A DNA stretch of 57,977 nt from Kiritimatiellales bacterium. Lineage in GTDB: Bacteria > Verrucomicrobiota > Kiritimatiellia > Kiritimatiellales > Pontiellaceae. Where the stretch lies: NCBI GenBank assembly GCA_021734345.1, contig JAIPJC010000006.1:1-57977 (forward strand), read 5' to 3'. The notes beneath the pieces were generated by a model. That model was not told the DNA's origin, ran no database searches, and saw nothing but the letters and a program-made list of their open reading frames with translations. This document shows positions 1 through 57,977 of the stretch, one piece after another (the first letter of the stretch is position 1; the number at the start of each line of letters is the position of its first letter). The position numbers were made by a program, and so were the translations under genes.

Positions 1-2
1 AC

Positions 3-374
3 GCCTTTTCCACCCAGCGCAACAGCGAACTGTGGACGGTCGACTTTTTCCGGAAGCTCAAACGAGTCATGAGGCCGGACGCCGTACTGCTCACCTATTG
101 CGCCGCGATTCCCGTTCGATCGGGACTTCTGGAAGCCGGATTTTTTGTCGGCGAAACCGCGCCGGTCGGCCGCCAGCGCGGCGGCACCATCGCCGCCATG
201 CAGGCGGAGCACATCGAAATCCCCCTACCCGGCCACGAACTGGAAATGATCCGCGACACCACCCGCGGCCTGCCCTACCGCGATCCCTACGGCGTTTGGA
301 CCAACAAGGAAATCCTCCGCGACCGGCAGGAGCGCATCATTCAAAGCAAACGAGAAGAACCTTCCAATCAATAG
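3..374 (+). CDS. MnmC-like tRNA modification methyltransferase, C-terminal part (5' truncated by window edge)
   Basis: The frame is open from base 3, so only the C-terminal 123 residues or so are visible and the true start lies outside the window. The visible part reads AFSTQRNSELWTVDFFRKLK, then a VLLTYCAAIPVRSGLLEAGF segment. This resembles the end of the MnmC/DUF752 methyltransferase domain, where the pattern is typically DAFSPxxNPELW, then TYCAAGxVRRxLxxAGF. In that family the enzyme completes the methylaminomethyl group on U34 of tRNA. The tail after this motif (GRQRGGTIA and about 55 more residues) is not familiar. An FAD-dependent oxidase half, as in fused E. coli MnmC, is not seen after it. 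Family assignment is moderately sure; the exact substrate is inference. Confidence 0.6.
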   Translation, partial: AFSTQRNSELWTVDFFRKLKRVMRPDAVLLTYCAAIPVRSGLLEAGFFVGETAPVGRQRGGTIAAMQAEHIEIPLPGHELEMIRDTTRGLPYRDPYGVWTNKEILRDRQERIIQSKREEPSNQ

Positions 375-400
375 ATTTCTGTGTTTAATTCCGCCGCATC

Positions 401-1426
401 ATGAAGAACGAACTGCATTTGACCGAAGACCTGCGCGTGAAGGAGCTGAAACGGCTCATCACGCCGGAAAAACTCAAGGACGAGCTTCCGTTGGGCGACG
501 CGTTGACCACGAAGGTTCTGGCCGATCGACAGATCGTGCGCGACATCATCCATTTGCAGGATCCACGGTTATTGGTCGTGATCGGCCCCTGCTCGATCCA
601 CGATCCCGTCGCCGCGCTTGAATATGCCGAACGGCTGGCCGTGCTCGCCGAACAGGTGAAGGAAAAGTATTTCATCGTGGTGCGCGTTTATTTCGAGAAA
701 CCACGCACGACCATCGGCTGGAAAGGTTTCATCAACGATCCCTATCTCGACGACTCGTGCGACATGGAATATGGACTGCATGCCGCACGCAAGCTGATGC
801 TCGACATTGCCGGACTCGGCCTGCCGATCGCCACCGAATTCCTTGACCCGATCGTGCCGCAGTACACCGCCGACCTCGTCAGCTGGTCGGCCATCGGCGC
901 GCGCACCACCGAGTCGCAGACGCACCGCGAAATGGCCAGCGGCCTATCGATGCCGGTGGGATTCAAGAACGCGACCGACGGCAACATCCAGGTGGCTATC
1001 AACGCCATCGAGTCGGCCAGCATTCCGCATAGCTTCCTCGGCATCGACCAGGACGGCCACACCGCGGTAGTGAAGACCTCCGGCAATCCCGACGCGCATC
1101 TCGTATTGCGCGGAGGCGACAAGCAGCCCAACTTCGAGCTGCCGGAAGTCACCTATGCCGCCTGCAAGCTCGAGGCCGCCGGGCTGGACCGGTCCATCAT
1201 GGTCGACTGCTCCCACGCCAACGCCAGCAAGGTGGCCCGCAACCAGGTCAAGGTGTGGGACGATATCCTCAAACAACGGAAAAAGGACAACTGCCCAATC
1301 ACCGGAGCGATGGTCGAGAGCTTCCTCAAGGAAGGCAACCAGAAGATTACCGCCGCCCTTGAGTATGGCCTGTCCATCACCGACCCCTGCATCGACTGGG
1401 AAACCACCGGACGCCTATTTTCGTAG
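401..1426 (+). CDS. aroF: 3-deoxy-7-phosphoheptulonate synthase (class I DAHP synthase)
   Basis: This enzyme condenses phosphoenolpyruvate and erythrose 4-phosphate, the first step of the shikimate pathway in the cytoplasm. The 341 residues match the AroF/G/H type in length. Motifs include VVIGPCSIHD near residue 65, the active-site stretch RVYFEKPRTTIGWKGFINDP, ATEFLDPIVPQY, GARTTESQTHREMASGLSMP, and VDCSHANASK. The symbol is generic, because feedback specificity (Phe, Tyr or Trp) cannot be read from sequence alone. It lies 26 bases after the MnmC-like gene and is followed by the kinase gene. No strong Shine-Dalgarno sequence precedes the ATG. Confidence 0.95.
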   Translation: MKNELHLTEDLRVKELKRLITPEKLKDELPLGDALTTKVLADRQIVRDIIHLQDPRLLVVIGPCSIHDPVAALEYAERLAVLAEQVKEKYFIVVRVYFEKPRTTIGWKGFINDPYLDDSCDMEYGLHAARKLMLDIAGLGLPIATEFLDPIVPQYTADLVSWSAIGARTTESQTHREMASGLSMPVGFKNATDGNIQVAINAIESASIPHSFLGIDQDGHTAVVKTSGNPDAHLVLRGGDKQPNFELPEVTYAACKLEAAGLDRSIMVDCSHANASKVARNQVKVWDDILKQRKKDNCPITGAMVESFLKEGNQKITAALEYGLSITDPCIDWETTGRLFS

Positions 1427-1486
1427 GTTGCCCTGCGCAACCGCGAATGCTACGGTCTGCGGCAGTTTCCAACTATCGGAAAAGCC

Positions 1487-3688
1487 ATGGACAAACCGGA
1501 CGATAAACCAAAACCGCCAAGCCGGGAAATCGGCAACGCCAACTTGTTTGCCGACGACATCGTTTTTTCCGATACGGAAAAGATCCTGTTCGAAGAGGAT
1601 CTTCAAGAGAAGAATCCGGACAGCCGCGCCAGTTTGATGGATGGCAACCCGGAAAACCGCTACACCGCCAACAAGAAGCTGAACCAAGGCGGCATGAAGG
1701 CCATTTGGGAGGTCGACGACCACCGCACCGCCCGCAAGGTGGCGATGGCGCTGATCCAGGATTCCAAGATCGCATCCGAACAGGATATCGACTCCTTCCT
1801 CTACGAGGCGCGGCTGACGGCCAATCTCCAGCACCCCAACATTATCCCGATCTACGACATTGCCCTCGACGAAAACGGCAATCCCTACTTCACCATGAAG
1901 TCGCTCAAGGGCGAAACATTGGGCGAGATCCTTAAGCAACTGCGCGCCGGCGACGCGCAATATAAAATCCGCTTCACCCGCACGCGGCTGCTCGGTATTT
2001 TCCTGAAGGTCTGCAACGCCATCGACTATGCCCACTCCAAAGGCGTCATCCATCTCGACCTCAAGCCCTCGAACGTCATTGTCGGCGACTATGGCGATGT
2101 CTACGTGCTCGACTGGGGCTTGTCCACGCTGATCACCCATCTCAACGAATACGACGGCGCGCCGGTGTCATGGCACAGCATCGACGACGTGCCGCTGGAA
2201 AACGGCCAAACCCTCACCCACTATCTCGAAAGCACGGCCAAAAGCCGGGAGCGACGCAATGTGGTGGGCGGCACGCCGGGCTACATGTCGCCGGAGCAGG
2301 CGCAGGGATCGCCGTCCGACATCGACTTCCAGACCGACGTCTACATGCTCGGCGCCATGCTCTACGAAATCCTGACATTCCAATGCCCCATCACCGGTGG
2401 CACCATCAGGGAGGTCCTGCAGAAAACCGTACGCGGTGAATTTCCAGATCCCGGAACGCGCGCACCCGAACTAAAGATCCCCGCCGCGCTCGCGGCCATC
2501 GCCTTGAAAGCCATGGCCACCGATCCGACCAGCCGCTACCCGACCGTCGCCGCGCTGATCCGCGATATCCAGAAATACCAGGACGGCTTTGCCACCAGCG
2601 CCGAAAACCCGACCTTCATCACCCACACCGCCCTGCTGGTCAAGCGCCACAAGATGGCCGTCAGTCTCATCGCCACATCCGCCGCAATCATTGCCGTGAT
2701 TTTGGTCAACAGCTTTTCCTCCATCAAGCAGAGTGAACACGTGGCCGTCGGCGCACTCGCGGCGTTGCGGGAAAAGAACGACTATATTGCGGCTACCGCC
2801 AAAAAAGTGGCACCCGACTATCTCAACCTGATGGCTCGCGAGGAGAAAGCCTTCGAGTTCGCGGCGGCCGAGCAGGCGCTCGACACCGCCCTCGCCTTTG
2901 ATCCCTCCTTCGACACGGGCTGGATGTGGAAAGGCAAGATGCTGCTCTGCCAGCAGCGGTTTTCCGAAGCATGGAAAATTCTCAGCGGCAACCACGGTTA
3001 TCCGGTACGCAACGACTCGGCCGCCCTCAACCTGGCCGATACCTATAAAGACCAACTCAAAGTTCCAGATGCTGGACTTCCCGAGCTGGTACGGGCGTTC
3101 AAAACCCACAACATGGCCGAAGGAATTCCGCGCCTGTTCTACCACCTCAACCACGGCCCCTTCGATCCCGACACACGCTTCCCGGCCATCGAAGCCTCGC
3201 TCCGGCTATTGAACCCAAAGGTTGAAAAACTCAACTTTGCCTATAAGCCTGCCAAGGACGGCGGCTGGTCAATCGACCTGCACGGCAACCCGGAACTCGA
3301 CGACATCTCGCCGTTGTGCGGGCTCGACATCCGCAGCCTCAACGCCAGCGGCATCGGATCGCCCGACCTCAGGTTGCTGACCGAAAGCGGCATGAAGGAA
3401 CTCCACCTCGCCGACACGGCGCTCAACCATTTGTTCGAGCTCGACCAGATGGCGGGGCTCGAAGCGCTTGATATCAGCAGCACGCATATCCGCAATCTGG
3501 TCAACATTGTGAAATATCCCAAGCTGACCTCGCTCGACATTAGCGGCATTGACGGCCTCGCCATCTCGCCGCAACTCGTCTGGTGCCGCAACCTGCGGAC
3601 GCTGACCGTGGCGGAAGCCTTCCGCGACGATCCCACCATCCGAACCCTCGCCAACCGCGGCGTCATCATCATCTACACGAACAACTGA
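1487..3688 (+). CDS. Membrane-anchored Ser/Thr protein kinase-like protein with LRR-like C-terminal region
   Basis: The N-terminal part (residues about 58-365) is a bacterial Hanks-type kinase fold. It has a glycine-loop-like LNQGGMKAIWEV, a catalytic loop HLDLKPSN (189-196), DWG in place of DFG (209-211) and GYMSPEQA for the APE region. The beta-3 VAxK motif reads VAMA, so the usual ATP-anchoring lysine position is Ala88; a lysine lies at 84. One membrane span follows (about 390-410). The outer part has a TPR-like stretch (about 450-500), then leucine-rich, LRR-like segments such as LEALDISSTHIRNLVNIVKY near residues 610-700. The gene is followed after one base by an ECF sigma factor, suggesting that the kinase senses an outside signal and controls that sigma factor. 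ECF-kinase pairs are known (for example EcfP/PknT in Vibrio). Kinase activity itself is uncertain because of Ala88. Confidence 0.85.
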   Translation: MDKPDDKPKPPSREIGNANLFADDIVFSDTEKILFEEDLQEKNPDSRASLMDGNPENRYTANKKLNQGGMKAIWEVDDHRTARKVAMALIQDSKIASEQDIDSFLYEARLTANLQHPNIIPIYDIALDENGNPYFTMKSLKGETLGEILKQLRAGDAQYKIRFTRTRLLGIFLKVCNAIDYAHSKGVIHLDLKPSNVIVGDYGDVYVLDWGLSTLITHLNEYDGAPVSWHSIDDVPLENGQTLTHYLESTAKSRERRNVVGGTPGYMSPEQAQGSPSDIDFQTDVYMLGAMLYEILTFQCPITGGTIREVLQKTVRGEFPDPGTRAPELKIPAALAAIALKAMATDPTSRYPTVAALIRDIQKYQDGFATSAENPTFITHTALLVKRHKMAVSLIATSAAIIAVILVNSFSSIKQSEHVAVGALAALREKNDYIAATAKKVAPDYLNLMAREEKAFEFAAAEQALDTALAFDPSFDTGWMWKGKMLLCQQRFSEAWKILSGNHGYPVRNDSAALNLADTYKDQLKVPDAGLPELVRAFKTHNMAEGIPRLFYHLNHGPFDPDTRFPAIEASLRLLNPKVEKLNFAYKPAKDGGWSIDLHGNPELDDISPLCGLDIRSLNASGIGSPDLRLLTESGMKELHLADTALNHLFELDQMAGLEALDISSTHIRNLVNIVKYPKLTSLDISGIDGLAISPQLVWCRNLRTLTVAEAFRDDPTIRTLANRGVIIIYTNN

Positions 3689-3689
3689 C

Positions 3690-4298
3690 ATGGGCGAAGA
3701 AAACTACAATCCAACGCGGGTCACCCTGCTGGCCAAGCTCAAGAAGACCGACAACGACGAAGCCTGGCTCGAATTCGAAACCATCTACCGAGGATTCATC
3801 CTCAGCCTGATCGTCCGCATGGGCATCAACCAGCAGGATGCGGAAGACATCAGCCAGGCCGTGCTGACCAAGGTGTGGCAGAAGATCGAGGATTTCGAAT
3901 ACAACGAAAACAAGGGCAAGTTCCACAACTGGCTCGCCGCCATGACCCGCAATACCGTCAAGGACTTCTTCCGCACCAAGAAAAACTTCATCACCGGCCG
4001 TGATTCCGTCGAATACCAGGAGCAATACCTCGACATCGAAGAACACGTGCTTCCCGATATCGAAAACCTCGCCCGCGAGGAATGGGTACTGCACATCACC
4101 AACCTCGCATGGGACAACATCAAGGCCGACATCTTCGAAACCAAGCGGGAGGTCTTCAAAATGGTCTCGCAGGAGGTTCCCAACAAGGAGATCGCTCAGA
4201 AGCTGGGCATCTCGGAAGTCAGCGTCCGCGTCTATAAAGCCGAGGTCTTTGAAAAAATGCGCTCCGAAATCAGTCGCCTCAATCGCGAACTCGGTTAA
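3690..4298 (+). CDS. ECF-type RNA polymerase sigma factor, kinase-linked
   Basis: The protein has 202 residues. The sigma-2 region contains GINQQDAEDISQAVLTKVWQ near residue 45, including the DAED-like motif for core binding and promoter melting. A sigma-4 helix-turn-helix lies near the C-terminus (VPNKEIAQKLGISEVSVRVY). A longer than usual linker (about residues 95-150, charged) separates the two. The ATG follows the kinase stop codon by one base, so the two are almost certainly co-transcribed and probably translationally coupled. No anti-sigma factor is adjacent, which fits regulation by phosphorylation. Targets are unknown. Confidence 0.88.
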   Translation: MGEENYNPTRVTLLAKLKKTDNDEAWLEFETIYRGFILSLIVRMGINQQDAEDISQAVLTKVWQKIEDFEYNENKGKFHNWLAAMTRNTVKDFFRTKKNFITGRDSVEYQEQYLDIEEHVLPDIENLAREEWVLHITNLAWDNIKADIFETKREVFKMVSQEVPNKEIAQKLGISEVSVRVYKAEVFEKMRSEISRLNRELG

Positions 4299-4490
4299 AA
4301 ACCCCTTGTTTTACGTCCATTTTAAAATGGGGTGAAAAAAAAACCTAAAAAAAAGCCGCTTGTGAGTAACACTCCTGCCACTACCCTCGTATTCATTAGC
4401 GAACCCAACAACTAGCAATTAAAAACGAAGCATGTGCAGCAAACCCAAGTGAACCCAAACCCAACTGTTGCCCGCTTCATTACTCCGAGC

Positions 4491-4522
4491 AAACCCCGCC
4501 CACCCAGCGGGGTTTTCTTTTT
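4491..4522 (+). terminator. Rho-independent terminator (plus strand)
   Basis: AAACCCCG pairs with CGGGGTTT around a short loop, and the second arm runs into TTTTCTTTTT. It lies about 190 bases after the sigma factor stop, so it may end that transcript or a short RNA of its own. Confidence 0.75.
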
Positions 4523-4545
4523 GCCCCCGATTAATCCCCAAACGC

Positions 4546-4571
4546 AAAAACCCCGCCATGCGGCGGGGTTT
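4546..4571 (-). terminator. Rho-independent terminator of the acyl-CoA dehydrogenase transcript
   Basis: AAACCCCGCC pairs with GGCGGGGTTT around a four-base loop. On the minus strand the stem is followed by a run of T (plus-strand AAAAA at 4546-4550). It lies 23 bases past the stop of the minus-strand dehydrogenase gene. Confidence 0.8.
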
Positions 4572-4594
4572 AATGTTTCCAAGGATTGGAAGCT

Positions 4595-5758
4595 TTAGAT
4601 GGAAGCGTATTCCTTGACGAGGGCGTTGCCGACGATATCGCGTTGGATCTGGTTGGTGCCTTCGTAGATCTGCAGGATCTTGGCGTCGCGCATCATCTTC
4701 TCGACCGGATATTCCTTCATGAAGCCGTAGCCGCCGAGGACCTGTACGGCGTCGGTGGTGACGGACATGGCGACGTCGCCCGCGTAGTATTTGCACATGG
4801 CGGAAATCTTGGAGACATCCTTCACGCCGGCGTCGAGCGTGCGGCAGGCGGCATAGGTAATAGCGCGCGCGGTTTCAACCTTGGTTGACATTTCGGCGAG
4901 CATCCAGAGTAGACCTTGGTTGGCAATGATCGGCTTGCCGAACTGTTTGCGGACCTTGGCATATTTGACGGCTTCGTCCAGCGCGCCCTGAGCAAGGCCA
5001 ACGCCCTGGGAGGCGATGCCGGGGCGGGAGACGTCGAACGTTTTCATGGCGAGCAGGAAGCCCATGCCTTCGCGGCCGATGAGGTTTTCAGCCGGAACTT
5101 CGCAATCTTCAAATACGAGTTCACGGGTGGCGGAAGCCCGGATGCCAAGCTTGTCTTCCTTCTTGCCGAAGCTGAAGCCGGGGGTGTCCTTTTCGACAAT
5201 GAAGCAGGAAACGCCGCGTGCGCCCTTGGACTTGTTGGTGACTGCGAAAACGGTGTAGATATCGGCTTCGCCGCCGTTGGTGATCCATTGCTTGGTGCCG
5301 TTGAGGACATACTTGTCGCCCTTCTTGACGGCAGTGGTCCGAATGCCGCCGGCGTCGGAACCGGCGTTGGCTTCGGTCAGTCCGAAGGCGGCCCATTTTT
5401 CGCCGGTAGCCAGTTGGGAGAGATATTTTTTCTTCTGTTCGTCGGAGCCACCGATAATGATCGGATCGGCCCCGAGGGCGTTGGCCGCAAAGGAGACGGA
5501 TACGCCGATGCAGTATTTGGACATGGTTTCGACCGCGAGGCAGAAGCCGAGGTGATCCGCGCCGAAACCGCCGTATTCCTCGGGAATGTACAGACCCATC
5601 AGATCCATCTGTGCGAGTTCCTTAAGCAGCTCGCCCGGAAAGATGCCCTTCTCGTCGAGTTCCGCGCGCACCGGAACGATGCGCTCCTTGCCGAAATCGT
5701 CGATCAGATTGACGATTTCCATTTGGTCTTCGGTAATTCCCCAGTTGATATTCCCCAT
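4595..5758 (-). CDS. Acyl-CoA dehydrogenase (short-chain/butyryl-CoA type)
   Basis: This FAD enzyme forms the alpha-beta double bond of acyl-CoA and passes electrons to ETF. Its 387 residues match the usual length. Visible family motifs are GLYIPEEYGGFGADHLGF, the FAD-binding AFGLTEANAGSDAGGI and KQWITNGGEADIYTVFAV. Near the C-terminus QVLGGYGFMKEYPVEKMMRD precedes IYEGTNQIQRDIV, which carries the catalytic glutamate. The start has AAGGAGAAGG upstream. It is last in a minus-strand group with etfB, etfA and trxB, so ETF is its likely electron acceptor. Chain-length specificity cannot be fixed from sequence. Confidence 0.93.
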   Translation of the reverse strand: MGNINWGITEDQMEIVNLIDDFGKERIVPVRAELDEKGIFPGELLKELAQMDLMGLYIPEEYGGFGADHLGFCLAVETMSKYCIGVSVSFAANALGADPIIIGGSDEQKKKYLSQLATGEKWAAFGLTEANAGSDAGGIRTTAVKKGDKYVLNGTKQWITNGGEADIYTVFAVTNKSKGARGVSCFIVEKDTPGFSFGKKEDKLGIRASATRELVFEDCEVPAENLIGREGMGFLLAMKTFDVSRPGIASQGVGLAQGALDEAVKYAKVRKQFGKPIIANQGLLWMLAEMSTKVETARAITYAACRTLDAGVKDVSKISAMCKYYAGDVAMSVTTDAVQVLGGYGFMKEYPVEKMMRDAKILQIYEGTNQIQRDIVGNALVKEYASI

Positions 5759-5816
5759 GTCCTTCTCCTTGGTTGTTTACATCCACCGGCCTCTCGGCCG
5801 AACCCTTGTTCTTTTG

Positions 5817-5877
5817 ACGGGATTTACAGGATTAATAGGATTTTATTCACCAATCCCGTTCATCCTGTGAATCCTGT
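5817..5877. repeat. Imperfect inverted repeat of ACAGGATT words between trxB and acyl-CoA dehydrogenase genes
   Basis: The left arm reads ACGGGATTTACAGGATTAAT. The right arm (5852-5877) reads back as ACAGGATTCACAGGATGAAC followed by GGGATT. Such GGATTNACAGGATT words are dispersed intergenic repeats in many bacterial genomes. No coding frame is present. Confidence 0.55.
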
Positions 5878-5886
5878 CCTAAACCA

Positions 5887-6810
5887 TTATTCTCCTTGCG
5901 CTTCGAGGAAGCGCTCGGCCTCCAGTGCGGCGGCGCAACCGGTACCGGCTGCGGTGACGGCCTGCCGATAGATCGAATCCGACACATCGCCCGCCGCGAA
6001 CACCCCTTCGATCTTGGTCTTCACGCCCTTGGCGATGAGATAGCCGGTCCCGTCCATATCGAGCTGCCCGACAAAGGCATCGGTATTCGGCTTGTGGCCG
6101 ATCGCCACAAAAAATCCGGTGCATTCGATTTCGGAAATTTCACCGGTCTTGACGTTGCGTACCCGCACGCCGGTCACTTCGCCCTTCGCCACATCAAGCA
6201 CTTCCTCGACGACCGAGTTCCATACAGCCTCCACCTTGGGGTGGGACAGCAGGCGATCGGCCATGATTTTCGAGGCGCGCAGTTCATCGCGACGATGGAT
6301 GAGTGTGACCTTGGAGCCGAAGCGGGTCAGGAACATCGCTTCTTCGCAGGCAGTATCGCCGCCACCGACCACCACGATCGGGACGTCGCGGTAGAATGCG
6401 CCATCGCACGTGGCGCAGGCGGATACGCCGCGGCCAATCAGTTTCTGTTCGGATTCGATACCGAGGTAGCGGGCGGTGGCGCCGGTGGCGATGATGACGG
6501 TCTGCGCCTCGATCACTTCGTCGTCGGTCAACGTCAGCTTGAACGGCCGGGCGGAGAGATCGGCCTTGACGACTTCGCCGAACTGGTATTTTGCACCAAA
6601 ACGCTCGGCCTGGGCGCGCATCTTCGCCATCAGGGTCGGGCCGTCGATGCCGTCCTCAAAGCCCGGATAGTTTTCGACGTCGTTGGTGGTGGTGAGCTGT
6701 CCGCCCGGCTGCATGCCCTCGATCACAAGCGGACTCAAGTTGGCGCGGGCGGTATAGATGGCGGCGGTCAAACCAGCGGCGCCGGCTCCTATGATTACTA
6801 CTTTTTCCAT
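5887..6810 (-). CDS. trxB: Thioredoxin-disulfide reductase
   Basis: This is an NADPH-dependent flavoprotein that keeps thioredoxin reduced in the cytoplasm. The 307 residues fit the low-molecular-weight type. It starts with an FAD-binding [18 protein letters not shown], has the redox-active CATC near residue 138, the NADPH motif [13 protein letters not shown], and ends with [20 protein letters not shown]. The start is preceded by AAAGGAAC. It sits between etfA and the acyl-CoA dehydrogenase gene on the same strand, each separated by about 110-130 bases of repeat-like spacer, so separate promoters are possible. Confidence 0.96.
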
Positions 6811-6827
6811 AACAGGTTCCTTTACGT

Positions 6828-6910
6828 TGGATTAATGGATAAGTGGATTACAGGATTGTCGGGGCAGTTTCAAACCACCAGTCGCTTCAATCCACGTATC
6901 CAAAAATCCA
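6828..6910. repeat. Imperfect inverted repeat upstream of trxB
   Basis: TGGATTAATGGATAAGTGGA (6828-6847) and TCCACGTATCCAAAAATCCA (6891-6910) pair over 17 of 20 positions. It fills most of the etfA-trxB spacer. Confidence 0.5.
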
Positions 6911-6923
6911 TACCTCCAGGCCT

Positions 6924-7922
6924 CTACGCCTTGGCCGCTGCGATCTGCTTCTGGAATTCGGGAACAATTTGGTGCAGGTCGCCGATGAGGCCGAAGTCGG
7001 CGACATCGAAGATGGGGGCGTTTGGATCCTTGTTGACCGCCACGATCACATCGGAACTCTGCATGCCGGCCAAGTGCTGGATGGCACCGGAAATCCCGCA
7101 GGCGACATACACGACCGGACAAACGGTTTTGCCGGTCTGCCCCACCTGGTGGTGATGTGAAATCCAACCGGCATCCACCGTGGCGCGCGACGCACCTACG
7201 GCGGCGCCAAGCTCGGAGGCAAGGTCGTAGATGATCTTGAAGTTTTCGGGTTTACCGACCCCGCGTCCACCGGAGACAATGAACTGCGCGGCATTCAGAT
7301 CGATGGTGCTGTCGGCTTCATGCACCGACTCAAGGCGGCGCATGCGTTCGGGCACACCGGAAAGGTCGACGGAATACGGCACCTGTTCGCCCGACTCGTT
7401 GTCGGAAAGCTTCGTCTTCTTGAAGACGTTGGAGCGGACGGTGGCCATCTGCGGGCGATGGTTTGGACAAATGATGGTGGCCATGATGTTGCCGCCAAAC
7501 GCCGGACGCGTCTGAAGGAGATTGCCCGCCTCGACATCGAAGTCGAGCTGCGTGCAGTCGGCGGTAAGGCCGGCATCGACCATCACGGCGACGGTCGGCG
7601 CAAGGCTGCGGCCGATGGTGGTGGCACCGTAGAGAACGATCTCCGGCCGCTTCTCGTTGATCAGCTGGGCGACGGCGCGGGCGTAGTAGTCGTTCTGGTA
7701 GTCGGCGAGCTTGGGATCGTCGATGGTGTAGACCTTCTTCGCGCCAAAGTTGTATAGCTCCTGGCAAAACGCCGCACCGTCGGCGGAAGGAAGAACCGCC
7801 GCCAGCGTGAAGCCCGCCTTTTCGGCAAGAATCTGCCCTTCGCTAAGGAGTTCGCGCACCACGCCGGCCAGCTTGCCTTCGCGTTGCTCTGCAAATACCC
7901 AAAGTTCCTTGGTTGTGCTCAT
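6924..7922 (-). CDS. etfA: Electron transfer flavoprotein alpha subunit
   Basis: This is the FAD-carrying half of ETF, which collects electrons from acyl-CoA dehydrogenases. The C-terminal FAD domain signature is clear: [20 protein letters not shown], then [20 protein letters not shown] and a final segment [20 protein letters not shown]. The 332 residues fit the family. The start codon overlaps the end of etfB by four bases (ATGA), indicating translational coupling. The acyl-CoA dehydrogenase two genes downstream is the likely partner. Confidence 0.96.
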
Positions 7923-8707
7923 AGTACGTTGCGCTCCTTTAGATTTTTGATGAGTTCAGCCACCATTTCGGCAGGTTCGCCGGATAGCGTTTTCTTGTTG
8001 AGCTTGATCGGCGGCGCAAAGACCTTGCTCACCTTGGTGGGCGATCCGGCCAAGCCAATCTTGGATTCCTCGGGTTGCAACTCGTCGAATCCCCATGTCG
8101 GGATTCCGGCCTTCTTGGCGGCCATTTTCTTTTTCAGCGAAGGCATGCGTAGCTGGTTGGCCTCCTTGACGACGGTGAGGGCGGCGGGTTTGTCGATATC
8201 CCACACTTCATATCCATCCTCCGTCACCTTGTTGACCTTGAAGGTGTTGCCGGTGACCTCGACGCTCTTGGCGTAGGTGAGCATCGGAATATCCAAAAAG
8301 TGCGCCACGCCGGGGCCAACCTGCGCGGTATCGCCATCGATCGCCTGCTTGCCGAAAAGAATCAAATCGACGCCTTCGAGCTTCTTGATGGCGAGGCTGA
8401 TGGTATAGGAGGTGGCCCAGGTGTCGGCCCCGCCAAACTTACGGTCGGAAATCAGGATGGCTTCGTCCGCACCGTGGGAGAGCGCAGTACGCAGCGCCTC
8501 GTCGGCCTGCGGCGGCCCCATGGAAATGACGGTAACCTTGCCCCCATGCAGATCCTTGAGTTGTAGCGCCATTTCGAGTGCGTTCTCGTCAAACGGATTA
8601 ATAATGCTCGGAACTCCTGCGCGATTCAGACGGTTGGTTTCGCGGTCAATCGTAACCTTGTCCGAATCGGGCACCTGCTTAATGCATACCACGATGTTCA
8701 TCAACAC
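7919..8707 (-). CDS. etfB: Electron transfer flavoprotein beta subunit
   Basis: This is the AMP-binding half of ETF. The N-terminus reads VCIKQVPDSDKVTIDRETNR and is followed by GVPSIINPFDENALEMALQL. The nucleotide-domain stretch DLILFGKQAIDGDTAQVGPG is also typical. At 262 residues it is a normal size. It is first in the etfB-etfA-trxB-dehydrogenase group. The upstream 204 bases are shared with the divergent PEP-CTERM gene and must hold its promoter. Confidence 0.96.
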   Translation of the reverse strand: MLMNIVVCIKQVPDSDKVTIDRETNRLNRAGVPSIINPFDENALEMALQLKDLHGGKVTVISMGPPQADEALRTALSHGADEAILISDRKFGGADTWATSYTISLAIKKLEGVDLILFGKQAIDGDTAQVGPGVAHFLDIPMLTYAKSVEVTGNTFKVNKVTEDGYEVWDIDKPAALTVVKEANQLRMPSLKKKMAAKKAGIPTWGFDELQPEESKIGLAGSPTKVSKVFAPPIKLNKKTLSGEPAEMVAELIKNLKERNVL

Positions 8708-8851
8708 CCCTTTCTACGGTTGGTAAAAAATTAGGCAACAAACTATGACAAGCCACCAACAGGCTCAAGTCAAATCGCCTATAAGCAACCCGCATTAGGT
8801 TTCAGGGTCTTCTAATGACTGTAAAGAAATCCAACAAGCGTCGTTGCCATC

Positions 8852-8867
8852 TGGCACTAATGTTGCT
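8852..8867 (+). promoter_or_regulatory. Sigma-54 (RpoN) promoter of the PEP-CTERM gene
   Basis: TGGCACTAATGTTGCT matches the -24/-12 consensus TGGCAC-N5-TTGCW completely, with GG and GC separated by ten bases. Transcription would start near 8878, leaving a leader of about 34 bases that includes the AAGGGG ribosome-binding site ahead of the ATG at 8912. Confidence 0.75.
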
Positions 8868-8911
8868 CTCAGCGTATGTAGAGTGAAATACTTAACGAGA
8901 ACAAGGGGTAT

Positions 8912-9718
8912 ATGAAATCAAAATGGATTGCGCCAATACTGATCGCCGCCGCAGGGATTGCCCGTTTATCATCGGCAGACATTGTCTGGCCAGCGGATGG
9001 GGCTTGGCAGGAACTGAAGATCGGTGCCAATAAATACTTTGATACACGAGGCGACCAATCCCCCAGTTCCATCGACTTGATTGGCGATGCGGCATCCTAC
9101 TCTGCCGGTTTCTTTTCCCTTGTCGAAAACGGCGACATTACAGGCGGCGTAACCAACGATGCCTTCATGTTCCGCATGCGGGTAGGCGGCGAAAGCGGAA
9201 ACTATGTTTGGCAGGCCCACCTCGATACCGATGGCGACAGCTCGAATGTAGAGTATATCTTCCAACTGGTTCAATCGGGCAATCCCGGATCCCAAGGTGT
9301 TAAACTGATTAAAACCACGGTTGGCGGAACCACGTTGGGCGATATCGCCGTGGATAGCAAAGCAGCAGCGGACTGGAGCGGATCGCTAACCCTCTATTCG
9401 CGCTGGACCGCCGTACCTGGAAGCGCCACCGATTTTTACGTCGACTTCGCGATTCCGTGGAGCGAATTCACCGCTATCACGGGCGTTTCCTCGCTTCAGG
9501 AAATCAGGGCGGTGCTGGCCACGTCGTCCACCCATGCCGGCATCAACAAGGACGCCCCTCTTGGAGGATCCTTATCCACGCAAATCAGCGACGCACTCTC
9601 TGCTTCGATTCCGGAACCGACTGTGGTAACGCTTCTGCTGGGTGCGGGTGGCGGAATTCTGGCCTCCCGCCGCATCTTCAAGCGCAAGCCGGAAGATGAA
9701 GACGAACAACAAAGATAA
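8912..9718 (+). CDS. PEP-CTERM sorting domain protein (exported)
   Basis: The protein has 268 residues. A signal peptide spans residues 1-22 (MKSKWIAPILIAAAGIARLS, then SA). The C-terminus has the PEP-CTERM signal: IPEPT at 233, a hydrophobic stretch VVTLLLGAGGGILA, then SRRIFKRK. Proteins of this type are processed by exosortase and sent to the cell surface. The middle domain is not recognised; it looks like a beta-rich domain with a DTDGDSSNVEYIF segment. An acidic tail (KPEDEDEQQR) after the basic cluster is longer than usual. AAGGGG six bases before the ATG supports the start. No exosortase gene is in this window. Confidence 0.88.
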   Translation: MKSKWIAPILIAAAGIARLSSADIVWPADGAWQELKIGANKYFDTRGDQSPSSIDLIGDAASYSAGFFSLVENGDITGGVTNDAFMFRMRVGGESGNYVWQAHLDTDGDSSNVEYIFQLVQSGNPGSQGVKLIKTTVGGTTLGDIAVDSKAAADWSGSLTLYSRWTAVPGSATDFYVDFAIPWSEFTAITGVSSLQEIRAVLATSSTHAGINKDAPLGGSLSTQISDALSASIPEPTVVTLLLGAGGGILASRRIFKRKPEDEDEQQR

Positions 9719-9744
9719 ACCGCATCGACCATTCCCTCGCGATC

Positions 9745-9778
9745 AACCGGGTTCCATACATTGGAATCCGGTTTTTTT
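9745..9778 (+). terminator. Rho-independent terminator after the PEP-CTERM gene
   Basis: AACCGG-GTTCCA pairs with TGGAA-TCCGGTT around TACAT, followed by a run of seven T. Confidence 0.85.
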
Positions 9779-9793
9779 GAACCCTTGGGGCGC

Positions 9794-9827
9794 AAAAAAG
9801 GCGCGAGGGTCGATGACCGTTCGCGCC
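9794..9827 (-). terminator. Rho-independent terminator of the fatty-acid operon
   Basis: GGCGCGA (9800-9806) pairs with TCGCGCC (9821-9827). The minus-strand product ends in a T run opposite AAAAAA (9794-9799). It follows the fabF stop by 26 bases. Confidence 0.7.
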
Positions 9828-9853
9828 GTTCGGATTTCTCCATCCCTTTGAAA

Positions 9854-11101
9854 CTACTTCGTCTTGGTGAAGCAGAGGGTGGCGTTGTGCCCGCCGAATC
9901 CGAGCGAGTTGCTCAGGGCTGCGTTGATTTCCATCTCCCGCGCAACGTTCGGGACATAGTCGAGATCGCAGTCGGGATCGGGCGTGGTGTAGTTGATGGT
10001 CGGCGGCGCAATGTTGTCGCGGATCGCAAGTGCCATGATGGCGGCTTCGACTCCACCCGCCGCGCCGAGCATGTGCCCGGTCATGGATTTGGTGGAGCTG
10101 ACGGCAACCTTGTAGGCCAGTTCTTCGCCCAGCGCACGCTTGATAGCAAGGGTTTCGCCCTTGTCGTTATAGTATGTGGAGGTGCCGTGCGCATTGATGT
10201 AGTCAATGTCTTCGGGCTTGAGTCTGGCATCGGCAATCGCGAGCGACATGCCGCGGCCGGCCTCGACCGCCGTCTCGGATGGAGCGGTAATGTGGTAGGC
10301 GTCGCACGTGCGGCCATAGCCGGCGGCATCGCAGTAGATGGTCGCGCCACGCTTGAGGGCATGCTGCTTTTCTTCGAGCACGATGATGCCCGCGCCTTCG
10401 GACATGACAAAACCATCGCGGTCTTTATCGAACGGACGGGAAGCCCCTTTCGGATCGTCGTTGCGGCGGCTGGTGGCGCGCAGCGCGGCAAACCCACCAA
10501 TGGCCAGCATGGCAACGGAGGCTTCGGATCCGCCGGCGATCATGACGTCGGCATCGCCGTACTGGATGATGCGCATGGCTTCGCCGATGGAGTGCGTGCC
10601 GGATGCGCAGGCACTGGTGACACAGAAGTTGGGACCCTTGAATCCATAGCGGATGGAAATATAGCCGGAGAGGATGTTGACGATCATCTGGGGGATGAGC
10701 TGGGGGGAGATGCGGCGCGGTCCGCCTTCGACAGCCTTGAAGCACTGGTTTTGCAGGAACTGCATGCCACCGATACCGGAACTGGCAATCACTCCGACGC
10801 GCTGGAGGTCAATCGCACCAAGATCGAGTTTGGAATCCTCGATCGCCATGGCGGCTGCGGCGATGCCCCAGATCGAAAATGGATCCATGATGCGGGCTTC
10901 TTTTTTGTCGACGAATTTTTCGACGTCGAGGTCGCGGATTTCGCCGCCAATGGTGACGGGATACTGGTCGATATTCTCGACGTTCTTGACCTGGTCGATG
11001 CCGGACTGGCCATTCTTGATGCCTTCCCAAAACCGATTAAGTTCGCTCGCAACGGGCGAAACAACCCCTAGACCTGTTACAACTACTTCACGACGACTCA
11101 T
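9854..11101 (-). CDS. fabF: Beta-ketoacyl-ACP synthase II
   Basis: It elongates acyl-ACP by condensation with malonyl-ACP. The product is 415 residues from the start chosen here. That ATG is preceded by GGAGGAAG at good spacing, whereas an in-frame ATG 81 bases further upstream would add an unrelated leader. Catalytic residues are visible: Cys in VTSACASGTHSIGEA, His in YINAHGTSTYYND and His in KSMTGHMLGAAGGVEA. It is the last gene of the yceD-rpmF-plsX-fabHDG-acpP-fabF cluster and has its own terminator hairpin behind it. Confidence 0.96.
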   Translation of the reverse strand: MSRREVVVTGLGVVSPVASELNRFWEGIKNGQSGIDQVKNVENIDQYPVTIGGEIRDLDVEKFVDKKEARIMDPFSIWGIAAAAMAIEDSKLDLGAIDLQRVGVIASSGIGGMQFLQNQCFKAVEGGPRRISPQLIPQMIVNILSGYISIRYGFKGPNFCVTSACASGTHSIGEAMRIIQYGDADVMIAGGSEASVAMLAIGGFAALRATSRRNDDPKGASRPFDKDRDGFVMSEGAGIIVLEEKQHALKRGATIYCDAAGYGRTCDAYHITAPSETAVEAGRGMSLAIADARLKPEDIDYINAHGTSTYYNDKGETLAIKRALGEELAYKVAVSSTKSMTGHMLGAAGGVEAAIMALAIRDNIAPPTINYTTPDPDCDLDYVPNVAREMEINAALSNSLGFGGHNATLCFTKTK

Positions 11102-11191
11102 ATCCCGCTTCCTCCATGGCCAAATCAAAGGCGAAATGGCCGGAACGCCCTGACGAGCTGTTCCGGCCATTGAAAAACCCATTCGGCAAGA

Positions 11192-11431
11192 CTACTCGCC
11201 GAAACCTTTTTCAGTCAGGTAGCTGATAACGCCGCCAACGGAAGTCAGCTTTTCAGCGTCTTCGTCCGGGATTTCAGCGCCGAATTCTTCTTCGAACGCC
11301 ATAACCAGTTCTACTGTATCCAGCGAGTCCGCTCCAAGGTCTTCGATGAAGGATGCTTCATTCGTAACCTGGTCGGCATTGACTCCGAGTTGCTCAACAA
11401 TGATATCTTTTACTTTAGCTTCAAGTGACAT
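11192..11431 (-). CDS. acpP: Acyl carrier protein
   Basis: This is a small acidic protein of 79 residues that carries acyl chains on a phosphopantetheine arm. The attachment serine is in [20 protein letters not shown], the family signature. GGAGAA lies before the ATG. It sits between fabG and fabF in the standard order. Confidence 0.97.
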
Positions 11432-11468
11432 GATTTATTCTCCTTTTCTAGGGTTACACTTACAAACA

Positions 11469-12212
11469 CTACATTACCATTCCGCCGCATGTCGAGATCA
11501 CTTGACCGGTAACATACGCGGAGGCATCGCTTGCCAAAAACAGCACTACATTGGCCACATCCTCGGGTTCACCGAAACGGCTAAGCGGGATGAGCTCTTT
11601 CATCTTGTTCTGTACTTCCACGTCCAGCGCGTCGGTCATTGCGGTCCGGATAAAGCCCGGCGCAACCGCGTTGCAACGAACGTTGCGCGAGGACAGCTCC
11701 TTTGCGACGGTTTTGCTGAATGCGATTACGCCACCTTTGGAGGCCGCATAGTTGGCCTGCCCGGCGTTCCCCATCAGCCCGATGACCGATGCAATGTTCA
11801 CGATAGCGCCGGAACGTTGCTTCATCATACCGCGCATAACGGCCTTGGTGCAAAGAAACGTGCCCTTGAGGTTGACATTCAGCACGGCATCCCAATCTTC
11901 TTCGCTCATGCGAATCATCAAGCCATCCTTGGTGATACCCGCATTGTTGACGAGAATATCGATCTTGCCGAAATCCTTTTCGATGGTTTTGACGCCTTCG
12001 GACACACTTGCACCTTCGGCGACGTTCACGCCATAGCATTCGGCGCGGCGGCCCAGGGCCTTAACTTTTGCGGCGGTCTCTTCGAGCCATTCGGCTTTGA
12101 GATCGCAGAGCGCGATATCCGCTCCTGCTTCCGCCAACTTGACGGCAATCGCCTGCCCCAGCCCACGGGCTGCGCCCGTTACCAGCGCCACTTTATCGTT
12201 CAATTCAAACAT
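11469..12212 (-). CDS. fabG: 3-oxoacyl-ACP reductase
   Basis: This short-chain dehydrogenase uses NADPH to reduce 3-oxoacyl-ACP. Visible features are the cofactor loop [15 protein letters not shown] near residue 12, the [14 protein letters not shown] segment, and the catalytic Ser and Tyr-x3-Lys in [20 protein letters not shown]. The 247 residues match the family. It is nine bases from the end of fabD. Confidence 0.96.
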
Positions 12213-12220
12213 GATAATTC

Positions 12221-13126
12221 CTATTCCTTTTCCAGATCAATTAGTTGGCCGATGTTACGGACTGGGCAGTTCTTGTCAATACGCTTTATGAGCCCTGCCA
12301 AGACCTTTCCCGGCCCGCATTCGATGATTTCCTCGACTCCGTTTGCGGCCATCCACTGGATGATCGAAACCCATTGCACGGATGAGGTGATTTGTTTGAC
12401 CATATCATCCTTGACGGAAGCATTTCCGTGGGGCTGGGCGGTCACATTGGAAAGCACGGGCACCTTTTCTCCTGAAAATTCGATGCCTGCCAGAAAATCG
12501 GTCATGATGTCGGCGGCAGGTTGCATCAGCGGAGAATGGAATCCTCCAGCCACTGGAAGACGGATCGCGCGTTTGGCGCCAGCGGCCTTCATTAGTTCTT
12601 CCGCCTTGCCGATGGAATCGGCCGTACCGGAAAGCACGGTCTGGCCCAGCGAGTTGAAGTTGGCCACGTAGCACCCGGCATTAACAGCAATCTTGAGCAA
12701 GTCGTCGCCGTCAACACCCATAACCGCAAGCATCGCGCCCGGGTTGGCTTCGCATGCGGCCTGCATCGCTTCGCCGCGCGCACGCAAAATCCGGATGGTA
12801 TCTTCAAAACCGACCACCCCGGCGATATGCAGCGCCGTCCACTCACCCAGGCTATGCCCGGCGAGCAACTGATATTCAAGATCGGGTTGCTTGATTTCCA
12901 ACGCCCGAAACGCAGCAACACTGGCGACAAAGATGCCCAGCTGCGCATGGTTGGACTTGTTCAGCTCATCCTGCGGCCCGTCGAAACAGATCGTAGCGAG
13001 GTCGTAGCCAAGGATTTCGTTGGCTTGGTCGAACAAGGTCTTGCATTGCGGAATCGCCTCGGTGAAATCCTTGCCCATTCCAACGATTTGGGAACCCTGC
13101 CCCGGGAAAACAATTGCTCTTTTCAT
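12221..13126 (-). CDS. fabD: Malonyl-CoA:ACP transacylase
   Basis: It moves malonyl groups from CoA to ACP. The sequence begins [20 protein letters not shown], the usual FabD N-terminus. The nucleophile is in [17 protein letters not shown] and the partner histidine in [14 protein letters not shown]. The start chosen overlaps the fabH stop by one base (TAATG); an upstream in-frame start would add 11 unrelated residues inside fabH. Length from this start is 301 residues. Confidence 0.96.
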
Positions 13127-14118
13127 TATTTGCCCCATTCCAATACGTTTGCACCCCAAGTGAACCCACCGCCGAACACGGTCAGGGCAACGAGATCGCC
13201 CTTCTGTATGGTTCCATCCTTGACGGCTTCGTCCAGCGCAATGGCCAGCGCGGCTGACGAGGTGTTGGCATATTTATCGACATTCGTGTAGATCCGGTCG
13301 GCAATGCCTAACCGCTTGGCGATAGAGTCGATGATGCGGATGTTCGCCTGGTGCGGAATGAAGCATTTGATATCGTCGACCGTGAGGTTGTTCTTTTCCA
13401 ATGCCTGGAGAACCGCCTCGCCCATGCGGACGACGGCATGCTTGAACACTTCGCGTCCTTGCATCTTTAGATATTGCTGCCGCTGGTCGATCATTTCGTG
13501 CGTGGCAGGATTGCGGCTTCCGCCGCCCGGCGTCCAGAGCAGGTCGGCCAGCGAACCATCGGAACCCATGGCCGATTGCATGATGCCGCGACCTTCGCCA
13601 CCGGCCCGCAATACCGCCGCCCCGGCACCATCGCCGAAGAGAATGCATGTACCGCGGTCTTCCCAATCGATGAACGTGCTCATCTTTTCCGAGCCGATCA
13701 CCAGTGCGGTTTTAACCGCACCGCTGAGAATCTGGTTTTTTGCCGCATCGAGTGCGTAGAGGAATCCCGAACAGGCTGCTCCCAAGTCGTAGCAGAAGGC
13801 GTTCGTTGCCCCGATCTTTTCCTGCACGAAGCAAGCGGTGCTGGGGAAAAACATGTCGGGAGAAAGCGTGGCCACAATCAGCAGATCGATCTCGGTGGCA
13901 GGGATACCGGCATCCTCAAGCGCTTTTTTCGCTGCTTCCGCGCCAAGATCCGACGAGGCCTGGTCGGCGGCGGCAATATGCCGTTCACGCATGCCGGTGC
14001 GGGCATAGATCCATTCGTCCGATGTCTCCACGATTTTTTCGAGATCCCGGTTGGTAAGTACCTTTTCAGGCAAATACGATCCGGTTCCAATGATAGAAAC
14101 TGTGCGGGTCGGCTCCAT
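13126..14118 (-). CDS. fabH: Beta-ketoacyl-ACP synthase III
   Basis: It starts fatty-acid chains by condensing acyl-CoA with malonyl-ACP. The 330-residue protein opens with SIIGTGSYLPEKVLTNRDLE. The active Cys is in CYDLGAACSGFLYALDAA, the His in IKCFIPHQANIRIIDSIAKR and the Asn in VDKYANTSSAALAIALDEA. It is coupled to fabD by a TAATG junction and lies 21 bases after plsX. Confidence 0.97.
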   Translation of the reverse strand: MEPTRTVSIIGTGSYLPEKVLTNRDLEKIVETSDEWIYARTGMRERHIAAADQASSDLGAEAAKKALEDAGIPATEIDLLIVATLSPDMFFPSTACFVQEKIGATNAFCYDLGAACSGFLYALDAAKNQILSGAVKTALVIGSEKMSTFIDWEDRGTCILFGDGAGAAVLRAGGEGRGIMQSAMGSDGSLADLLWTPGGGSRNPATHEMIDQRQQYLKMQGREVFKHAVVRMGEAVLQALEKNNLTVDDIKCFIPHQANIRIIDSIAKRLGIADRIYTNVDKYANTSSAALAIALDEAVKDGTIQKGDLVALTVFGGGFTWGANVLEWGK

Positions 14119-14139
14119 AAATCGCGTCTCGTGAAAATT

Positions 14140-15150
14140 CTAGGATTTTGAGCTTATACTTTTAAGCTCGGCTTCGATTGAATGGTTTACGTTGTGATTG
14201 ATCGCTTCGGACGCCACCCGGATGCCGTTGTATGTGGCCAGTGCGTTCGACGAACCATGCCCGATGATTACCACTCCATTCGCACCCAGCAGCGGCGCAC
14301 CGCCATGGCTCGCTGGATCGGCATGCGATTTCATCTCCTTGAAGACCCCGCGCGATAGCAGATAACCCAAAACACGAAGTGGATTGGCGCGGAACATCGT
14401 CTTGAGCCAGTCGGCAATCATGCGGGCAACGGCTTCGCTGGTTTTCAGCACGACGTTGCCAACGAATCCGTCGCATACCGCCACATTGACCTTGCCGCCG
14501 AAAAGATCCCGGCTTTCCACATTGCCAACAAAATTGAGGTGGGATTGTTCAAGCCGACTGAAGGTCTTCTTGGTCGTCTCGTTGCCCTTCGCCGCCTCTT
14601 CGCCAATACTGAGCAGGCCGATTTTCGGATTCGCGATACCGAGGATTTCCCGTGCGTAAACACTGCCCATTACGGCATATTGCAGGAGCATTTCCGGCGT
14701 GCTGTCGGGGTTTGCACCGGCGTCAAGCAGGACAAATGGCGCATTCGGGGTCGGCATGATGGCCGCGATAACCGGCCGGTCGACACCCGGCAACGTCCGA
14801 AGCTTCAGCGTAGCGGCTGCCACGGCGGCACCCGTATTCCCTGCGGAGAAGATCGCGTCGGCCTTGCCGTCCCGCACGAGTTCGATCGAGCGTGAAATGG
14901 AGGAATCCTTTTTCCGGCGGATGGCCACCGCCGGGGACTCGCCCATTTCCACCACCTCCGAGGCATGAACGATTTCGATGCACGCGGGAATCGTCCCCTT
15001 GTACTTATCGAGTTCAGCACGGATGGCGGATTCGTTGCCGACCAGGAACAGCTTTTCAATACCCTGTATCTTTTCAGCGGCTTGCAGTGTTCCAGCGACA
15101 ATCTCCTGGGGAGCAAAGTCCCCGCCCATCGCATCTATTGAGATACGCAT
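14140..15150 (-). CDS. plsX: Phosphate acyltransferase PlsX
   Basis: It makes acyl-phosphate from acyl-ACP for phospholipid synthesis. The N-terminus MRISIDAMGGDFAPQEIVAG is diagnostic. Other typical stretches are SAGNTGAAVAAATLKLRTLP and VCDGFVGNVVLKTSEAVARM. Length is 336 residues. It begins two bases after rpmF, in the conserved rpmF-plsX-fabH order. Confidence 0.97.
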   Translation of the reverse strand: MRISIDAMGGDFAPQEIVAGTLQAAEKIQGIEKLFLVGNESAIRAELDKYKGTIPACIEIVHASEVVEMGESPAVAIRRKKDSSISRSIELVRDGKADAIFSAGNTGAAVAAATLKLRTLPGVDRPVIAAIMPTPNAPFVLLDAGANPDSTPEMLLQYAVMGSVYAREILGIANPKIGLLSIGEEAAKGNETTKKTFSRLEQSHLNFVGNVESRDLFGGKVNVAVCDGFVGNVVLKTSEAVARMIADWLKTMFRANPLRVLGYLLSRGVFKEMKSHADPASHGGAPLLGANGVVIIGHGSSNALATYNGIRVASEAINHNVNHSIEAELKSISSKS

Positions 15151-15152
15151 GA

Positions 15153-15341
15153 CTACTCGTCGGAAGAGACAGTCAAGACTTGGCGCCCATTGTAGTAGCC
15201 GCAGCTAGGGCAGGCACGGTGGGGTTGCTGAGGCGCGCCGCACTGTGCACAGCTGGACGCACGAGTAGTCGGCTTCTTCATGTTCTGGGCCTTGCGGCTC
15301 GCGGTTTTGCTTTTTGATTTCTTTCTTTTTGGAACTGCCAT
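15153..15341 (-). CDS. rpmF: 50S ribosomal protein L32
   Basis: The 62-residue basic protein begins MAVPKRKKSKSKTASRKAQN, typical of L32. It keeps both zinc-type Cys pairs (CAQC and CPSC), so it is the zinc-binding form. AAGGAGG precedes the ATG. It lies between yceD and plsX, the usual context. Confidence 0.97.
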   Translation of the reverse strand: MAVPKRKKSKSKTASRKAQNMKKPTTRASSCAQCGAPQQPHRACPSCGYYNGRQVLTVSSDE

Positions 15342-15360
15342 GGCAATCCTCCTTCAATTT

Positions 15361-15822
15361 CTATAAATCCAAGTTGTCGAGAGCCGACCACGAAATGGGT
15401 CGATCCCCTTTTTTGCATGCGCATGGACCCTTGTTCAAATCAGCTCCACACTGTGCACACAACCCTTTACATCCCTCTTTGCATACCGGGAAAACCGGCA
15501 CATGCAGCAAAAGATCTTCCCGCACATCTCCCGTAATATCCACCGAATCCGTATCCTCGGAGGCGGGGTAAGCGCGTAGAAAATCGGAATCGACTACGGT
15601 TGTCGAGAAAAATTCAGAACATCTTGTACACATGAGTTCGAGATCGATCGAAAGGGTGCCACTCGCCACCAATTCACCCGAAACATGCTGTACATACAGG
15701 GCATATTGCACGTCGCCGACGACCTTGACAAACCGATCGCCATCCAGCTCCAGGATCGAGCTCGGCTCGTCCCCTTCCAAGAGGGATCCCTCCTCCGGAA
15801 TCCGCGCCACCATTATCTTCAA
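15361..15822 (-). CDS. yceD: YceD/DUF177 family protein
   Basis: DUF177 proteins lie upstream of rpmF in most bacteria and are linked to 23S rRNA accumulation. The C-terminal half has the family signature PVCKEGCKGLCAQCGADLN and CACK, plus an earlier CTRC pair. The frame is open far upstream, but the extension is unlike the family and overlaps the 3' end of the next gene. A TTG at 15822 sits seven bases after GGAGG and gives a 153-residue protein starting MKIMVARIPEEG, so it is the preferred start. An ATG three codons later is the alternative. Confidence 0.85.
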   Translation of the reverse strand: MKIMVARIPEEGSLLEGDEPSSILELDGDRFVKVVGDVQYALYVQHVSGELVASGTLSIDLELMCTRCSEFFSTTVVDSDFLRAYPASEDTDSVDITGDVREDLLLHVPVFPVCKEGCKGLCAQCGADLNKGPCACKKGDRPISWSALDNLDL

Positions 15823-15919
15823 ATCCACACCTCCATCGTCACTGGGCGGCAATCTGCCACGGCTCCGTAAAAATTGGCAGAAGAATTTTACACATCCCGG
15901 AAGAAAGAGCCCGCCAACA

Positions 15920-16846
15920 CTATTGACCACTTTTTCCCGGTTGTGGGTTCCGCAGATACCGCTCAAGGAAATCATTGACCACCGGACGGTTCTGCTCTTC
16001 GAAAAACAGCGAGCCGCCATGGCCTGCATTCTCGACAAACTTGATTTCCACCGGTAGCCCCGCATCCTTGTACTTTTGATACAGGCATATCGACTGCTGG
16101 ACTTCGACGCGCTTGTCCATCAAACCATGTATGATCAACATCGGAGAATCATCCTTGGTGACGTGGTTGACCCCTCCGGCCAGCTCGGCGAGCTTCAGGT
16201 TCTGGCCCACCGGCCCACCCAGCAGCTTGTAGTTCGTTCCCTGCGGATCATCCGTGAATTGCGGTTGCGTCTTGGAGCGCAGAACGAAATCCGTCGGCCC
16301 GAAGTAATCGACCACGGCCTGTACGCGCGACGAGCAATCAAGATTTCCGCCTACCGCTCCCTCCAACTCCTGTTCTCCGCCCGAAGTTCCCAGCAGCACC
16401 ACCAAATGCCCTCCGGCAGAGCTACCCATCGCGGCGATCCTTCCGCCATCATAGCCGTATTCGCCGGCATGGGCCCGAAGCCAGCGGATGGCACCCTTGC
16501 AATCGTATATCTGCGCCGGAAAAACCGCATGGCTTGAGAGGCGGTATTCGATGCTCGCCAAGGCATAGCCCTCCTGCACCAGCCACTTGACCGGGCAATT
16601 CTTGCGCGATCCACCCGTCCAGCCGCCTCCGTGGATAAAGACCACCAACGGCGGCTCTTTTACGCCCAAGGGCAAAAACAGATCCAACCGCAATGCCACG
16701 CCTGATTCTTCGGCAAACGGAACATCGAGGATTACCTTTGCGTTCAGCCCAGCCGAACTATCGATATCGGGCTTCTTGTGCGTCTTCCCGTTCGAAACCG
16801 CACAGCATGCAAACAGGACGATCAGGGCGAAAATTCCATTTTTCAT
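15920..16846 (-). CDS. Secreted alpha/beta hydrolase (carbohydrate-esterase/BD-FAE-like)
   Basis: From the chosen ATG (GGGAGAG upstream) the protein has 308 residues with a signal peptide MKNGIFALIVLFACCAVSNG. It shows the oxyanion motif VVFIHGGGWTGGS, the nucleophile in AAMGSSAGGHLVVLLGTSGG, an acid in HGLMDKRVEVQQS and the histidine in VENAGHGGSLFF. This is the pattern of acetyl-xylan or feruloyl esterase-like hydrolases. It lies 67 bases after a sulfatase gene, so both may act on a decorated polysaccharide outside the cytoplasm. The true substrate is unknown. A much longer open frame upstream reads through the sulfatase end and is not used. Confidence 0.85.
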   Translation of the reverse strand: MKNGIFALIVLFACCAVSNGKTHKKPDIDSSAGLNAKVILDVPFAEESGVALRLDLFLPLGVKEPPLVVFIHGGGWTGGSRKNCPVKWLVQEGYALASIEYRLSSHAVFPAQIYDCKGAIRWLRAHAGEYGYDGGRIAAMGSSAGGHLVVLLGTSGGEQELEGAVGGNLDCSSRVQAVVDYFGPTDFVLRSKTQPQFTDDPQGTNYKLLGGPVGQNLKLAELAGGVNHVTKDDSPMLIIHGLMDKRVEVQQSICLYQKYKDAGLPVEIKFVENAGHGGSLFFEEQNRPVVNDFLERYLRNPQPGKSGQ

Positions 16847-16913
16847 ATGCCACTCTCCCTTGATTCCATCAGTTGGGGAAAATACTTCGCGCAAATGCCG
16901 GGCGTTCGTTTTC

Positions 16914-18449
16914 TCAGCGCTTCTTTTTTGCCCCGTAGTCCCAGCCGGTACATTGTTTATACCAAGCAGCCCATCTATCCGACATTTCTTCCACACGCTC
17001 GGGATACCGGCTGGCGAGGTCTCTGGTTTCCGTGCGGTTGGTTGCCATGTTGTACAGTTCCCACGGGTCGCCATCCAGTCGGACCAGCTTCCATTGCCCA
17101 TCACGAATGGCGTTGCCTTTCCCGAATTCAAAAAACACGGGCGCGCTCCGTTTGATCGGTTCGCCGCGGAACGTGGGCGCAAGGCTGATGCCTTCGAGCG
17201 GAGTAATATCCGATTGGGTCGATTCGCCGGGAAACGATGCGCCCGCGACTTCGATCCAAGTTGGAAGAAGATCGATCAGATGGCAGGTTTCGCGGCAGAT
17301 TGATCCGGGATTGCCGATTCCTTTGGGCCAGTGGGCAATCATGGGTGTACTGATTCCGCCTTCATGGCTGGTCACCTTCCATTTTCGCAACGGCGTATTG
17401 CAGACATTGGCCCATGAGCTGCGAATGCCTTCGAAAGAGCCGCCCGATCCCCATGCAGCATCCGGATCGGTGTTGGGCTTTTGCGGATTTTCGGGGCAGG
17501 CTCCGTTATCGCTGAGGAAAAGGATGAGCGTATTGTCAAGCTGTCCCGTTTCCGCAAGCGTTGAAACAAGACGGCCGACATTCCGGTCGAGGGTGTGGAT
17601 CATGGCGGCATAGATTTCCATCCGGAGGGATTCCTCTTTCTGTTTCTCCGGGGGGAGAGACGACCAGGATTCCCGGTCCGGTGGACTGAGCGGGGCGGTT
17701 TCGCTGTCTAAAAGGCCTAATTCAATCTGCCTCCGATAGCGCGCATTTTGAATCGCATCATAGCCTTTGTCATAAACCCCCTTGTATTTTGCGATATCGT
17801 CAGGATGGGCTTGAAGCGGCCAGTGGGGTGCGTTGTATGCGACATAAAGAAACCACGGCTGGTCCGAGCCTCCCGATTGTTTCAGCCATTCCAACGCCCA
17901 GTCGGTAAAGGCATCCGTCGAATAAAACGGAGTCTTCGGCATGAAAGGTTTGACGACCTTTGCGTCAAACGCCCATTTGTAGACCTGGCCGGGAATGGGC
18001 TTCCCTTCCTGATCTTTTCCGCCTGGGTACCAGTAGTTGATCGCGCCGCCGAGGAATCCGGAAAAATGGTCGAAACCGCGGTCGAACGGGTTGAAATCGG
18101 CATGATTTTTCCCCGACCACCATGTGCGGTATCCCGCCGGGCGCAGCACCTCGCCCGCCGTCGCGGCGTGGCTGAATTTGAGGTCTGTATGCTGATAGTA
18201 GTTTCCGGTGAGCAGGCAGGCGCGCGACGAAAAACACTTGGAGGTGTTGTACATCTGGGAGTACCGGATGCCGCCGGCCGCCAGCCGGTCCAGGTTCGGC
18301 GTCTGGATTTCCGATCCGTAGCAGCCTAGGTCCGAGTAGCCTAGGTCGTCGGCCAGAATCACCAGAATATTCGGCCTGCCGTCAGGCGCCGCATGGACCG
18401 CCCCGGCAACCGCAATTGAAACAGCGAACGTCCGAACAATCCCTTTCAT
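16914..18449 (-). CDS. Arylsulfatase-family sulfatase (exported)
   Basis: From the start with GGAGAAACGAG upstream the product is 511 residues with a signal peptide (MKGIVRTFAVSIAVAGAVHA). Metal-binding residues are in NILVILADDLGYSDLGCYGS. The formylglycine site reads KCFSSRACLLTGNYYQ, that is Cys-x-Ser-x-Arg rather than the more common Cys-x-Pro-x-Arg. Further sulfatase stretches are FLYVAYNAPHWPLQAHPDDI and LILFLSDNGACPENP. Marine Kiritimatiellota carry many such enzymes for removing sulfate from algal polysaccharides. No FGE or anaerobic maturase gene is nearby. The esterase downstream is the likely partner. Confidence 0.93.
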   Translation of the reverse strand: MKGIVRTFAVSIAVAGAVHAAPDGRPNILVILADDLGYSDLGCYGSEIQTPNLDRLAAGGIRYSQMYNTSKCFSSRACLLTGNYYQHTDLKFSHAATAGEVLRPAGYRTWWSGKNHADFNPFDRGFDHFSGFLGGAINYWYPGGKDQEGKPIPGQVYKWAFDAKVVKPFMPKTPFYSTDAFTDWALEWLKQSGGSDQPWFLYVAYNAPHWPLQAHPDDIAKYKGVYDKGYDAIQNARYRRQIELGLLDSETAPLSPPDRESWSSLPPEKQKEESLRMEIYAAMIHTLDRNVGRLVSTLAETGQLDNTLILFLSDNGACPENPQKPNTDPDAAWGSGGSFEGIRSSWANVCNTPLRKWKVTSHEGGISTPMIAHWPKGIGNPGSICRETCHLIDLLPTWIEVAGASFPGESTQSDITPLEGISLAPTFRGEPIKRSAPVFFEFGKGNAIRDGQWKLVRLDGDPWELYNMATNRTETRDLASRYPERVEEMSDRWAAWYKQCTGWDYGAKKKR

Positions 18450-18501
18450 CTCGTTTCTCCTATTAAAAGATCCGTCCACGCATCCATTTTCGCCGGAAAG
18501 C

Positions 18502-19476
18502 CTACTTCCGTGCACGATTGACGAGGGTCATGTAGCCGAGGATGCCGTTGGAGATGCCGCGCGCGACGGCTTCGCGGTAGTTCGCGTCGATCATCAGCGC
18601 CTCCTCTTCGGGATTGGAGAGGAACCCACACTCGACCAAGGCGGCGGGACACGGGGCGTTCTTGAGCACAAAGAATCGGGCGCGGCGCAGCCCGCGGTCG
18701 GAACGCTTGGCGGTCTTGAGCAGGTTGCTCTGGATGGAAAACCCCAGCACCGCGTTGGCGGCATCGTTGAGATTGCCCTTACCGGCCGACGTGTCGCTGG
18801 GTTCGCCATAGTGGTTGCTCGAATCGCAACCTTCGGCGGTTAAAACAAAGGTTTCGATACCATGGGCGGAACCATCCCCGGCACTATCGGCATGGATGCT
18901 GACAAACAGGTCGGCACCCGCCTGCGCGGCAAAATCGCAACGCTGCTGGAGGCTCAGGAACTCGTCGGTCGAACGCGACATCCGGACTTGGATCTTCTGT
19001 GCTTCCAAATGCCCCTTTACGCGGTTGGCGATGGAAAGCACGGCCTTTTTCTCGTAGACCTTGCGTGCGCCCGTCGCTCCGTCGTCCTTGCCGCCATGGC
19101 CGGGATCGAGCACAACGACGCGCGGAACCTTGGAGGGCACGTAGGAATAGGAGCGGATGATGGGGTCGATCCCCTTTTTGAAATCGGTTTCCTTGATCAC
19201 CCACGCACCGCCGGACTTGCGGCACGGGTGGTGCAGCCACACCATCACGCCATTGATCCAGGCGCGGCGGCTATCGGTTTCGACCTCGAGGGTGCTCCAC
19301 TTGTTCTTCATCACGACCTTCGTGCTGCTGGTCGAGGTGGCCATGGAATAGAGCCGGGCCATGTAGGCCAGCGGGACATCCTCGGAGGACGGCGGACGGG
19401 CCTCCACGGTTTGGGAGCGGCAGCCGGCGAGCAGCACGACTTGCGAAACGAATAGCCTTCTAGTGATTGAATGCAT
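18502..19476 (-). CDS. N-acetylmuramoyl-L-alanine amidase (Amidase_3), probable Tat lipoprotein
   Basis: It cleaves the amide bond between MurNAc and the peptide in the cell wall. The catalytic domain fills the C-terminal 200 residues. Zinc ligands are in VVLDPGHGGKDDGA (His), KVYEKKAVL (Glu) and LFVSIHADSA (His), and the catalytic Glu is in ALVECGFLSNPEEEALM. The N-terminus has a twin-arginine-like TRRLFVSQVVL followed by a lipobox LLAGC, suggesting Tat export and lipid anchoring. The region from about residue 35 to 115 is an unassigned accessory domain. Length is 324 residues. Confidence 0.92.
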   Translation of the reverse strand: MHSITRRLFVSQVVLLAGCRSQTVEARPPSSEDVPLAYMARLYSMATSTSSTKVVMKNKWSTLEVETDSRRAWINGVMVWLHHPCRKSGGAWVIKETDFKKGIDPIIRSYSYVPSKVPRVVVLDPGHGGKDDGATGARKVYEKKAVLSIANRVKGHLEAQKIQVRMSRSTDEFLSLQQRCDFAAQAGADLFVSIHADSAGDGSAHGIETFVLTAEGCDSSNHYGEPSDTSAGKGNLNDAANAVLGFSIQSNLLKTAKRSDRGLRRARFFVLKNAPCPAALVECGFLSNPEEEALMIDANYREAVARGISNGILGYMTLVNRARK

Positions 19477-19578
19477 TTAAACCTCGGGAGCCGACGCTAC
19501 TAGAAATCGATTATGTTTGGAAAGGGTCGAATGAATCGGGTTTAATCCCTCCACCATTACCCAACAAGGAATAGCGCC

Positions 19579-20391
19579 ATGGCTCTGCTGGAAACCAACT
19601 TCACGTCCGACATACTGCACCTCTCGCTGGCGGCAAACATCATCCTGCCCGACCGCGCCGACGCATGGGACGAACCACCCGCCGTGCTCTACCTCCTGCA
19701 TGGCCTTTCCGACGACCACACGATCTGGAGCCGACGCACCTCCATCGAGCGCTACGCCGCGAACTATCCCCTCGTTGTTGTCATGCCCAACGTCCACAAA
19801 AGTTTCTACTGCGACATGGCCCACGGTTCCAACTACTGGAAATTTGTCTCCGAAGAACTTCCCATGCTGGTCAAACGGTGGTTCAACGTTTCCAACGATT
19901 GGAAGAAAACCTACGTCGCCGGGCTTTCAATGGGCGGATATGGGGCGATGAAACTCGCCCTCGGCTGCCCCGGGCAATACGCCGCCGCGGCATCGCTTTC
20001 CGGTGCGCTCGACCTCGCCGCCCATATCGACAACAACGGGGATGTATTCCGCTCCCGAACCGTCGAGGCGGTCTTCGGCGACGTGAAAACCATTCCCGAC
20101 TCGGGAAACGACCTGATCGCCCAGCTCGGCAAAATCCGGAACGTGCCCGACACCGACTTCTATCTGCGCGTGGGAACGGAAGACTATCTCTACCAAGATT
20201 CCATTACCTTCCGCGACAAGGCCGCCCTGGCGGGCCTGCGCCTCACCTACGAGGAATCCGCCGGCAGCCACGAATGGGGCTTCTGGGACGCAGCCATCCA
20301 GCGCGTGCTGGAATGGTTGCCGATCACCCGGATCGAAGAAGAACAACAAATGGAAAAACAGCATATTGACAGTAAAAGATCAAAGGACTAA
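19579..20391 (+). CDS. Esterase of the EstA / S-formylglutathione-hydrolase-like family
   Basis: The 270-residue protein lacks a signal peptide and is probably cytoplasmic. The alpha/beta-hydrolase fold shows AVLYLLHGLSDDHTIWSRRT, the nucleophile elbow TYVAGLSMGGYGAMKLALG and a C-terminal SAGSHEWGFWDAAI histidine. This resembles tributyrin/acetyl esterases. The start has AAGGAATAG upstream. It is transcribed away from the amidase gene, and the 102-base gap must hold both promoters. Substrate unknown. Confidence 0.85.
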   Translation: MALLETNFTSDILHLSLAANIILPDRADAWDEPPAVLYLLHGLSDDHTIWSRRTSIERYAANYPLVVVMPNVHKSFYCDMAHGSNYWKFVSEELPMLVKRWFNVSNDWKKTYVAGLSMGGYGAMKLALGCPGQYAAAASLSGALDLAAHIDNNGDVFRSRTVEAVFGDVKTIPDSGNDLIAQLGKIRNVPDTDFYLRVGTEDYLYQDSITFRDKAALAGLRLTYEESAGSHEWGFWDAAIQRVLEWLPITRIEEEQQMEKQHIDSKRSKD

Positions 20392-20440
20392 GTTGCGTTC
20401 TTAAATTTGAATATTGATTTGCGTTTTACGCAGTTTGTTT

Positions 20441-20548
20441 CGTCTGAAAACCACCAATTTTTATCGGGAAACAACTGGCAGAAGAACGCGCCCACTCGGG
20501 CGCGGCTTCAGCTGGTTTCCCGAAGGGCGCTTGGTGGTGCCTCAGACG
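20441..20548. repeat. 108-base nested palindrome (long stem-loop)
   Basis: Four sets of arms nest inside one another: CGTCTGA with TCAGACG at the ends, CCACCAA with TTGGTGG, CGGGAAAC with GTTTCCCG, and a central CGCGCCC-ACTC-GGGCGCG. The whole could fold as one long hairpin. It lies just upstream of the secreted-protein gene that starts at 20601. It could be a REP/MITE-like element or a structured leader. There is no T run directly after it, although TTTTTT occurs at 20572-20577. Confidence 0.7.
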
Positions 20549-20600
20549 AGACTTGTTTGGAGTCGCGCCTCTTTTTTCGGCGCATAACATGGAGGATGGG

Positions 20601-22934
20601 ATGAAGCTGAAACTAGGATCTATTGCATTGTGTCTCGCCATTGGATTTTCTTCGCACGCCAAGGAGTCCATCACAGCTACCGTTGGCATCGTGGAAAGCA
20701 TGGATGAACTGGGGGATCTCTATTCCGCCTATCAGAAAACCTATCTTCCAATCGCGCCGCCCTCTCTGGAAATTTTTTTGCAACCCATCGGCAATGTTGT
20801 CCCGATAGATTGCTGGAACTTCCCCCGGCAATTCATAAAGAACATGGTAGGTAGCATGGATCCTCTGACGGGGTGCCCATTGTATACCGTCTATGCTTTC
20901 GAGGATGCCACAAGCCGGGAAATCGTTTTCCTTAACCTAGATTCGGTGGAAATCGGGCGTGTAGTGCGACCTAAATCCTACGATCCATTCGCCTGGGTGG
21001 TTTCAACGTACAGCACCTCCCTGACCACCGACTTGATGGCGCTCTACGATCCGGCAAGGCTGGCGGCGGAATACACACTCATTCCATCGGAATATTATAG
21101 CAACTATCTCTCCGCCATCGAGGCGCAACACGCCATGGCCGCGATGCCTATGATGATGGCGATGGAGGGGGAAAATACGAACGTGGTGGTCGGCATGCAG
21201 GCCGTCACGAATGGCTTGGTGGAATTGAACCTGACTTTACCCAATACCTTCGGCAACCATGTCGAGATTTTCAGCCGCGATTATTTAATGTATCCCGAGT
21301 TGTACCCATGGCAGATTGCCAAGAGCTGGCTACCAACCTATGGAAACACAAGCGTTGCGTGGATCGACCCGGACTCGGGAAACAAAAATGCCAGATTTTA
21401 TATCATTTCGGACGCAGACATCGATACAGACGGCGATGGCTATTCCGACAACCGTGAACGATACATTTCCAAGACCGATCCTGATACGTTCGATATCGTC
21501 GACACCGATTTGGATGGGATGCATGACTGGTATGAAACGAAGCTGTTTGGAACTCTGGATCAGACAGGCACAAACGACTTCGATGGTGATGGATTGCTGA
21601 ACAACGAAGAAATGGTTTTCAAAACTTCTGGGACTGGCTCGCCAAGTGTCACCATGACATCTGACCCTTCTCTTGGTGATACCGACGGGGATGGGATAGG
21701 CGACGGAGAAGACAGCGGCGTTGAATACTATGATGAGCAAAAAGGGTTGTGGATAGGATTGGCAACAGGGACTACGTTGCATGTCCCTCTCCACGGAGAG
21801 CCAAGATTCTATAATTCCATATTTGATGATAACAACGGAATGGGTGGGAACCATGATTTTTGGTGGATCGAAGATGATCAAGGAGGGTTACTAACGGATC
21901 TTGAATTTGGTGACAGTGCCTATTTTACATTCCCCTCACCATTTACCGAGATTGGTAATTATTTTCTTGTTTATTATAAATATATAAGTGGAGATCCGGG
22001 AGAAGAAGTGATTACTAGATTCAATATTACTACGTACGACTTTGACCTGATTACCCCCTTCAACCACTATCCCTTCATCAATCCGATATTATCAGGTGAT
22101 GGACAAAACCAATTCGTTTATGACAATGGAGCTCTGGACATTCGCGTCAAAGCACAAATTACCCCATCGGACATGGCCTCTACGGTAAGCAGTCTGGGGA
22201 AATTCTCTATAATAAACATGGGGGGCAACAAACCCACAGGAAACCTTGACGCCCCAACAGTAAATGGTGGATTCCTAGAGGCGACTGCAACCTACATGCC
22301 TACGAATAACTCGGCTTTTGGTGAAAAAATCGTAACATGGGGAACATGGTGTTATTTTAATGCTCAACCCTTTGCAGGCATAAGACTATTCTATGAGCCG
22401 CTCGCTACCGCTCCCGGCGGAAAGAAGTGCTGGTACACCTACTACAAGGACGGGGTCATCAATGCTTTGTCGCGTTTCGCGGCTGTTGATGGATCAGATC
22501 CCATACTTGAACAAGAAGAAGGAGAAACAGTTTACGGAGTATATGATACTGATTTGCGGGAAGGAACGTACTACTACTACATCGGCGCAAATGAACAATT
22601 AGCGATTAATCAAGATGTATTTAGTGTTCTCTCGGAAGCGGCCGATACTGTAGCTCACGAAATAGCGCATTACGACCTCTGCCACGAAGTTAACGATGCC
22701 TATATTGCCATTTATCAAAGCTTTGTGAGCGGTCAAATAACCTTGGGGCAAATGATAAATCAAATCGCTGCTGTTGATTCAGATTCTGATTGGGTGATTG
22801 ACACGAATGATCCGAACATCGGAGCAGATGATCAGGAAGAATTGGCATCGCAGGCTGGTTTATTGCATTGGCTTGATTATGTGGACAACATCGAGGGTGA
22901 TTGGACGATAGGAGGATATCATGGTGGATTATAA
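20601..22934 (+). CDS. Unrecognised large exported protein with calcium-type DxDxDG repeats and an HExxH motif
   Basis: From the ATG preceded by GGAGGATGGG the product is 777 residues with a signal peptide (MKLKLGSIALCLAIGFSSHA). Between about residues 275 and 380 there are four thrombospondin-3-like calcium segments: DADIDTDGDGYSDNRE, DTDLDGMHDWYE, NDFDGDGLLNNEE and GDTDGDGIGDGED. Near residue 686 the stretch TVAHEIAHYDLCHE contains HExxH, the zinc-protease motif, with another His five residues later and a Glu after it. The rest matches no family I recognise. The next gene overlaps its last 14 bases. The second half of the gene is visibly more AT-rich than its neighbours, suggesting transfer. 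A protease role is inference from one motif. Confidence 0.7.
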   Translation: MKLKLGSIALCLAIGFSSHAKESITATVGIVESMDELGDLYSAYQKTYLPIAPPSLEIFLQPIGNVVPIDCWNFPRQFIKNMVGSMDPLTGCPLYTVYAFEDATSREIVFLNLDSVEIGRVVRPKSYDPFAWVVSTYSTSLTTDLMALYDPARLAAEYTLIPSEYYSNYLSAIEAQHAMAAMPMMMAMEGENTNVVVGMQAVTNGLVELNLTLPNTFGNHVEIFSRDYLMYPELYPWQIAKSWLPTYGNTSVAWIDPDSGNKNARFYIISDADIDTDGDGYSDNRERYISKTDPDTFDIVDTDLDGMHDWYETKLFGTLDQTGTNDFDGDGLLNNEEMVFKTSGTGSPSVTMTSDPSLGDTDGDGIGDGEDSGVEYYDEQKGLWIGLATGTTLHVPLHGEPRFYNSIFDDNNGMGGNHDFWWIEDDQGGLLTDLEFGDSAYFTFPSPFTEIGNYFLVYYKYISGDPGEEVITRFNITTYDFDLITPFNHYPFINPILSGDGQNQFVYDNGALDIRVKAQITPSDMASTVSSLGKFSIINMGGNKPTGNLDAPTVNGGFLEATATYMPTNNSAFGEKIVTWGTWCYFNAQPFAGIRLFYEPLATAPGGKKCWYTYYKDGVINALSRFAAVDGSDPILEQEEGETVYGVYDTDLREGTYYYYIGANEQLAINQDVFSVLSEAADTVAHEIAHYDLCHEVNDAYIAIYQSFVSGQITLGQMINQIAAVDSDSDWVIDTNDPNIGADDQEELASQAGLLHWLDYVDNIEGDWTIGGYHGGL

Positions 22935-24015
22935 AACATTGACATTGTTGGTGTGCATGGCTGCCGTTTCAGGTTTTGCAAATGACCGCGTTGATCCCAC
23001 CGATCCCAGCATGGCGAAGAAACACATTGACCCAGCAGAACTGGAAAGACAGCTAGCGGATTTCATCAGGAACAAGCCGGAAAAAGAACAACTAGAAGGC
23101 TACAACGAATGCATGACCGCTATAAGTCGGAGCCTTGAAACACACAAGCCCATGGCACCTGATGTTGGCCGCACAACCTTTGGTTTTCTGGAAATCTATA
23201 CAGAATCGCTTGGGAAAAAAGAAGAATTTTCCAAGCTGATTCTGGAATGGTTCGACCAATATGCCGATATCGAACCAATGTTGACGGAATGGATCTACAG
23301 GCTCAAACCGGTTGACGAGTGGTTTCCTCTTTTCAACGCAAAATACCAATACTTGACCAATGAGCAAATACGCTACCGGATACGAACTTACGCATTTACA
23401 GAAACCCGTGCCCTTGAAGACAGCCAAACCAATATGGAGCCAGAGAATCCCACATTTACGAATCTTGCGGTGACCATCTCTCCAGCAGGAGCGGCGGGAG
23501 ACTTTCATTACGCCGTGCGTATTGAAAACTTCGACAACATATATACCTATGTCTTTCCCCAAACCAGTATCGAAACTGAGTGGGAAAGAAGCGATAGCAT
23601 TCTATTACCCCGCAGAAGCTCGTATGATCCTTTTTACACTCCGAAAAGAGAAGTTGTATTCCTGCGCCCGGGCGAAACTTTGGTTCGAACGTTTAATTTA
23701 AAGGTGGCGGAGAAGGATACCCCCTATTCACACAACACCCATACCACCCCGGCCCGCAACATAATCTTCGTTAAGGAAAGAGATGAAAGATATTGCTTCC
23801 TCAGAAACGTTTGCGTGGCATTTTCCGACGAAACCATTGGACTTCGTATGAACGTAATGGTGCCAGCGTTTTCAGAAGGAGAATACGCCGCTTTGAAAAG
23901 CAACCTTGAAAATAAGTATGGACCAAAATCCAGCCGCTTTCGTCTTCTTGAACAACCCGTTCGCAGCAACAGCCTCAAGTTATCAATCGAAAGCAGTGTA
24001 TTGGATCCCCGTTAA
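22921..24015 (+). CDS. Unrecognised exported protein coupled to the HExxH protein
   Basis: The 364-residue product has a signal peptide (MVDYKTLTLLVCMAAVSGFA). It overlaps the upstream gene by 14 bases and is preceded by AGGAGGATATC inside that gene, so the two are translated together and probably work together. The N-terminal half is helical and charged. The second half (from about residue 175) looks beta-rich, for example LAVTISPAGAAGDFHYAVRI and VVFLRPGETLVRTFNLKVAE, like an immunoglobulin-type fold. Composition is AT-rich compared with the flanks. Family and function unknown; an inhibitor, chaperone or partner of the putative protease are all possible. Confidence 0.65.
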   Translation: MVDYKTLTLLVCMAAVSGFANDRVDPTDPSMAKKHIDPAELERQLADFIRNKPEKEQLEGYNECMTAISRSLETHKPMAPDVGRTTFGFLEIYTESLGKKEEFSKLILEWFDQYADIEPMLTEWIYRLKPVDEWFPLFNAKYQYLTNEQIRYRIRTYAFTETRALEDSQTNMEPENPTFTNLAVTISPAGAAGDFHYAVRIENFDNIYTYVFPQTSIETEWERSDSILLPRRSSYDPFYTPKREVVFLRPGETLVRTFNLKVAEKDTPYSHNTHTTPARNIIFVKERDERYCFLRNVCVAFSDETIGLRMNVMVPAFSEGEYAALKSNLENKYGPKSSRFRLLEQPVRSNSLKLSIESSVLDPR

Positions 24016-24038
24016 GGGAATAGGTTGCAAGCGAGCGG

Positions 24039-25622
24039 CTACTCCCTAGCGCCGAGCACGACGAAGGTCGGTAGACCCTGCACGCCGAAGCGGTCCATCA
24101 CCGCCTTGGTGTCGGGATTGGACGGATCTTCGGCAACATATTTAATGAAGGTGTAATCCTTCACCCGCGCCTTGACCACTTCGTCCCTGAACGTCGTTTT
24201 ATCCATGGCCTGGCAGTTCTTGCACCAGCTCGCCCAAAAGTCGATGAATACCGGTTTGCCTGCGTCGCGCGCCTGCTTCAGCGCGTCGGCCAGTCCGGCG
24301 TTGGACATTCCGTTGACAATGAGATGCCCCACCACCTCGCCGCGCGTGGTGATATTGGCCGGGCGAAAGGCTCGGTAGCTCAGATGCCCGTAATAGAGCG
24401 CAAAAAAAACAATGCCCACGCCAAAACCGTACTTCACATACTCCATCCATTTCCCCGGTTTCGGCAGAAACGACAGTCCCGCCCCGGCAAATGGCCACGG
24501 CAGCGCCATGCCAAAACCCAGCACGAAGGGCAGGGCCAATCCGGCAGGTCCGATGCTCGTCGCCAGCAGCAATACGGCAATCACGACCGGCGCCACGCAC
24601 GCGCCGGCCAGCAGGGCGGCCACGGATCCCATCGCGAGCGCCATCACAAAGCTACCCTTTTTATGCGAACCACCCAGCGTGGACTGGAAACGGGAAAAGT
24701 CTATGTGGAAGACATCGAACATCGCCAGCGCCAGTACGGCAAAGATGAGGGCGATCACCAGATTGAACCACGGATTCGCCTGGATCGTTCCAAAGCGCGA
24801 ACCCGTCAACACAATGCCCGCGCCGAGCAAACCGTAGACCAGCGCAATCCCCAGCCCATAGACGGCGCCCAGCGCAAAGCCACGGCGCTTCGATCCCGCC
24901 TGCGCACCAGCCCCAATAATCGCAAGGTTGATTGGAATCATCGGCAACACACACGGCGTAAGGTTCAGCGCCAAACCACCGAGCAGGATAAACAGGATCG
25001 TCAAACTCAAGCCGGATTCGCGCACAAACGCAACCGGATCGGTCAGGAACAATCGGAAGCCGCCCACCTTTGTCTGATCGCCATTCTCCGCCTTGTCGAG
25101 GAACCGTAAAAACGGGCCGGCCTTCATATAGCCGACTCCGGTTTCCAATACCGCGAAGTTTTCGAGCTCGGCCTTCCAATCGTCCATCGCCACCGCCTCG
25201 GATTTTACAGCCTCTGGAACTTCGGGGGCGACACCAAGCGCCACGACCTTGGTCTGGGGAATAAAACATACATTGTCGTTGCAGCCCCAATACAGGACAT
25301 GCAGGGCCGATGCGCCGCCTTCGGCGGGCGCCCACTTGAACACGGCGGTGAACGGCTTGTCGTAGACCGGCTTCGCGTGGCCCGTGTTCGGGTCGATGAT
25401 CGACGCGCTCTTCGGCAGGTCGACGGCTTCCTGGACATTGCCCTGCGCATCGGTCACCTTGAATTGTTCCGCATAGAGGTAGTGCTTTTCGGGAACCGCA
25501 ACGGTCAGCCGCACCACATCGCCATCCACCCGGGCATCCACCGTAAAGGGGTCGCCCAATTGCGCGAACACCGAAAGGGCGGAAAACACGAGAACGAACA
25601 TCCAACTGAAAATCTGCTTCAT
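24039..25622 (-). CDS. dsbD: Thiol:disulfide interchange protein DsbD
   Basis: It carries electrons from cytoplasmic thioredoxin across the inner membrane. All three parts are present in 527 residues. The N-terminal periplasmic domain follows a signal peptide and has the Cys pair YWGCNDNVCFIP. The multi-span domain has LNLTPCVLPMIPINLAIIG and AGACVAPVVIAVLLL, each with one redox Cys. The C-terminal thioredoxin-like domain has FWASWCKNCQAMDKTTF. It converges on the upstream gene with a 23-base gap. The trxB product of this window could supply its electrons through thioredoxin. Confidence 0.95.
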   Translation of the reverse strand: MKQIFSWMFVLVFSALSVFAQLGDPFTVDARVDGDVVRLTVAVPEKHYLYAEQFKVTDAQGNVQEAVDLPKSASIIDPNTGHAKPVYDKPFTAVFKWAPAEGGASALHVLYWGCNDNVCFIPQTKVVALGVAPEVPEAVKSEAVAMDDWKAELENFAVLETGVGYMKAGPFLRFLDKAENGDQTKVGGFRLFLTDPVAFVRESGLSLTILFILLGGLALNLTPCVLPMIPINLAIIGAGAQAGSKRRGFALGAVYGLGIALVYGLLGAGIVLTGSRFGTIQANPWFNLVIALIFAVLALAMFDVFHIDFSRFQSTLGGSHKKGSFVMALAMGSVAALLAGACVAPVVIAVLLLATSIGPAGLALPFVLGFGMALPWPFAGAGLSFLPKPGKWMEYVKYGFGVGIVFFALYYGHLSYRAFRPANITTRGEVVGHLIVNGMSNAGLADALKQARDAGKPVFIDFWASWCKNCQAMDKTTFRDEVVKARVKDYTFIKYVAEDPSNPDTKAVMDRFGVQGLPTFVVLGARE

Positions 25623-25699
25623 TTAACGAACCCTTCTTTTATGGTTCCTCCGACATCCGCGAGACACTACAGTTCATTTCCTCAACAGGGAAACTATAT

Positions 25700-27817
25700 A
25701 TGACTGGATTTGTCCTACAAAAAAAAATGGCGCTACAGATCGTCAAGACCCTTCAGAACGCTGGGTTTTCCGCGTTCTTTGCCGGCGGGTGCGTCCGGGA
25801 CGAGCTGCTCGGACGTAAACCCAAGGACTATGATGTCGCCACCAATGCCCTGCCCGACGAGGTCGAAGCCCTTTTTCCGAAAACCCTTCCAATCGGTAAA
25901 GCCTTCGGCGTGATCGCCGTCGTCGACGGCAAGGAAACTGTCGAGGTCGCCACATTCCGCAAGGAAACCGGGACGCTCGATGGCCGCCACCCCGAAACCG
26001 TCGAGTTCAGCGCCGCCAAGGAAGACGCCCTCCGGCGCGACTTCACCATCAACGGCATGTTCTACGATCCCATTGCCGGACAACTCATCGACCATGTCCA
26101 CGGCCAACGCGACCTTGAGCGTAAAATCATCGTTGCCATTGGCGATCCGTCCGAACGCTTCCGCGAGGATCACCTACGCATGCTGCGCGCTGTACGCTTT
26201 GCCCACAACCTCGGCTTTGCACTCGATCCCGGCACCGAAGAGGCCATCCGCAATATGGCCCATTTCATCACCAACATCAGCGCCGAGCGCATCGAAGCCG
26301 AACTCTCCCGCACCCTCGTCGACAGCCCCAAACCCGGCGACGCCCTCCGGCATCTGTACAACATCGGGTTGCTCCAACATATCCTGCCCGAACTTCTCCC
26401 CATGGTCGGACAGGAGCAACCGCCCCAGTTCCATCCCGAAGGCGACGTCTTCGAGCACACCATTGTCATGCTCAACCTGATGAACCAGCATGTGGGGCGG
26501 ACTTTCCAGTCTGCCCACCCGGAGGACGAGCTAGCCCAGAATCCATTCCGACCGGTGGAATACGCCGAATCCCTGCACACCACCCATCGTCGCCTGCCAC
26601 ACTGGCAGCAGGATTCCCGCATCTACTTCGTCACCTTCCGGCTCGCCGACTCCATCGCCCAGGACAAACTCAACCAGTGGAAGGATGAGCTCGAAGCCTG
26701 GAGGAAATTCCAGCCCGACCCTGGCTCCAGGAAAACCGAGAACGAGCAGGCAAGGCAATACAGGAAGAAACAGCAGGAGTGGCTCGACCAAGGGCATGGA
26801 TCCTGCCTGCTAAAAAACAAATCTCTTTCGGAAATCGTTGAGCAGGCCTTGCTTCATTTCGATGGCGAAAACTACCGGCTCGGCGACTACGTCGTCATGC
26901 CCAACCATGTGCATGCGATTGTGGCACCGGGCAAAGGGCATCCCCTCTCCAAGATTATGCAGTCGTGGAAGGGATACACGGCCCACGAAATCAACAAGCT
27001 TCTGGGAATGAAAGGAACGGTCTGGATGGACGAATCGTTCGACCATATTGTGAGGAGCGAATCCTACTTCCATAAGTTTGTTGGCTATATCCGTGAGAAT
27101 CCGATGAAAGCCAACTTGCCCGCTTCAAACTATCGACTGGGCAAGGGATCCCTCCAGTTGAACCTTGCGACAGAAGGGCAGACTGGAAAGTCTGCCCCAC
27201 ATGTGGAGGACCGGCCTGTGGAGCAGGCTTTCCAGCCTGCTCGCACCGAGGATGGGCCGTCTTTCACCCCCCGCGAACTGGCCTACACCGTTTTGCTGCA
27301 CGACGTCGGCAAGCCGCCTACCGCGCGCATCGGCCCCGGCACCGATGGCGAGCTGCGTATCCGCTTCGATGGCCACGCCACCGTCAGCGCCGAGATGGCT
27401 GAAGCAATCCTCGTCCGGCTGCGGTTTCCCAACAAGGAACGGAAACACATTGTCGAGGCCATTCATGGCCACATGCGTTTCATGGATGTACAGAAGATGC
27501 GGACGTCCAAGCTGCGGAAAATGATCGGCGCGGAAACCTTCGACCTTGAAATGGAACTGCACCGGCTCGATTGCCTTGGCTCGCACGCCATGCTCGACAA
27601 CTACGACTTTCTCCAAAACTACATGGAGGAGATGTCCAGCGAACCCATCCTGCCCGAGCCGTGGCTACGCGGCCACGATCTAATCGCCATGGGCATTACC
27701 GAGGGCAAGCTTATCGGAAAAATCCTACGGGAAGCCTACGACGCCCAGATGGAAGACCGCTTCGCCAACCGCGACGCGCTGCTGGATTGGGTGCGAGGGA
27801 TCTACAAGCCGGAATAA
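25700..27817 (+). CDS. cca: CCA-adding/poly(A) polymerase-type tRNA nucleotidyltransferase with an in-frame RAYT transposase inserted
   Basis: The 705-residue frame is a chimera. Residues 1-263 are the nucleotidyltransferase: FAGGCVRDELLGRKPKDYDV (metal Asp43, Asp45), RRDFTINGMFYDP, ERFREDHLRMLRAVRFAHNL, and the start of the HD region FEHTIVMLNLMN. Residues from about 515 resume the HD domain: ELAYTVLLHDVGKPPTARIG, HATVSAEMAEAILVRLRF and IHGHMRF. In the family these two HD parts are close together. Between them lies a complete REP-associated tyrosine transposase (about residues 286-485) with HUH motif NHVHAIV (His403, His405) and Tyr463 in YIRENPMKANL. Deleting 711 bases (237 codons) between two CATGTGG copies would give a normal 468-residue enzyme. 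Whether the fused enzyme works is unknown. Confidence 0.9.
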   Translation: MTGFVLQKKMALQIVKTLQNAGFSAFFAGGCVRDELLGRKPKDYDVATNALPDEVEALFPKTLPIGKAFGVIAVVDGKETVEVATFRKETGTLDGRHPETVEFSAAKEDALRRDFTINGMFYDPIAGQLIDHVHGQRDLERKIIVAIGDPSERFREDHLRMLRAVRFAHNLGFALDPGTEEAIRNMAHFITNISAERIEAELSRTLVDSPKPGDALRHLYNIGLLQHILPELLPMVGQEQPPQFHPEGDVFEHTIVMLNLMNQHVGRTFQSAHPEDELAQNPFRPVEYAESLHTTHRRLPHWQQDSRIYFVTFRLADSIAQDKLNQWKDELEAWRKFQPDPGSRKTENEQARQYRKKQQEWLDQGHGSCLLKNKSLSEIVEQALLHFDGENYRLGDYVVMPNHVHAIVAPGKGHPLSKIMQSWKGYTAHEINKLLGMKGTVWMDESFDHIVRSESYFHKFVGYIRENPMKANLPASNYRLGKGSLQLNLATEGQTGKSAPHVEDRPVEQAFQPARTEDGPSFTPRELAYTVLLHDVGKPPTARIGPGTDGELRIRFDGHATVSAEMAEAILVRLRFPNKERKHIVEAIHGHMRFMDVQKMRTSKLRKMIGAETFDLEMELHRLDCLGSHAMLDNYDFLQNYMEEMSSEPILPEPWLRGHDLIAMGITEGKLIGKILREAYDAQMEDRFANRDALLDWVRGIYKPE
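26489..26516. repeat. REP hairpin, left flank of the RAYT insertion
   Basis: It is a hairpin with a TTTCCAG core (GGCGGACTTTCCAGTCTGCC). It is the inverted copy of 27176-27203, with 27 of 28 bases identical. It is translated as HVGRTFQSA. Confidence 0.8.
26496..27206 (+). mobile_element. RAYT (REP-associated tyrosine transposase) element inserted in frame
   Basis: The segment carries a Y1/HUH transposase of the IS200-like TnpA-REP group. Key parts are RRLPHWQQDSRIYFVTFRLA, VVMPNHVHAIVAPGKG (HUH), GTVWMDESFDHIVRSE and VGYIRENPMKANL with the presumed catalytic Tyr. Inverted REP hairpins lie at both ends, as known for RAYT genes. The direct repeat CATGTGG occurs at 26489-26495 and 27200-27206, 711 bases apart. 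An in-frame GTG at 26555 could be the transposase's own start, without a close ribosome-binding site. No stop codon separates it from the host gene. Confidence 0.85.
27176..27203. repeat. REP hairpin, right flank of the RAYT insertion
   Basis: GGGCAGACTGGAAAGTCTGC with two more C folds on itself (GGCAGACT/AGTCTGCC). It is the inverted partner of the left-flank REP. Confidence 0.8.
27221..27242. repeat. Third REP hairpin inside the nucleotidyltransferase gene
   Basis: GAGCAGGCT-TTCC-AGCCTGCTC is a perfect nine-base-pair stem around TTCC. It is translated as EQAFQPAR and shares the TTTCCAG core with the other REPs. Confidence 0.75.
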
Positions 27818-27822
27818 AGTCC

Positions 27823-28518
27823 TTATCGTGCAAAAACGGCAATATCGCCAGCCTCCCAGACCTTGAGTTGGAGACGACCCTTGTAGACATCGACCGTGCC
27901 GCGGATTTCGAGTTCGTCACCCAGCGCGATGGCATGCTTCGGCTCGAACCAATGCACCACCTCCAACGAACCGCTGGGATCGGACAGCACGATTTTGTGC
28001 GGGGCTTTGGATCCGGGCGCGGGACTCCACACCTTGGAAACCGTGCCGCAAACCGTCATGCGAGTCCCCTGCTGCCCGGCGGCGAGGTCGGAAAGCTTCG
28101 AGTCGGAAAGAAACGCCGCAGGCGGTTCCCCGGAATCGATCTCGGTATCGTCGGCCGATCGCACGCGCATCCGTATATTGTTGCCCGCACCGACGCTGAG
28201 GCTGCCCGCCACCGCGATGCGGCTGCCTTCCTTTGGAAGATTTCCGGGAGGGGATTGGCCAAGAAAGGCGGACAGCGTTCCGGTGCCGTCGTCAACCATG
28301 TAGAGCACCGTGCCATCGCGCAACAGACGGGCGTCGGATGCGAGCACACCCTGCACCCGCACCATGGAAAAGTTCATGACAGGCTTGATGTCCCCCACTT
28401 GAATTGTGGGAGGTTCCCGCCGCGCGAAACGGATGTTGAGCACAAGCAATCCAACAAGACCCGTTCCCAGGAGACAGCGGATAAACCATGCAAGCCTGTG
28501 TTTCCGGGAGAGGCGCAT
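27823..28518 (-). CDS. Membrane-anchored protein with two OB-fold-like (tRNA_anti) domains
   Basis: The 231-residue product has an N-terminal membrane anchor (about residues 12-28) and then two similar beta-barrel segments. The first is near residues 45-110 (VRVQGVLASDARLL, DDGTGTLSAFLG), and the second near 145-225 (MTVCGTVSKVW, LSDPSGSLEVVHWF, LGDELEIRGTVDVYKGRLQL). These look like nucleic-acid-binding-type OB folds, but in an exported protein the ligand is unclear. The gene follows mlaD by 17 bases and is last in the operon, so a role in the Mla transporter or envelope is possible. Function unknown. Confidence 0.65.
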   Translation of the reverse strand: MRLSRKHRLAWFIRCLLGTGLVGLLVLNIRFARREPPTIQVGDIKPVMNFSMVRVQGVLASDARLLRDGTVLYMVDDGTGTLSAFLGQSPPGNLPKEGSRIAVAGSLSVGAGNNIRMRVRSADDTEIDSGEPPAAFLSDSKLSDLAAGQQGTRMTVCGTVSKVWSPAPGSKAPHKIVLSDPSGSLEVVHWFEPKHAIALGDELEIRGTVDVYKGRLQLKVWEAGDIAVFAR

Positions 28519-28535
28519 GACCCGTGCGACCCGGG

Positions 28536-29477
28536 TTAGAACGCCCCGAAGAGCACGCTGCCGAAGGAGGTGATGGGCGAGGCTTCACGCAGGTCGTCGA
28601 CCGCCGCGCGCACGTCCTCGACGAGTGAGGTGGCTTCGTCGTAGAGCTTGCCATCGCGGACAAGCTTGCCCAGCGTGCCATCGCCTTCATTGATGCTTGC
28701 GGTAATGCTTCTGACGTTGGCGAGCGTGGCCTGGAGATCGGCGTAGGCCGTGTCGTTTGTGGAGCCGGACATCAGCTTGCCCAGCGTCCCCTTGCCATCG
28801 GCCAGATTTTGGCTGATGGTGTGCAGGTTGGCCATGAAGGCCTTGGTGTCGTCGTACATTTGTCCATCGTCCGAAACGAGCAGCTTGCCCAGCGTACCTT
28901 CACCGTTCTTGACCTTGCCCGTGATCGTTTTCAAATCATCGCTGACGGCCACCATGTTGTTGTACATGGTGTCATCCTTGAGCAGCTTGCCGAGGGTCCC
29001 CTGCCCCTGGCTGACGGCATTGATCATGGATTGCAACCCCGTTACGGCCTTGCCGAGTTCTTCGATGACATCGACCGGAAGCGATCCCAGGATGGTGACG
29101 TTGTCGCCGAGCGGCGGTGCATCTTCGGGTCCTTCGTCGATCTTAAGGTATTTCCCGCCAAGCATGGAGGAGCTGACGATTTCGATGCTGTAGCCGCGGC
29201 GCAAGGTGATCGGGACATCGAGGGAAGCATAGACCCGGACATTTTCGTCCTGCAGGTCGGTCTGCTTGACGCGCCCGACATTCATGCCGCGCACAAAGAC
29301 GTTGTCGCCCTCGCGCAGTCCGCCGATCTCGGAAAAGACAAACTCGTACTGGTACGACTTCTTCAGCAGGTTTTCGCTGCTAAGCACGATCGTGAAGATG
29401 CCGAGTGCAATCAGCACGGTGAACATGAACAGCCCGACTATGATTTCGATGGAGATTTCGCGCGTGTATTTATTCAT
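28536..29477 (-). CDS. mlaD: MlaD-type MCE-domain lipid transport protein
   Basis: It has one N-terminal membrane span (IIVGLFMFTVLIALGIFTIV) and an MCE domain (about residues 38-115, with IGGLREGDNVFVRGMNVGRV and VSSSMLGGKYLKIDEG). After this come four GxGTLGKL repeats (GQGTLGKLL, GEGTLGKLL, GKGTLGKLM, GDGTLGKLV), about 30-45 residues apart and helical in between. MCE proteins bind lipids between the membranes. The chosen ATG overlaps the mlaF stop by eight bases. An in-frame start further upstream lies inside mlaF and is not used. Product is 313 residues. Confidence 0.92.
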   Translation of the reverse strand: MNKYTREISIEIIVGLFMFTVLIALGIFTIVLSSENLLKKSYQYEFVFSEIGGLREGDNVFVRGMNVGRVKQTDLQDENVRVYASLDVPITLRRGYSIEIVSSSMLGGKYLKIDEGPEDAPPLGDNVTILGSLPVDVIEELGKAVTGLQSMINAVSQGQGTLGKLLKDDTMYNNMVAVSDDLKTITGKVKNGEGTLGKLLVSDDGQMYDDTKAFMANLHTISQNLADGKGTLGKLMSGSTNDTAYADLQATLANVRSITASINEGDGTLGKLVRDGKLYDEATSLVEDVRAAVDDLREASPITSFGSVLFGAF

Positions 29478-30234
29478 GGCCCACCTTTTCCCATTTTCCT
29501 TTTTTAGTAATGTATTGCGCCTCAAGGAAGCTTTGCACGGTTTCATCCTTCGAGCGGATGAACTCTTCCGGAGTGGCATTCTCCACGATGTGCCCCTTGT
29601 GCAGCATCATGATGCGCGAGCCAATGGCCAGCGCGCTGTGTAGATCGTGGGTCACAACCACGCTCGTTATACCCAATTCCTTGCGCATGCCCACGATCAA
29701 ATCGTCGATTCGCCGCGAGGTGACCGGGTCGAGGCCGGAGGTCGGCTCGTCGTAGAGCACGATTTTTGGATTCATAATGATGGCACGGGCGAGGCCAACG
29801 CGTTTTTGCATCCCGCCGGATAGGTCGGCGGGAAACTTGTCGCCGGCGTCGCCTAGGTTGAGCATCCGCAGCTTTTCATCGACTTTCTGCAGGATTTCCT
29901 CCTCGCCCATCCTTGTATGCTCGCGCAGCGGCAACGCAATGTTGTCGATGACGGACATCCATTGCAGCAGCGCCGAACTCTGGAAGAGCACGCCGAACTT
30001 GGTGCGGACCTCGCGCAGCGCGGCGCGGCTGAGGCCGTTGATCGTCTCGCCATCGATCACCACGTTCCCGGAATTCGGGACCATCAACCGGATCATATGC
30101 TTGAGGGTGACGCTTTTCCCGGCGCCGGAAAGCCCGACAATCACGAACGTCTCGCCCTCGCCGACCTCGAAACTGATATCGTTGAGCACGGTCTTTCCGC
30201 CCAGCTTCTTGGTAACGTTTTCGAAACGGATCAT
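29470..30234 (-). CDS. mlaF: MlaF-type ABC transporter ATP-binding protein
   Basis: This cytoplasmic ATPase drives MCE lipid transport. The 254 residues show Walker A IVGLSGAGKSVTLKHMIRL, signature LSGGMQKRVGLARAI, and Walker B KIVLYDEPTSGLDPVTSRRI. The real start is the ATG that overlaps the mlaE stop by four bases (ATGA). The frame stays open upstream through mlaE in another phase, but that stretch is not protein-like. Confidence 0.94.
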   Translation of the reverse strand: MIRFENVTKKLGGKTVLNDISFEVGEGETFVIVGLSGAGKSVTLKHMIRLMVPNSGNVVIDGETINGLSRAALREVRTKFGVLFQSSALLQWMSVIDNIALPLREHTRMGEEEILQKVDEKLRMLNLGDAGDKFPADLSGGMQKRVGLARAIIMNPKIVLYDEPTSGLDPVTSRRIDDLIVGMRKELGITSVVVTHDLHSALAIGSRIMMLHKGHIVENATPEEFIRSKDETVQSFLEAQYITKKGKWEKVGHE

Positions 30235-31067
30235 ATGTAGAACATCCTCGTAATCATGTAGCCGAGCACCAGAATGACCAAGAAGGAGATGATCACCGAC
30301 CGCCGCGTGGCCTTGCCGACGCCAACGGCTCCCTCGGTCGTCATGAAGCCTTGGTGGCATGCCACGGTGGCGATGACCGCTCCGAAAATCGCGGCCTTCA
30401 ACAACCCGACATACAAATCCTTGTTGGTGGCAAACTGCGTGGCGTTGTCCATGTAGGCCTGCATCGACACGCCGAGCTGCGTGGCACCGACGACCCCGCC
30501 GCCGAAGATTCCGAGAATATTGGTGTAGACCGTCAGGATGGGCATCATGACCACCAGCGCCACCAGCCGCGGCATGACGAGGAAGCGGTTGGGGTTGATG
30601 CTCATCACTTCGAGCGCGGCGATCTCTTCCGAAACGGTCATGGTGCCGATCTGCGCGGCAATGGCCGAGCCGACGCTGGCGGCAATGATGAGCCCGGTCA
30701 TGAACGGCCCCATTTCGCGGATCATCGAGACGGCGACGGCGGATCCAATGTAGACCTCCTGGCCGTAGCGGCGCAGTTCGAGGCCGGTCTGCAAGGCAAG
30801 GATCATGCCGGTGAACATCGCCACGACCGTGATGACCGCCAAGCTCTTGATCCCGGTGATGTAGAGCTGGACCAGGGTTTCGCCGCGGCTGCGTTTGGAG
30901 AAGACATAGCGAGTGAAGTAGATGGCCTCCAGCAGCATGAACATTGCGTGGCCGGTGTTTTGCATCAACTGCAAAACCTGGCTGCCCATGCGTGCGGCGG
31001 AACGCCCCGAATCCTTCATATAGTCTGTAATAAATTGGGCTATGGCTACTCCTCCCCGCCGAACCAC
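30231..31067 (-). CDS. mlaE: MlaE-type ABC transporter permease
   Basis: The permease of the MCE lipid system has about five membrane spans in 278 residues. Typical motifs are VVAMFTGMILALQTGLELRR, IREMGPFMTGLIIAASVGSA and IGTMTVSEEIAALEVMSINP. The start is uncertain. The GTG used here lies 22 bases inside the upstream gene and has no good ribosome-binding site. An ATG at 31019 also lacks one. A strong GGAGGAG (31050-31056) points instead at an ATA codon at 31043. Coupling to the upstream gene is likely in any case. Confidence 0.9.
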   Translation of the reverse strand: MVRRGGVAIAQFITDYMKDSGRSAARMGSQVLQLMQNTGHAMFMLLEAIYFTRYVFSKRSRGETLVQLYITGIKSLAVITVVAMFTGMILALQTGLELRRYGQEVYIGSAVAVSMIREMGPFMTGLIIAASVGSAIAAQIGTMTVSEEIAALEVMSINPNRFLVMPRLVALVVMMPILTVYTNILGIFGGGVVGATQLGVSMQAYMDNATQFATNKDLYVGLLKAAIFGAVIATVACHQGFMTTEGAVGVGKATRRSVIISFLVILVLGYMITRMFYI

Positions 31068-32350
31068 ATGAACAGAAAACGGTATTGGCGGTTGTTTTGG
31101 GTGTTTTTATAACCGACCAATCCTTTGAGCAAGCTCCATTCAAACTGTTCAGGACTTTTCGTTTGCCGGTAGAGCCCCCATAGCAGGTCATGGCCAATCT
31201 CGCCATCGCTGTTCGTTCGGCTGTAGAGGGTCCAGTACGCCGCCCAGTTGCGTTCGATACCCGGCGTGTTCCGCATCGGCCAAAGATCCAGGGTCCGGAA
31301 CCGCGAATCCGTTTCGTTGCGCTCCCAGCTCATCAGCGGCCAGAGCTTCCAATACCGGGAAAAAACCTCGCCGGTCACGTGATGTTCGGTGGGCTTGGTG
31401 ACCACCTGCGACTCGTAGGAAAAGAATGGTATCGCAAGGCGGCGATGCTGGTCGTAGTGGACATATTCCGTCTTGTTGTTCCAAATGAACGGCCACAGGA
31501 AATACTGGCGGGTCAGCGTGCCGAGGTGCTTCTTGCCGTAGAGCGGCCAGACGATGCGCTTGTACATGATGCCGTCGGCCATCTGGATGAACGGCCATGG
31601 GGCATGGACGATCCACTGGTCGGCGCTGGTCGTGTAGCGGATGAAGGGCGGCACCAGCCAGTAGTTGTCGGCCTTCTCCGTTTTAATGTGTCCGTAGATG
31701 GGCACAAGGATGAAGCCGCCGCCGGGGTTGCGGTCATTGGTGTACTGGACGGAGGTATAGATGGGCCAGAGAATGAATTTCTTGTTGAATTCGCCTTGCA
31801 GGCTCGAGGTGCCATAGAGCGGCCAGACGCGGAACCGATCCACCTTTTCGCCCTGCGAGCGCGAATAGATCGGCCACAGCACCGAGGTGGTCTTGACTTC
31901 GTTGATCCGCGACTTCCCAAAGATTGGAAACAGCACGAACATGATTTCGTCGCGACCAAGGAACTCGTGGATCGTTCCACCGATGGGAAAGAGCGCGAAG
32001 TAGCTCTCGCCGTTGGCGTCCACACCTTGGAAATAGAACGGGATCACCCAGTTGTGGTGGCGGTTGTCCTCGGGAGTAAAATCGGCGGAGTAGCCGAAGA
32101 ACAGAAAACGGCTGTACTGCTCCTCCTGAAAACCTTTTTTGGTATAGAGCGGCCAGAGATAGTCTTTCCGCCACCGCTCGGTGACCGGATCGGCGGAGCT
32201 GGAATAGAACGGCCGCACCGCAAAAAACTCCGCTCCATTCGTGCTCGACAGCTGCCCGTAGAACGGATCCCAATCGAACTCCGCCCGCGCGGAGCAGAGT
32301 CCCATCGAGAGCAGAGCCGCAAAATACAGATAGATTCGGATGCGTTTCAT
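31046..32350 (-). CDS. Exported WPLY-repeat protein of unknown function, Mla-linked
   Basis: The 434 residues begin with a signal peptide (MKRIRIYLYFAALLSMGLCS, then ARA). The mature part is an irregular repeat built on a WPLY/WPIY core: LWPLYTKK, LWPIYSRS, VWPLYGTS, LWPIYTSV, VPIYGHIK, APWPFIQM, VWPLYGKK, LWPFIWN, LWPLMSW, LWPMRN and LLWGLYRQ, about 25-35 residues apart. Aromatic-rich alternating strands suggest a beta-barrel or beta-propeller at the outer membrane, but I do not recognise a named family. It overlaps the PIN gene by four bases and mlaE by 22 bases or nearly so, placing it within the Mla operon. An outer-membrane partner for lipid transport is a guess. Confidence 0.75.
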   Translation of the reverse strand: MKRIRIYLYFAALLSMGLCSARAEFDWDPFYGQLSSTNGAEFFAVRPFYSSSADPVTERWRKDYLWPLYTKKGFQEEQYSRFLFFGYSADFTPEDNRHHNWVIPFYFQGVDANGESYFALFPIGGTIHEFLGRDEIMFVLFPIFGKSRINEVKTTSVLWPIYSRSQGEKVDRFRVWPLYGTSSLQGEFNKKFILWPIYTSVQYTNDRNPGGGFILVPIYGHIKTEKADNYWLVPPFIRYTTSADQWIVHAPWPFIQMADGIMYKRIVWPLYGKKHLGTLTRQYFLWPFIWNNKTEYVHYDQHRRLAIPFFSYESQVVTKPTEHHVTGEVFSRYWKLWPLMSWERNETDSRFRTLDLWPMRNTPGIERNWAAYWTLYSRTNSDGEIGHDLLWGLYRQTKSPEQFEWSLLKGLVGYKNTQNNRQYRFLFMWFGGEE

Positions 32351-32751
32351 TTGGAAATAAACTCCTCGGGGGAAACGGCAATGGATGGGAATTGCTTTAA
32401 CACCTTCTTATCGAAGGTGACGAGCGGAAGCTGCAAATCAAGAGCCACGGAAACAAACTCGCAGTCATAGGCCGTACACCCGCTCAAATCGGCCAGTTGC
32501 AACACCCGCTCCGATACGGGCCAGCGCTCGCGATTGCGCATACGATCTTCTGCCCTACGTGCAATGACCAAAGCTTGCTCCTGATTCAACAACGACTGCC
32601 GGCAATAGAGCGCCAGTACATTTCTCAACTCCGAACGCCACAGATAGGGGGCGAACCATTCCTTCTCCTTGAAGGTCAACGCCTCGATGATTTCCGAGGC
32701 CTCCCCGGAAAGATACGTTCCGGCAATCACATTCGTATCAACAACGATCAA
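32347..32751 (-). CDS. PIN-domain ribonuclease toxin (VapC/FitB type)
   Basis: The 134-residue protein has the PIN acidic residues: VVDTNVIAG (Asp5), WRSELRNVL (Glu), CTAYDCEFVSVA (Asp) and LVTFDKKVL (Asp). Such toxins cut RNA and are held in check by the paired antitoxin. Its ATG overlaps the antitoxin stop by four bases, and its TGA overlaps the next gene's ATG by four bases. This is unusual because the next gene belongs to the Mla group. Confidence 0.9.
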   Translation of the reverse strand: MIVVDTNVIAGTYLSGEASEIIEALTFKEKEWFAPYLWRSELRNVLALYCRQSLLNQEQALVIARRAEDRMRNRERWPVSERVLQLADLSGCTAYDCEFVSVALDLQLPLVTFDKKVLKQFPSIAVSPEEFISK

Positions 32752-32993
32752 GGCCGCCCCTCGCGCTTCATCCGATCGATTTCCTCGTTGGTGATTTTAT
32801 ATCCGGCTGTCATCTCTCGAATTTGGCGGCTCTCTTCAACCAGCTCATCGGCCGTTCGAACAGGATATTGTATCAGACTGCGTTCAAGGCAGACGATCGC
32901 CTCGCTGTTGAGGCTGCGGCGGTGTTCGGCGGCCTGTTGCTTAAGCCGCTCGTAAAGCTCTGGGTCGATGTTCTTTATGGTAATGCTCGGCAT
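32748..32993 (-). CDS. FitA-like ribbon-helix-helix antitoxin
   Basis: The product has 81 residues from the ATG preceded by GGAGG (an ATG four codons upstream contains that site and is not used). The N-terminus ITIKNIDPELYERLKQQAAE and HRRSLNSEAIVCLERSL are typical of FitA-type DNA-binding antitoxins. The C-terminal part wraps the toxin in known pairs. It likely represses its own promoter, which would then control the whole coupled chain downstream. Confidence 0.88.
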   Translation of the reverse strand: MPSITIKNIDPELYERLKQQAAEHRRSLNSEAIVCLERSLIQYPVRTADELVEESRQIREMTAGYKITNEEIDRMKREGRP

Positions 32994-33051
32994 AGCCACC
33001 TCCATTTCGCAACCATAATGGTTGCGTTATGGTTTTCTGTCAATTCCGCGT

Positions 33052-34314
33052 TTATTCGTATCGCAATGCGTCGACGGGTTCCATCTTGGCGGCGCGGATC
33101 GACGGCAACACCCCGGCCAGCGTGCTGAAGACCATCACAATGATGCATACGGAAAACACATCGTGGAGGCTTGTGTGCGAAGGCATCTCGGTAAACTGGT
33201 AGAATTCGGGCGACATCAGCCCGGGGTTCACTTTGCGCAATACATTGAGAATCGCATCCAGATTGGACGAAACAGCCACCCCCAGCCCCACTCCGATCAG
33301 ACATCCGAAAAACCCCTGCACCGCCCCTAGCAGGAAGAAAATACCCACCACCCGGTTCGACGCAAAACCCAGGGCTTTCAGCAATCCGATCTCATGCGTC
33401 TTCTGGACGCACAGCGTGATGAGCGTGTTGGTGACGCTCATGGTGGCCACCAGCGAAATGCCGCACAGGAGAATGAACATCATGTCCTTTTCCACTTTCA
33501 AGGTGCTGAGCAGTTCCTTGTTCATATCGGCCCACGTCTGCGTCACCAGCCGGTTGAGCCATGCCGGCCCTTCGGGTTGGGCGGCCTTTTCTGCCAAGGT
33601 GCTTTCAATGTGGCGGCTCCAAACGTCGACCTTGTAGGGATCGGTCGTAATGATCCGCAAGGCTTGGACGCCGGCTTCCATGGCAAAGGTTTCGCGTGCA
33701 GTCGGCAGGGAGCTGATCATGAACTGAGAATCCACGTCATACATCCCAACGGAGAAAATTCCGGATATCTTCACCTCCTGCGGCAGGCGCAGCTCATCCT
33801 CGCTCACGAAACATTGGGGCGAATAGACCGTAAGCGTATCGCCCACCCATGATCCCAGCGTCGTGGCCAACCGATCCCCAATCACGACCGACGCGCCATC
33901 CAGATCGAACGAGCCTGCCACAAGATAGCTGCCGACATCGGAAATGCTCTTTTCAAGCTCCGGATCCACGCCGCGCATCACGGCCGTAATCGCCTGACCG
34001 CCGCGGCTCATCATCACAAAGCCTTCGATGACCGGCGCGGCCACCTTGATTTCCGGCAGCTCCTTCAGGCAGGCGATGACCGGATCGGGATTGAAGTTGT
34101 AGCCCCCCCGCGCGCTGAGCTTGATGTGCGAGTCCAACTTGATCATGTGCGCACGGTGTACATCGTCGAAACCGGTCATCACCGACAGCACCACAATCAG
34201 CACCGCAACGCCCAGGGAAATACCCAGCATGGTGAGCAGCGTAATGACGGAAACCATCGACCGCTTGGGCTTCAGATACTTGAACGCCAAAAAAAGTGAA
34301 AAAGGCAACTGCAT
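33052..34314 (-). CDS. LolC/LolE-type lipoprotein-releasing ABC permease
   Basis: The 420-residue protein has the four-span plan of this family: one span near the N-terminus (VITLLTMLGISLGVAVLIVV), a large periplasmic domain (about 60-270), and three spans at the end (MFILLCGISLVATMSVTNTL, VVGIFFLLGAVQGFFGCLIG, VFSVCIIVMVFSTLAGVLPS). The closing SIRAAKMEPVDALRYE is typical of MacB/FtsX-type permeases. The family moves lipoproteins from the inner membrane to the outer-membrane carrier. A LolD ATPase gene is not next to it and must lie elsewhere. Confidence 0.9.
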   Translation of the reverse strand: MQLPFSLFLAFKYLKPKRSMVSVITLLTMLGISLGVAVLIVVLSVMTGFDDVHRAHMIKLDSHIKLSARGGYNFNPDPVIACLKELPEIKVAAPVIEGFVMMSRGGQAITAVMRGVDPELEKSISDVGSYLVAGSFDLDGASVVIGDRLATTLGSWVGDTLTVYSPQCFVSEDELRLPQEVKISGIFSVGMYDVDSQFMISSLPTARETFAMEAGVQALRIITTDPYKVDVWSRHIESTLAEKAAQPEGPAWLNRLVTQTWADMNKELLSTLKVEKDMMFILLCGISLVATMSVTNTLITLCVQKTHEIGLLKALGFASNRVVGIFFLLGAVQGFFGCLIGVGLGVAVSSNLDAILNVLRKVNPGLMSPEFYQFTEMPSHTSLHDVFSVCIIVMVFSTLAGVLPSIRAAKMEPVDALRYE

Positions 34315-34394
34315 CGATTCTCCATATGGAATTAAGGCGGGAGTTTGTCAGACTGCGGCGATAAATCAACTTTTTCCAATGATTGGAACCCGGT

Positions 34395-34423
34395 TTGACA
34401 AACCAGCACCCGCGGGGTAGTTT
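34395..34423 (+). promoter_or_regulatory. Probable housekeeping promoter of rhlE, near-leaderless
   Basis: TTGACA (34395-34400) and TAGTTT (34418-34423) are spaced by 17 bases. The ATG follows the -10 box by nine bases, so the transcript would have almost no leader. A dyad TTCCAATGATTGGAA lies just upstream (34374-34388). Confidence 0.5.
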
Positions 34424-34432
34424 GCGCGCCCT

Positions 34433-35761
34433 ATGAAATTTTCCGACCTACCCTTGAATGAAACCATCCTGCGCGCCGTGGCAGAGGCCGGCTACACCCA
34501 GCCGACGCCGATCCAGGCCGAAGCCATCCCGGCCATCCTCTCCGGCCGCGACATCCTCGGCTGCGCGCGCACCGGCACCGGTAAAACCGCCGCCTTCGCC
34601 CTTCCGCTCATCCAACGGCTGGAGGATTCATGGACTGCCGCGCGCGAAATCCGCGTCCGCTCGCTCATCCTCTCCCCCACCCGCGAGCTCGCCCGTCAGC
34701 TCTATAAAAACATCTCCACCTTTGCACAGCACACCGAGTTGACCACCTTGCTCGTCCATGGCGGCATCGGATTCGATAACCAAATTGAAATCCTGCGCAC
34801 GGGCGTCGACATCCTCGTTGCCACGCCCGGCCGCATGCTCGACCTAATCGAACGCAAGGCGCTCCGGCTCGACCAGCTCGAAATCTTCGTGGTCGACGAA
34901 GCCGACCGCATGCTCGATATGGGTTTTGCACCCGACATCCGCAAAGTCGCAAAAATGCTACCGCCAAACCGGCAGGCGCTGTTCTTCTCCGCCACCATGC
35001 CGCAGGAAGCCCTCAAGCTGGCCGGCGGTCTGTTGCGCAAACCCAAGCACATCTCGGTCGACCCGGTTTCCGCCGCCGCCGAAAACATCCACAAGCAACT
35101 CTACTACGTGGAAAAGAACGACAAGTTCGCCCTGCTCGAATGGGTCTTGAAGAAGCTCGACTACGACCGCGTCCTCGTCTTCTGCCGCACGCGCCGCGGT
35201 GCCGACCAGCTCACCGAACGCATGCTGAAAGCCGAGCTGCCCGTCGCCGTCCTGCATGGCGACAAGCCGCAGTCGCACCGCCAAGCCATTCTCGAAGCCT
35301 TCCGCACCGGTGAAACCCCGGTGCTCATCGCCACCGACCTCGCGGCGCGCGGCATCGACATCGACGATATCTCCCACATCATCAACTTCGACCTGCCCAA
35401 CGAACCCGAAACCTACGTCCACCGCATCGGCCGCACCGCCCGTGCTGGCGCATCGGGCATTGCGCTGAGCTTTTGCGATCCGACCGAAAAAACCTACTTG
35501 CGCAGCATCCTCACCCTGCTCGGTGAAGATCCGGAAGTGGTGCTCGACCACCCCTTCCACAGCGAGCAAACCATGAACTATTCCGGCCGCGTGCAATCCA
35601 AGCACTCGCCCGAACGCCTCGCCGCCAAACGCAACAAAGGCAAGGAAAAGACCTGGCGCCTCTCCCCCGGCGAAAGCACCAAGCTCCACGACGCCCAAAA
35701 AAGCACAGCCACCCCAAAGAAAAACGCCCGCCGCAATCCCAAAACCAAATCCCAAGGCTGA
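34433..35761 (+). CDS. rhlE: DEAD-box RNA helicase (RhlE type)
   Basis: The 442-residue protein has the full DEAD-box set: the Q motif (TQPTPIQAEAIPAILSGRD), ARTGTGKTAAF, PTRELARQL, VVDEADRMLDMGF, FFSATMP, VLIATDLAARGIDID and HRIGRTARAG. A basic C-terminal tail (from about residue 385) likely contacts RNA. Such helicases remodel ribosome precursors and mRNA. No ribosome-binding site is visible ahead of the ATG, in line with the near-leaderless promoter. Confidence 0.95.
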   Translation: MKFSDLPLNETILRAVAEAGYTQPTPIQAEAIPAILSGRDILGCARTGTGKTAAFALPLIQRLEDSWTAAREIRVRSLILSPTRELARQLYKNISTFAQHTELTTLLVHGGIGFDNQIEILRTGVDILVATPGRMLDLIERKALRLDQLEIFVVDEADRMLDMGFAPDIRKVAKMLPPNRQALFFSATMPQEALKLAGGLLRKPKHISVDPVSAAAENIHKQLYYVEKNDKFALLEWVLKKLDYDRVLVFCRTRRGADQLTERMLKAELPVAVLHGDKPQSHRQAILEAFRTGETPVLIATDLAARGIDIDDISHIINFDLPNEPETYVHRIGRTARAGASGIALSFCDPTEKTYLRSILTLLGEDPEVVLDHPFHSEQTMNYSGRVQSKHSPERLAAKRNKGKEKTWRLSPGESTKLHDAQKSTATPKKNARRNPKTKSQG

Positions 35762-35854
35762 AGGGGCTATTAGGCCGCCGTTCGTCTTTACATTTACAAC
35801 GTTATCATATTTATTCCTTTTCTGAGATTTGACCGGTAAAAAGGAGATTTTTCG

Positions 35855-37117
35855 ATGAGCTACGACAAGATTCAAGTCCCCGCCAACGGCGGAAAAATCA
35901 CAATGTTGGAATATGGCCATCTGGATGTGCCGGACAACCCGGTCATTCCGTTTATCGAAGGCGACGGCGTCGGCCCGGAAATTACCGCGGCGATGATCAA
36001 GATTGTCGATGCCGCGGTCGCCAAGGCCTACGGCGGTGAAAGGAAGATCCAGTGGATGGAAGTCTATGCCGGCGAAAAGGCGAACAAGATCTACGGCGCG
36101 GACACCTGGCTTCCGGCCGAAACACTGGCGGCAATCGAGGAATACAGCGTGGCCATCAAAGGTCCGCTCACCACCCCGACCGGCGGCGGTCGCCGCAGTT
36201 TGAACGTTACCTTGCGGCAGGAACTCGACCTCTACGTTTGCCAACGCCCGGTCAAATGGTTCCACGGCGTCCCGTCGCCAGTGCATAACCCCGAGAAGGT
36301 CGACATGGTTGTCTTCCGCGAAAACTCCGAAGACATCTATGCCGGCATCGAATGGGCCGCCGAATCCGAGCAGGCCATTAAAATCATCGACTTCCTGCAG
36401 AACGAAATGGGCGTGACGAACATCCGCTTCCCGGAAGATTCCGGCATCGGCATCAAACCGGTATCCCGCAGCGGTTCGCAGCGGCTGATCCGCGCCGCGC
36501 TCGAATATGCCATCCACAACAACCGCAAGTCGGTGACACTGGTGCATAAGGGCAACATTATGAAGTTTACCGAAGGCGCGTTCCGCCAGTGGGGCATCGA
36601 CTTGGCCGAGGAAGAGTTCGGCGCGGTCTACCACGGTGTGGAAAAAGTCTACAAGTTTGCCAACCCGCACACGGGCGAACAGATCGTGCTCAAGGACTGC
36701 ATCTGCGACGCCTTCCTGCAAAACATCCTGCTCAAGCCGGAGGCCTACGACGTCATCGCCACGCTAAACCTCAACGGCGACTATGTCTCGGACTCACTGG
36801 CCGCGTGCGTCGGCGGGATCGGCATTTCGCCCGGCGCAAATATCAACTATCGCGACGGAAAAGCCGTCTTCGAAGCCACCCACGGCACCGCGCCGGACAT
36901 CGCCGGACAAGACAAGGTTAACCCGTGTTCGCTCGTGCTCTCCGGCGAAATGCTGCTGCGTTATCTGCCATGGACGGAAGCCGCCGATCTGGTGATCAAC
37001 GCCGTCGATGCCGCCATCAAGAACAAGACCGTCACCGCCGACTTTGCGCACATGATGGAAGACGCCACATGGCTCTCCTGTTCCGAATTCGCCGACGCCG
37101 TCGTTTCGAACATGTAG
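35855..37117 (+). CDS. icd: Isocitrate dehydrogenase (NADP+)
   Basis: This TCA-cycle enzyme oxidises isocitrate to 2-oxoglutarate. The 420 residues match the E. coli type: [20 protein letters not shown], the substrate loop [59 protein letters not shown], and [20 protein letters not shown]. The serine in RRSLNV corresponds to the residue phosphorylated in E. coli. AAGGAG precedes the start. It is alone with its own 93-base upstream region. Confidence 0.97.
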
Positions 37118-37202
37118 AGGCTTGTCTTCCGGTCGGCAATGCGTAACCTCGCGGCTTGCTGATGAAGATAGACCGGACACATCCAAACAGGCGGGCAGAC
37201 GC

Positions 37203-38978
37203 ATGAAAATGGCCAAGCGTCTTTTGGGCTATTCGCTGCCGTACTGGCGCTGGCTGGTGCTCGCCTTTGCGATGATCATGTTCACCTCGCTGGCGATCAA
37301 CTACCTGCCGGTGCTCATCCAGCGCATGACCGACTCGTGCCTGATGAATACCACCACGCCGGCGAGCGACCGCATCGACCTGCTGACCAAGCTGGGCATC
37401 CTCTACATCTCCATCGCCTTCATCGGCCATCTGGTGCGCTATTTCCAAGGACTGCTCACGGCATGGATCGGCCAGAAGATCATCTACGACCTTCGGCTGG
37501 AGGTATTCCGCAAGGTGCTGCGGATGCAGCAGGCCTACTTCGACCGAACCGCCGTCGGCACCCTGATGACACGCGTCACCTCCGACATTGAACGGCTCCA
37601 GCAGTTCGTGACGGAAGGCGTGGTGGGTACCATCGCCGACGTGTTCATGATCCTCGGCATCATGGGCTACATGCTCTACATCAGCCCGATCCTTTCGCTA
37701 TCCATCTTCGCCACGCTGCCGTTCCTGTTCGCCTTCATGTTCTACATCAACGCCAAGCTGCGCGATGCCAACCGCGACATCCGCGACCGCCAGTCGCGCC
37801 TCAATGCGCTATTGCAGGAAGATCTGACCGGCATGACCACCATCCAGCTCTTCAACCGCGAAGCCAGCGCGATGGAGGAGTTCGACCAGCGCAATACCCA
37901 CCTGCGCGCGGCCTACTTCGACGAAGTGCGCTGGTTCAGCCTCTATTTCCCGACCGTCGAAGGCGGACAGGCGCTGGCGGTTCTGCTGATCCTGGCGGTG
38001 GGCGGGCTGATGATCCTCAACGGATCGGCGGCCATAACGCTCGGCATCTTCGTCGCCTTCCTCGCCTACATCCGCGACTTCTTCCGCCCGCTCGGTTCAC
38101 TTTCCGACAAGGCCGGCTCGTTCCAGATTGCGATGGCGTCCATCGAACGTATCTTCACCTTGCTCGATACGGGCGAGGAAGTGAACGATCCGCCGGAACC
38201 CGTATCACCCAACCGGATTGCAGGAAGCATTGCTTTCAGCAACGTGTGGTTTGCGTACAACGAAGGCAACTGGGTCATCAAGGATCTCACCTTCGCGGTT
38301 GTACCAGGGCAAGTGCTGGCCGTCGTCGGTGCTACCGGCGCGGGAAAAAGCACCATCATCAACCTGATCGGCCGTTTCTACGACGTGCAAAAAGGCGCGG
38401 TTACCATCGATGGCATCGACGTGCGGAACTTCAGCAAGGCCGACCTGCGTGGACGGCTGGGCTATGTCTTCCAAGACCCGTTCATCTTCACCGGATCGGT
38501 GGCCGACAACATTGGATTGCAGACGCCGGGCATCAGCCGCGCGGACATCGTGCGCGCCGCCAAGACGGTCAATGCACACAACTTCATCGAAGCCATGCCG
38601 CAGGGCTACGACACCGTGATGAACGAGCGCGGCGAAGGACTCTCGCTCGGTCAAAAGCAACTGCTGGTGATGGCCCGCACTCTGGCGCAGGATCCGGAAT
38701 TGTTGTTCGTCCTCGACGAAGCCACGGCCAGCGTCGATACCGCCACGGAACGGCTCATTCAGGATGCGCTGGCCAAGTTGATGGCCAACCGCACCAGCAT
38801 CGTAATCGCCCACCGCCTTTCCACCATCCGCCACGCCCACCGTATCCTCGTCATGCGCCACGGCGAGCTCGTCGACCAAGGCACCCACGAAGAGTTGATG
38901 GCGCACGACGGCTACTACCGCCAACTCTACGAGCTGTTGCTGCACACGCCGGCACAACCAGAACATTCCCAAAATTAA
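37203..38978 (+). CDS. ABC exporter with fused membrane and ATPase domains (MsbA/MdlB-like)
   Basis: Six membrane spans in the first 320 residues are followed by an ATPase domain: Walker A VVGATGAGKSTIINLIGRFY, Q-loop YVFQDPFIF, Walker B LLFVLDEATASVDTAT, and IVIAHRLSTI. The signature motif reads LSLGQ rather than LSGGQ, as in many heterodimeric or drug/lipid exporters. Product is 591 residues from the ATG at 37203; an ATG two codons later is also possible, and the frame remains open further upstream without a credible start. Substrate unknown. No second half-transporter gene is adjacent. Confidence 0.9.
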   Translation: MKMAKRLLGYSLPYWRWLVLAFAMIMFTSLAINYLPVLIQRMTDSCLMNTTTPASDRIDLLTKLGILYISIAFIGHLVRYFQGLLTAWIGQKIIYDLRLEVFRKVLRMQQAYFDRTAVGTLMTRVTSDIERLQQFVTEGVVGTIADVFMILGIMGYMLYISPILSLSIFATLPFLFAFMFYINAKLRDANRDIRDRQSRLNALLQEDLTGMTTIQLFNREASAMEEFDQRNTHLRAAYFDEVRWFSLYFPTVEGGQALAVLLILAVGGLMILNGSAAITLGIFVAFLAYIRDFFRPLGSLSDKAGSFQIAMASIERIFTLLDTGEEVNDPPEPVSPNRIAGSIAFSNVWFAYNEGNWVIKDLTFAVVPGQVLAVVGATGAGKSTIINLIGRFYDVQKGAVTIDGIDVRNFSKADLRGRLGYVFQDPFIFTGSVADNIGLQTPGISRADIVRAAKTVNAHNFIEAMPQGYDTVMNERGEGLSLGQKQLLVMARTLAQDPELLFVLDEATASVDTATERLIQDALAKLMANRTSIVIAHRLSTIRHAHRILVMRHGELVDQGTHEELMAHDGYYRQLYELLLHTPAQPEHSQN

Positions 38979-39059
38979 GAACCGCCGCCCTTTTAAAACC
39001 GCCCATTTTGCCTCCTTTTTTATGCATGGCACCCGTTGTGCTTAAAATAAGGGTGCATT

Positions 39060-39521
39060 ATGAAACCAACTCAATCCAAAAGCGCCTTTACGCTCGTGGA
39101 GATCATGATTGTTGTGGCAATCATCGGTCTACTGGCGTCATTGGGCCTGCCCAACCTGCTTAAAGCAGGGAAGAAATCGCGTTCCGCGCGTTTTGCGAGA
39201 GAGATCAAAAATGCCGGCCACGCCTTCGTCCAATATGCCTTCGACCATGGCACCTATCCGCCCGATAAAACCCCTACCGAAATGCCTGTCGGCATGGCCG
39301 AGTATTTGAAAGGATTCCCCTGGGCCGAAGACACCGTCATCGGAGGACAGTGGGACTGGGACTACGGGCAGTTCGGGGTTAGCGCAGGCGTGTCCGTGTA
39401 TTCACCCGGTTGGAGTAGCGCGCAGATGCAGGAAATCGACGCCATGATCGACGACGGGAATCTCGCCACCGGCGAGTTCCGCGAACGCGCCAGTGGCTAC
39501 ATCTACGTCCTCGAAAATTGA
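39060..39521 (+). CDS. Type IV pilin-like / type II secretion pseudopilin
   Basis: The N-terminus QSKSAFTLVEIMIVVAIIGL is a prepilin signal with cleavage before Phe and Glu at +5; the residue before the cut is Ala instead of the usual Gly. The remaining 120 residues form a short globular head rich in Trp and Tyr (FPWAEDTVIGGQWDWDYGQF). This resembles GspG/H-type pseudopilins, which are common as orphan genes in PVC bacteria. AAGGG sits nine bases before the ATG. A sigma-54-like sequence lies upstream but is badly placed. Confidence 0.85.
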   Translation: MKPTQSKSAFTLVEIMIVVAIIGLLASLGLPNLLKAGKKSRSARFAREIKNAGHAFVQYAFDHGTYPPDKTPTEMPVGMAEYLKGFPWAEDTVIGGQWDWDYGQFGVSAGVSVYSPGWSSAQMQEIDAMIDDGNLATGEFRERASGYIYVLEN

Positions 39522-39609
39522 GCCGCCGCCATCACGCATTGCTCGATCCATTCGTTAACGGGAAACCCGACACCAGTTCATGGTTCTTTTGAAGGAATGC
39601 AATGCTTCA

Positions 39610-39682
39610 TAGATGCGATGCCCTCGTCGCATTTTTGTCCGCATGGCTTCCCGTGCACAAAGCGGCGAGGGCACCGCTTCTA
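39610..39682. repeat. REP-like inverted repeat
   Basis: The left arm TAGATGCGATGCCCTCGTCG and the right arm, which reads back as TAGAAGCGGTGCCCTCGCCG, match at 16 of 20 bases; both continue into C and T. The loop is about 24 bases. Confidence 0.65.
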
Positions 39683-39738
39683 CGACCTTTATAAGCAACA
39701 TTCAATTTCCCAATGTTTGGAAGATTTTCGGATCCAAT

Positions 39739-39820
39739 GGTTTGACGGGGCATCGCGCCCGCACTACGCTTCAGCCTGAATTAATCGCAAAAAGCGAATT
39801 CCGCTCATTGAACGTTAGGG
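39739..39820 (+). repeat. attC-like recombination site, upstream side of cassette
   Basis: The segment ends in TTGAACGTTAGGG, matching the GTTRRRY-type end of integron attC sites except for the last base. Inside is a hairpin GAATT-AATCGC-AAAAA-GCG-AATTC. It shares GGCATCGCGC (39749-39758) with the site on the other side of the gene. The left half is poorly conserved. Confidence 0.4.
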
Positions 39821-39830
39821 CAAATAAAAT

Positions 39831-40226
39831 ATGAAACCAAAGTCTGCACATATAACATTTGCATTAGTATCTGTTTCCTTCCTGCTCCTCGGAGTGTATC
39901 TGATCAATCTTACTTCAGAGTTCCGAACAGGATATGTAGATAGAGAAAAACTAGAGGCTCGTACGGAAAAACTGATCAACTCAGATGATATAAGGTTTAT
40001 TAAGAATAATATTATTAGTTTAAATAATTTAGTAATAACAAGTGATGATTATTCCAAAAGTCTCACGGATCTGCTGACTGCATGTGGTGTTGCTTTTCTC
40101 TTTTGGGGAGCTTTCCAATTGGCGATCATAGCTATACTTTTAAAATCCAGTCCTAACCAGGTAGAGCCTATCGTGAAAACGCCCGTCAATGAAGTTGAAG
40201 AACATGACACTCAGGATCACCCGTAA
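39831..40226 (+). CDS. Small two-span membrane protein in an integron-cassette-like setting
   Basis: The 131 residues have membrane spans near 9-27 (FALVSVSFLLLGVYLINLTS) and 80-105 (LLTACGVAFLFWGAFQLAII), with a charged helix between them and a polar tail. The gene is AT-rich compared with its neighbours. The ATG is 17 bases after GTT of an attC-like end, and the stop codon TAA is part of TAACGTTCAACG, the start of another such site. That is the usual layout of an integron gene cassette. Function unknown. Confidence 0.65.
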   Translation: MKPKSAHITFALVSVSFLLLGVYLINLTSEFRTGYVDREKLEARTEKLINSDDIRFIKNNIISLNNLVITSDDYSKSLTDLLTACGVAFLFWGAFQLAIIAILLKSSPNQVEPIVKTPVNEVEEHDTQDHP

Positions 40227-40278
40227 CGTTCAACGGCATCGCGCATACTCGAAGAACCACAGCAGTTCTCCACGATGC
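40224..40278 (+). repeat. attC-like site, downstream side of cassette (incomplete)
   Basis: It begins TAACGTTCAACGGCATCGCG. A hairpin follows, formed by GCATCG with CGATGC and AGAAC with GTTCT. The expected matching TTGAACGTTA end is not found, so the site looks truncated. Confidence 0.4.
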
Positions 40279-40316
40279 TCAAGAAACGGAATCCGGCTGG
40301 GAATTTAGCACAGGAT

Positions 40317-40733
40317 CTATTCGCCGATGATCTTCACCAGCGCGCGCTTCTTACGGAGGCCGTCGAGCTCGTAGTAGAAAATCGATTCCCACGGGCCGAA
40401 GTCGAGTTGCCCATCGGTAACGGCCACCACCACTTCGCGCCCCATGATGGTGCGTTTGAGATGCGCGTCGGCGTTGTCCTCATAGCCGTTGTGAGCATAT
40501 TGCGAATAGGGTTTTTCCGGAGCCAGTTTTTCGAGCCACTTTTCGTAGTCGGAATGCAGCCCGCCTTCGTTGTCGTTGATGAACACCGAGGCGGTAATGT
40601 GCATGGCATTCACGAGGCACAGCCCTTCCTTGATACCCGACTCGCGCAGGCATTCCTCGATCTGTGGCGTGATGTGGATGATCTGCCGCCGCCGAGGCGC
40701 CTCGAACCATAGTTCTTTTCTATACGATTTCAT
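40317..40733 (-). CDS. yjbQ: YjbQ/UPF0047 family protein
   Basis: The 138-residue protein has the family pattern: [40 protein letters not shown], an [20 protein letters not shown] region with His residues, and [16 protein letters not shown]. Members can show weak thiamine-phosphate synthase activity, but the true role is unsettled. The start overlaps the end of lpxC by four bases. Confidence 0.92.
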
Positions 40734-41767
40734 CGTTTAAAATCCTCCAGCGGCACCAGCACCTGGTTCAAGTAGAGCTGCTTGACGAGCTCGCAGTCGA
40801 GGCGGTGACCCGCCTTGTAGGACGTAATCTTCCCGACGAACAGGCCGTTGGGAATCAGCGCAATCGCCGCGAGCAAATCGAGTACGGCGCGGTGCCAGAC
40901 TGCCTCCAGCGCCTTGCCTTCGTGGAACAGGCGCGGCTCGTTGACGTAGCGCTTCTTTCCGGCAATCGAAACATTTTTCTTGTTGTAGCCTAGATTGCGC
41001 ACGTCGGCGAAAATGCGACCGATCGTGGCACAGTACACCACTTTGGCCAGCGACGTGTTGGTGCGGGCGACCGATGCCATGCGCGTCAGTTCCTCGCACA
41101 CGGGGAAGATGATGCGCTGCTGCCCGATGGCGGTCTGGAAACTCACTGCGCAATCCACCGTGAGTTGCGGATTGCCGGGATCGTCCGGCGGCGCGAGGGT
41201 CACGAAATCGCCATACGTTCCGCCCACCGTCACCGGCTCCTTGACGGTCACGTATTGCACCGGCTTGTCGAGCGTGGTCCGGCCGCACTTGTCCAGCGCC
41301 TCCACCACATCGAGGCTGCCCTGTTCGAACAACGGCGGATCGCCGGAGTCGATCTTGATCATCAGGTTGTCGATGCCCAGACCCATGCGCAGGGAAACGA
41401 GGTGCTCCACCATGCGGACATAGTTGTGCGGGCTGCCGCTGCGCAACACGATGTTGCTGACAATCTGCCCGGTCGTCCAAACGTTTGAAATCGCCACGCG
41501 GATCGGCAGCGAGCCGGGCAGGTCGGTGCGGTCTAGCCACCAACCTTCCAAATGCGTCGGCTCGAACGTGATGGTGCGGGTCGCCTTGCCCATGAAGGTT
41601 CCCGGGCCGGAAATAGAAGCGGAATCCGCCAGCGTCGTCTGCATCCTGCGCAACGGTACCACTGGACGATCACCCAGATTCCAGTCGACCGGCTGTTTAT
41701 CCATCCGCTCGCACGAAGCCTTGATCGCCTCGCCGTCGCCCATCAAGATTGTTCCTGGATCGTTCAT
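40730..41767 (-). CDS. lpxC: UDP-3-O-acyl-N-acetylglucosamine deacetylase
   Basis: This zinc enzyme carries out the committed step of lipid A synthesis, showing that the cell makes LPS. Motifs are the N-terminal [40 protein letters not shown] (zinc His), [17 protein letters not shown] (zinc His and Asp) and [16 protein letters not shown] (catalytic His). The start with GGAAG upstream gives 345 residues. In-frame starts 16 and 26 codons earlier are possible but add a non-family leader. It is coupled to yjbQ. Confidence 0.9.
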
Positions 41768-41860
41768 AAAATGCTTCCGTTCTTGTTTTGAACTGCTGAT
41801 TTGAATGGCATACATTACGGGTTTTCTGGGGATGAAAGCAAACAAATCTAGGGAGTCTGC

Positions 41861-43438
41861 TTGAGGGATCGCAAGGTAATCCGGTCGGCCGGAGTAGTCG
41901 GAAGCTTCACGCTGCTCAGCCGCGGATTGGGCATGTTGCGCGACGTCATCTTCGCCTACTTTTTCGGAACATCCCTCTTCGCATCCGCGTTTTTGGTGGC
42001 CTTCAAGATTCCGAATCTCTTCCGCCGCCTATTCGGCGAAGGCGCGCTATCGGCCGCCTTTATTCCCGTGCTCATTGAAACGCGCACGAAAGAGGGCGAC
42101 CAGGCCGCATGGGACATGGCCGCAAAGGTCGTCACCATGGCCGCCGCGGTGCTCACCGCCATTGCCCTTGTCGGCGTGCTGGCTTTTTCCATCGGACTGC
42201 ACATTCCAAACATCTCCGAAAAATGGCTTACCAACTTTGGCTTGTCGCGCGTGATGTTCCCCTATGTCCTGCTCATCTGCATGGCCTCGCTATCCATGGC
42301 CGTGCTCAACTCCTACAAGCATTTCGCCACCTCGGCCTTTGCGCCTTGCCTGCTCAACCTGATTCTCATCGCGGTCATGCTCTGCCTCTTCCCGTTCATC
42401 GGACACGAAGACTCCAGCCGGGCCTATGCGCTCGCATGGGCGGTGCTGTTGGCCGGAGTAGCGCAGGTCGCCATCCAGCTGCCGACCTTGAAACGCTTTG
42501 GCTGCCCCTTCAAGTTTTCCAGCCATTGGAACGATCCACGCATACGCCGGATCTTGTATCTGATGGGGCCGGCCGCCCTCGGTGCGGGTATCACGCAAAT
42601 CAACGTCCTGCTCGACGGCTACCTGGCGGTATGGATCGGGGATTGGGCACCGGCCGCGCTTTTCTATAGCGAACGGCTGGTCTACTTCCCGCTTGGCATC
42701 ATCGCCACCGCCCTCGGCACCGTGCTGCTCCCGACCTTCTCCACCCATGCCGCCGAAAAGAACATCGACGCCATGCGCGACACCATCACCCATTCGCTCC
42801 GGCACCTCATCTACATCATGACCCCCGCCGCGCTCGGCCTGCTGGTGCTGGCCCCCTTCATCCTCCAGGCGATCTTCGAATGGAACGGCAGTTTCAACGC
42901 CCAATCGACCCTGTTCAGTACACGCGCGCTGATGTGCTATGCCCCTGGCTTGCTCGTCTTCAGTGCCTCCAAGGTATTCGTGCCCGCGTTCTATGCCATG
43001 CAGGATACGCGCACCCCGGTTCGGATCGGCATCTGCACGGTCCTGCTCAACCTCGTACTCAACATCACCTTTATCCTCACCCTGCCGCTCTACTGGAAAC
43101 ACGCCGGCATGGCGTTGGCCACCGTGCTTTCCGAAGCCGCCGGCATGGTCGTGCTCGGCATCATCCTTGCCCGCCGCATCAAGGGGCTTCAATGGCTGGA
43201 AACTGCGCGCAGCCTGGTCCGCTGCCTGGTCAGCGCGTCAGCCATGGCCGCCGCCGCGTGGCTGACCGCCTGGGTGGCGCTTCCCGTGCTGGGAAACCTG
43301 CTTCCCTCCAAGATCGCGCAAATGCTGGCGGTCGGCCTGGCCATCGGCGTTGGCGCGGCCCTCTACTTCCTCCTAACGCTCCTGCTGCGCGCGCCCGAGC
43401 TGCACGAAATAAAATCCGCATTGAGGAGGCACTCGTGA
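41861..43438 (+). CDS. murJ: Lipid II flippase MurJ (MviN family)
   Basis: This multi-span protein of 525 residues flips the peptidoglycan precursor. The N-terminus GSFTLLSRGLGMLRDVIFAY and FKIPNLFRRLFGEGALSAAF is diagnostic, as is LVYFPLGIIATALGTVLLPT. The start codon is TTG, preceded by GGGAG at six bases. The gene ends in a GTGA overlap with the patatin gene, so murJ, patatin and NYN genes form one coupled unit. Confidence 0.95.
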   Translation: MRDRKVIRSAGVVGSFTLLSRGLGMLRDVIFAYFFGTSLFASAFLVAFKIPNLFRRLFGEGALSAAFIPVLIETRTKEGDQAAWDMAAKVVTMAAAVLTAIALVGVLAFSIGLHIPNISEKWLTNFGLSRVMFPYVLLICMASLSMAVLNSYKHFATSAFAPCLLNLILIAVMLCLFPFIGHEDSSRAYALAWAVLLAGVAQVAIQLPTLKRFGCPFKFSSHWNDPRIRRILYLMGPAALGAGITQINVLLDGYLAVWIGDWAPAALFYSERLVYFPLGIIATALGTVLLPTFSTHAAEKNIDAMRDTITHSLRHLIYIMTPAALGLLVLAPFILQAIFEWNGSFNAQSTLFSTRALMCYAPGLLVFSASKVFVPAFYAMQDTRTPVRIGICTVLLNLVLNITFILTLPLYWKHAGMALATVLSEAAGMVVLGIILARRIKGLQWLETARSLVRCLVSASAMAAAAWLTAWVALPVLGNLLPSKIAQMLAVGLAIGVGAALYFLLTLLLRAPELHEIKSALRRHS

Positions 43439-44301
43439 AAAAGATTGGATTGGCATTGGGCGGCGGCGGCGCGAAGGGTTTCGCGCACATTCCCATTCTC
43501 GAGGTGTTCGACGAGCTGGGCATCAAGCCCTATTGCATCACTGGAACCAGCATCGGGGCGATCCTTGGCGCGCTATACGCCTCCGGCCGTTCGGCGGCGG
43601 ATATCGTCGCGATGATCGAAGAGCTTCTTGTTCCGCACAACAACTCGTTCAAGGACATTATCCGCAACAAGGATGCGTTCAAGTTCCTCGAGCTGATCGA
43701 CCCGCACTTCAGCTTCAAGCCGAAAGGACTGATCAAAGGCGAAAAGTTCCTGGGCTTCCTCTACGAACAGCTGGAGGTCTCCACCTTCAAGGAACTGAAG
43801 ATCCCATTCAAAGCCGTGGCGACCGATTTTTGGAGGCGGAAGCAGGTCGTGTTCGATTCCGGCGACCTGTTGCCGGCCCTGCGGGCCAGCATGGCCATTC
43901 CCTACATCTTCACGCCGGTGGTGCTCGATGGGTGCGTACTGGTGGACGGCGGACTGGTGAACAATGTGCCGCACGATTTGCTGAGTCCAAAATGCGATGT
44001 GCGCATTGCCGTGGATATCATGGGCGACCACTCCACGCCGATCGACAAGCCGCCCTCGCCCATGGAAGCGATCTTCCACACCTACCAGGTGATGATGGAG
44101 GCCATGGCGCAAGAGAAGCGGACGTGCCACCCGGTCGACATCTATGTGCGCCCGCCGCTGATGGACGTGGATACGCTCGACTTCCACAAGGCGGACGAAA
44201 TCTATCGGCAGGGATTGGCCACCAAGGACAACTTCAAGCGGCAACTGGAACGGATCCTCTCCCAAAAAATGCCGCGCATGGCTTGGCTGCGGGGGAAATA
44301 A
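43435..44301 (+). CDS. Patatin-like phospholipase (RssA type)
   Basis: From the GTG that overlaps the murJ stop (GAGGAGG upstream) the product is 288 residues. It has the oxyanion loop LALGGGGAKGFAH, the nucleophile in TGTSIGAILGALYASG and the catalytic Asp in VLVDGGLVNNVPHDLL. It probably hydrolyses lipids at the membrane. No signal peptide is visible. The frame is open upstream through murJ in another phase, but that part is not used. Confidence 0.92.
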   Translation: MKKIGLALGGGGAKGFAHIPILEVFDELGIKPYCITGTSIGAILGALYASGRSAADIVAMIEELLVPHNNSFKDIIRNKDAFKFLELIDPHFSFKPKGLIKGEKFLGFLYEQLEVSTFKELKIPFKAVATDFWRRKQVVFDSGDLLPALRASMAIPYIFTPVVLDGCVLVDGGLVNNVPHDLLSPKCDVRIAVDIMGDHSTPIDKPPSPMEAIFHTYQVMMEAMAQEKRTCHPVDIYVRPPLMDVDTLDFHKADEIYRQGLATKDNFKRQLERILSQKMPRMAWLRGK

Positions 44302-44771
44302 TGCAATACGAGTGGCTCATCGTCGATGGCTACAACCTGCTCCATCACGCCGACGGACTCGCGGAGATGCTGCAATCCGATATCCAGGGCGCGCGGCACC
44401 GGCTGGTGCGGATGGTCGAGGAGACGGCGCACAACATGGCGAGGCAAACCACCATCGTGTTCGATGGCCGCGCAGCGGGCAGCGACCCCGCGCTCTCATC
44501 CAAGCACCTCGAAGTATTCTTTTCGCCGGGCAACCTCTCGGCCGACTCGGTGATCGAGCGTCTAGTCTGCGCATCTCCATATCCGGGCAACATCCTCGTC
44601 GTCACCTCCGACCACGCGGAACACGACACGGTTTCAAGCGCAGGTGCCCAGACCATGTCGTCGGAAGAATTCATGGCGAAGTGCGTAGCCGATTCCAAAA
44701 GGACGATCTCGAAGCGCACCCCGCCCGGTAAAGAGCCCAAGCTGGGCGATCTTTTCCCGGACGGTTTATAA
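44301..44771 (+). CDS. NYN-domain RNase (YacP/Rae1-like)
   Basis: The 156-residue protein begins YEWLIVDGYNLLHHADGLAE and has a second acidic site VVTSDHAEHDTVSSAGAQTM. This pattern is typical of the YacP family, whose member Rae1 cuts mRNA at the ribosome. The start overlaps the patatin stop by one base (TAATG), with GGGGGAA upstream. Its end overlaps the convergent mnmA gene by six bases. Confidence 0.88.
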   Translation: MQYEWLIVDGYNLLHHADGLAEMLQSDIQGARHRLVRMVEETAHNMARQTTIVFDGRAAGSDPALSSKHLEVFFSPGNLSADSVIERLVCASPYPGNILVVTSDHAEHDTVSSAGAQTMSSEEFMAKCVADSKRTISKRTPPGKEPKLGDLFPDGL

Positions 44772-45845
44772 AACCACGTCGATCCAGCCGCCGCCGAGGA
44801 CTTCATCGTTCTGGTAGAAGACGGCGGCCTGTCCGGGCGTGAGCGCAAACTGGGGCTCGTCGAAAACCACCGTGGCGTTCCCGCCGTCGGATATCCGGAC
44901 GGTCGCGGTGGCGCCGTTGCTGCGGTAGCGCGGCCGCACTTCGCAATGCAGTTCCGCCCCGGGGGCTTCGCCGGCAATCCAATGGATGCCGTCCAGCGTG
45001 CATTCGGTTTTCATGACGCCGGGACGCGGGGCGACTTCGACCACGTTGTTTTGTTTATCCAGCCGTTTCACATACATGCGTTCGCCGAGCGCGATGCCGA
45101 GCTTGCCGCGTTGACCGACGGTGAAGCGGTGCAGGCCATCGTGCGTCCCGACCACGTTGCCGTGCTGGTCGTGGATCTCTCCCGACTTGATGACGGATGG
45201 ATCGCGCTGTTCGACAAAGTCGGGGAGCTTCCCCTCTTCCACGAAACAGAGATCCTGGCTTTCGCCGCGTGGTATGATCGGCAGTCCGCGTTGGTTGGAG
45301 TAGGCCTTGACCTCCGGCTTGGGCAGGTCGGCCAACGGGAAAAGGATGAAGCCAAGCTGTTGCTGGTTGAGGCGATGCAGAAAGTAGGATTGATCCTTCT
45401 GGGGATCCTTGGCGCAGAGCAGGTGGTATTTCCCATCGCGTTCTTCGACGCGCGCGTAGTGGCCGGTGGCCAAATGTCCGCAATTGAGCTGAACGGCACG
45501 ATCAACAAGGAAACCGAATTTAATGAACGAGTTGCAGTAGATGCAAGGCGACGGCGTGCGCCCGGCGGCATATTCGCGGACAAAGGGATCGACGATCTTG
45601 TCGGTGAACATATCCTGCGCATTGACGACATAGTGGCGGATACCGAGGTAGGAGCAGACCTTGCGGGCGCGTTCGACGTCTTCGAGCGAGCAGCAACGGG
45701 AACCGTCTTTCCACATATGGGCGGTCAGTCCGATGACTTCGTAGCCCTGGTCGACGAGCATGGCGGCGGCGGCCGACGAGTCGGTTCCGCCGCTCATACC
45801 AATGGCAACACGCCCTTTGGTACTGGATTGGTCTTGATTAGGCAT
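44766..45845 (-). CDS. mnmA: tRNA-specific 2-thiouridylase
   Basis: It places sulfur on U34 of tRNA. The PP-loop reads AIGMSGGTDSSAAAAMLVDQ, and the catalytic cysteines are in SPCIYCNSFIKF and GESQDLCFVEEG. The C-terminal beta domain ends with FALTPGQAAVFYQNDEVLGG. The 359 residues fit the family. The Thr in SGGTDSS replaces the more common Val. Confidence 0.95.
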   Translation of the reverse strand: MPNQDQSSTKGRVAIGMSGGTDSSAAAAMLVDQGYEVIGLTAHMWKDGSRCCSLEDVERARKVCSYLGIRHYVVNAQDMFTDKIVDPFVREYAAGRTPSPCIYCNSFIKFGFLVDRAVQLNCGHLATGHYARVEERDGKYHLLCAKDPQKDQSYFLHRLNQQQLGFILFPLADLPKPEVKAYSNQRGLPIIPRGESQDLCFVEEGKLPDFVEQRDPSVIKSGEIHDQHGNVVGTHDGLHRFTVGQRGKLGIALGERMYVKRLDKQNNVVEVAPRPGVMKTECTLDGIHWIAGEAPGAELHCEVRPRYRSNGATATVRISDGGNATVVFDEPQFALTPGQAAVFYQNDEVLGGGWIDVVL

Positions 45846-45887
45846 GCGCGGAAGTTAGACATAGTTCCGGGGGTTGACAAGTTCGGG

Positions 45888-46142
45888 CTACCGTGAAAAT
45901 TGGCCCTTGTGCGGATCGAATCGCTCTGCACCTTCGGGTATGAAACTCTTGTGGAGCGGATTGCCGCAGAGCGTCATTCCGGCATAGCGGGCAACATGGC
46001 GGCAGGTGTTGTTGTTCTGGCATTGGCAAACGGAATAATCCGGAAGATAATCCGCCGCGACGCAGTCGGAAAAGTCGTGCTTCCAAATACTGACATAGTC
46101 ATCTTCGTCGGGTTTTTTCTTTTTTTTAAATAGCCACCACAT
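45888..46142 (-). CDS. Small cysteine-rich protein of unknown function
   Basis: The 84-residue product starts MWWLFKKKKKPDEDDYVSIW and has five Cys in the middle (C at DCVAAD, VCQCQNNNTCRHVARYAG, TLCGNPLH), with nearby His. This could bind a metal. A GGGGGA sequence before the ATG supports the start; an earlier in-frame ATG would add 12 residues. I do not recognise the family. Confidence 0.55.
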   Translation of the reverse strand: MWWLFKKKKKPDEDDYVSIWKHDFSDCVAADYLPDYSVCQCQNNNTCRHVARYAGMTLCGNPLHKSFIPEGAERFDPHKGQFSR

Positions 46143-46313
46143 GCGACATCCCCCAACCAATACTTCAAGACAATCCACTTTCGTTTGGGGAAAGTCTCAA
46201 AGACGCTACTTCCAGGTAAAGGAAATCATTTGTCTAATTTTAGTATTTTTTACTAGACCGGATCGCCCGCATAACTTATTAATTTCACCTTCACTTACAA
46301 ACAGAGGTATATT

Positions 46314-46496
46314 ATGGCAACAAATCCGATCGGGAAGAATACGAAGACCATTGGTATCAACATGTCCAAAAACATGGCGGACGAACTGGAATCGCGCGCC
46401 AACTCCATGCACCTTTCCACCAGCAAGTATTGCAAGGTGATCCTTACCGAGTGGTTGAAGTCGGGCAAGAAGCTTATTTTGCAGGAAAAGAAGTAG
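46314..46496 (+). CDS. Small ribbon-helix-helix-like protein
   Basis: The 60 residues include TIGINMSKNMADELESRANS and STSKYCKVILTEWLKSGKK. This is the pattern of CopG/Arc-type DNA-binding proteins: a beta strand, then two helices. AGAGG lies before the ATG and a strong terminator follows. No toxin gene is adjacent on the same strand. It may be a stand-alone regulator; the target is unknown. Confidence 0.75.
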   Translation: MATNPIGKNTKTIGINMSKNMADELESRANSMHLSTSKYCKVILTEWLKSGKKLILQEKK

Positions 46497-46521
46497 GCTG
46501 GGTTTTTTCTTTGTATTCATG

Positions 46522-46547
46522 GGGGTTCCTCGGTGGAGCCCCTTTTT
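46522..46547 (+). terminator. Rho-independent terminator after the RHH gene
   Basis: GGGGTTCC pairs with GGAGCCCC (one G-U) around a short loop and is followed by TTTTT. Confidence 0.85.
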
Positions 46548-46553
46548 GTGTGT

Positions 46554-47750
46554 CTACGATTCGCTAAGGCGCTTGGCCGGTTGTGCAAAAAACAACCCAT
46601 GCGCCTCGGCAAGAATGCCCGGAATGCGATCAGCGAACGGACTGCCGGCCAGACACGACCAATCCTGCTTCTCCACATCCACGGCCGGCTTTCCGGGAAA
46701 CCAAAGGTCGGCATTGCCCAGCAGGTTGTAGCGCATCTTGGCGAACTCCAATAGGTCGAGCCCCTTGTAGAAGGTCCACAGCCGGACGATCTCCCGCACA
46801 TTGATGTTGCCGGGCGTATCGGTAAAATGCGGCAGTCCTTCGGGCCAACGGCGCATCCAATCCGCGCCCAGATCCTTTTCCAAGGATTGCACGATTCGCC
46901 GTTCGATCTGGCCCGCCAGGGAAACCCGGTCTTTCCAGTGGTTGGTAACGGCCGCGACATGCTCGTCGAAATCCGATGGCTTGGCGACGCCGATGCTCAG
47001 GGTGTGCACTTCGGGGCGCGCGAGGCAGTAGAGATCGTTCCACTGCATGGGCGTCAACGGCTCGCATAGTCCGGCCATCTTGGGCGTGGGGTGGTACAGC
47101 ATGCCGCCCTTGTCGTTGGGGCTGATGATGAACACGCCCATATCCTGCCGGGCGGCGGCCTCGACCATCGGCCAGTGGAGCTGGTTGTAGATGAAATACC
47201 AGTGCAGGTTCACATAATCAAACTCGCCGGTTTGCGCTGCCAGAACCGTCGTGTCGGGGCCGCCATGGGTGGAGTAGCCCACAAACCGCACGCGTCCGTC
47301 CTTCTGCAATTGCCGGATGGCGTCCATGGGTCCGCCCTTCTTCAGGCTGGTTTCCAGCAGCTCCGGATTATTGATGCCGTGGATCGAAAGGAAATCCACA
47401 TAATCGAGTTTCAGGTAGCCCATCGACTTCTCGAAGGTTTCCAAAAATTCCGCAGCGGTTTCCTTCACCCCAACCTTGGTCTGCACCAGCAATTTGTCGC
47501 GCTCCAACTGCGGCAGCACCCAGCCCAGCTGCATTTCCGACGAACCGTAGCCGCGCGCGGTTTCGATATGGTTGATGCCGTTCTCCAGCGCATAGTGGAT
47601 GCACGCCGCCAGGTTTTCCTGGTTCTGCTTTTCCACCTTTTCCGGATCGAGATCCTCCCACGCCTGCTGGTAGCGCATGCCCCCGCAGGTCAGCACCGGC
47701 ATCTGTATTTCCGTTCGTCCAAATCGTTTGGTTGGCACCTTCTTCTTCAT
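46554..47750 (-). CDS. Aldo/keto reductase family oxidoreductase
   Basis: The 398-residue protein has the aldo/keto reductase barrel: MPVLTCGGMRYQQAWEDL, NHIETARGYGSSEMQLGWVL (Asp is replaced by Glu in the usual DTA motif; Tyr is present), LLVQTKVGV, and DYVDFLSIHGINNPE with the active-site His. A C-terminal region of about 100 residues (after residue 290) is extra compared with simple members. This resembles the bacterial AKR group with a long tail. The gene is four bases after uvrC. Substrate unknown. Confidence 0.88.
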   Translation of the reverse strand: MKKKVPTKRFGRTEIQMPVLTCGGMRYQQAWEDLDPEKVEKQNQENLAACIHYALENGINHIETARGYGSSEMQLGWVLPQLERDKLLVQTKVGVKETAAEFLETFEKSMGYLKLDYVDFLSIHGINNPELLETSLKKGGPMDAIRQLQKDGRVRFVGYSTHGGPDTTVLAAQTGEFDYVNLHWYFIYNQLHWPMVEAAARQDMGVFIISPNDKGGMLYHPTPKMAGLCEPLTPMQWNDLYCLARPEVHTLSIGVAKPSDFDEHVAAVTNHWKDRVSLAGQIERRIVQSLEKDLGADWMRRWPEGLPHFTDTPGNINVREIVRLWTFYKGLDLLEFAKMRYNLLGNADLWFPGKPAVDVEKQDWSCLAGSPFADRIPGILAEAHGLFFAQPAKRLSES

Positions 47751-47753
47751 GGC

Positions 47754-49229
47754 TTAGCCCTTCTTGTCTAGTTCGCTTCTAATCAGTTGCGCGGTTGTTT
47801 TTCCAATACCCGGCGCTTCGGCCATCTGCTCCACCGTGGCGCGCGCCAGGCGGGTGATCGATCCGAAGTGCCTTAATAGCATTTCCTTCTTCGCTTTTCC
47901 AATCCCCGGAATCTCGTCGAGCACCGATTCCTTGATGCGTTGGCGGCGCAGCTCGCGGTGGTAGGTGATGGCAAAGCGGTGCGCTTCGTCGCGCAAGCGC
48001 GTCACCACAATCAGCCCGGCGGAATTTCGAGGAAGGAACAGGTTGCCTGAATTGTGCTCGGCATCCCAGACGATTTCCTCGTAGCGCTTCGCCAGTCCAA
48101 CGATGGGAAGCCGGCCCAGCCCGAGCAAAAGCAGCTCGACCTTGGCGGCGCGCAGCTGCGTAATGCCGCCATCGACCATCACCAATCCAGGCAGCGGCTT
48201 CTTTTCGTCCAGCAAACGTGTGTAGCGGCGGCGCACCACCTCCGCCATCGACCGCGGATCGTCCGCGCCTTCGACGGTCTTGATGCGGAACCGGCGATAG
48301 CGATTTGGAAAGGGAACGCCATCCACCGCGCACACCATGCTGGCTACGGAATTGGTACCGGAAATATTCGAAATGTCGAAGCATTCGATCACGCGCGGCT
48401 CGGTCGGAAGATTCAATTGCGCCTGCAACTCCTTCAATCCCTTGCGCGCCTCGTCCTGCGTCATCTTCGGCGTCTTGCGCACCTTCGCCTTTTCCTTCAC
48501 CGCTTGGTGCAGATGCATCAGCAGGTCGCGAAGCGCGGCGGCGTCCTCGAAACGCAGCTCGCCCGCGGCGGCCTCCATCGCGGCTCGCAGTTCCTTGAGC
48601 ATCTCCATCCGCTCCCCGCGCAAAAAAGCGCAGGCTTCCTCGGCCCGCAACCGGTACTCTTCCGGCGACACCTTCCCAATGCACGGGGCCGAACAGTTGG
48701 CGATGATGTCGTTGCTGCAATGCCGATACGTGTCGGCATCCGGTTCGCGCGGACGGCAGCGCCGCAGTCCAAAGCGCCGCTCCAGAAACTCCACCGCCAC
48801 CTTAGCCGCCAAGCCGGACGTGTACGGCCCGAAGTAGGCCGCACCATCGTCCTTCCGTATCCGGCATGTTGAAATCGTCGGAAACGGATGCTGCACATCC
48901 ACGCGGATCATCGTGAAGCGCTTGTCGTCCTTCCACAGCGTGTTGTAGTGCGGGCGGTATTCCTTGATCAGCTTGCCTTCCGTCAGGATTGCCTCCGCCT
49001 CGGAGTTCAGCACCACGACGTCGAAATCGGCGATCGAGCTGATCAGGCTGCGGATCTTCGGCTGCGCCGTGCGCTTGGTGTGCTGGCGGAAATAGCTCTG
49101 CACCCGCTTGCGCAGCGAAGCCGCCTTGCCGATGTAGATGATCTTCCCGTCGCGGTCGCGCATTAGGTAGCACCCCGGCGCATCCGGCAGGCGCTTCAGC
49201 TTTTCCTTGATGGCGTTGGAAAGTTCCAT
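47754..49229 (-). CDS. uvrC: Excinuclease ABC subunit C
   Basis: This is the nuclease of nucleotide excision repair. The N-terminal GIY-YIG domain reads GCYLMRDRDGKIIYIGKAAS. A UVR-type stretch is near residue 215 (RFEDAAALRDLLMHL). The RNase H-like C-nuclease shows ECFDISNISGTNSVASMVC and MVDGGITQLRAAKVELL. Two helix-hairpin-helix units end the protein (LDEIPGIGKAKKEMLLRHFG, EAPGIGKTTAQLI). At 491 residues it is shorter than E. coli UvrC, but all parts are present. Confidence 0.95.
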   Translation of the reverse strand: MELSNAIKEKLKRLPDAPGCYLMRDRDGKIIYIGKAASLRKRVQSYFRQHTKRTAQPKIRSLISSIADFDVVVLNSEAEAILTEGKLIKEYRPHYNTLWKDDKRFTMIRVDVQHPFPTISTCRIRKDDGAAYFGPYTSGLAAKVAVEFLERRFGLRRCRPREPDADTYRHCSNDIIANCSAPCIGKVSPEEYRLRAEEACAFLRGERMEMLKELRAAMEAAAGELRFEDAAALRDLLMHLHQAVKEKAKVRKTPKMTQDEARKGLKELQAQLNLPTEPRVIECFDISNISGTNSVASMVCAVDGVPFPNRYRRFRIKTVEGADDPRSMAEVVRRRYTRLLDEKKPLPGLVMVDGGITQLRAAKVELLLLGLGRLPIVGLAKRYEEIVWDAEHNSGNLFLPRNSAGLIVVTRLRDEAHRFAITYHRELRRQRIKESVLDEIPGIGKAKKEMLLRHFGSITRLARATVEQMAEAPGIGKTTAQLIRSELDKKG

Positions 49230-49306
49230 GGGCCGGATTTAAGCACGACTACAGCACGGCACAAAGCCCAGTTTATCGTCGTTTTCGCGCGAAATAACAA
49301 ACGACC

Positions 49307-50149
49307 CTAATCCCCTTGAGCCGGCATCAAGGTCAGCAGGGTAAAACTGATGGAAACCATGAGCTGATCGAGCTTCATGACCGCCGCTTTGGCTTCATGG
49401 CTCGAACGCCAGAAGATGGGCGTCATTTGAATCAGGTCGGCAATCTGCTCCTGAGAGAGCGTTTGTTCGTAACTCAGCTGCTCGCGATGGTTTTCAATAA
49501 ACTGCGGACTGCATTTCACGGTGGCCTCGTCTGCTTTTTCGTTAAAATCAGCAGCGGTAAATTGAAGTTGTTTTCGGAGTTGTATCAGGTGGTTTGGGCC
49601 GGGCACTCCGATGAGAAGCGCACCATTCGGCTTAAGAATCCGGCTGAACTCCAATGGGTTGCGGGGGGCCAGTATACTAATAATTACATCCATGGATGCA
49701 TCGGCAATGGGGATGTCCCGCATGCCGTTGGCCACAACCCATGCCGCCCTTTTGTGTCGCTTCGAGGCCAGCTGAACGGCTTTCTTCGAAATATCGATGC
49801 CGCAGAAAAAACCTTCGTATTGTTCGCTGAGCGCTCCGAGAAAATGCCCTTCGCCGCAACCGCAATCCAGGACGGCAATATCCGGGCGCTGAAAGATGGC
49901 TGAATTGGAAATCCGATCGGACAGTGGAGCAAATGCGCCGGAATCGAAGAAGCGGCGGCGAGCCTTGATCATCTCCGCATCGTCACCGGGGTTTTTAGAT
50001 TTCCGCTGATGGCTTAGCAACAGATTGACATACCCTTCTTTGGCCACGTTGAAGGGGTGGCCATTTGCACACCCAACCATTGTTCCCTGTGGCGACAGCG
50101 GAGCGCGGCAGACCGGGCAGATCATCGGGGATGGAAGGAATTCAGTCAT
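49307..50149 (-). CDS. rlmA: 23S rRNA (guanine-N1)-methyltransferase RlmA-like
   Basis: From the chosen ATG the product is 280 residues. It begins with a zinc-finger-like CPVCRAPL and VGCANGHPFNVAKEGYVNLL, as in RlmA, then KNPGDDAEMIKARRRFFDSG. The SAM-binding motif is AVLDCGCGEGHFLGALSEQ. Members methylate G745 or G748 of 23S rRNA. No strong ribosome-binding site is visible, and an ATG 12 codons upstream is possible. A perfect dyad TGGACACCTGTCCA (50171-50184) lies upstream. Confidence 0.88.
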   Translation of the reverse strand: MTEFLPSPMICPVCRAPLSPQGTMVGCANGHPFNVAKEGYVNLLLSHQRKSKNPGDDAEMIKARRRFFDSGAFAPLSDRISNSAIFQRPDIAVLDCGCGEGHFLGALSEQYEGFFCGIDISKKAVQLASKRHKRAAWVVANGMRDIPIADASMDVIISILAPRNPLEFSRILKPNGALLIGVPGPNHLIQLRKQLQFTAADFNEKADEATVKCSPQFIENHREQLSYEQTLSQEQIADLIQMTPIFWRSSHEAKAAVMKLDQLMVSISFTLLTLMPAQGD

Positions 50150-50283
50150 GGTGTAGTAGCGCCAGTTGAATGGACACCTGTCCAAAGGTTAACTTTCGTT
50201 TAGAGCCTGTAAATCAACGATCCGCTTTCAGTCCTGTGATTATTCAATAGGCCGATTCACCGCTCGACGAGCACCTAACCACC

Positions 50284-51285
50284 TCAATCGGAGGGATGGT
50301 TCCCCGCGAATGCCTTCAAGTCATTTTCAAGTTCAAGCAGGCTGTCTGCGTGCTCCAGCTCCTTCTGCGCGTCCTTGAACCGTCCGTATTCAAGTTCGCA
50401 TTTTTCCACCGCCATGGCATGGCTTATCGTTCCCGCATGATCCAGCAACTCACGTCCGTTGAGCTGGATGATGGAATCCAGCCGTTCCGCCCAATCCTTC
50501 ATATACATCGGGGTGTGCTGCTGCGCCATGGTTTCGGCAAAGGCCAGGTATTGTTCCACCAGCAAACCCAGCAGCCTGATTTCATCTGCCATCAAATAGT
50601 TCTTGGCAATGCCGGCATCGCTCTTGCGAATCGCTTTGGCGTCCGCTTTATCGAGCGACTGCATGCCCATCAAAGGGAGTGCCGCATCCGCGCGGCGATA
50701 CACCAGTTCTGCGGCGGTCTGTTCGCTGATCGCCCACAGCAGCTTGTTCTGAACCACCTTGAAAAATTCCTTCGTCCGATCCGACGATGGATCGTAGTCG
50801 ATGCTGGTTGTGTAGATATCCTTGATCTTCTGGTAGAAAAACCGCTCCGAAAGGCGTATTTCCCGGATGCGCTCCTGCAGCTCGTCGAAGTAGTGCATCG
50901 ACTGCCCGGTCTTGAACCGGTCGTCGTTCAGCGCAAATCCCTTCACGATGTACTCTTTCAGCCGCTGGGTTGCCCAGATGCGGAACCGGGTACCCTGCTG
51001 GGATTTCACCCGGTAGCCCACCGAGATAATCACATCCAGATTGTAGTAATACGGCGCTTTCTGCTGAAATTCGGAAATCCCGAATTTCTTCATCACATCG
51101 CCCTCCACCAACTCACCTTCGGCAAAAATGTTCTTAATATGCTCGTTGATCGTTGACGTCGCCTTGCCAAACAGCTCCGCCATATGCGCCTGCGTCAGCC
51201 AGACCGTCTCATCCTCCAAACGCACATCGAGGCTGATTTTCCCGTTGGGATTTTGGTAGATAAGGATTTCCGAGTTGGTATTCAT
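50284..51285 (-). CDS. RhuM family protein
   Basis: The 333 residues are typical of RhuM, a virulence-associated family common in mobile and defence regions. Motifs are KISLDVRLEDETVWLTQAHM, AELFGKATSTINEHIKNIF and YYYNLDVIISVGYRVKSQQG, followed by TRFRIWATQRLKEYIVKGFA. The N-terminal half looks like a DNA-binding module. It lies 59 bases after the Pycsar effector gene on the same strand, so the three may form one accessory unit. Biochemical role not established. Confidence 0.88.
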   Translation of the reverse strand: MNTNSEILIYQNPNGKISLDVRLEDETVWLTQAHMAELFGKATSTINEHIKNIFAEGELVEGDVMKKFGISEFQQKAPYYYNLDVIISVGYRVKSQQGTRFRIWATQRLKEYIVKGFALNDDRFKTGQSMHYFDELQERIREIRLSERFFYQKIKDIYTTSIDYDPSSDRTKEFFKVVQNKLLWAISEQTAAELVYRRADAALPLMGMQSLDKADAKAIRKSDAGIAKNYLMADEIRLLGLLVEQYLAFAETMAQQHTPMYMKDWAERLDSIIQLNGRELLDHAGTISHAMAVEKCELEYGRFKDAQKELEHADSLLELENDLKAFAGNHPSD

Positions 51286-51344
51286 TTATTCAGTCCATTT
51301 TTGATGTGAGGTCATTTTGTCTTCACTTCTTCCTCGCACCAATA

Positions 51345-51863
51345 TCAAAGGATCGGCCCATTTCCAAACAACATACAGAACGTAAATCCACTCCATATAA
51401 ATAGAGAAATAGTCAGCAGTCGTATTGATCTAGTTACGTTGCAAAATTTTTCCCATGCAATCTCTGAGTTTATGTATATCTGTGCCTCAAGTTCGCTTAA
51501 TAACTGAGAGTCGTCATCAATTCTGTTCCTGCAAAAATTACTGTATTCCTTTGAGTTCTTGAAGTTGTTTGCTATCGAGCCGAAATACAAAGGAGAGATA
51601 CCTCCCTTTAGTTTCAAACTTGGATGGATGGATAAAAATGCAAACAGCACAGAGATAAGGTTCAACGAAATAGCTATCGCTGCAAGTGTTAACGAAAATG
51701 TTGTGTTTTGAGCGTGAAAGTCCTTAGAAACGGTTCCTGAAATGATGAAAGCGAAAAAGATGCTTTGAGTTCCAAGTATTGCAATCGCCTTTGTGTCAGA
51801 GACCTTTATCCAATCATTCACTGACTGAAGTAGTTTCCAATTATTTTCGATTTTACTTTTCAC
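51345..51863 (-). CDS. pycTM: Pycsar effector (PycTM) membrane protein
   Basis: The 172-residue protein starts with an amphipathic segment VNDWIKVSDTKAIAILGTQS, matching the D-x-KA motif of PycTM/DUF5706. Two central membrane spans follow (about residues 28-48 and 56-78), then a soluble helical part, then a final span (TISLFIWSGFTFCMLFGNGP). In Pycsar defence the effector binds cyclic pyrimidine nucleotide and damages the inner membrane during phage infection. The start codon is GTG, overlapping the cyclase stop by four bases. Low GC content fits an acquired defence gene. Confidence 0.85.
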   Translation of the reverse strand: MKSKIENNWKLLQSVNDWIKVSDTKAIAILGTQSIFFAFIISGTVSKDFHAQNTTFSLTLAAIAISLNLISVLFAFLSIHPSLKLKGGISPLYFGSIANNFKNSKEYSNFCRNRIDDDSQLLSELEAQIYINSEIAWEKFCNVTRSIRLLTISLFIWSGFTFCMLFGNGPIL

Positions 51864-52594
51864 GATATTGTCCAGTGATATGAGGTTCTGTAGTAGGTCT
51901 CATAGTTCCCGTTGTATTGGATCATTGCAGATTCCCACATATTTACTTTCTCCTCGGTTCCCCAGCTGGTTTTCCGTGTGTGAAACTTAACTTCGTCAGT
52001 GAGGTTAGAATAAACATAGCTAGAGATACCAATGTGCTTAGGAGCGGAGTGTAAATCACCGATTTTAACTGCTTTGTTAACAGCGTTTCCAACCCATACT
52101 AAATCCCTATTATTGCTTCCTGTAATCCCGACCTTTGTGCACAAAATTTTTCCATCATCAATGCCTATCCCAAAATCGACGCTAGAGTAAGTTTCCATTT
52201 TCTTTTTGATAACTCCCTCATCGACAGCCAGCATGTATTTCATGTGCATCGCAGCTTTTACGGCATTGCTTAGGGTAACTTTGGAGGTTCCTGGAAAGAA
52301 AACCAATATGCCATCACCATTGAAGCTTCTAACTTCACCTCCCAAACTTTTTGCAATGGTCACTATCGTATGGAAGTAGCACATGTAGATTTTGGACATC
52401 GATGTGCGATTGTGCTTATTGAGAACCGTTGTTGATCCACGCATATCAATAAACAGTGTAGTGGCTTCAAATCGAAGACCTTTATTGCCGAAGGTTAATT
52501 TTGAATTTTCTATATCTGGAACATACGAGATATCCTCAACGTCAAAATTTGAGTCGATGATTGATTTAACCTTATCGATTATTCCTTGTTTCAT
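51860..52594 (-). CDS. pycC: Pycsar pyrimidine cyclase (PycC), class III nucleotidyl cyclase
   Basis: The 244-residue protein is a single cyclase domain: EATTLFIDMRGSTTVLNKHN (first metal Asp), GGEVRSFNGDGILVFFPG (second metal Asp), DFGIGIDDGKILCTKVG and LVWVGNAVNKAVKIGDL. In the last motif the usual VNxAAR ending reads VNKAVK, so the transition-state Arg is replaced by Lys. PycC enzymes make cCMP or cUMP on phage infection; which base is used here cannot be read reliably by eye. The coupled PycTM gene supports this over an adenylate cyclase assignment. Confidence 0.85.
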   Translation of the reverse strand: MKQGIIDKVKSIIDSNFDVEDISYVPDIENSKLTFGNKGLRFEATTLFIDMRGSTTVLNKHNRTSMSKIYMCYFHTIVTIAKSLGGEVRSFNGDGILVFFPGTSKVTLSNAVKAAMHMKYMLAVDEGVIKKKMETYSSVDFGIGIDDGKILCTKVGITGSNNRDLVWVGNAVNKAVKIGDLHSAPKHIGISSYVYSNLTDEVKFHTRKTSWGTEEKVNMWESAMIQYNGNYETYYRTSYHWTIS

Positions 52595-52925
52595 ATTTTA
52601 TCCATTCAGAACATTACGGATGAGCCGCGCGGAAAAGGAAAAAGGGGGCTAGCAATAAAATGATGTTTTCTGCATTGCTCAAATCCCCCACCCAAAAACC
52701 ACGCACTTTACAATACGTGAAGTTATATCCATTTTTTCCCGTTCCTTCCAGCAAAGGATTGGGGAAAAGACTTTGCGGGGGAATCCCCCACAAATCGGCC
52801 GACTGCTTTCAGCACACTGGAGTGCGGGAAATGGCAGGGATGGGTGGGGCCTGCGACGACACCACCGTGGCAGTTGTCCGCAATCAACCACGTTTGTACC
52901 AACGAATGAATGGAAACTACGAAAA

Positions 52926-52937
52926 CATCTCCGGCCC
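52926..52937. repeat. Target-site-like direct repeat, left copy
   Basis: CATCTCCGGCCC directly precedes the inverted-repeat element; the same 12 bases occur at 53095-53106 after it. Confidence 0.7.
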
Positions 52938-53094
52938 GAATGGCACTTAGTTAAGCCCAAACCAACGGTGATCTGGCAAAGTAGCGTAAGCGTCTCGCTT
53001 GCTATCTGCACAGTCCGGCAGGAAGGAAAGCAAGCGAGACGCTTGCACTACTTTCAACGACAACTGCTGAAAAACTCCTTAACTAAGTGCCATT
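52938..53094. mobile_element. MITE-like non-coding element with 18-base terminal inverted repeats
   Basis: The ends are GAATGGCACTTAGTTAAG (52938-52955) and its exact reverse complement CTTAACTAAGTGCCATTC (53078-53095). An inner inverted repeat has arms of 26 bases (52978-53003 and 53029-53054) built on GCAAGCGAGACGCTTGC. CATCTCCGGCCC flanks both sides. Repeat unit B carries the same locality without the element. No transposase is encoded, so it would need one in trans. Confidence 0.75.
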
Positions 53095-53209
53095 CATCTC
53101 CGGCCCTTTATTTTTCGATTCGTAGCTTTTATTCATTCGCTGGTCATACCTCGCGTGTCCTTCGTGGCTCTGTGGCTCTGTGAGGGACATTCCCCTTCGC
53201 CATGCGACT

Positions 53210-53370
53210 CCACCGTGGCAGTTGTCCGCAACCAACAAGGTTTTTACCAACAAATCAATGAAATCTACGAAAACATCTCCGACCCTTGATTTTCCGATTC
53301 GTAGTTTTTATTCATTCGGTGGTCATATCTCGTGCCTCCTTCGTGGCTCTGCGGCTTTGCGCGGGATCAT
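53210..53370. repeat. Tandem repeat unit B (uninterrupted)
   Basis: It begins CCACCGTGGCAGTTGTCCGC like unit A. It continues through CATCTCCGACCC (53274-53285) straight into TTGATTTTCCGATTCGTAG, and ends near TTCGTGGCTCTGCGGC. It is the empty-site equivalent of unit A. Confidence 0.7.
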
Positions 53371-53438
53371 GCTCTCCCGCCGTTTTCGGACGAAATAAGG
53401 CTTGTTCCCGCCTAGGTGGCGTATGAGCATGGACGCCG

Positions 53439-54455
53439 ATGGACATTCTGCTCAACATTCTCACGGAGATCTGGCTGGTTACGGTGGCGATGGCGCCGTA
53501 CCTGTTGTTCGGCTTCCTGATGGCCGGCGTGCTGTCGGTGCTGATTTCAAAGGAATACGTCCGCCGCCACCTCGGCGGCCACGGCTGGACGCAGGCGTTC
53601 AAGGCGGCACTGGTGGGCGTGCCGATGCCGATCTGCTCGTGCGGGGTGATTCCGCTGGCGGCATCGCTCCGCAAGCATGGCGCGAGCCGCACGGCGACCG
53701 CGTCGTTCCTCGCCTCCACTCCGCAGACCGGGATCGACAGCCTGATGATCACCTATGCGTTGCTGGGTTGGGTGTATGCCGTCTTCCGCGCGGTCGTGGC
53801 CTTTGTTTCCGGCATCCTCTGCGGCATCGCCGTCGGAGCGGTCTCGCCGAAAGAAACGGAAGCCGTGCCGGAATGCATGGACGAGTGCTGCCAGCCCAAC
53901 GGAACCCCGGTCATCAAGCGCATCCTCTCCTACGGTTTCGTATCGCTGCCTCGCGACATTGCCCGCGCCATGGTGCTCGGCATCGTGATCTCCGGCCTCA
54001 TCTCCGGGCTGGTGCCGGAAAACTATTTTGCCGACCGCATGGGCGACTCGGTCGCCGCCATGTTCCTGATGCTGCTGATCGGCATTCCGCTCTATGTCTG
54101 CTCGTCGGGTTCCGTCCCGATTGCACTGGCGTTCATCAAGGCGGGGATCTCGCCGGGCGCCGCGCTTATTTTCCTGATCACCGGGCCCGCCACCAATGCG
54201 GCCACGCTGACCACGCTTTGGCAGATCATCGGACGCAAGCAGCTGGTCGTCTTCCTGATCGTCCTGTCCGTCTGCGCGCTGGGTGCCGGATTCATCATGA
54301 ATGGGCTGAACCTGCATATGGCCATCAGCGACTATGCCTGCCACGCGTGCGGAGGCACCAGTTGGTTCGACATCGCCTGCGCCGTCGCCCTGATTGCAAT
54401 CCTCTTGAAAGGCCTGCTACCCGAACGACGCAAGCCCTCCTGCTGCGCGCACTAA
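53439..54455 (+). CDS. SO_0444-type permease (Cu/Zn efflux family)
   Basis: The 338-residue protein has eight or so membrane spans. Two Cys-containing motifs stand out: GVPMPICSCGVIPLAASLRK in the first half and GIPLYVCSSGSVPIALAFIK in the second, each followed by a small-residue stretch (TPQTGIDS and TGPATNAATL). Cys-rich segments follow at the middle (ECMDECCQPNG) and the end (YACHACGG, SCCAH), which may bind metal. The family is related to ArsP-type permeases and is thought to move metal ions. The Na/Pi gene follows after one base. Confidence 0.85.
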   Translation: MDILLNILTEIWLVTVAMAPYLLFGFLMAGVLSVLISKEYVRRHLGGHGWTQAFKAALVGVPMPICSCGVIPLAASLRKHGASRTATASFLASTPQTGIDSLMITYALLGWVYAVFRAVVAFVSGILCGIAVGAVSPKETEAVPECMDECCQPNGTPVIKRILSYGFVSLPRDIARAMVLGIVISGLISGLVPENYFADRMGDSVAAMFLMLLIGIPLYVCSSGSVPIALAFIKAGISPGAALIFLITGPATNAATLTTLWQIIGRKQLVVFLIVLSVCALGAGFIMNGLNLHMAISDYACHACGGTSWFDIACAVALIAILLKGLLPERRKPSCCAH

Positions 54456-54456
54456 C

Positions 54457-56205
54457 ATGAACACGCCCGGCACCATGCAACTCGTCTTTGGACTGCTTGG
54501 CGGCCTTGCCCTCTTCATCTATGGCATGCGCACGATGAGCCAAGGGCTATCCGCCGCCGTCGGCGAAGGCATCCGCGGCATCATCGCCAAGGCCACGCGC
54601 AACCGGCTGGCCGGCATCGCGCTCGGCAGCTCGATCGGATTCCTGATTCAAAGCAGTGCGTCGATCGTGCTGTTCATCGGCTTCATCAACGCCGGGCTCA
54701 TGACGTTCGGCCAATCGCTCGCGCCCATGCTCGGCGCCAACATCGGCACCACCCTCTCCGTCCAGCTGATCTCCTTCAAGCTATCCGACTACTGCCTCGT
54801 CGGCGTATTCATCGGGCTGATGATGAACCTCATCGCCACGCGGCCAAAATTCAAGTTTGGCGGGCTAGCTCTGCTCGGTTTCGGCCTGCTCTTTCTCGGC
54901 ATGACGATCATGGGCGATGCCATCCGGCCGCACCGCGAGTTGTTCGAGTATTGGATGTCGCATATCCATGGATCGACCACCGCCGGACTGATCTCCGGCA
55001 CGCTCATCGCCGCGCTTGCCACCGGCATCATCCAAAGCAGCGGAGCAGTCATCGGCATGGGTTTCGCCCTGATTTCCGCCGGAGCCATCACCGACTTCCA
55101 AGGCATCTACCCCATCATCATCGGCGCAAACATCGGAACCTGCGTCACGGGATTGCTTGCCAGCATCGGCACCACCATCGCGGCGCGCCGTATCGCCATC
55201 GCCCACCTGCTGTTCAACATTATCAGCACCGCACTGGCCATCGCCGCCGCGCCGCTCTTCTATACATACATCCCGCTGACATCCGGAGACCTCATCCACC
55301 AGGCCGCCAACGCCAACACCATCAAGATGCTGCTCAGCGCCCTGCTCTTCCTGCCGCTGGTTCCCGTTTTTGGAAAAATCGTTGTCTTCATCACGCCAAC
55401 CAAAACCAAGCAGCCGGAATCCAGTTTCCTTGACCACGCGCTATTGGACCGTCCCGAACAGGCGATCTTCGCCTGCCTGCGCGAACTCCAGCGCACCTGC
55501 CGCATCTGCGCCCATAGCCTGCACCTCGCCGCCGAGGAATTCATCCAGCACACCCCGGCGCGCGCGCAACGCATCCATGTCAACGAACAAAGCGTCAACA
55601 CCATCAAGTCCGCCATGCGCGACTACCTCGCCAAGCTGACCCGCCACTATCTCTCCAAACGGCAGGCCATCCTCATCGAGCACATCGACCGCTGCATGTC
55701 CGACCTCGAACGTGTCGGCGACCACATCGCCAACCTCGGCAAGATCGCCGAGCGCCAACGCGCCATCCCGGCCGCACGCTTCATTCCCGCCGCCATCGAA
55801 GATTGGCTGTCGATCTACCGAGCCGTCGACCAGCTGCTGGCCAAGGTGATTGAATCGCTCGATCCCGAAGCCGCCAACTTCCAGGAACTCGCCAAGGAAA
55901 TCCTGACCCTGCGCGAAGCATTCCGTACCACCGCCCTCGCCGCGCAGCACGCGCACTTCAAGCGGCTGGAAGAGAAGGTCGTCACCCCCATCGCCGGCAT
56001 GCTGTTCAACGACTACCTATCCAACTTCTGGCGGATCACCAAGCACATCAAGAGCATCGCCTTGGCCGAGCAGCAGCCGCAGTTTTGGATAAAGCGCACC
56101 AAGCTCGACAAGGTCATGTCCAACGATGCGCCCGGCTACACGGTGCCCGAAAAACCCCATCCCAACGACTACCTCGACAAGCTCCAATCCGACGACTTCC
56201 GGTAG
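54457..56205 (+). CDS. Na+/phosphate symporter family protein with PhoU-like tail
   Basis: The 582-residue protein has two repeated membrane halves with the family motif QSSASIVLFIGFINAGLMTF and QSSGAVIGMGFALISAGAIT, as well as GANIGTTLSVQLISF and GANIGTCVTGLLASIGTTI. The cytoplasmic C-terminal 230 residues are helical and PhoU-like (LERVGDHIANLGKIAERQRA). It probably takes up phosphate with sodium. The gene starts one base after the permease gene, so both are likely on one transcript. Confidence 0.92.
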   Translation: MNTPGTMQLVFGLLGGLALFIYGMRTMSQGLSAAVGEGIRGIIAKATRNRLAGIALGSSIGFLIQSSASIVLFIGFINAGLMTFGQSLAPMLGANIGTTLSVQLISFKLSDYCLVGVFIGLMMNLIATRPKFKFGGLALLGFGLLFLGMTIMGDAIRPHRELFEYWMSHIHGSTTAGLISGTLIAALATGIIQSSGAVIGMGFALISAGAITDFQGIYPIIIGANIGTCVTGLLASIGTTIAARRIAIAHLLFNIISTALAIAAAPLFYTYIPLTSGDLIHQAANANTIKMLLSALLFLPLVPVFGKIVVFITPTKTKQPESSFLDHALLDRPEQAIFACLRELQRTCRICAHSLHLAAEEFIQHTPARAQRIHVNEQSVNTIKSAMRDYLAKLTRHYLSKRQAILIEHIDRCMSDLERVGDHIANLGKIAERQRAIPAARFIPAAIEDWLSIYRAVDQLLAKVIESLDPEAANFQELAKEILTLREAFRTTALAAQHAHFKRLEEKVVTPIAGMLFNDYLSNFWRITKHIKSIALAEQQPQFWIKRTKLDKVMSNDAPGYTVPEKPHPNDYLDKLQSDDFR

Positions 56206-56212
56206 GCGGAAC

Positions 56213-56341
56213 GTAGACGCGGCTTCCAGCCGCGTTGCGCACGCCGAGGCTACGCACCGCTCCAACGCAACGCGGCTGGACGCGAAGCGAGGCTGGAGGA
56301 ACGAAAGCAACGACCACAGGGAGCGACAACCCCGCGTCTAC
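56213..56341. repeat. BIME-like cluster of REP palindromes
   Basis: The outer arms are GTAGACGCGG (56213-56222) and CCGCGTCTAC (56332-56341). Inside, TCCAGCCGCGTTGCG (56225-56239) is the exact reverse complement of CGCAACGCGGCTGGA (56266-56280). The first arm also folds alone as ACGCGGC-TTCCA-GCCGCGT, with the same TTCCAG core as the RAYT-linked REPs. Confidence 0.75.
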
Positions 56342-56496
56342 AATTTAACGCCCTCCACAGCGTAGTCGACCGCCCGCCCGACTCCACCGGCCCGTTCTTT
56401 CGACCGGAAAGAAACATCAAGAAAACCGTGGCAGACCCATCCGGGCATCCATATAATCCCCACACGTTGCCGACGCGGGTCGAAAGGAGATCACAT

Positions 56497-56898
56497 ATGA
56501 TTAAAGGTAGCTGCTACTGCGGTGCTGTCAGATATGAAATACACGGCAAGCTGCTTATGTTTGCCAATTGCCACTGCCCCGATTGCCGGAAGATGACCGG
56601 CTCGACCTTCTCCTCCGTACTAGTCACTGAATCCGATGGATTCAAAGTCGTTGGGGAAGAAAATCTCGTTCCCTACCAATCCTCTCCCGGAAAACAGCGT
56701 TGCTTCTGCAAGACCTGTGGTTGCCATGTGTTCTCGCGTGCAGACCACCGGCCCGGAATGATCTTCGTCCGGGCAGGCTCACTGGACGACGACCCGCAGA
56801 TCAAGCCGCAACACCACTTCTGGACGAGCATGAAGGCCCCGTGGCACGAAATCTGTGATTCGATCCCGCAGCACCCCGAAGGTTTGCCGCGGAAATGA
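56497..56898 (+). CDS. GFA (Mss4-like fold) family protein
   Basis: From the ATG preceded by AAAGGAGAT the product is 133 residues. The Cys motifs are those of the GFA family: GSCYCGAVRY, NCHCPDCRKMTGSTF and CFCKTCGCHVFS, which bind zinc. The name comes from an enzyme thought to help glutathione react with formaldehyde, but most members have no known substrate. An earlier in-frame start adds 23 unrelated residues and overlaps the repeat side, so it is not used. Confidence 0.9.
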   Translation: MIKGSCYCGAVRYEIHGKLLMFANCHCPDCRKMTGSTFSSVLVTESDGFKVVGEENLVPYQSSPGKQRCFCKTCGCHVFSRADHRPGMIFVRAGSLDDDPQIKPQHHFWTSMKAPWHEICDSIPQHPEGLPRK

Positions 56899-57199
56899 AG
56901 GATCCAACACTTGCATGGCGTCTATTATGAACCCGTCGTAGCCAGTGGTCTCCCAACTCGCCGAATTCGCAGACGGAGACCTATCCCCCGCCATGGAACC
57001 TTGAAGCCCAATCTTGTCGACCTAATCAGGGATATTTTGTTTCCGAACTTCCACAATTCCTTTATACAGTGCGGATAAATTGATGCCCGTATGTTAAACT
57101 GTGTGGAGTTGGATGGATTCCATGCATATTGGATTCGATGGAATCGGCCTAATCAGGTAAAAAACGGTTCCCATCTAATAAACTGTTCGATGATCGGAG
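56899..57199. other. Gene-free spacer before the cassette-like genes
   Basis: The gap holds two CCTAATCAGG words (57021-57030 and 57148-57157) and a hairpin GATTCCAT with ATGGAATC (between 57115 and 57147). No credible gene is seen. Confidence 0.5.
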
Positions 57200-57544
57200 A
57201 TGAGCGAAACGACAAAGACAATTACGACAGGAAGCACACGACCGCCATCGGCCTGGCCGGCCGCAACGGCGTGCATTTGTCTAGCCATCCTAACTGCATA
57301 TCTCCTGTTCGGTGTGTATGGAGTCCTGCATTGGTCAATCTTGGCCGAGCACTACGGCGAACTCTCATCCCCACTGAAAAGCAAACTTTTTACACTGCTA
57401 AACAGACTGGAGATCTACCACGCAACAGGATTTCTGACACCGATATTTGCGATCTGGGCATTCAGGGGAAAGCCGCGCTGGGCGGCGTGGTTGGCAGTCC
57501 CCTTCGGCATTCTCGGGACAATGCTCGCTTTTGTGATGATGTAG
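57200..57544 (+). CDS. Small membrane protein, cassette-like
   Basis: The 114 residues contain about three membrane spans: ATACICLAILTAYLLFGVYG, ATGFLTPIFAIWAF and WLAVPFGILGTMLAFVMM. The polar N-terminus is Thr-rich. The start is uncertain, because GGAG abuts the ATG and no alternative is better. It ends six bases before an attC-like hairpin. Function unknown. Confidence 0.55.
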   Translation: MSETTKTITTGSTRPPSAWPAATACICLAILTAYLLFGVYGVLHWSILAEHYGELSSPLKSKLFTLLNRLEIYHATGFLTPIFAIWAFRGKPRWAAWLAVPFGILGTMLAFVMM

Positions 57545-57550
57545 AAAACG

Positions 57551-57621
57551 GCATCGAACCACCGCTTCCAGCTTACGGGAACCCGCGGCGGGTTCCCGCC
57601 GCTGAAGCGGAACGTTCGATG
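57551..57621 (+). repeat. attC-like recombination site
   Basis: GCATCGAAC at the left pairs with GTTCGATG at the right. Between them CCGCTTCCAGC pairs with GCTGAAGCGG except for one extra C, and GGGAACCC pairs with GGGTTCCC. This imperfect hairpin with one unpaired base is the plan of integron attC sites. However, the core is GTTCGAT and not GTTRRRY. Confidence 0.55.
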
Positions 57622-57630
57622 TGAAAAAAT

Positions 57631-57960
57631 ATGTGGTACGGAATATTAGCTTTGTGGTTAATCTGGAGTTCTCTTCTAGAGATTGCGCTTGTTGCATTCT
57701 TTCGCAAGAGGATTTTCGGAGAGCATGCTGACCGCAAAGACAAACTCAATAATTTTGTTTACACCATCGTCTGTTTATTGCAGTGGATGTTACCAATATT
57801 TCTGTTTCCAGTATTCTTCCCTGAACCGATCAAAGTAACAATTTCTACCCTATCACTGGGAATACAGTTAGTAGGTGCGGTAATAACCCTTTGTATTCCC
57901 GTGGCAGCAGGGGGAATAACGATTAATAAATGGATGAGATCAGTAGAAAAAATAAACTAA
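57631..57960 (+). CDS. Small membrane protein, cassette-like
   Basis: The 109 residues have about three membrane spans: ILALWLIWSSLLEIALVAFF, TIVCLLQWMLPIFLFPVFFP and LGIQLVGAVITLCIPVAAGG. The gene is AT-rich. The ATG lies 17 bases after the GTT of the attC-like site, the same spacing as for the gene at 39831. The stop codon directly abuts a second GCATCGAAC word. Function unknown. Confidence 0.65.
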   Translation: MWYGILALWLIWSSLLEIALVAFFRKRIFGEHADRKDKLNNFVYTIVCLLQWMLPIFLFPVFFPEPIKVTISTLSLGIQLVGAVITLCIPVAAGGITINKWMRSVEKIN

Positions 57961-57977
57961 GCATCGAACTGCCATTA
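57961..57977 (+). repeat. Start of a second attC-like site (cut by window end)
   Basis: GCATCGAAC, identical to the left end of the site at 57551, begins right after the stop codon. The rest is outside the window. Confidence 0.45.

Follow-up and report, generated by a model that had tools for sequence, protein, structure and literature searches.

A RAYT transposase flanked by REP hairpins lies in frame inside a CCA-type tRNA nucleotidyltransferase gene of a Kiritimatiellales genome

Results

The window analysed here, i.e. the whole stretch of 57,977 nucleotides from a Kiritimatiellales genome (Pontiellaceae-like), contains an open reading frame of 705 amino acids (25700..27817, + strand), which is stop-free throughout and encodes, in this order, the first part of a CCA tRNA nucleotidyltransferase, a REP, a RAYT transposase, two further REPs and the remaining HD domain. 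With a probability of roughly 70%, we interpret the insert as a REP-RAYT-REP element that has no stops, resides in the reading frames of host proteins much as an intein does, though apparently without splicing, and moves REPs in trans. Judged from the sequences, the RAYT is read in one frame with its host, omega is low in the host parts and, where measurable, in the RAYT parts, and the examined RAYT lineages are each accompanied by their own REP stems.

The Pfam matches of the 705-aa protein all fall into this single frame, namely PolyA_pol (PF01743, residues 25-144), PolyA_pol_RNAbd (PF12627, 172-232), Y1_Tnp (390-464) and HD (529-596), and NCBIfam returned CCA/PcnB models together with REP_Tyr_transpos. 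These matches bear out a preliminary description of this DNA, which had placed a RAYT in frame and without a stop inside a tRNA nucleotidyltransferase gene, and they identify the middle region as a Y1 transposase, not as an ordinary domain of the enzyme family. The first cca part (25700..26485, +; residues 1-262) comprises the nucleotidyltransferase head, the RNA-binding region and the start of the HD domain, with relatives aligning to approximately residues 1-266. The second part (27257..27817, +) comprises the remaining HD domain (LHDVGKP), the C-terminus and the stop, and in empty genes the corresponding C-termini start to align at approximately residue 513-527. According to Pfam, head, RNA-binding and HD domains follow one another in CCA order. 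The CCA-type label is based on these domains and on relatives of 460 aa and not on the NCBIfam equivalog cut-off, which was missed (best model NF009814, 242.7 vs 290 bits, covering no more than residues 10-232). A second intact cca/pcnB gene had been named as potential counter-evidence; the window genome does contain a second nucleotidyltransferase gene (L005), which is of the PcnB type (TIGR01942, 389 bits, cut-off 306), and a further CCA-type gene was not found in this assembly, which is 84.8% complete and could lack one.

Based on the empty sites of relatives, the insert would extend over approximately 26486..27256 (+), a net gain of about 252 codons. The fixed HD motifs are 269 residues apart in the window gene, compared to 17 in the usual loop of empty cca genes (10-19 at plain empty sites). 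The left REP hairpin (26492..26515, +), an inverted repeat with a GTGG foot and the translation VGRTFQSA, and the right inner hairpin (27177..27200, -) both match the REP pattern with 0 mismatches and lie within 28-nt arms (26489-26516 and 27176-27203) that are 96% complementary, which confirms the inverted hairpins proposed to bound the RAYT. The right outer hairpin (27218..27241, +), with 3 mismatches to the CCA-type pattern and the exact sequence CAGGCTTTCCAGCCTG, completes an inverted REP pair. Two CATGTGG copies, at 26489 and 27200, had been taken as the limits of the insert; their spacing of exactly 711 bases was reproduced, but the boundary derived from it is inaccurate, since the insert is larger and includes the third REP. 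Likewise, removal of 711 bases would leave REP sequence and not the ancestral loop, so that the enzyme of 468 residues predicted after excision does not hold. CATGTGG was also rejected as a target-site duplication, because GTGG is the REP foot and the CATGTGG junction, formed with neighbouring element sequence, is part of the element in other genomes. The split indeed lies between conserved motifs of the HD domain, and its location in a loop is suggested by the variable length of this stretch in relatives, not by structure.

The RAYT core (26591..27121, +), 177 aa in an alignment of 41 cores, contains no in-frame stop. Its HUH motif His403-Val404-His405 (26906..26914, +) and Tyr463 (27086..27088, +), which we take to be the catalytic tyrosine by its role in the family, are intact as described earlier and invariant in the 25 rows of alignment A2; H106, H108 and Y166 are invariant in the 31 rows of alignment A1. 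We filed the window copy with the RAYTs on its residues, REPs and fold and not on the curated NF047646 cut-off of 80 bits, which it missed (64.2 bits, and 68.1 bits for the excised stretch) and which a nested copy in XseA (L073) reached with 80.3 bits. In the AlphaFold model, the RAYT part (residues 301-490) has block means of pLDDT 72-96. A Foldseek search assigns it to the TnpAREP fold, with 4er8_A ranking first (E 1.5e-4; TM-score, by target, 0.55), as it does in the sequence-profile comparison; 4er8, TnpAREP on a REP hairpin, is the nearest solved structure. The structure prediction that had been suggested for the full protein gave confident models of the RAYT and of a stretch at the C-terminus but not of the linkers, and the CCA part, with an alignment 3 sequences deep, mostly had pLDDT <50. 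With the CCA part so poorly modelled, it is from conservation that we take the enzyme to fold round the insert.

RAYTs at the identical cca position were found in nine further genomes, of which four belong to the genus (G006, with its copy spread over two contigs, G009, G012 and G017), one to the family (G028) and four to another family of the same order (G029, G035, G039 and G041). As their frames likewise bear the RAYT at this position, the window frame is not a chance reading. An assembly chimaera or a decaying pseudogene might be suspected, since the window assembly is fragmented (176 contigs), and yet we consider both extremely improbable and reject them. Against both speak the nine same-site relatives, a radical-SAM nest (L157) in Pontiellaceae bacterium B12227, a record not titled as metagenome assembly, nests in PriA and in the radical-SAM gene of the five-contig genome G021, the lack of stops in the frames, and low omega to either side of the insertion. 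B12227 probably has a PriA nest as well, judging from the matching genome G016.

Among the 28 genomes of the genus, the cca site, with empty states scored by length and reading, carries a RAYT in 5, a REP only in 2 and is empty in 15, while 6 fell outside the reading. The homologue comparison proposed earlier has thereby revealed the expected empty site. In G013, the cca site (L027) has normal length, yet contains KRDAC, a peptide that also occurs in REP translations. For XseA, the corresponding numbers are 6 with a RAYT, 5 with a REP only (hairpins shown in 4) and 15 empty, with 1 ambiguous and 1 in which the gene was not found. For PriA they are 10, 4 (hairpins shown in 3) and 3, with 11 of the 28 unscored. 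All three host sites exist in an empty, a REP-only and a REP-RAYT-REP form, all in frame. If the insert were removed after transcription or translation, leaving a plain CCA as the mature enzyme, the toleration of 250 additional residues would be accounted for. We regard such a removal as very unlikely. No Hint, intein or other splicing domain is among the Pfam matches of the 705-aa protein at E≤0.01, so that the insert does not classify as an intein. Across RAYT-bearing cca genes, the distance between the fixed motifs ranges from 251 to 500 residues, and the REP-only forms encode short peptides in frame, for which a splicing device would offer no explanation.

The cca gene is one of several hosts. 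In the genus survey (28 genomes), 34 of 44 RAYT matches with E≤1e-30 are in frame with host sequence, in frames of 373-1198 aa; the other 10 lie in frames of 207-289 aa. The hosts, which were identified by reading the frames and confirmed for representatives with host models, are PriA (9), B12 radical SAM (8), XseA (6), CCA (5), MvaD (2), TatD (2), CmoB (1) and Fic (1), the TatD and Fic cases being C-terminal fusions. The same RAYT class is also found in UxaC, an acyl-CoA synthetase (identified by eye) and restriction enzymes, and comparable nests occur in other phyla, including records not titled as metagenome assemblies. In the wider family, frames are mostly short, which counts against our reading: among the NF047646 matches listed for the class (57 genomes), only 11 of 150 lie in a frame of at least 440 aa. 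Because the same RAYT class resides in many unrelated genes, a passenger, one of the readings offered in the preliminary description, fits better than a custom-made fusion. It could nevertheless be that the RAYT has been domesticated, i.e. kept as a hairpin-binding or nicking domain that aids nucleic-acid enzymes such as CCA, PriA and exonuclease VII. Nucleic-acid enzymes do make up several of the hosts in the genus, the catalytic residues of the RAYT are conserved, and intragenic REPs are said, in the available text of PMC3733652, to favour replication and repair genes. Nests in MvaD, TatD, UxaC, acyl-CoA synthetase and restriction enzymes as well as the common empty-site relatives argue against this view, which we consider unlikely.

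Nested RAYTs mostly lack a start of their own. An in-frame ATG up to 40 codons upstream of the core is present in 10 of 40 nested or fused copies (among them 3 fusions at the C-terminus as well as L099 and L074, whose frames are cut close to the core) vs 24 of 31 stand-alone copies (Fisher p 1.4e-5), and with 30 of the 40 lacking a nearby ATG we dismissed an own start as the general rule. SD-like motifs are rare even before stand-alone RAYTs (2/31) and hence uninformative in this respect.

Host and transposase parts both look constrained, with omega (NG86) between 0.01 and 0.29 where measurable. For cca, omega was 0.081-0.167 in CCA_N (15 pairs), 0.055-0.081 in CCA_C (10 pairs) and 0.105-0.197 in the RAYT (11 of 15 pairs; 4 saturated). 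The overall range also covers PriA (6+2 of 10 genes), XseA (4/6) and radical SAM (4/8), the RAYT part being measurable in 8/15 + 1/1, 1/6 and 1/6 pairs, respectively. Third codon positions were the most divergent in each comparison printed, and it is mainly on codon positions that RAYT constraint in XseA and the radical-SAM gene rests. Since synonymous divergence of the RAYT was frequently saturated or above that of the flanks, a shared history of RAYT and host is not proven for every host.

The window genome harbors three nested RAYTs, each with its own dispersed REP family (36 matches of the CCA type, 31 of the PriA type and 24 of the radical-SAM type; control 0 for each). Flanking REPs with GTAG or GTGG feet that are dispersed in the genome are a hallmark of RAYTs, and palindromes in frame in many genes are one of RPE-like elements; the CCA type displays both, and 15 of its 22 clusters outside cca are in frame within recognisable genes. 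Pfam recognises 10 of those frames, which contain 11 clusters. All 36 CCA-type REPs are open in six of six frames, as are 15 of 16 distinct radical-SAM-type REPs, whereas the 9 distinct PriA-type REPs are each open in five frames, with a stop in one of six (TAG of the GTAG foot). In cca genes of the window's family, the left and right REP pairs share the same frame.

The RAYT tree was built from 80 named loci minus five repeats of other records and six further ones, of which one was marked skip and the others had a short core or an unreadable HUH. It places the cca copies in a single clade (10/10) and the XseA copies in another (6/6). The cca tree leaves out G006, whose copy is truncated, loci that duplicate others, and L023, which the search pattern did not pick up and which was later read as empty. 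On this tree, the RAYT must have been gained or lost at least 7 times; as shuffled labels gave a mean of 7.9, this count shows only scattered presence. In family f2, G029 and G039 are 87.5% identical in CCA_N and only 46.1% in the RAYT. A sister relationship of their RAYTs was rejected (AU p 6e-5; pair picked after tree inspection), whereas the hosts cluster with G040 (99/95). A single insertion followed by strictly vertical descent is insufficient for f2, where close hosts carry different RAYT lineages. It is possible, if tentative, that in addition to being inherited the element homes as a homing intein does, returning time and again in other lineages to one site, be it empty or REP-only, via REP homology or a preferred target. 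Besides the scattered presence and the f2 pair, this would be in line with the two RAYT lineages held by one PriA linker and with REP stems that go with the RAYT lineage (one type in L101 and L103, another in L102 and L104). However, the RAYT tree of family f1 is compatible with vertical descent, the number of changes resembles that for shuffled labels, and repeated loss or recombinational replacement would produce an identical pattern. Monophyly of the four f2 RAYTs was not rejected either (AU p 0.126), and we therefore do not claim transfer between families.

Discussion

Returning to the REP-RAYT-REP element as an in-frame resident of host proteins, we propose that translation of the host gene yields the RAYT as an inner domain of the product, in accordance with the 30 of 40 nested copies without a close in-frame ATG. 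This domain would fold independently, tethered by flexible linkers that the REPs encode, and would leave the host enzyme working. It would nick its own REP hairpins and mobilise them in single-stranded form, as proposed for TnpAREP. Because these REPs carry few stops (none in six frames for the CCA type), insertion in frame would usually be tolerated: insertions of a length divisible by three would mostly leave the host translatable, and others would be purged, assuming selection against out-of-frame insertions. If the REP pairs to its left and right recombined, the RAYT would be deleted and an in-frame REP pair left behind. An indispensable host gene would provide steady expression and a shield against RAYT loss by nonsense or frameshift mutations, as for an intein, only without splicing. 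Whether all of this amounts to a class of mobile elements niched inside proteins, in which autonomous stop-free RAYTs persist over long times as internal domains, re-enter the same sites and serve as the source of in-frame REPs, we judge at somewhat less than even odds.

The nests reveal how a transposase can live in genes that are conserved and probably indispensable, with no splicing and seemingly no disruption of the gene. They join two puzzles, the persistence of RAYTs without classical transposition and the in-frame palindromes inside genes. The window case, which is one of a widespread class and not a one-off, unites the enzyme, its nest and its REP type in one genome, and empty, REP-only and RAYT forms are directly comparable. 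In the open-access literature (subscription papers on RAYT classes and supplements being outside this scope), we found no description of an in-frame RAYT nest within a different gene; in-frame REPs in genes are already published.

Several known systems resemble the nested RAYT in part. Inteins are in-frame selfish inserts in conserved genes, with empty sites in relatives and a DNA-cutting domain, and the nested RAYT, which is predicted to cut DNA, shares these traits. Unlike an intein, the RAYT insert appears to remain in the protein, and its DNA enzyme is an HUH transposase and not a homing endonuclease. IStrons, which combine a group I intron with an insertion sequence, allow the latter to reside harmlessly in genes, according to the available text of PMC4227781; they are spliced from RNA, whereas the nested RAYT would be harmless by staying in frame.

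Palindromes that lie in frame within numerous unrelated genes are described, in the parts of the sources available to us, both for intragenic REPs (PMC3733652) and for Rickettsia palindromic elements (RPE; PMC10969869), and the REP-only sites reported here are of the same kind. Those elements are short palindromes, whereas here the transposase itself is nested and its REP type is dispersed in the same genome.

A further such system is the RAYT/REPtron, i.e. TnpAREP with flanking REPs, related to IS200/IS605, with which the nested RAYT shares the HUH motif and tyrosine, hairpins with GTAG or GTGG feet, dispersed REPs, inverted pairs and the similarity to 4er8. As far as the available text of PMC3733652 goes, REPtrons are treated as separate genes, and that of PMC6006769 states that unexpectedly long RAYT proteins were discarded as gene fusions or annotation errors. 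Nested cases would drop out of such a survey, because they are long, and filters of this type discard the very phenomenon. The nested RAYT differs from REPtrons in that it has no stop of its own, mostly lacks an ATG and is read within the frame of its host.

The cca-RAYT gene of the window

The open reading frame at 25700..27817 on the forward strand encodes 705 aa without a stop, and Pfam placed four domains in this single frame, namely a poly(A)-polymerase head (residues 25-144), an RNA-binding region (172-232), a Y1 transposase (390-464) and an HD domain (529-596), which bears out the preliminary description of a nucleotidyltransferase read continuously through a REP-associated tyrosine transposase (RAYT). 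The NCBIfam models gave the middle part as a RAYT (64 to 68 bits, below the cut-off of 80) and the remainder as CCA/PcnB-like, likewise under the cut-offs. Inverted REP hairpins (28 nt, 96% complementary) lie on either side of the insert, and a third REP, identified by pattern match, follows the pair at 27218-27241. His403 and His405 of the HUH motif and Tyr463, previously described as intact, are indeed unchanged in 25 of 25 alignment rows. AlphaFold predicted the RAYT domain with confidence (residues 301-490, block means of 72 to 96), the linkers around it had low confidence and the CCA part was mostly poorly modelled; the closest solved structure to the RAYT is 4er8, TnpAREP bound to its hairpin. 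Regarding a second cca/pcnB gene, which the preliminary description had raised, the window's own genome contains a PcnB paralogue (L005), and a search of this genome for an additional CCA-type copy found none.

Empty, REP-only and RAYT-bearing cca sites

The empty site predicted to exist in related genomes was found in 15 genomes of the genus, whose cca carries neither a RAYT nor a recognised REP; it usually reads LNLMN, about 10 variable residues and a form of YTPRELAYTVLLHDVGKP. The fixed motifs are separated by 269 residues in the window, compared to 10 to 19 in plain empty genes. Nine other genomes carry a RAYT at the same site, four of the same genus (G006, G009, G012, G017), one of the same family (G028) and four of another family of the order (G029, G035, G039, G041). 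Overall, the genus comprises five RAYT-bearing, two REP-only and 15 empty sites, with six genomes not read. The REP-only sites contain a complete inverted pair in G021 (39 residues) and a single REP in G005 (23 residues).

In the four cca genes of the window's family that were compared (L008, L009, L010, L100), the REP pairs on the two sides of the RAYT are read in one and the same frame (GQxGKxAPH...VxQxFQxA), so that recombination between the pairs would excise the RAYT, with a single in-frame pair remaining. The G021 allele looks like such a product, but the order of events may also have been the reverse, with a REP present at the site earlier and the RAYT arriving later. One of the four genes, L100 (G028, 950 aa), contains several consecutive blocks of a repeated RAYT C-terminal tail plus REP pair, all in frame.

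Nested RAYTs in the genus

The cca case of the window does not stand alone. When 28 genus genomes were searched with the RAYT alone (E ≤ 1e-30), 44 matches were obtained; many of the compared genomes are fragmented. The frame is 207-289 aa long in 10 of the matches and 373-1198 aa long in 34, some of the latter ending at contig ends. All 34 long frames were read: the hosts are CCA (5), PriA (9), XseA (6), a B12-binding radical-SAM protein (8, at two insertion sites), MvaD (2) and CmoB (1), and three are C-terminal fusions (TatD 2, Fic 1). Host models were confirmed for representatives of XseA, MvaD, PriA, radical SAM, TatD and CmoB, the others being assigned by reading the sequence. The window's own genome harbors nested RAYTs in CCA, PriA and a radical-SAM gene (the latter copy cut by the contig end), as well as a ThiD with an in-frame C-terminal RAYT of a different subfamily (L006:430-1812, contig C50; NF047646, 117 bits, above the cut-off).

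The same three states recur at other sites across the 28 genomes. XseA carries a RAYT in six, only an in-frame REP in five (hairpins in G001, G014, G017 and G025; G007 from the peptide alone) and neither in 15, with one ambiguous (G027) and one not found. PriA carries a RAYT in 10, only a REP in four (hairpins in G001, G004 and G005; G018 from the peptide alone) and neither in three, with 11 not scored.

Tandem in-frame REP peptide arrays lie next to the radical-SAM nested RAYT in two loci, L096 and L088, and in the former a 17-residue unit occurs about six times upstream of the RAYT. The RAYT core in the PriA of G013 (L099) has 206 aa versus 188 in its nearest kin, and the additional residues resemble a REP peptide inserted within the RAYT itself.

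Selection and history of the nests

Omega values (NG86) of six cca-RAYT genes of the window's family were 0.081-0.167 for the host part before the insert (15 pairs), 0.105-0.197 for the RAYT (11 of 15 pairs; four saturated) and 0.055-0.081 for the host part after it (10 pairs; G006 lacks this part). Synonymous divergence was similar for host and RAYT in several cca pairs (0.85, 1.08 and 1.01 for the window versus G012). Other nests, compared as subsets (PriA 6 + 2 genes, XseA 4, radical SAM 4), gave 0.01-0.29 wherever measurable, which for the RAYT was the case in 8/15 and 1/1 PriA pairs, 1/6 XseA pairs and 1/6 radical-SAM pairs, the others being saturated. Codon position 3 varies more than positions 1 and 2 in every comparison printed for these four hosts. 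By these measures, the nested genes look free of decay.

When 110 RAYT cores were placed in a quick tree, they clustered by host gene, with host labels requiring 37 changes versus 74 when shuffled, which implies that many elements have long been resident in one site. All 10 CCA RAYTs form one clade (support 94; 87/93 in a careful tree of 37 cores), as do XseA (6/6, support 90), DUF1156 (3/3, 82) and ADH-GFO (2/2, 100) in the quick tree, where PriA RAYTs have two origins and the HsdR, LeuRS and MvaD copies formed no clades. Simple vertical descent nevertheless does not account for the pattern: RAYT presence on the CCA tree requires a minimum of seven changes, as many as scattered labels would, and the RAYTs of G029 and G039 are only 46% identical although their N-terminal host parts are 87.5% identical; a sister relationship of these two RAYTs was rejected (p 6e-5, for a pair picked after the tree was seen). 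REP stem type tracks the RAYT, with loci L101 and L103 sharing one type and L102 and L104 another. The data do not demand RAYT transfer between families, as a single clade of the four RAYTs from the other family was not rejected (p 0.126).

The Fic RAYT falls within the radical-SAM clade, with a radical-SAM RAYT gene nearby on the same contig. In L090 (G020, contig C137, reverse-strand coordinates 2970-5249 and 5306-7069), two related RAYTs occupy nearby genes, one inside a radical-SAM gene and the other at a Fic C-terminus (hosts named by eye), which suggests a local hop.

Occurrence beyond the genus

Named species genomes were scanned with 31 RAYT cores (30 nested, one stand-alone); among the best 80 loci, at least five of which are duplicate records counted before, 46 have frames above 320 aa and 34 do not, fractions that are no population estimates because the queries were nested cores. 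Pfam found the RAYT flanked on both sides by host domains in 15 of 21 frames scanned (HsdR, CarB, LeuRS, ValRS, MmeI, UxaC, SNF2, an ADH-GFO protein and a CARF-adenosine deaminase) and on one side in six; Y1_Tnp itself passed the 1e-6 threshold in 14, the remaining RAYTs being identified by tblastn. Records without a metagenome-assembly title include Pontiellaceae bacterium B12227, Chloroflexales bacterium ZM16-3 (Pfam host domain on one side) and Flavobacterium branchiophilum (host identified by eye only).

The survey sets were selected for resemblance to nested cores. Across 194 genomes sampled from the phylum, matches at E ≤ 1e-30 numbered 106; 30 of them, spread over 23 genomes and counted by hand from frame length, lay in frames of at least 440 aa. 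With the NF047646 family model, such frames numbered 11 among the 150 matches listed for 57 genomes of the class; 14 control genomes gave matches in six, above the cut-off in one. The CARF-adenosine deaminase host (L144:3-2540) is a CRISPR-associated defence protein (PADLOC CARF5--CARF_ADA, 518 bits), and outside the order RAYTs are also nested in restriction enzymes of types I and IIG and in HmaB (PADLOC, 7 frames scanned).

Proposed mode of life and comparison with known REPs

Of 40 nested or fused RAYTs, 10 have an in-frame ATG no more than 40 codons from the core, versus 24 of 31 stand-alone ones. Judging from sequence, we infer that the nested RAYT is a non-splicing passenger: one continuous translation would run from the host through a REP linker, the RAYT and a second REP linker back into the host, so that the transposase would be expressed together with the host protein and would act on its REPs in trans.

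REP stems differ between the RAYT lineages examined, the XseA and radical-SAM stems being alike, and the foot is GTAG, GTGG or similar. The window's own genome holds 36 CCA-type, 31 PriA-type and 24 radical-SAM-type REPs (≤3 mismatches); the same three patterns had zero matches in the control. CCA-type REPs leave six frames open in 36/36 matches and radical-SAM-type REPs in 15/16 distinct sequences, while PriA-type REPs leave five open in 9/9 distinct sequences, with a stop in the sixth from the foot's TAG. The linker of the G004 PriA (L243) contains a REP with a radical-SAM-type rather than a PriA-type stem; thus, one linker accepts REPs of different families.

Outside cca, 15 of 22 CCA-type REP clusters in this genome lie in frame within genes. 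Eleven of these 15 fall in ten frames with Pfam matches, which were read as NadE, HypE, LeuRS, Mfd, an AddB-like nuclease, HypF, RlmL, MiaA, a squalene-cyclase-like protein and a glutamate-synthase-like protein. REPs inside genes are already known from PMC3733652, which describes them for Opitutus terrae and other organisms, frequently in genes of replication and repair, and likens them to Rickettsia elements; the sections concerned do not mention a RAYT nested in a gene.
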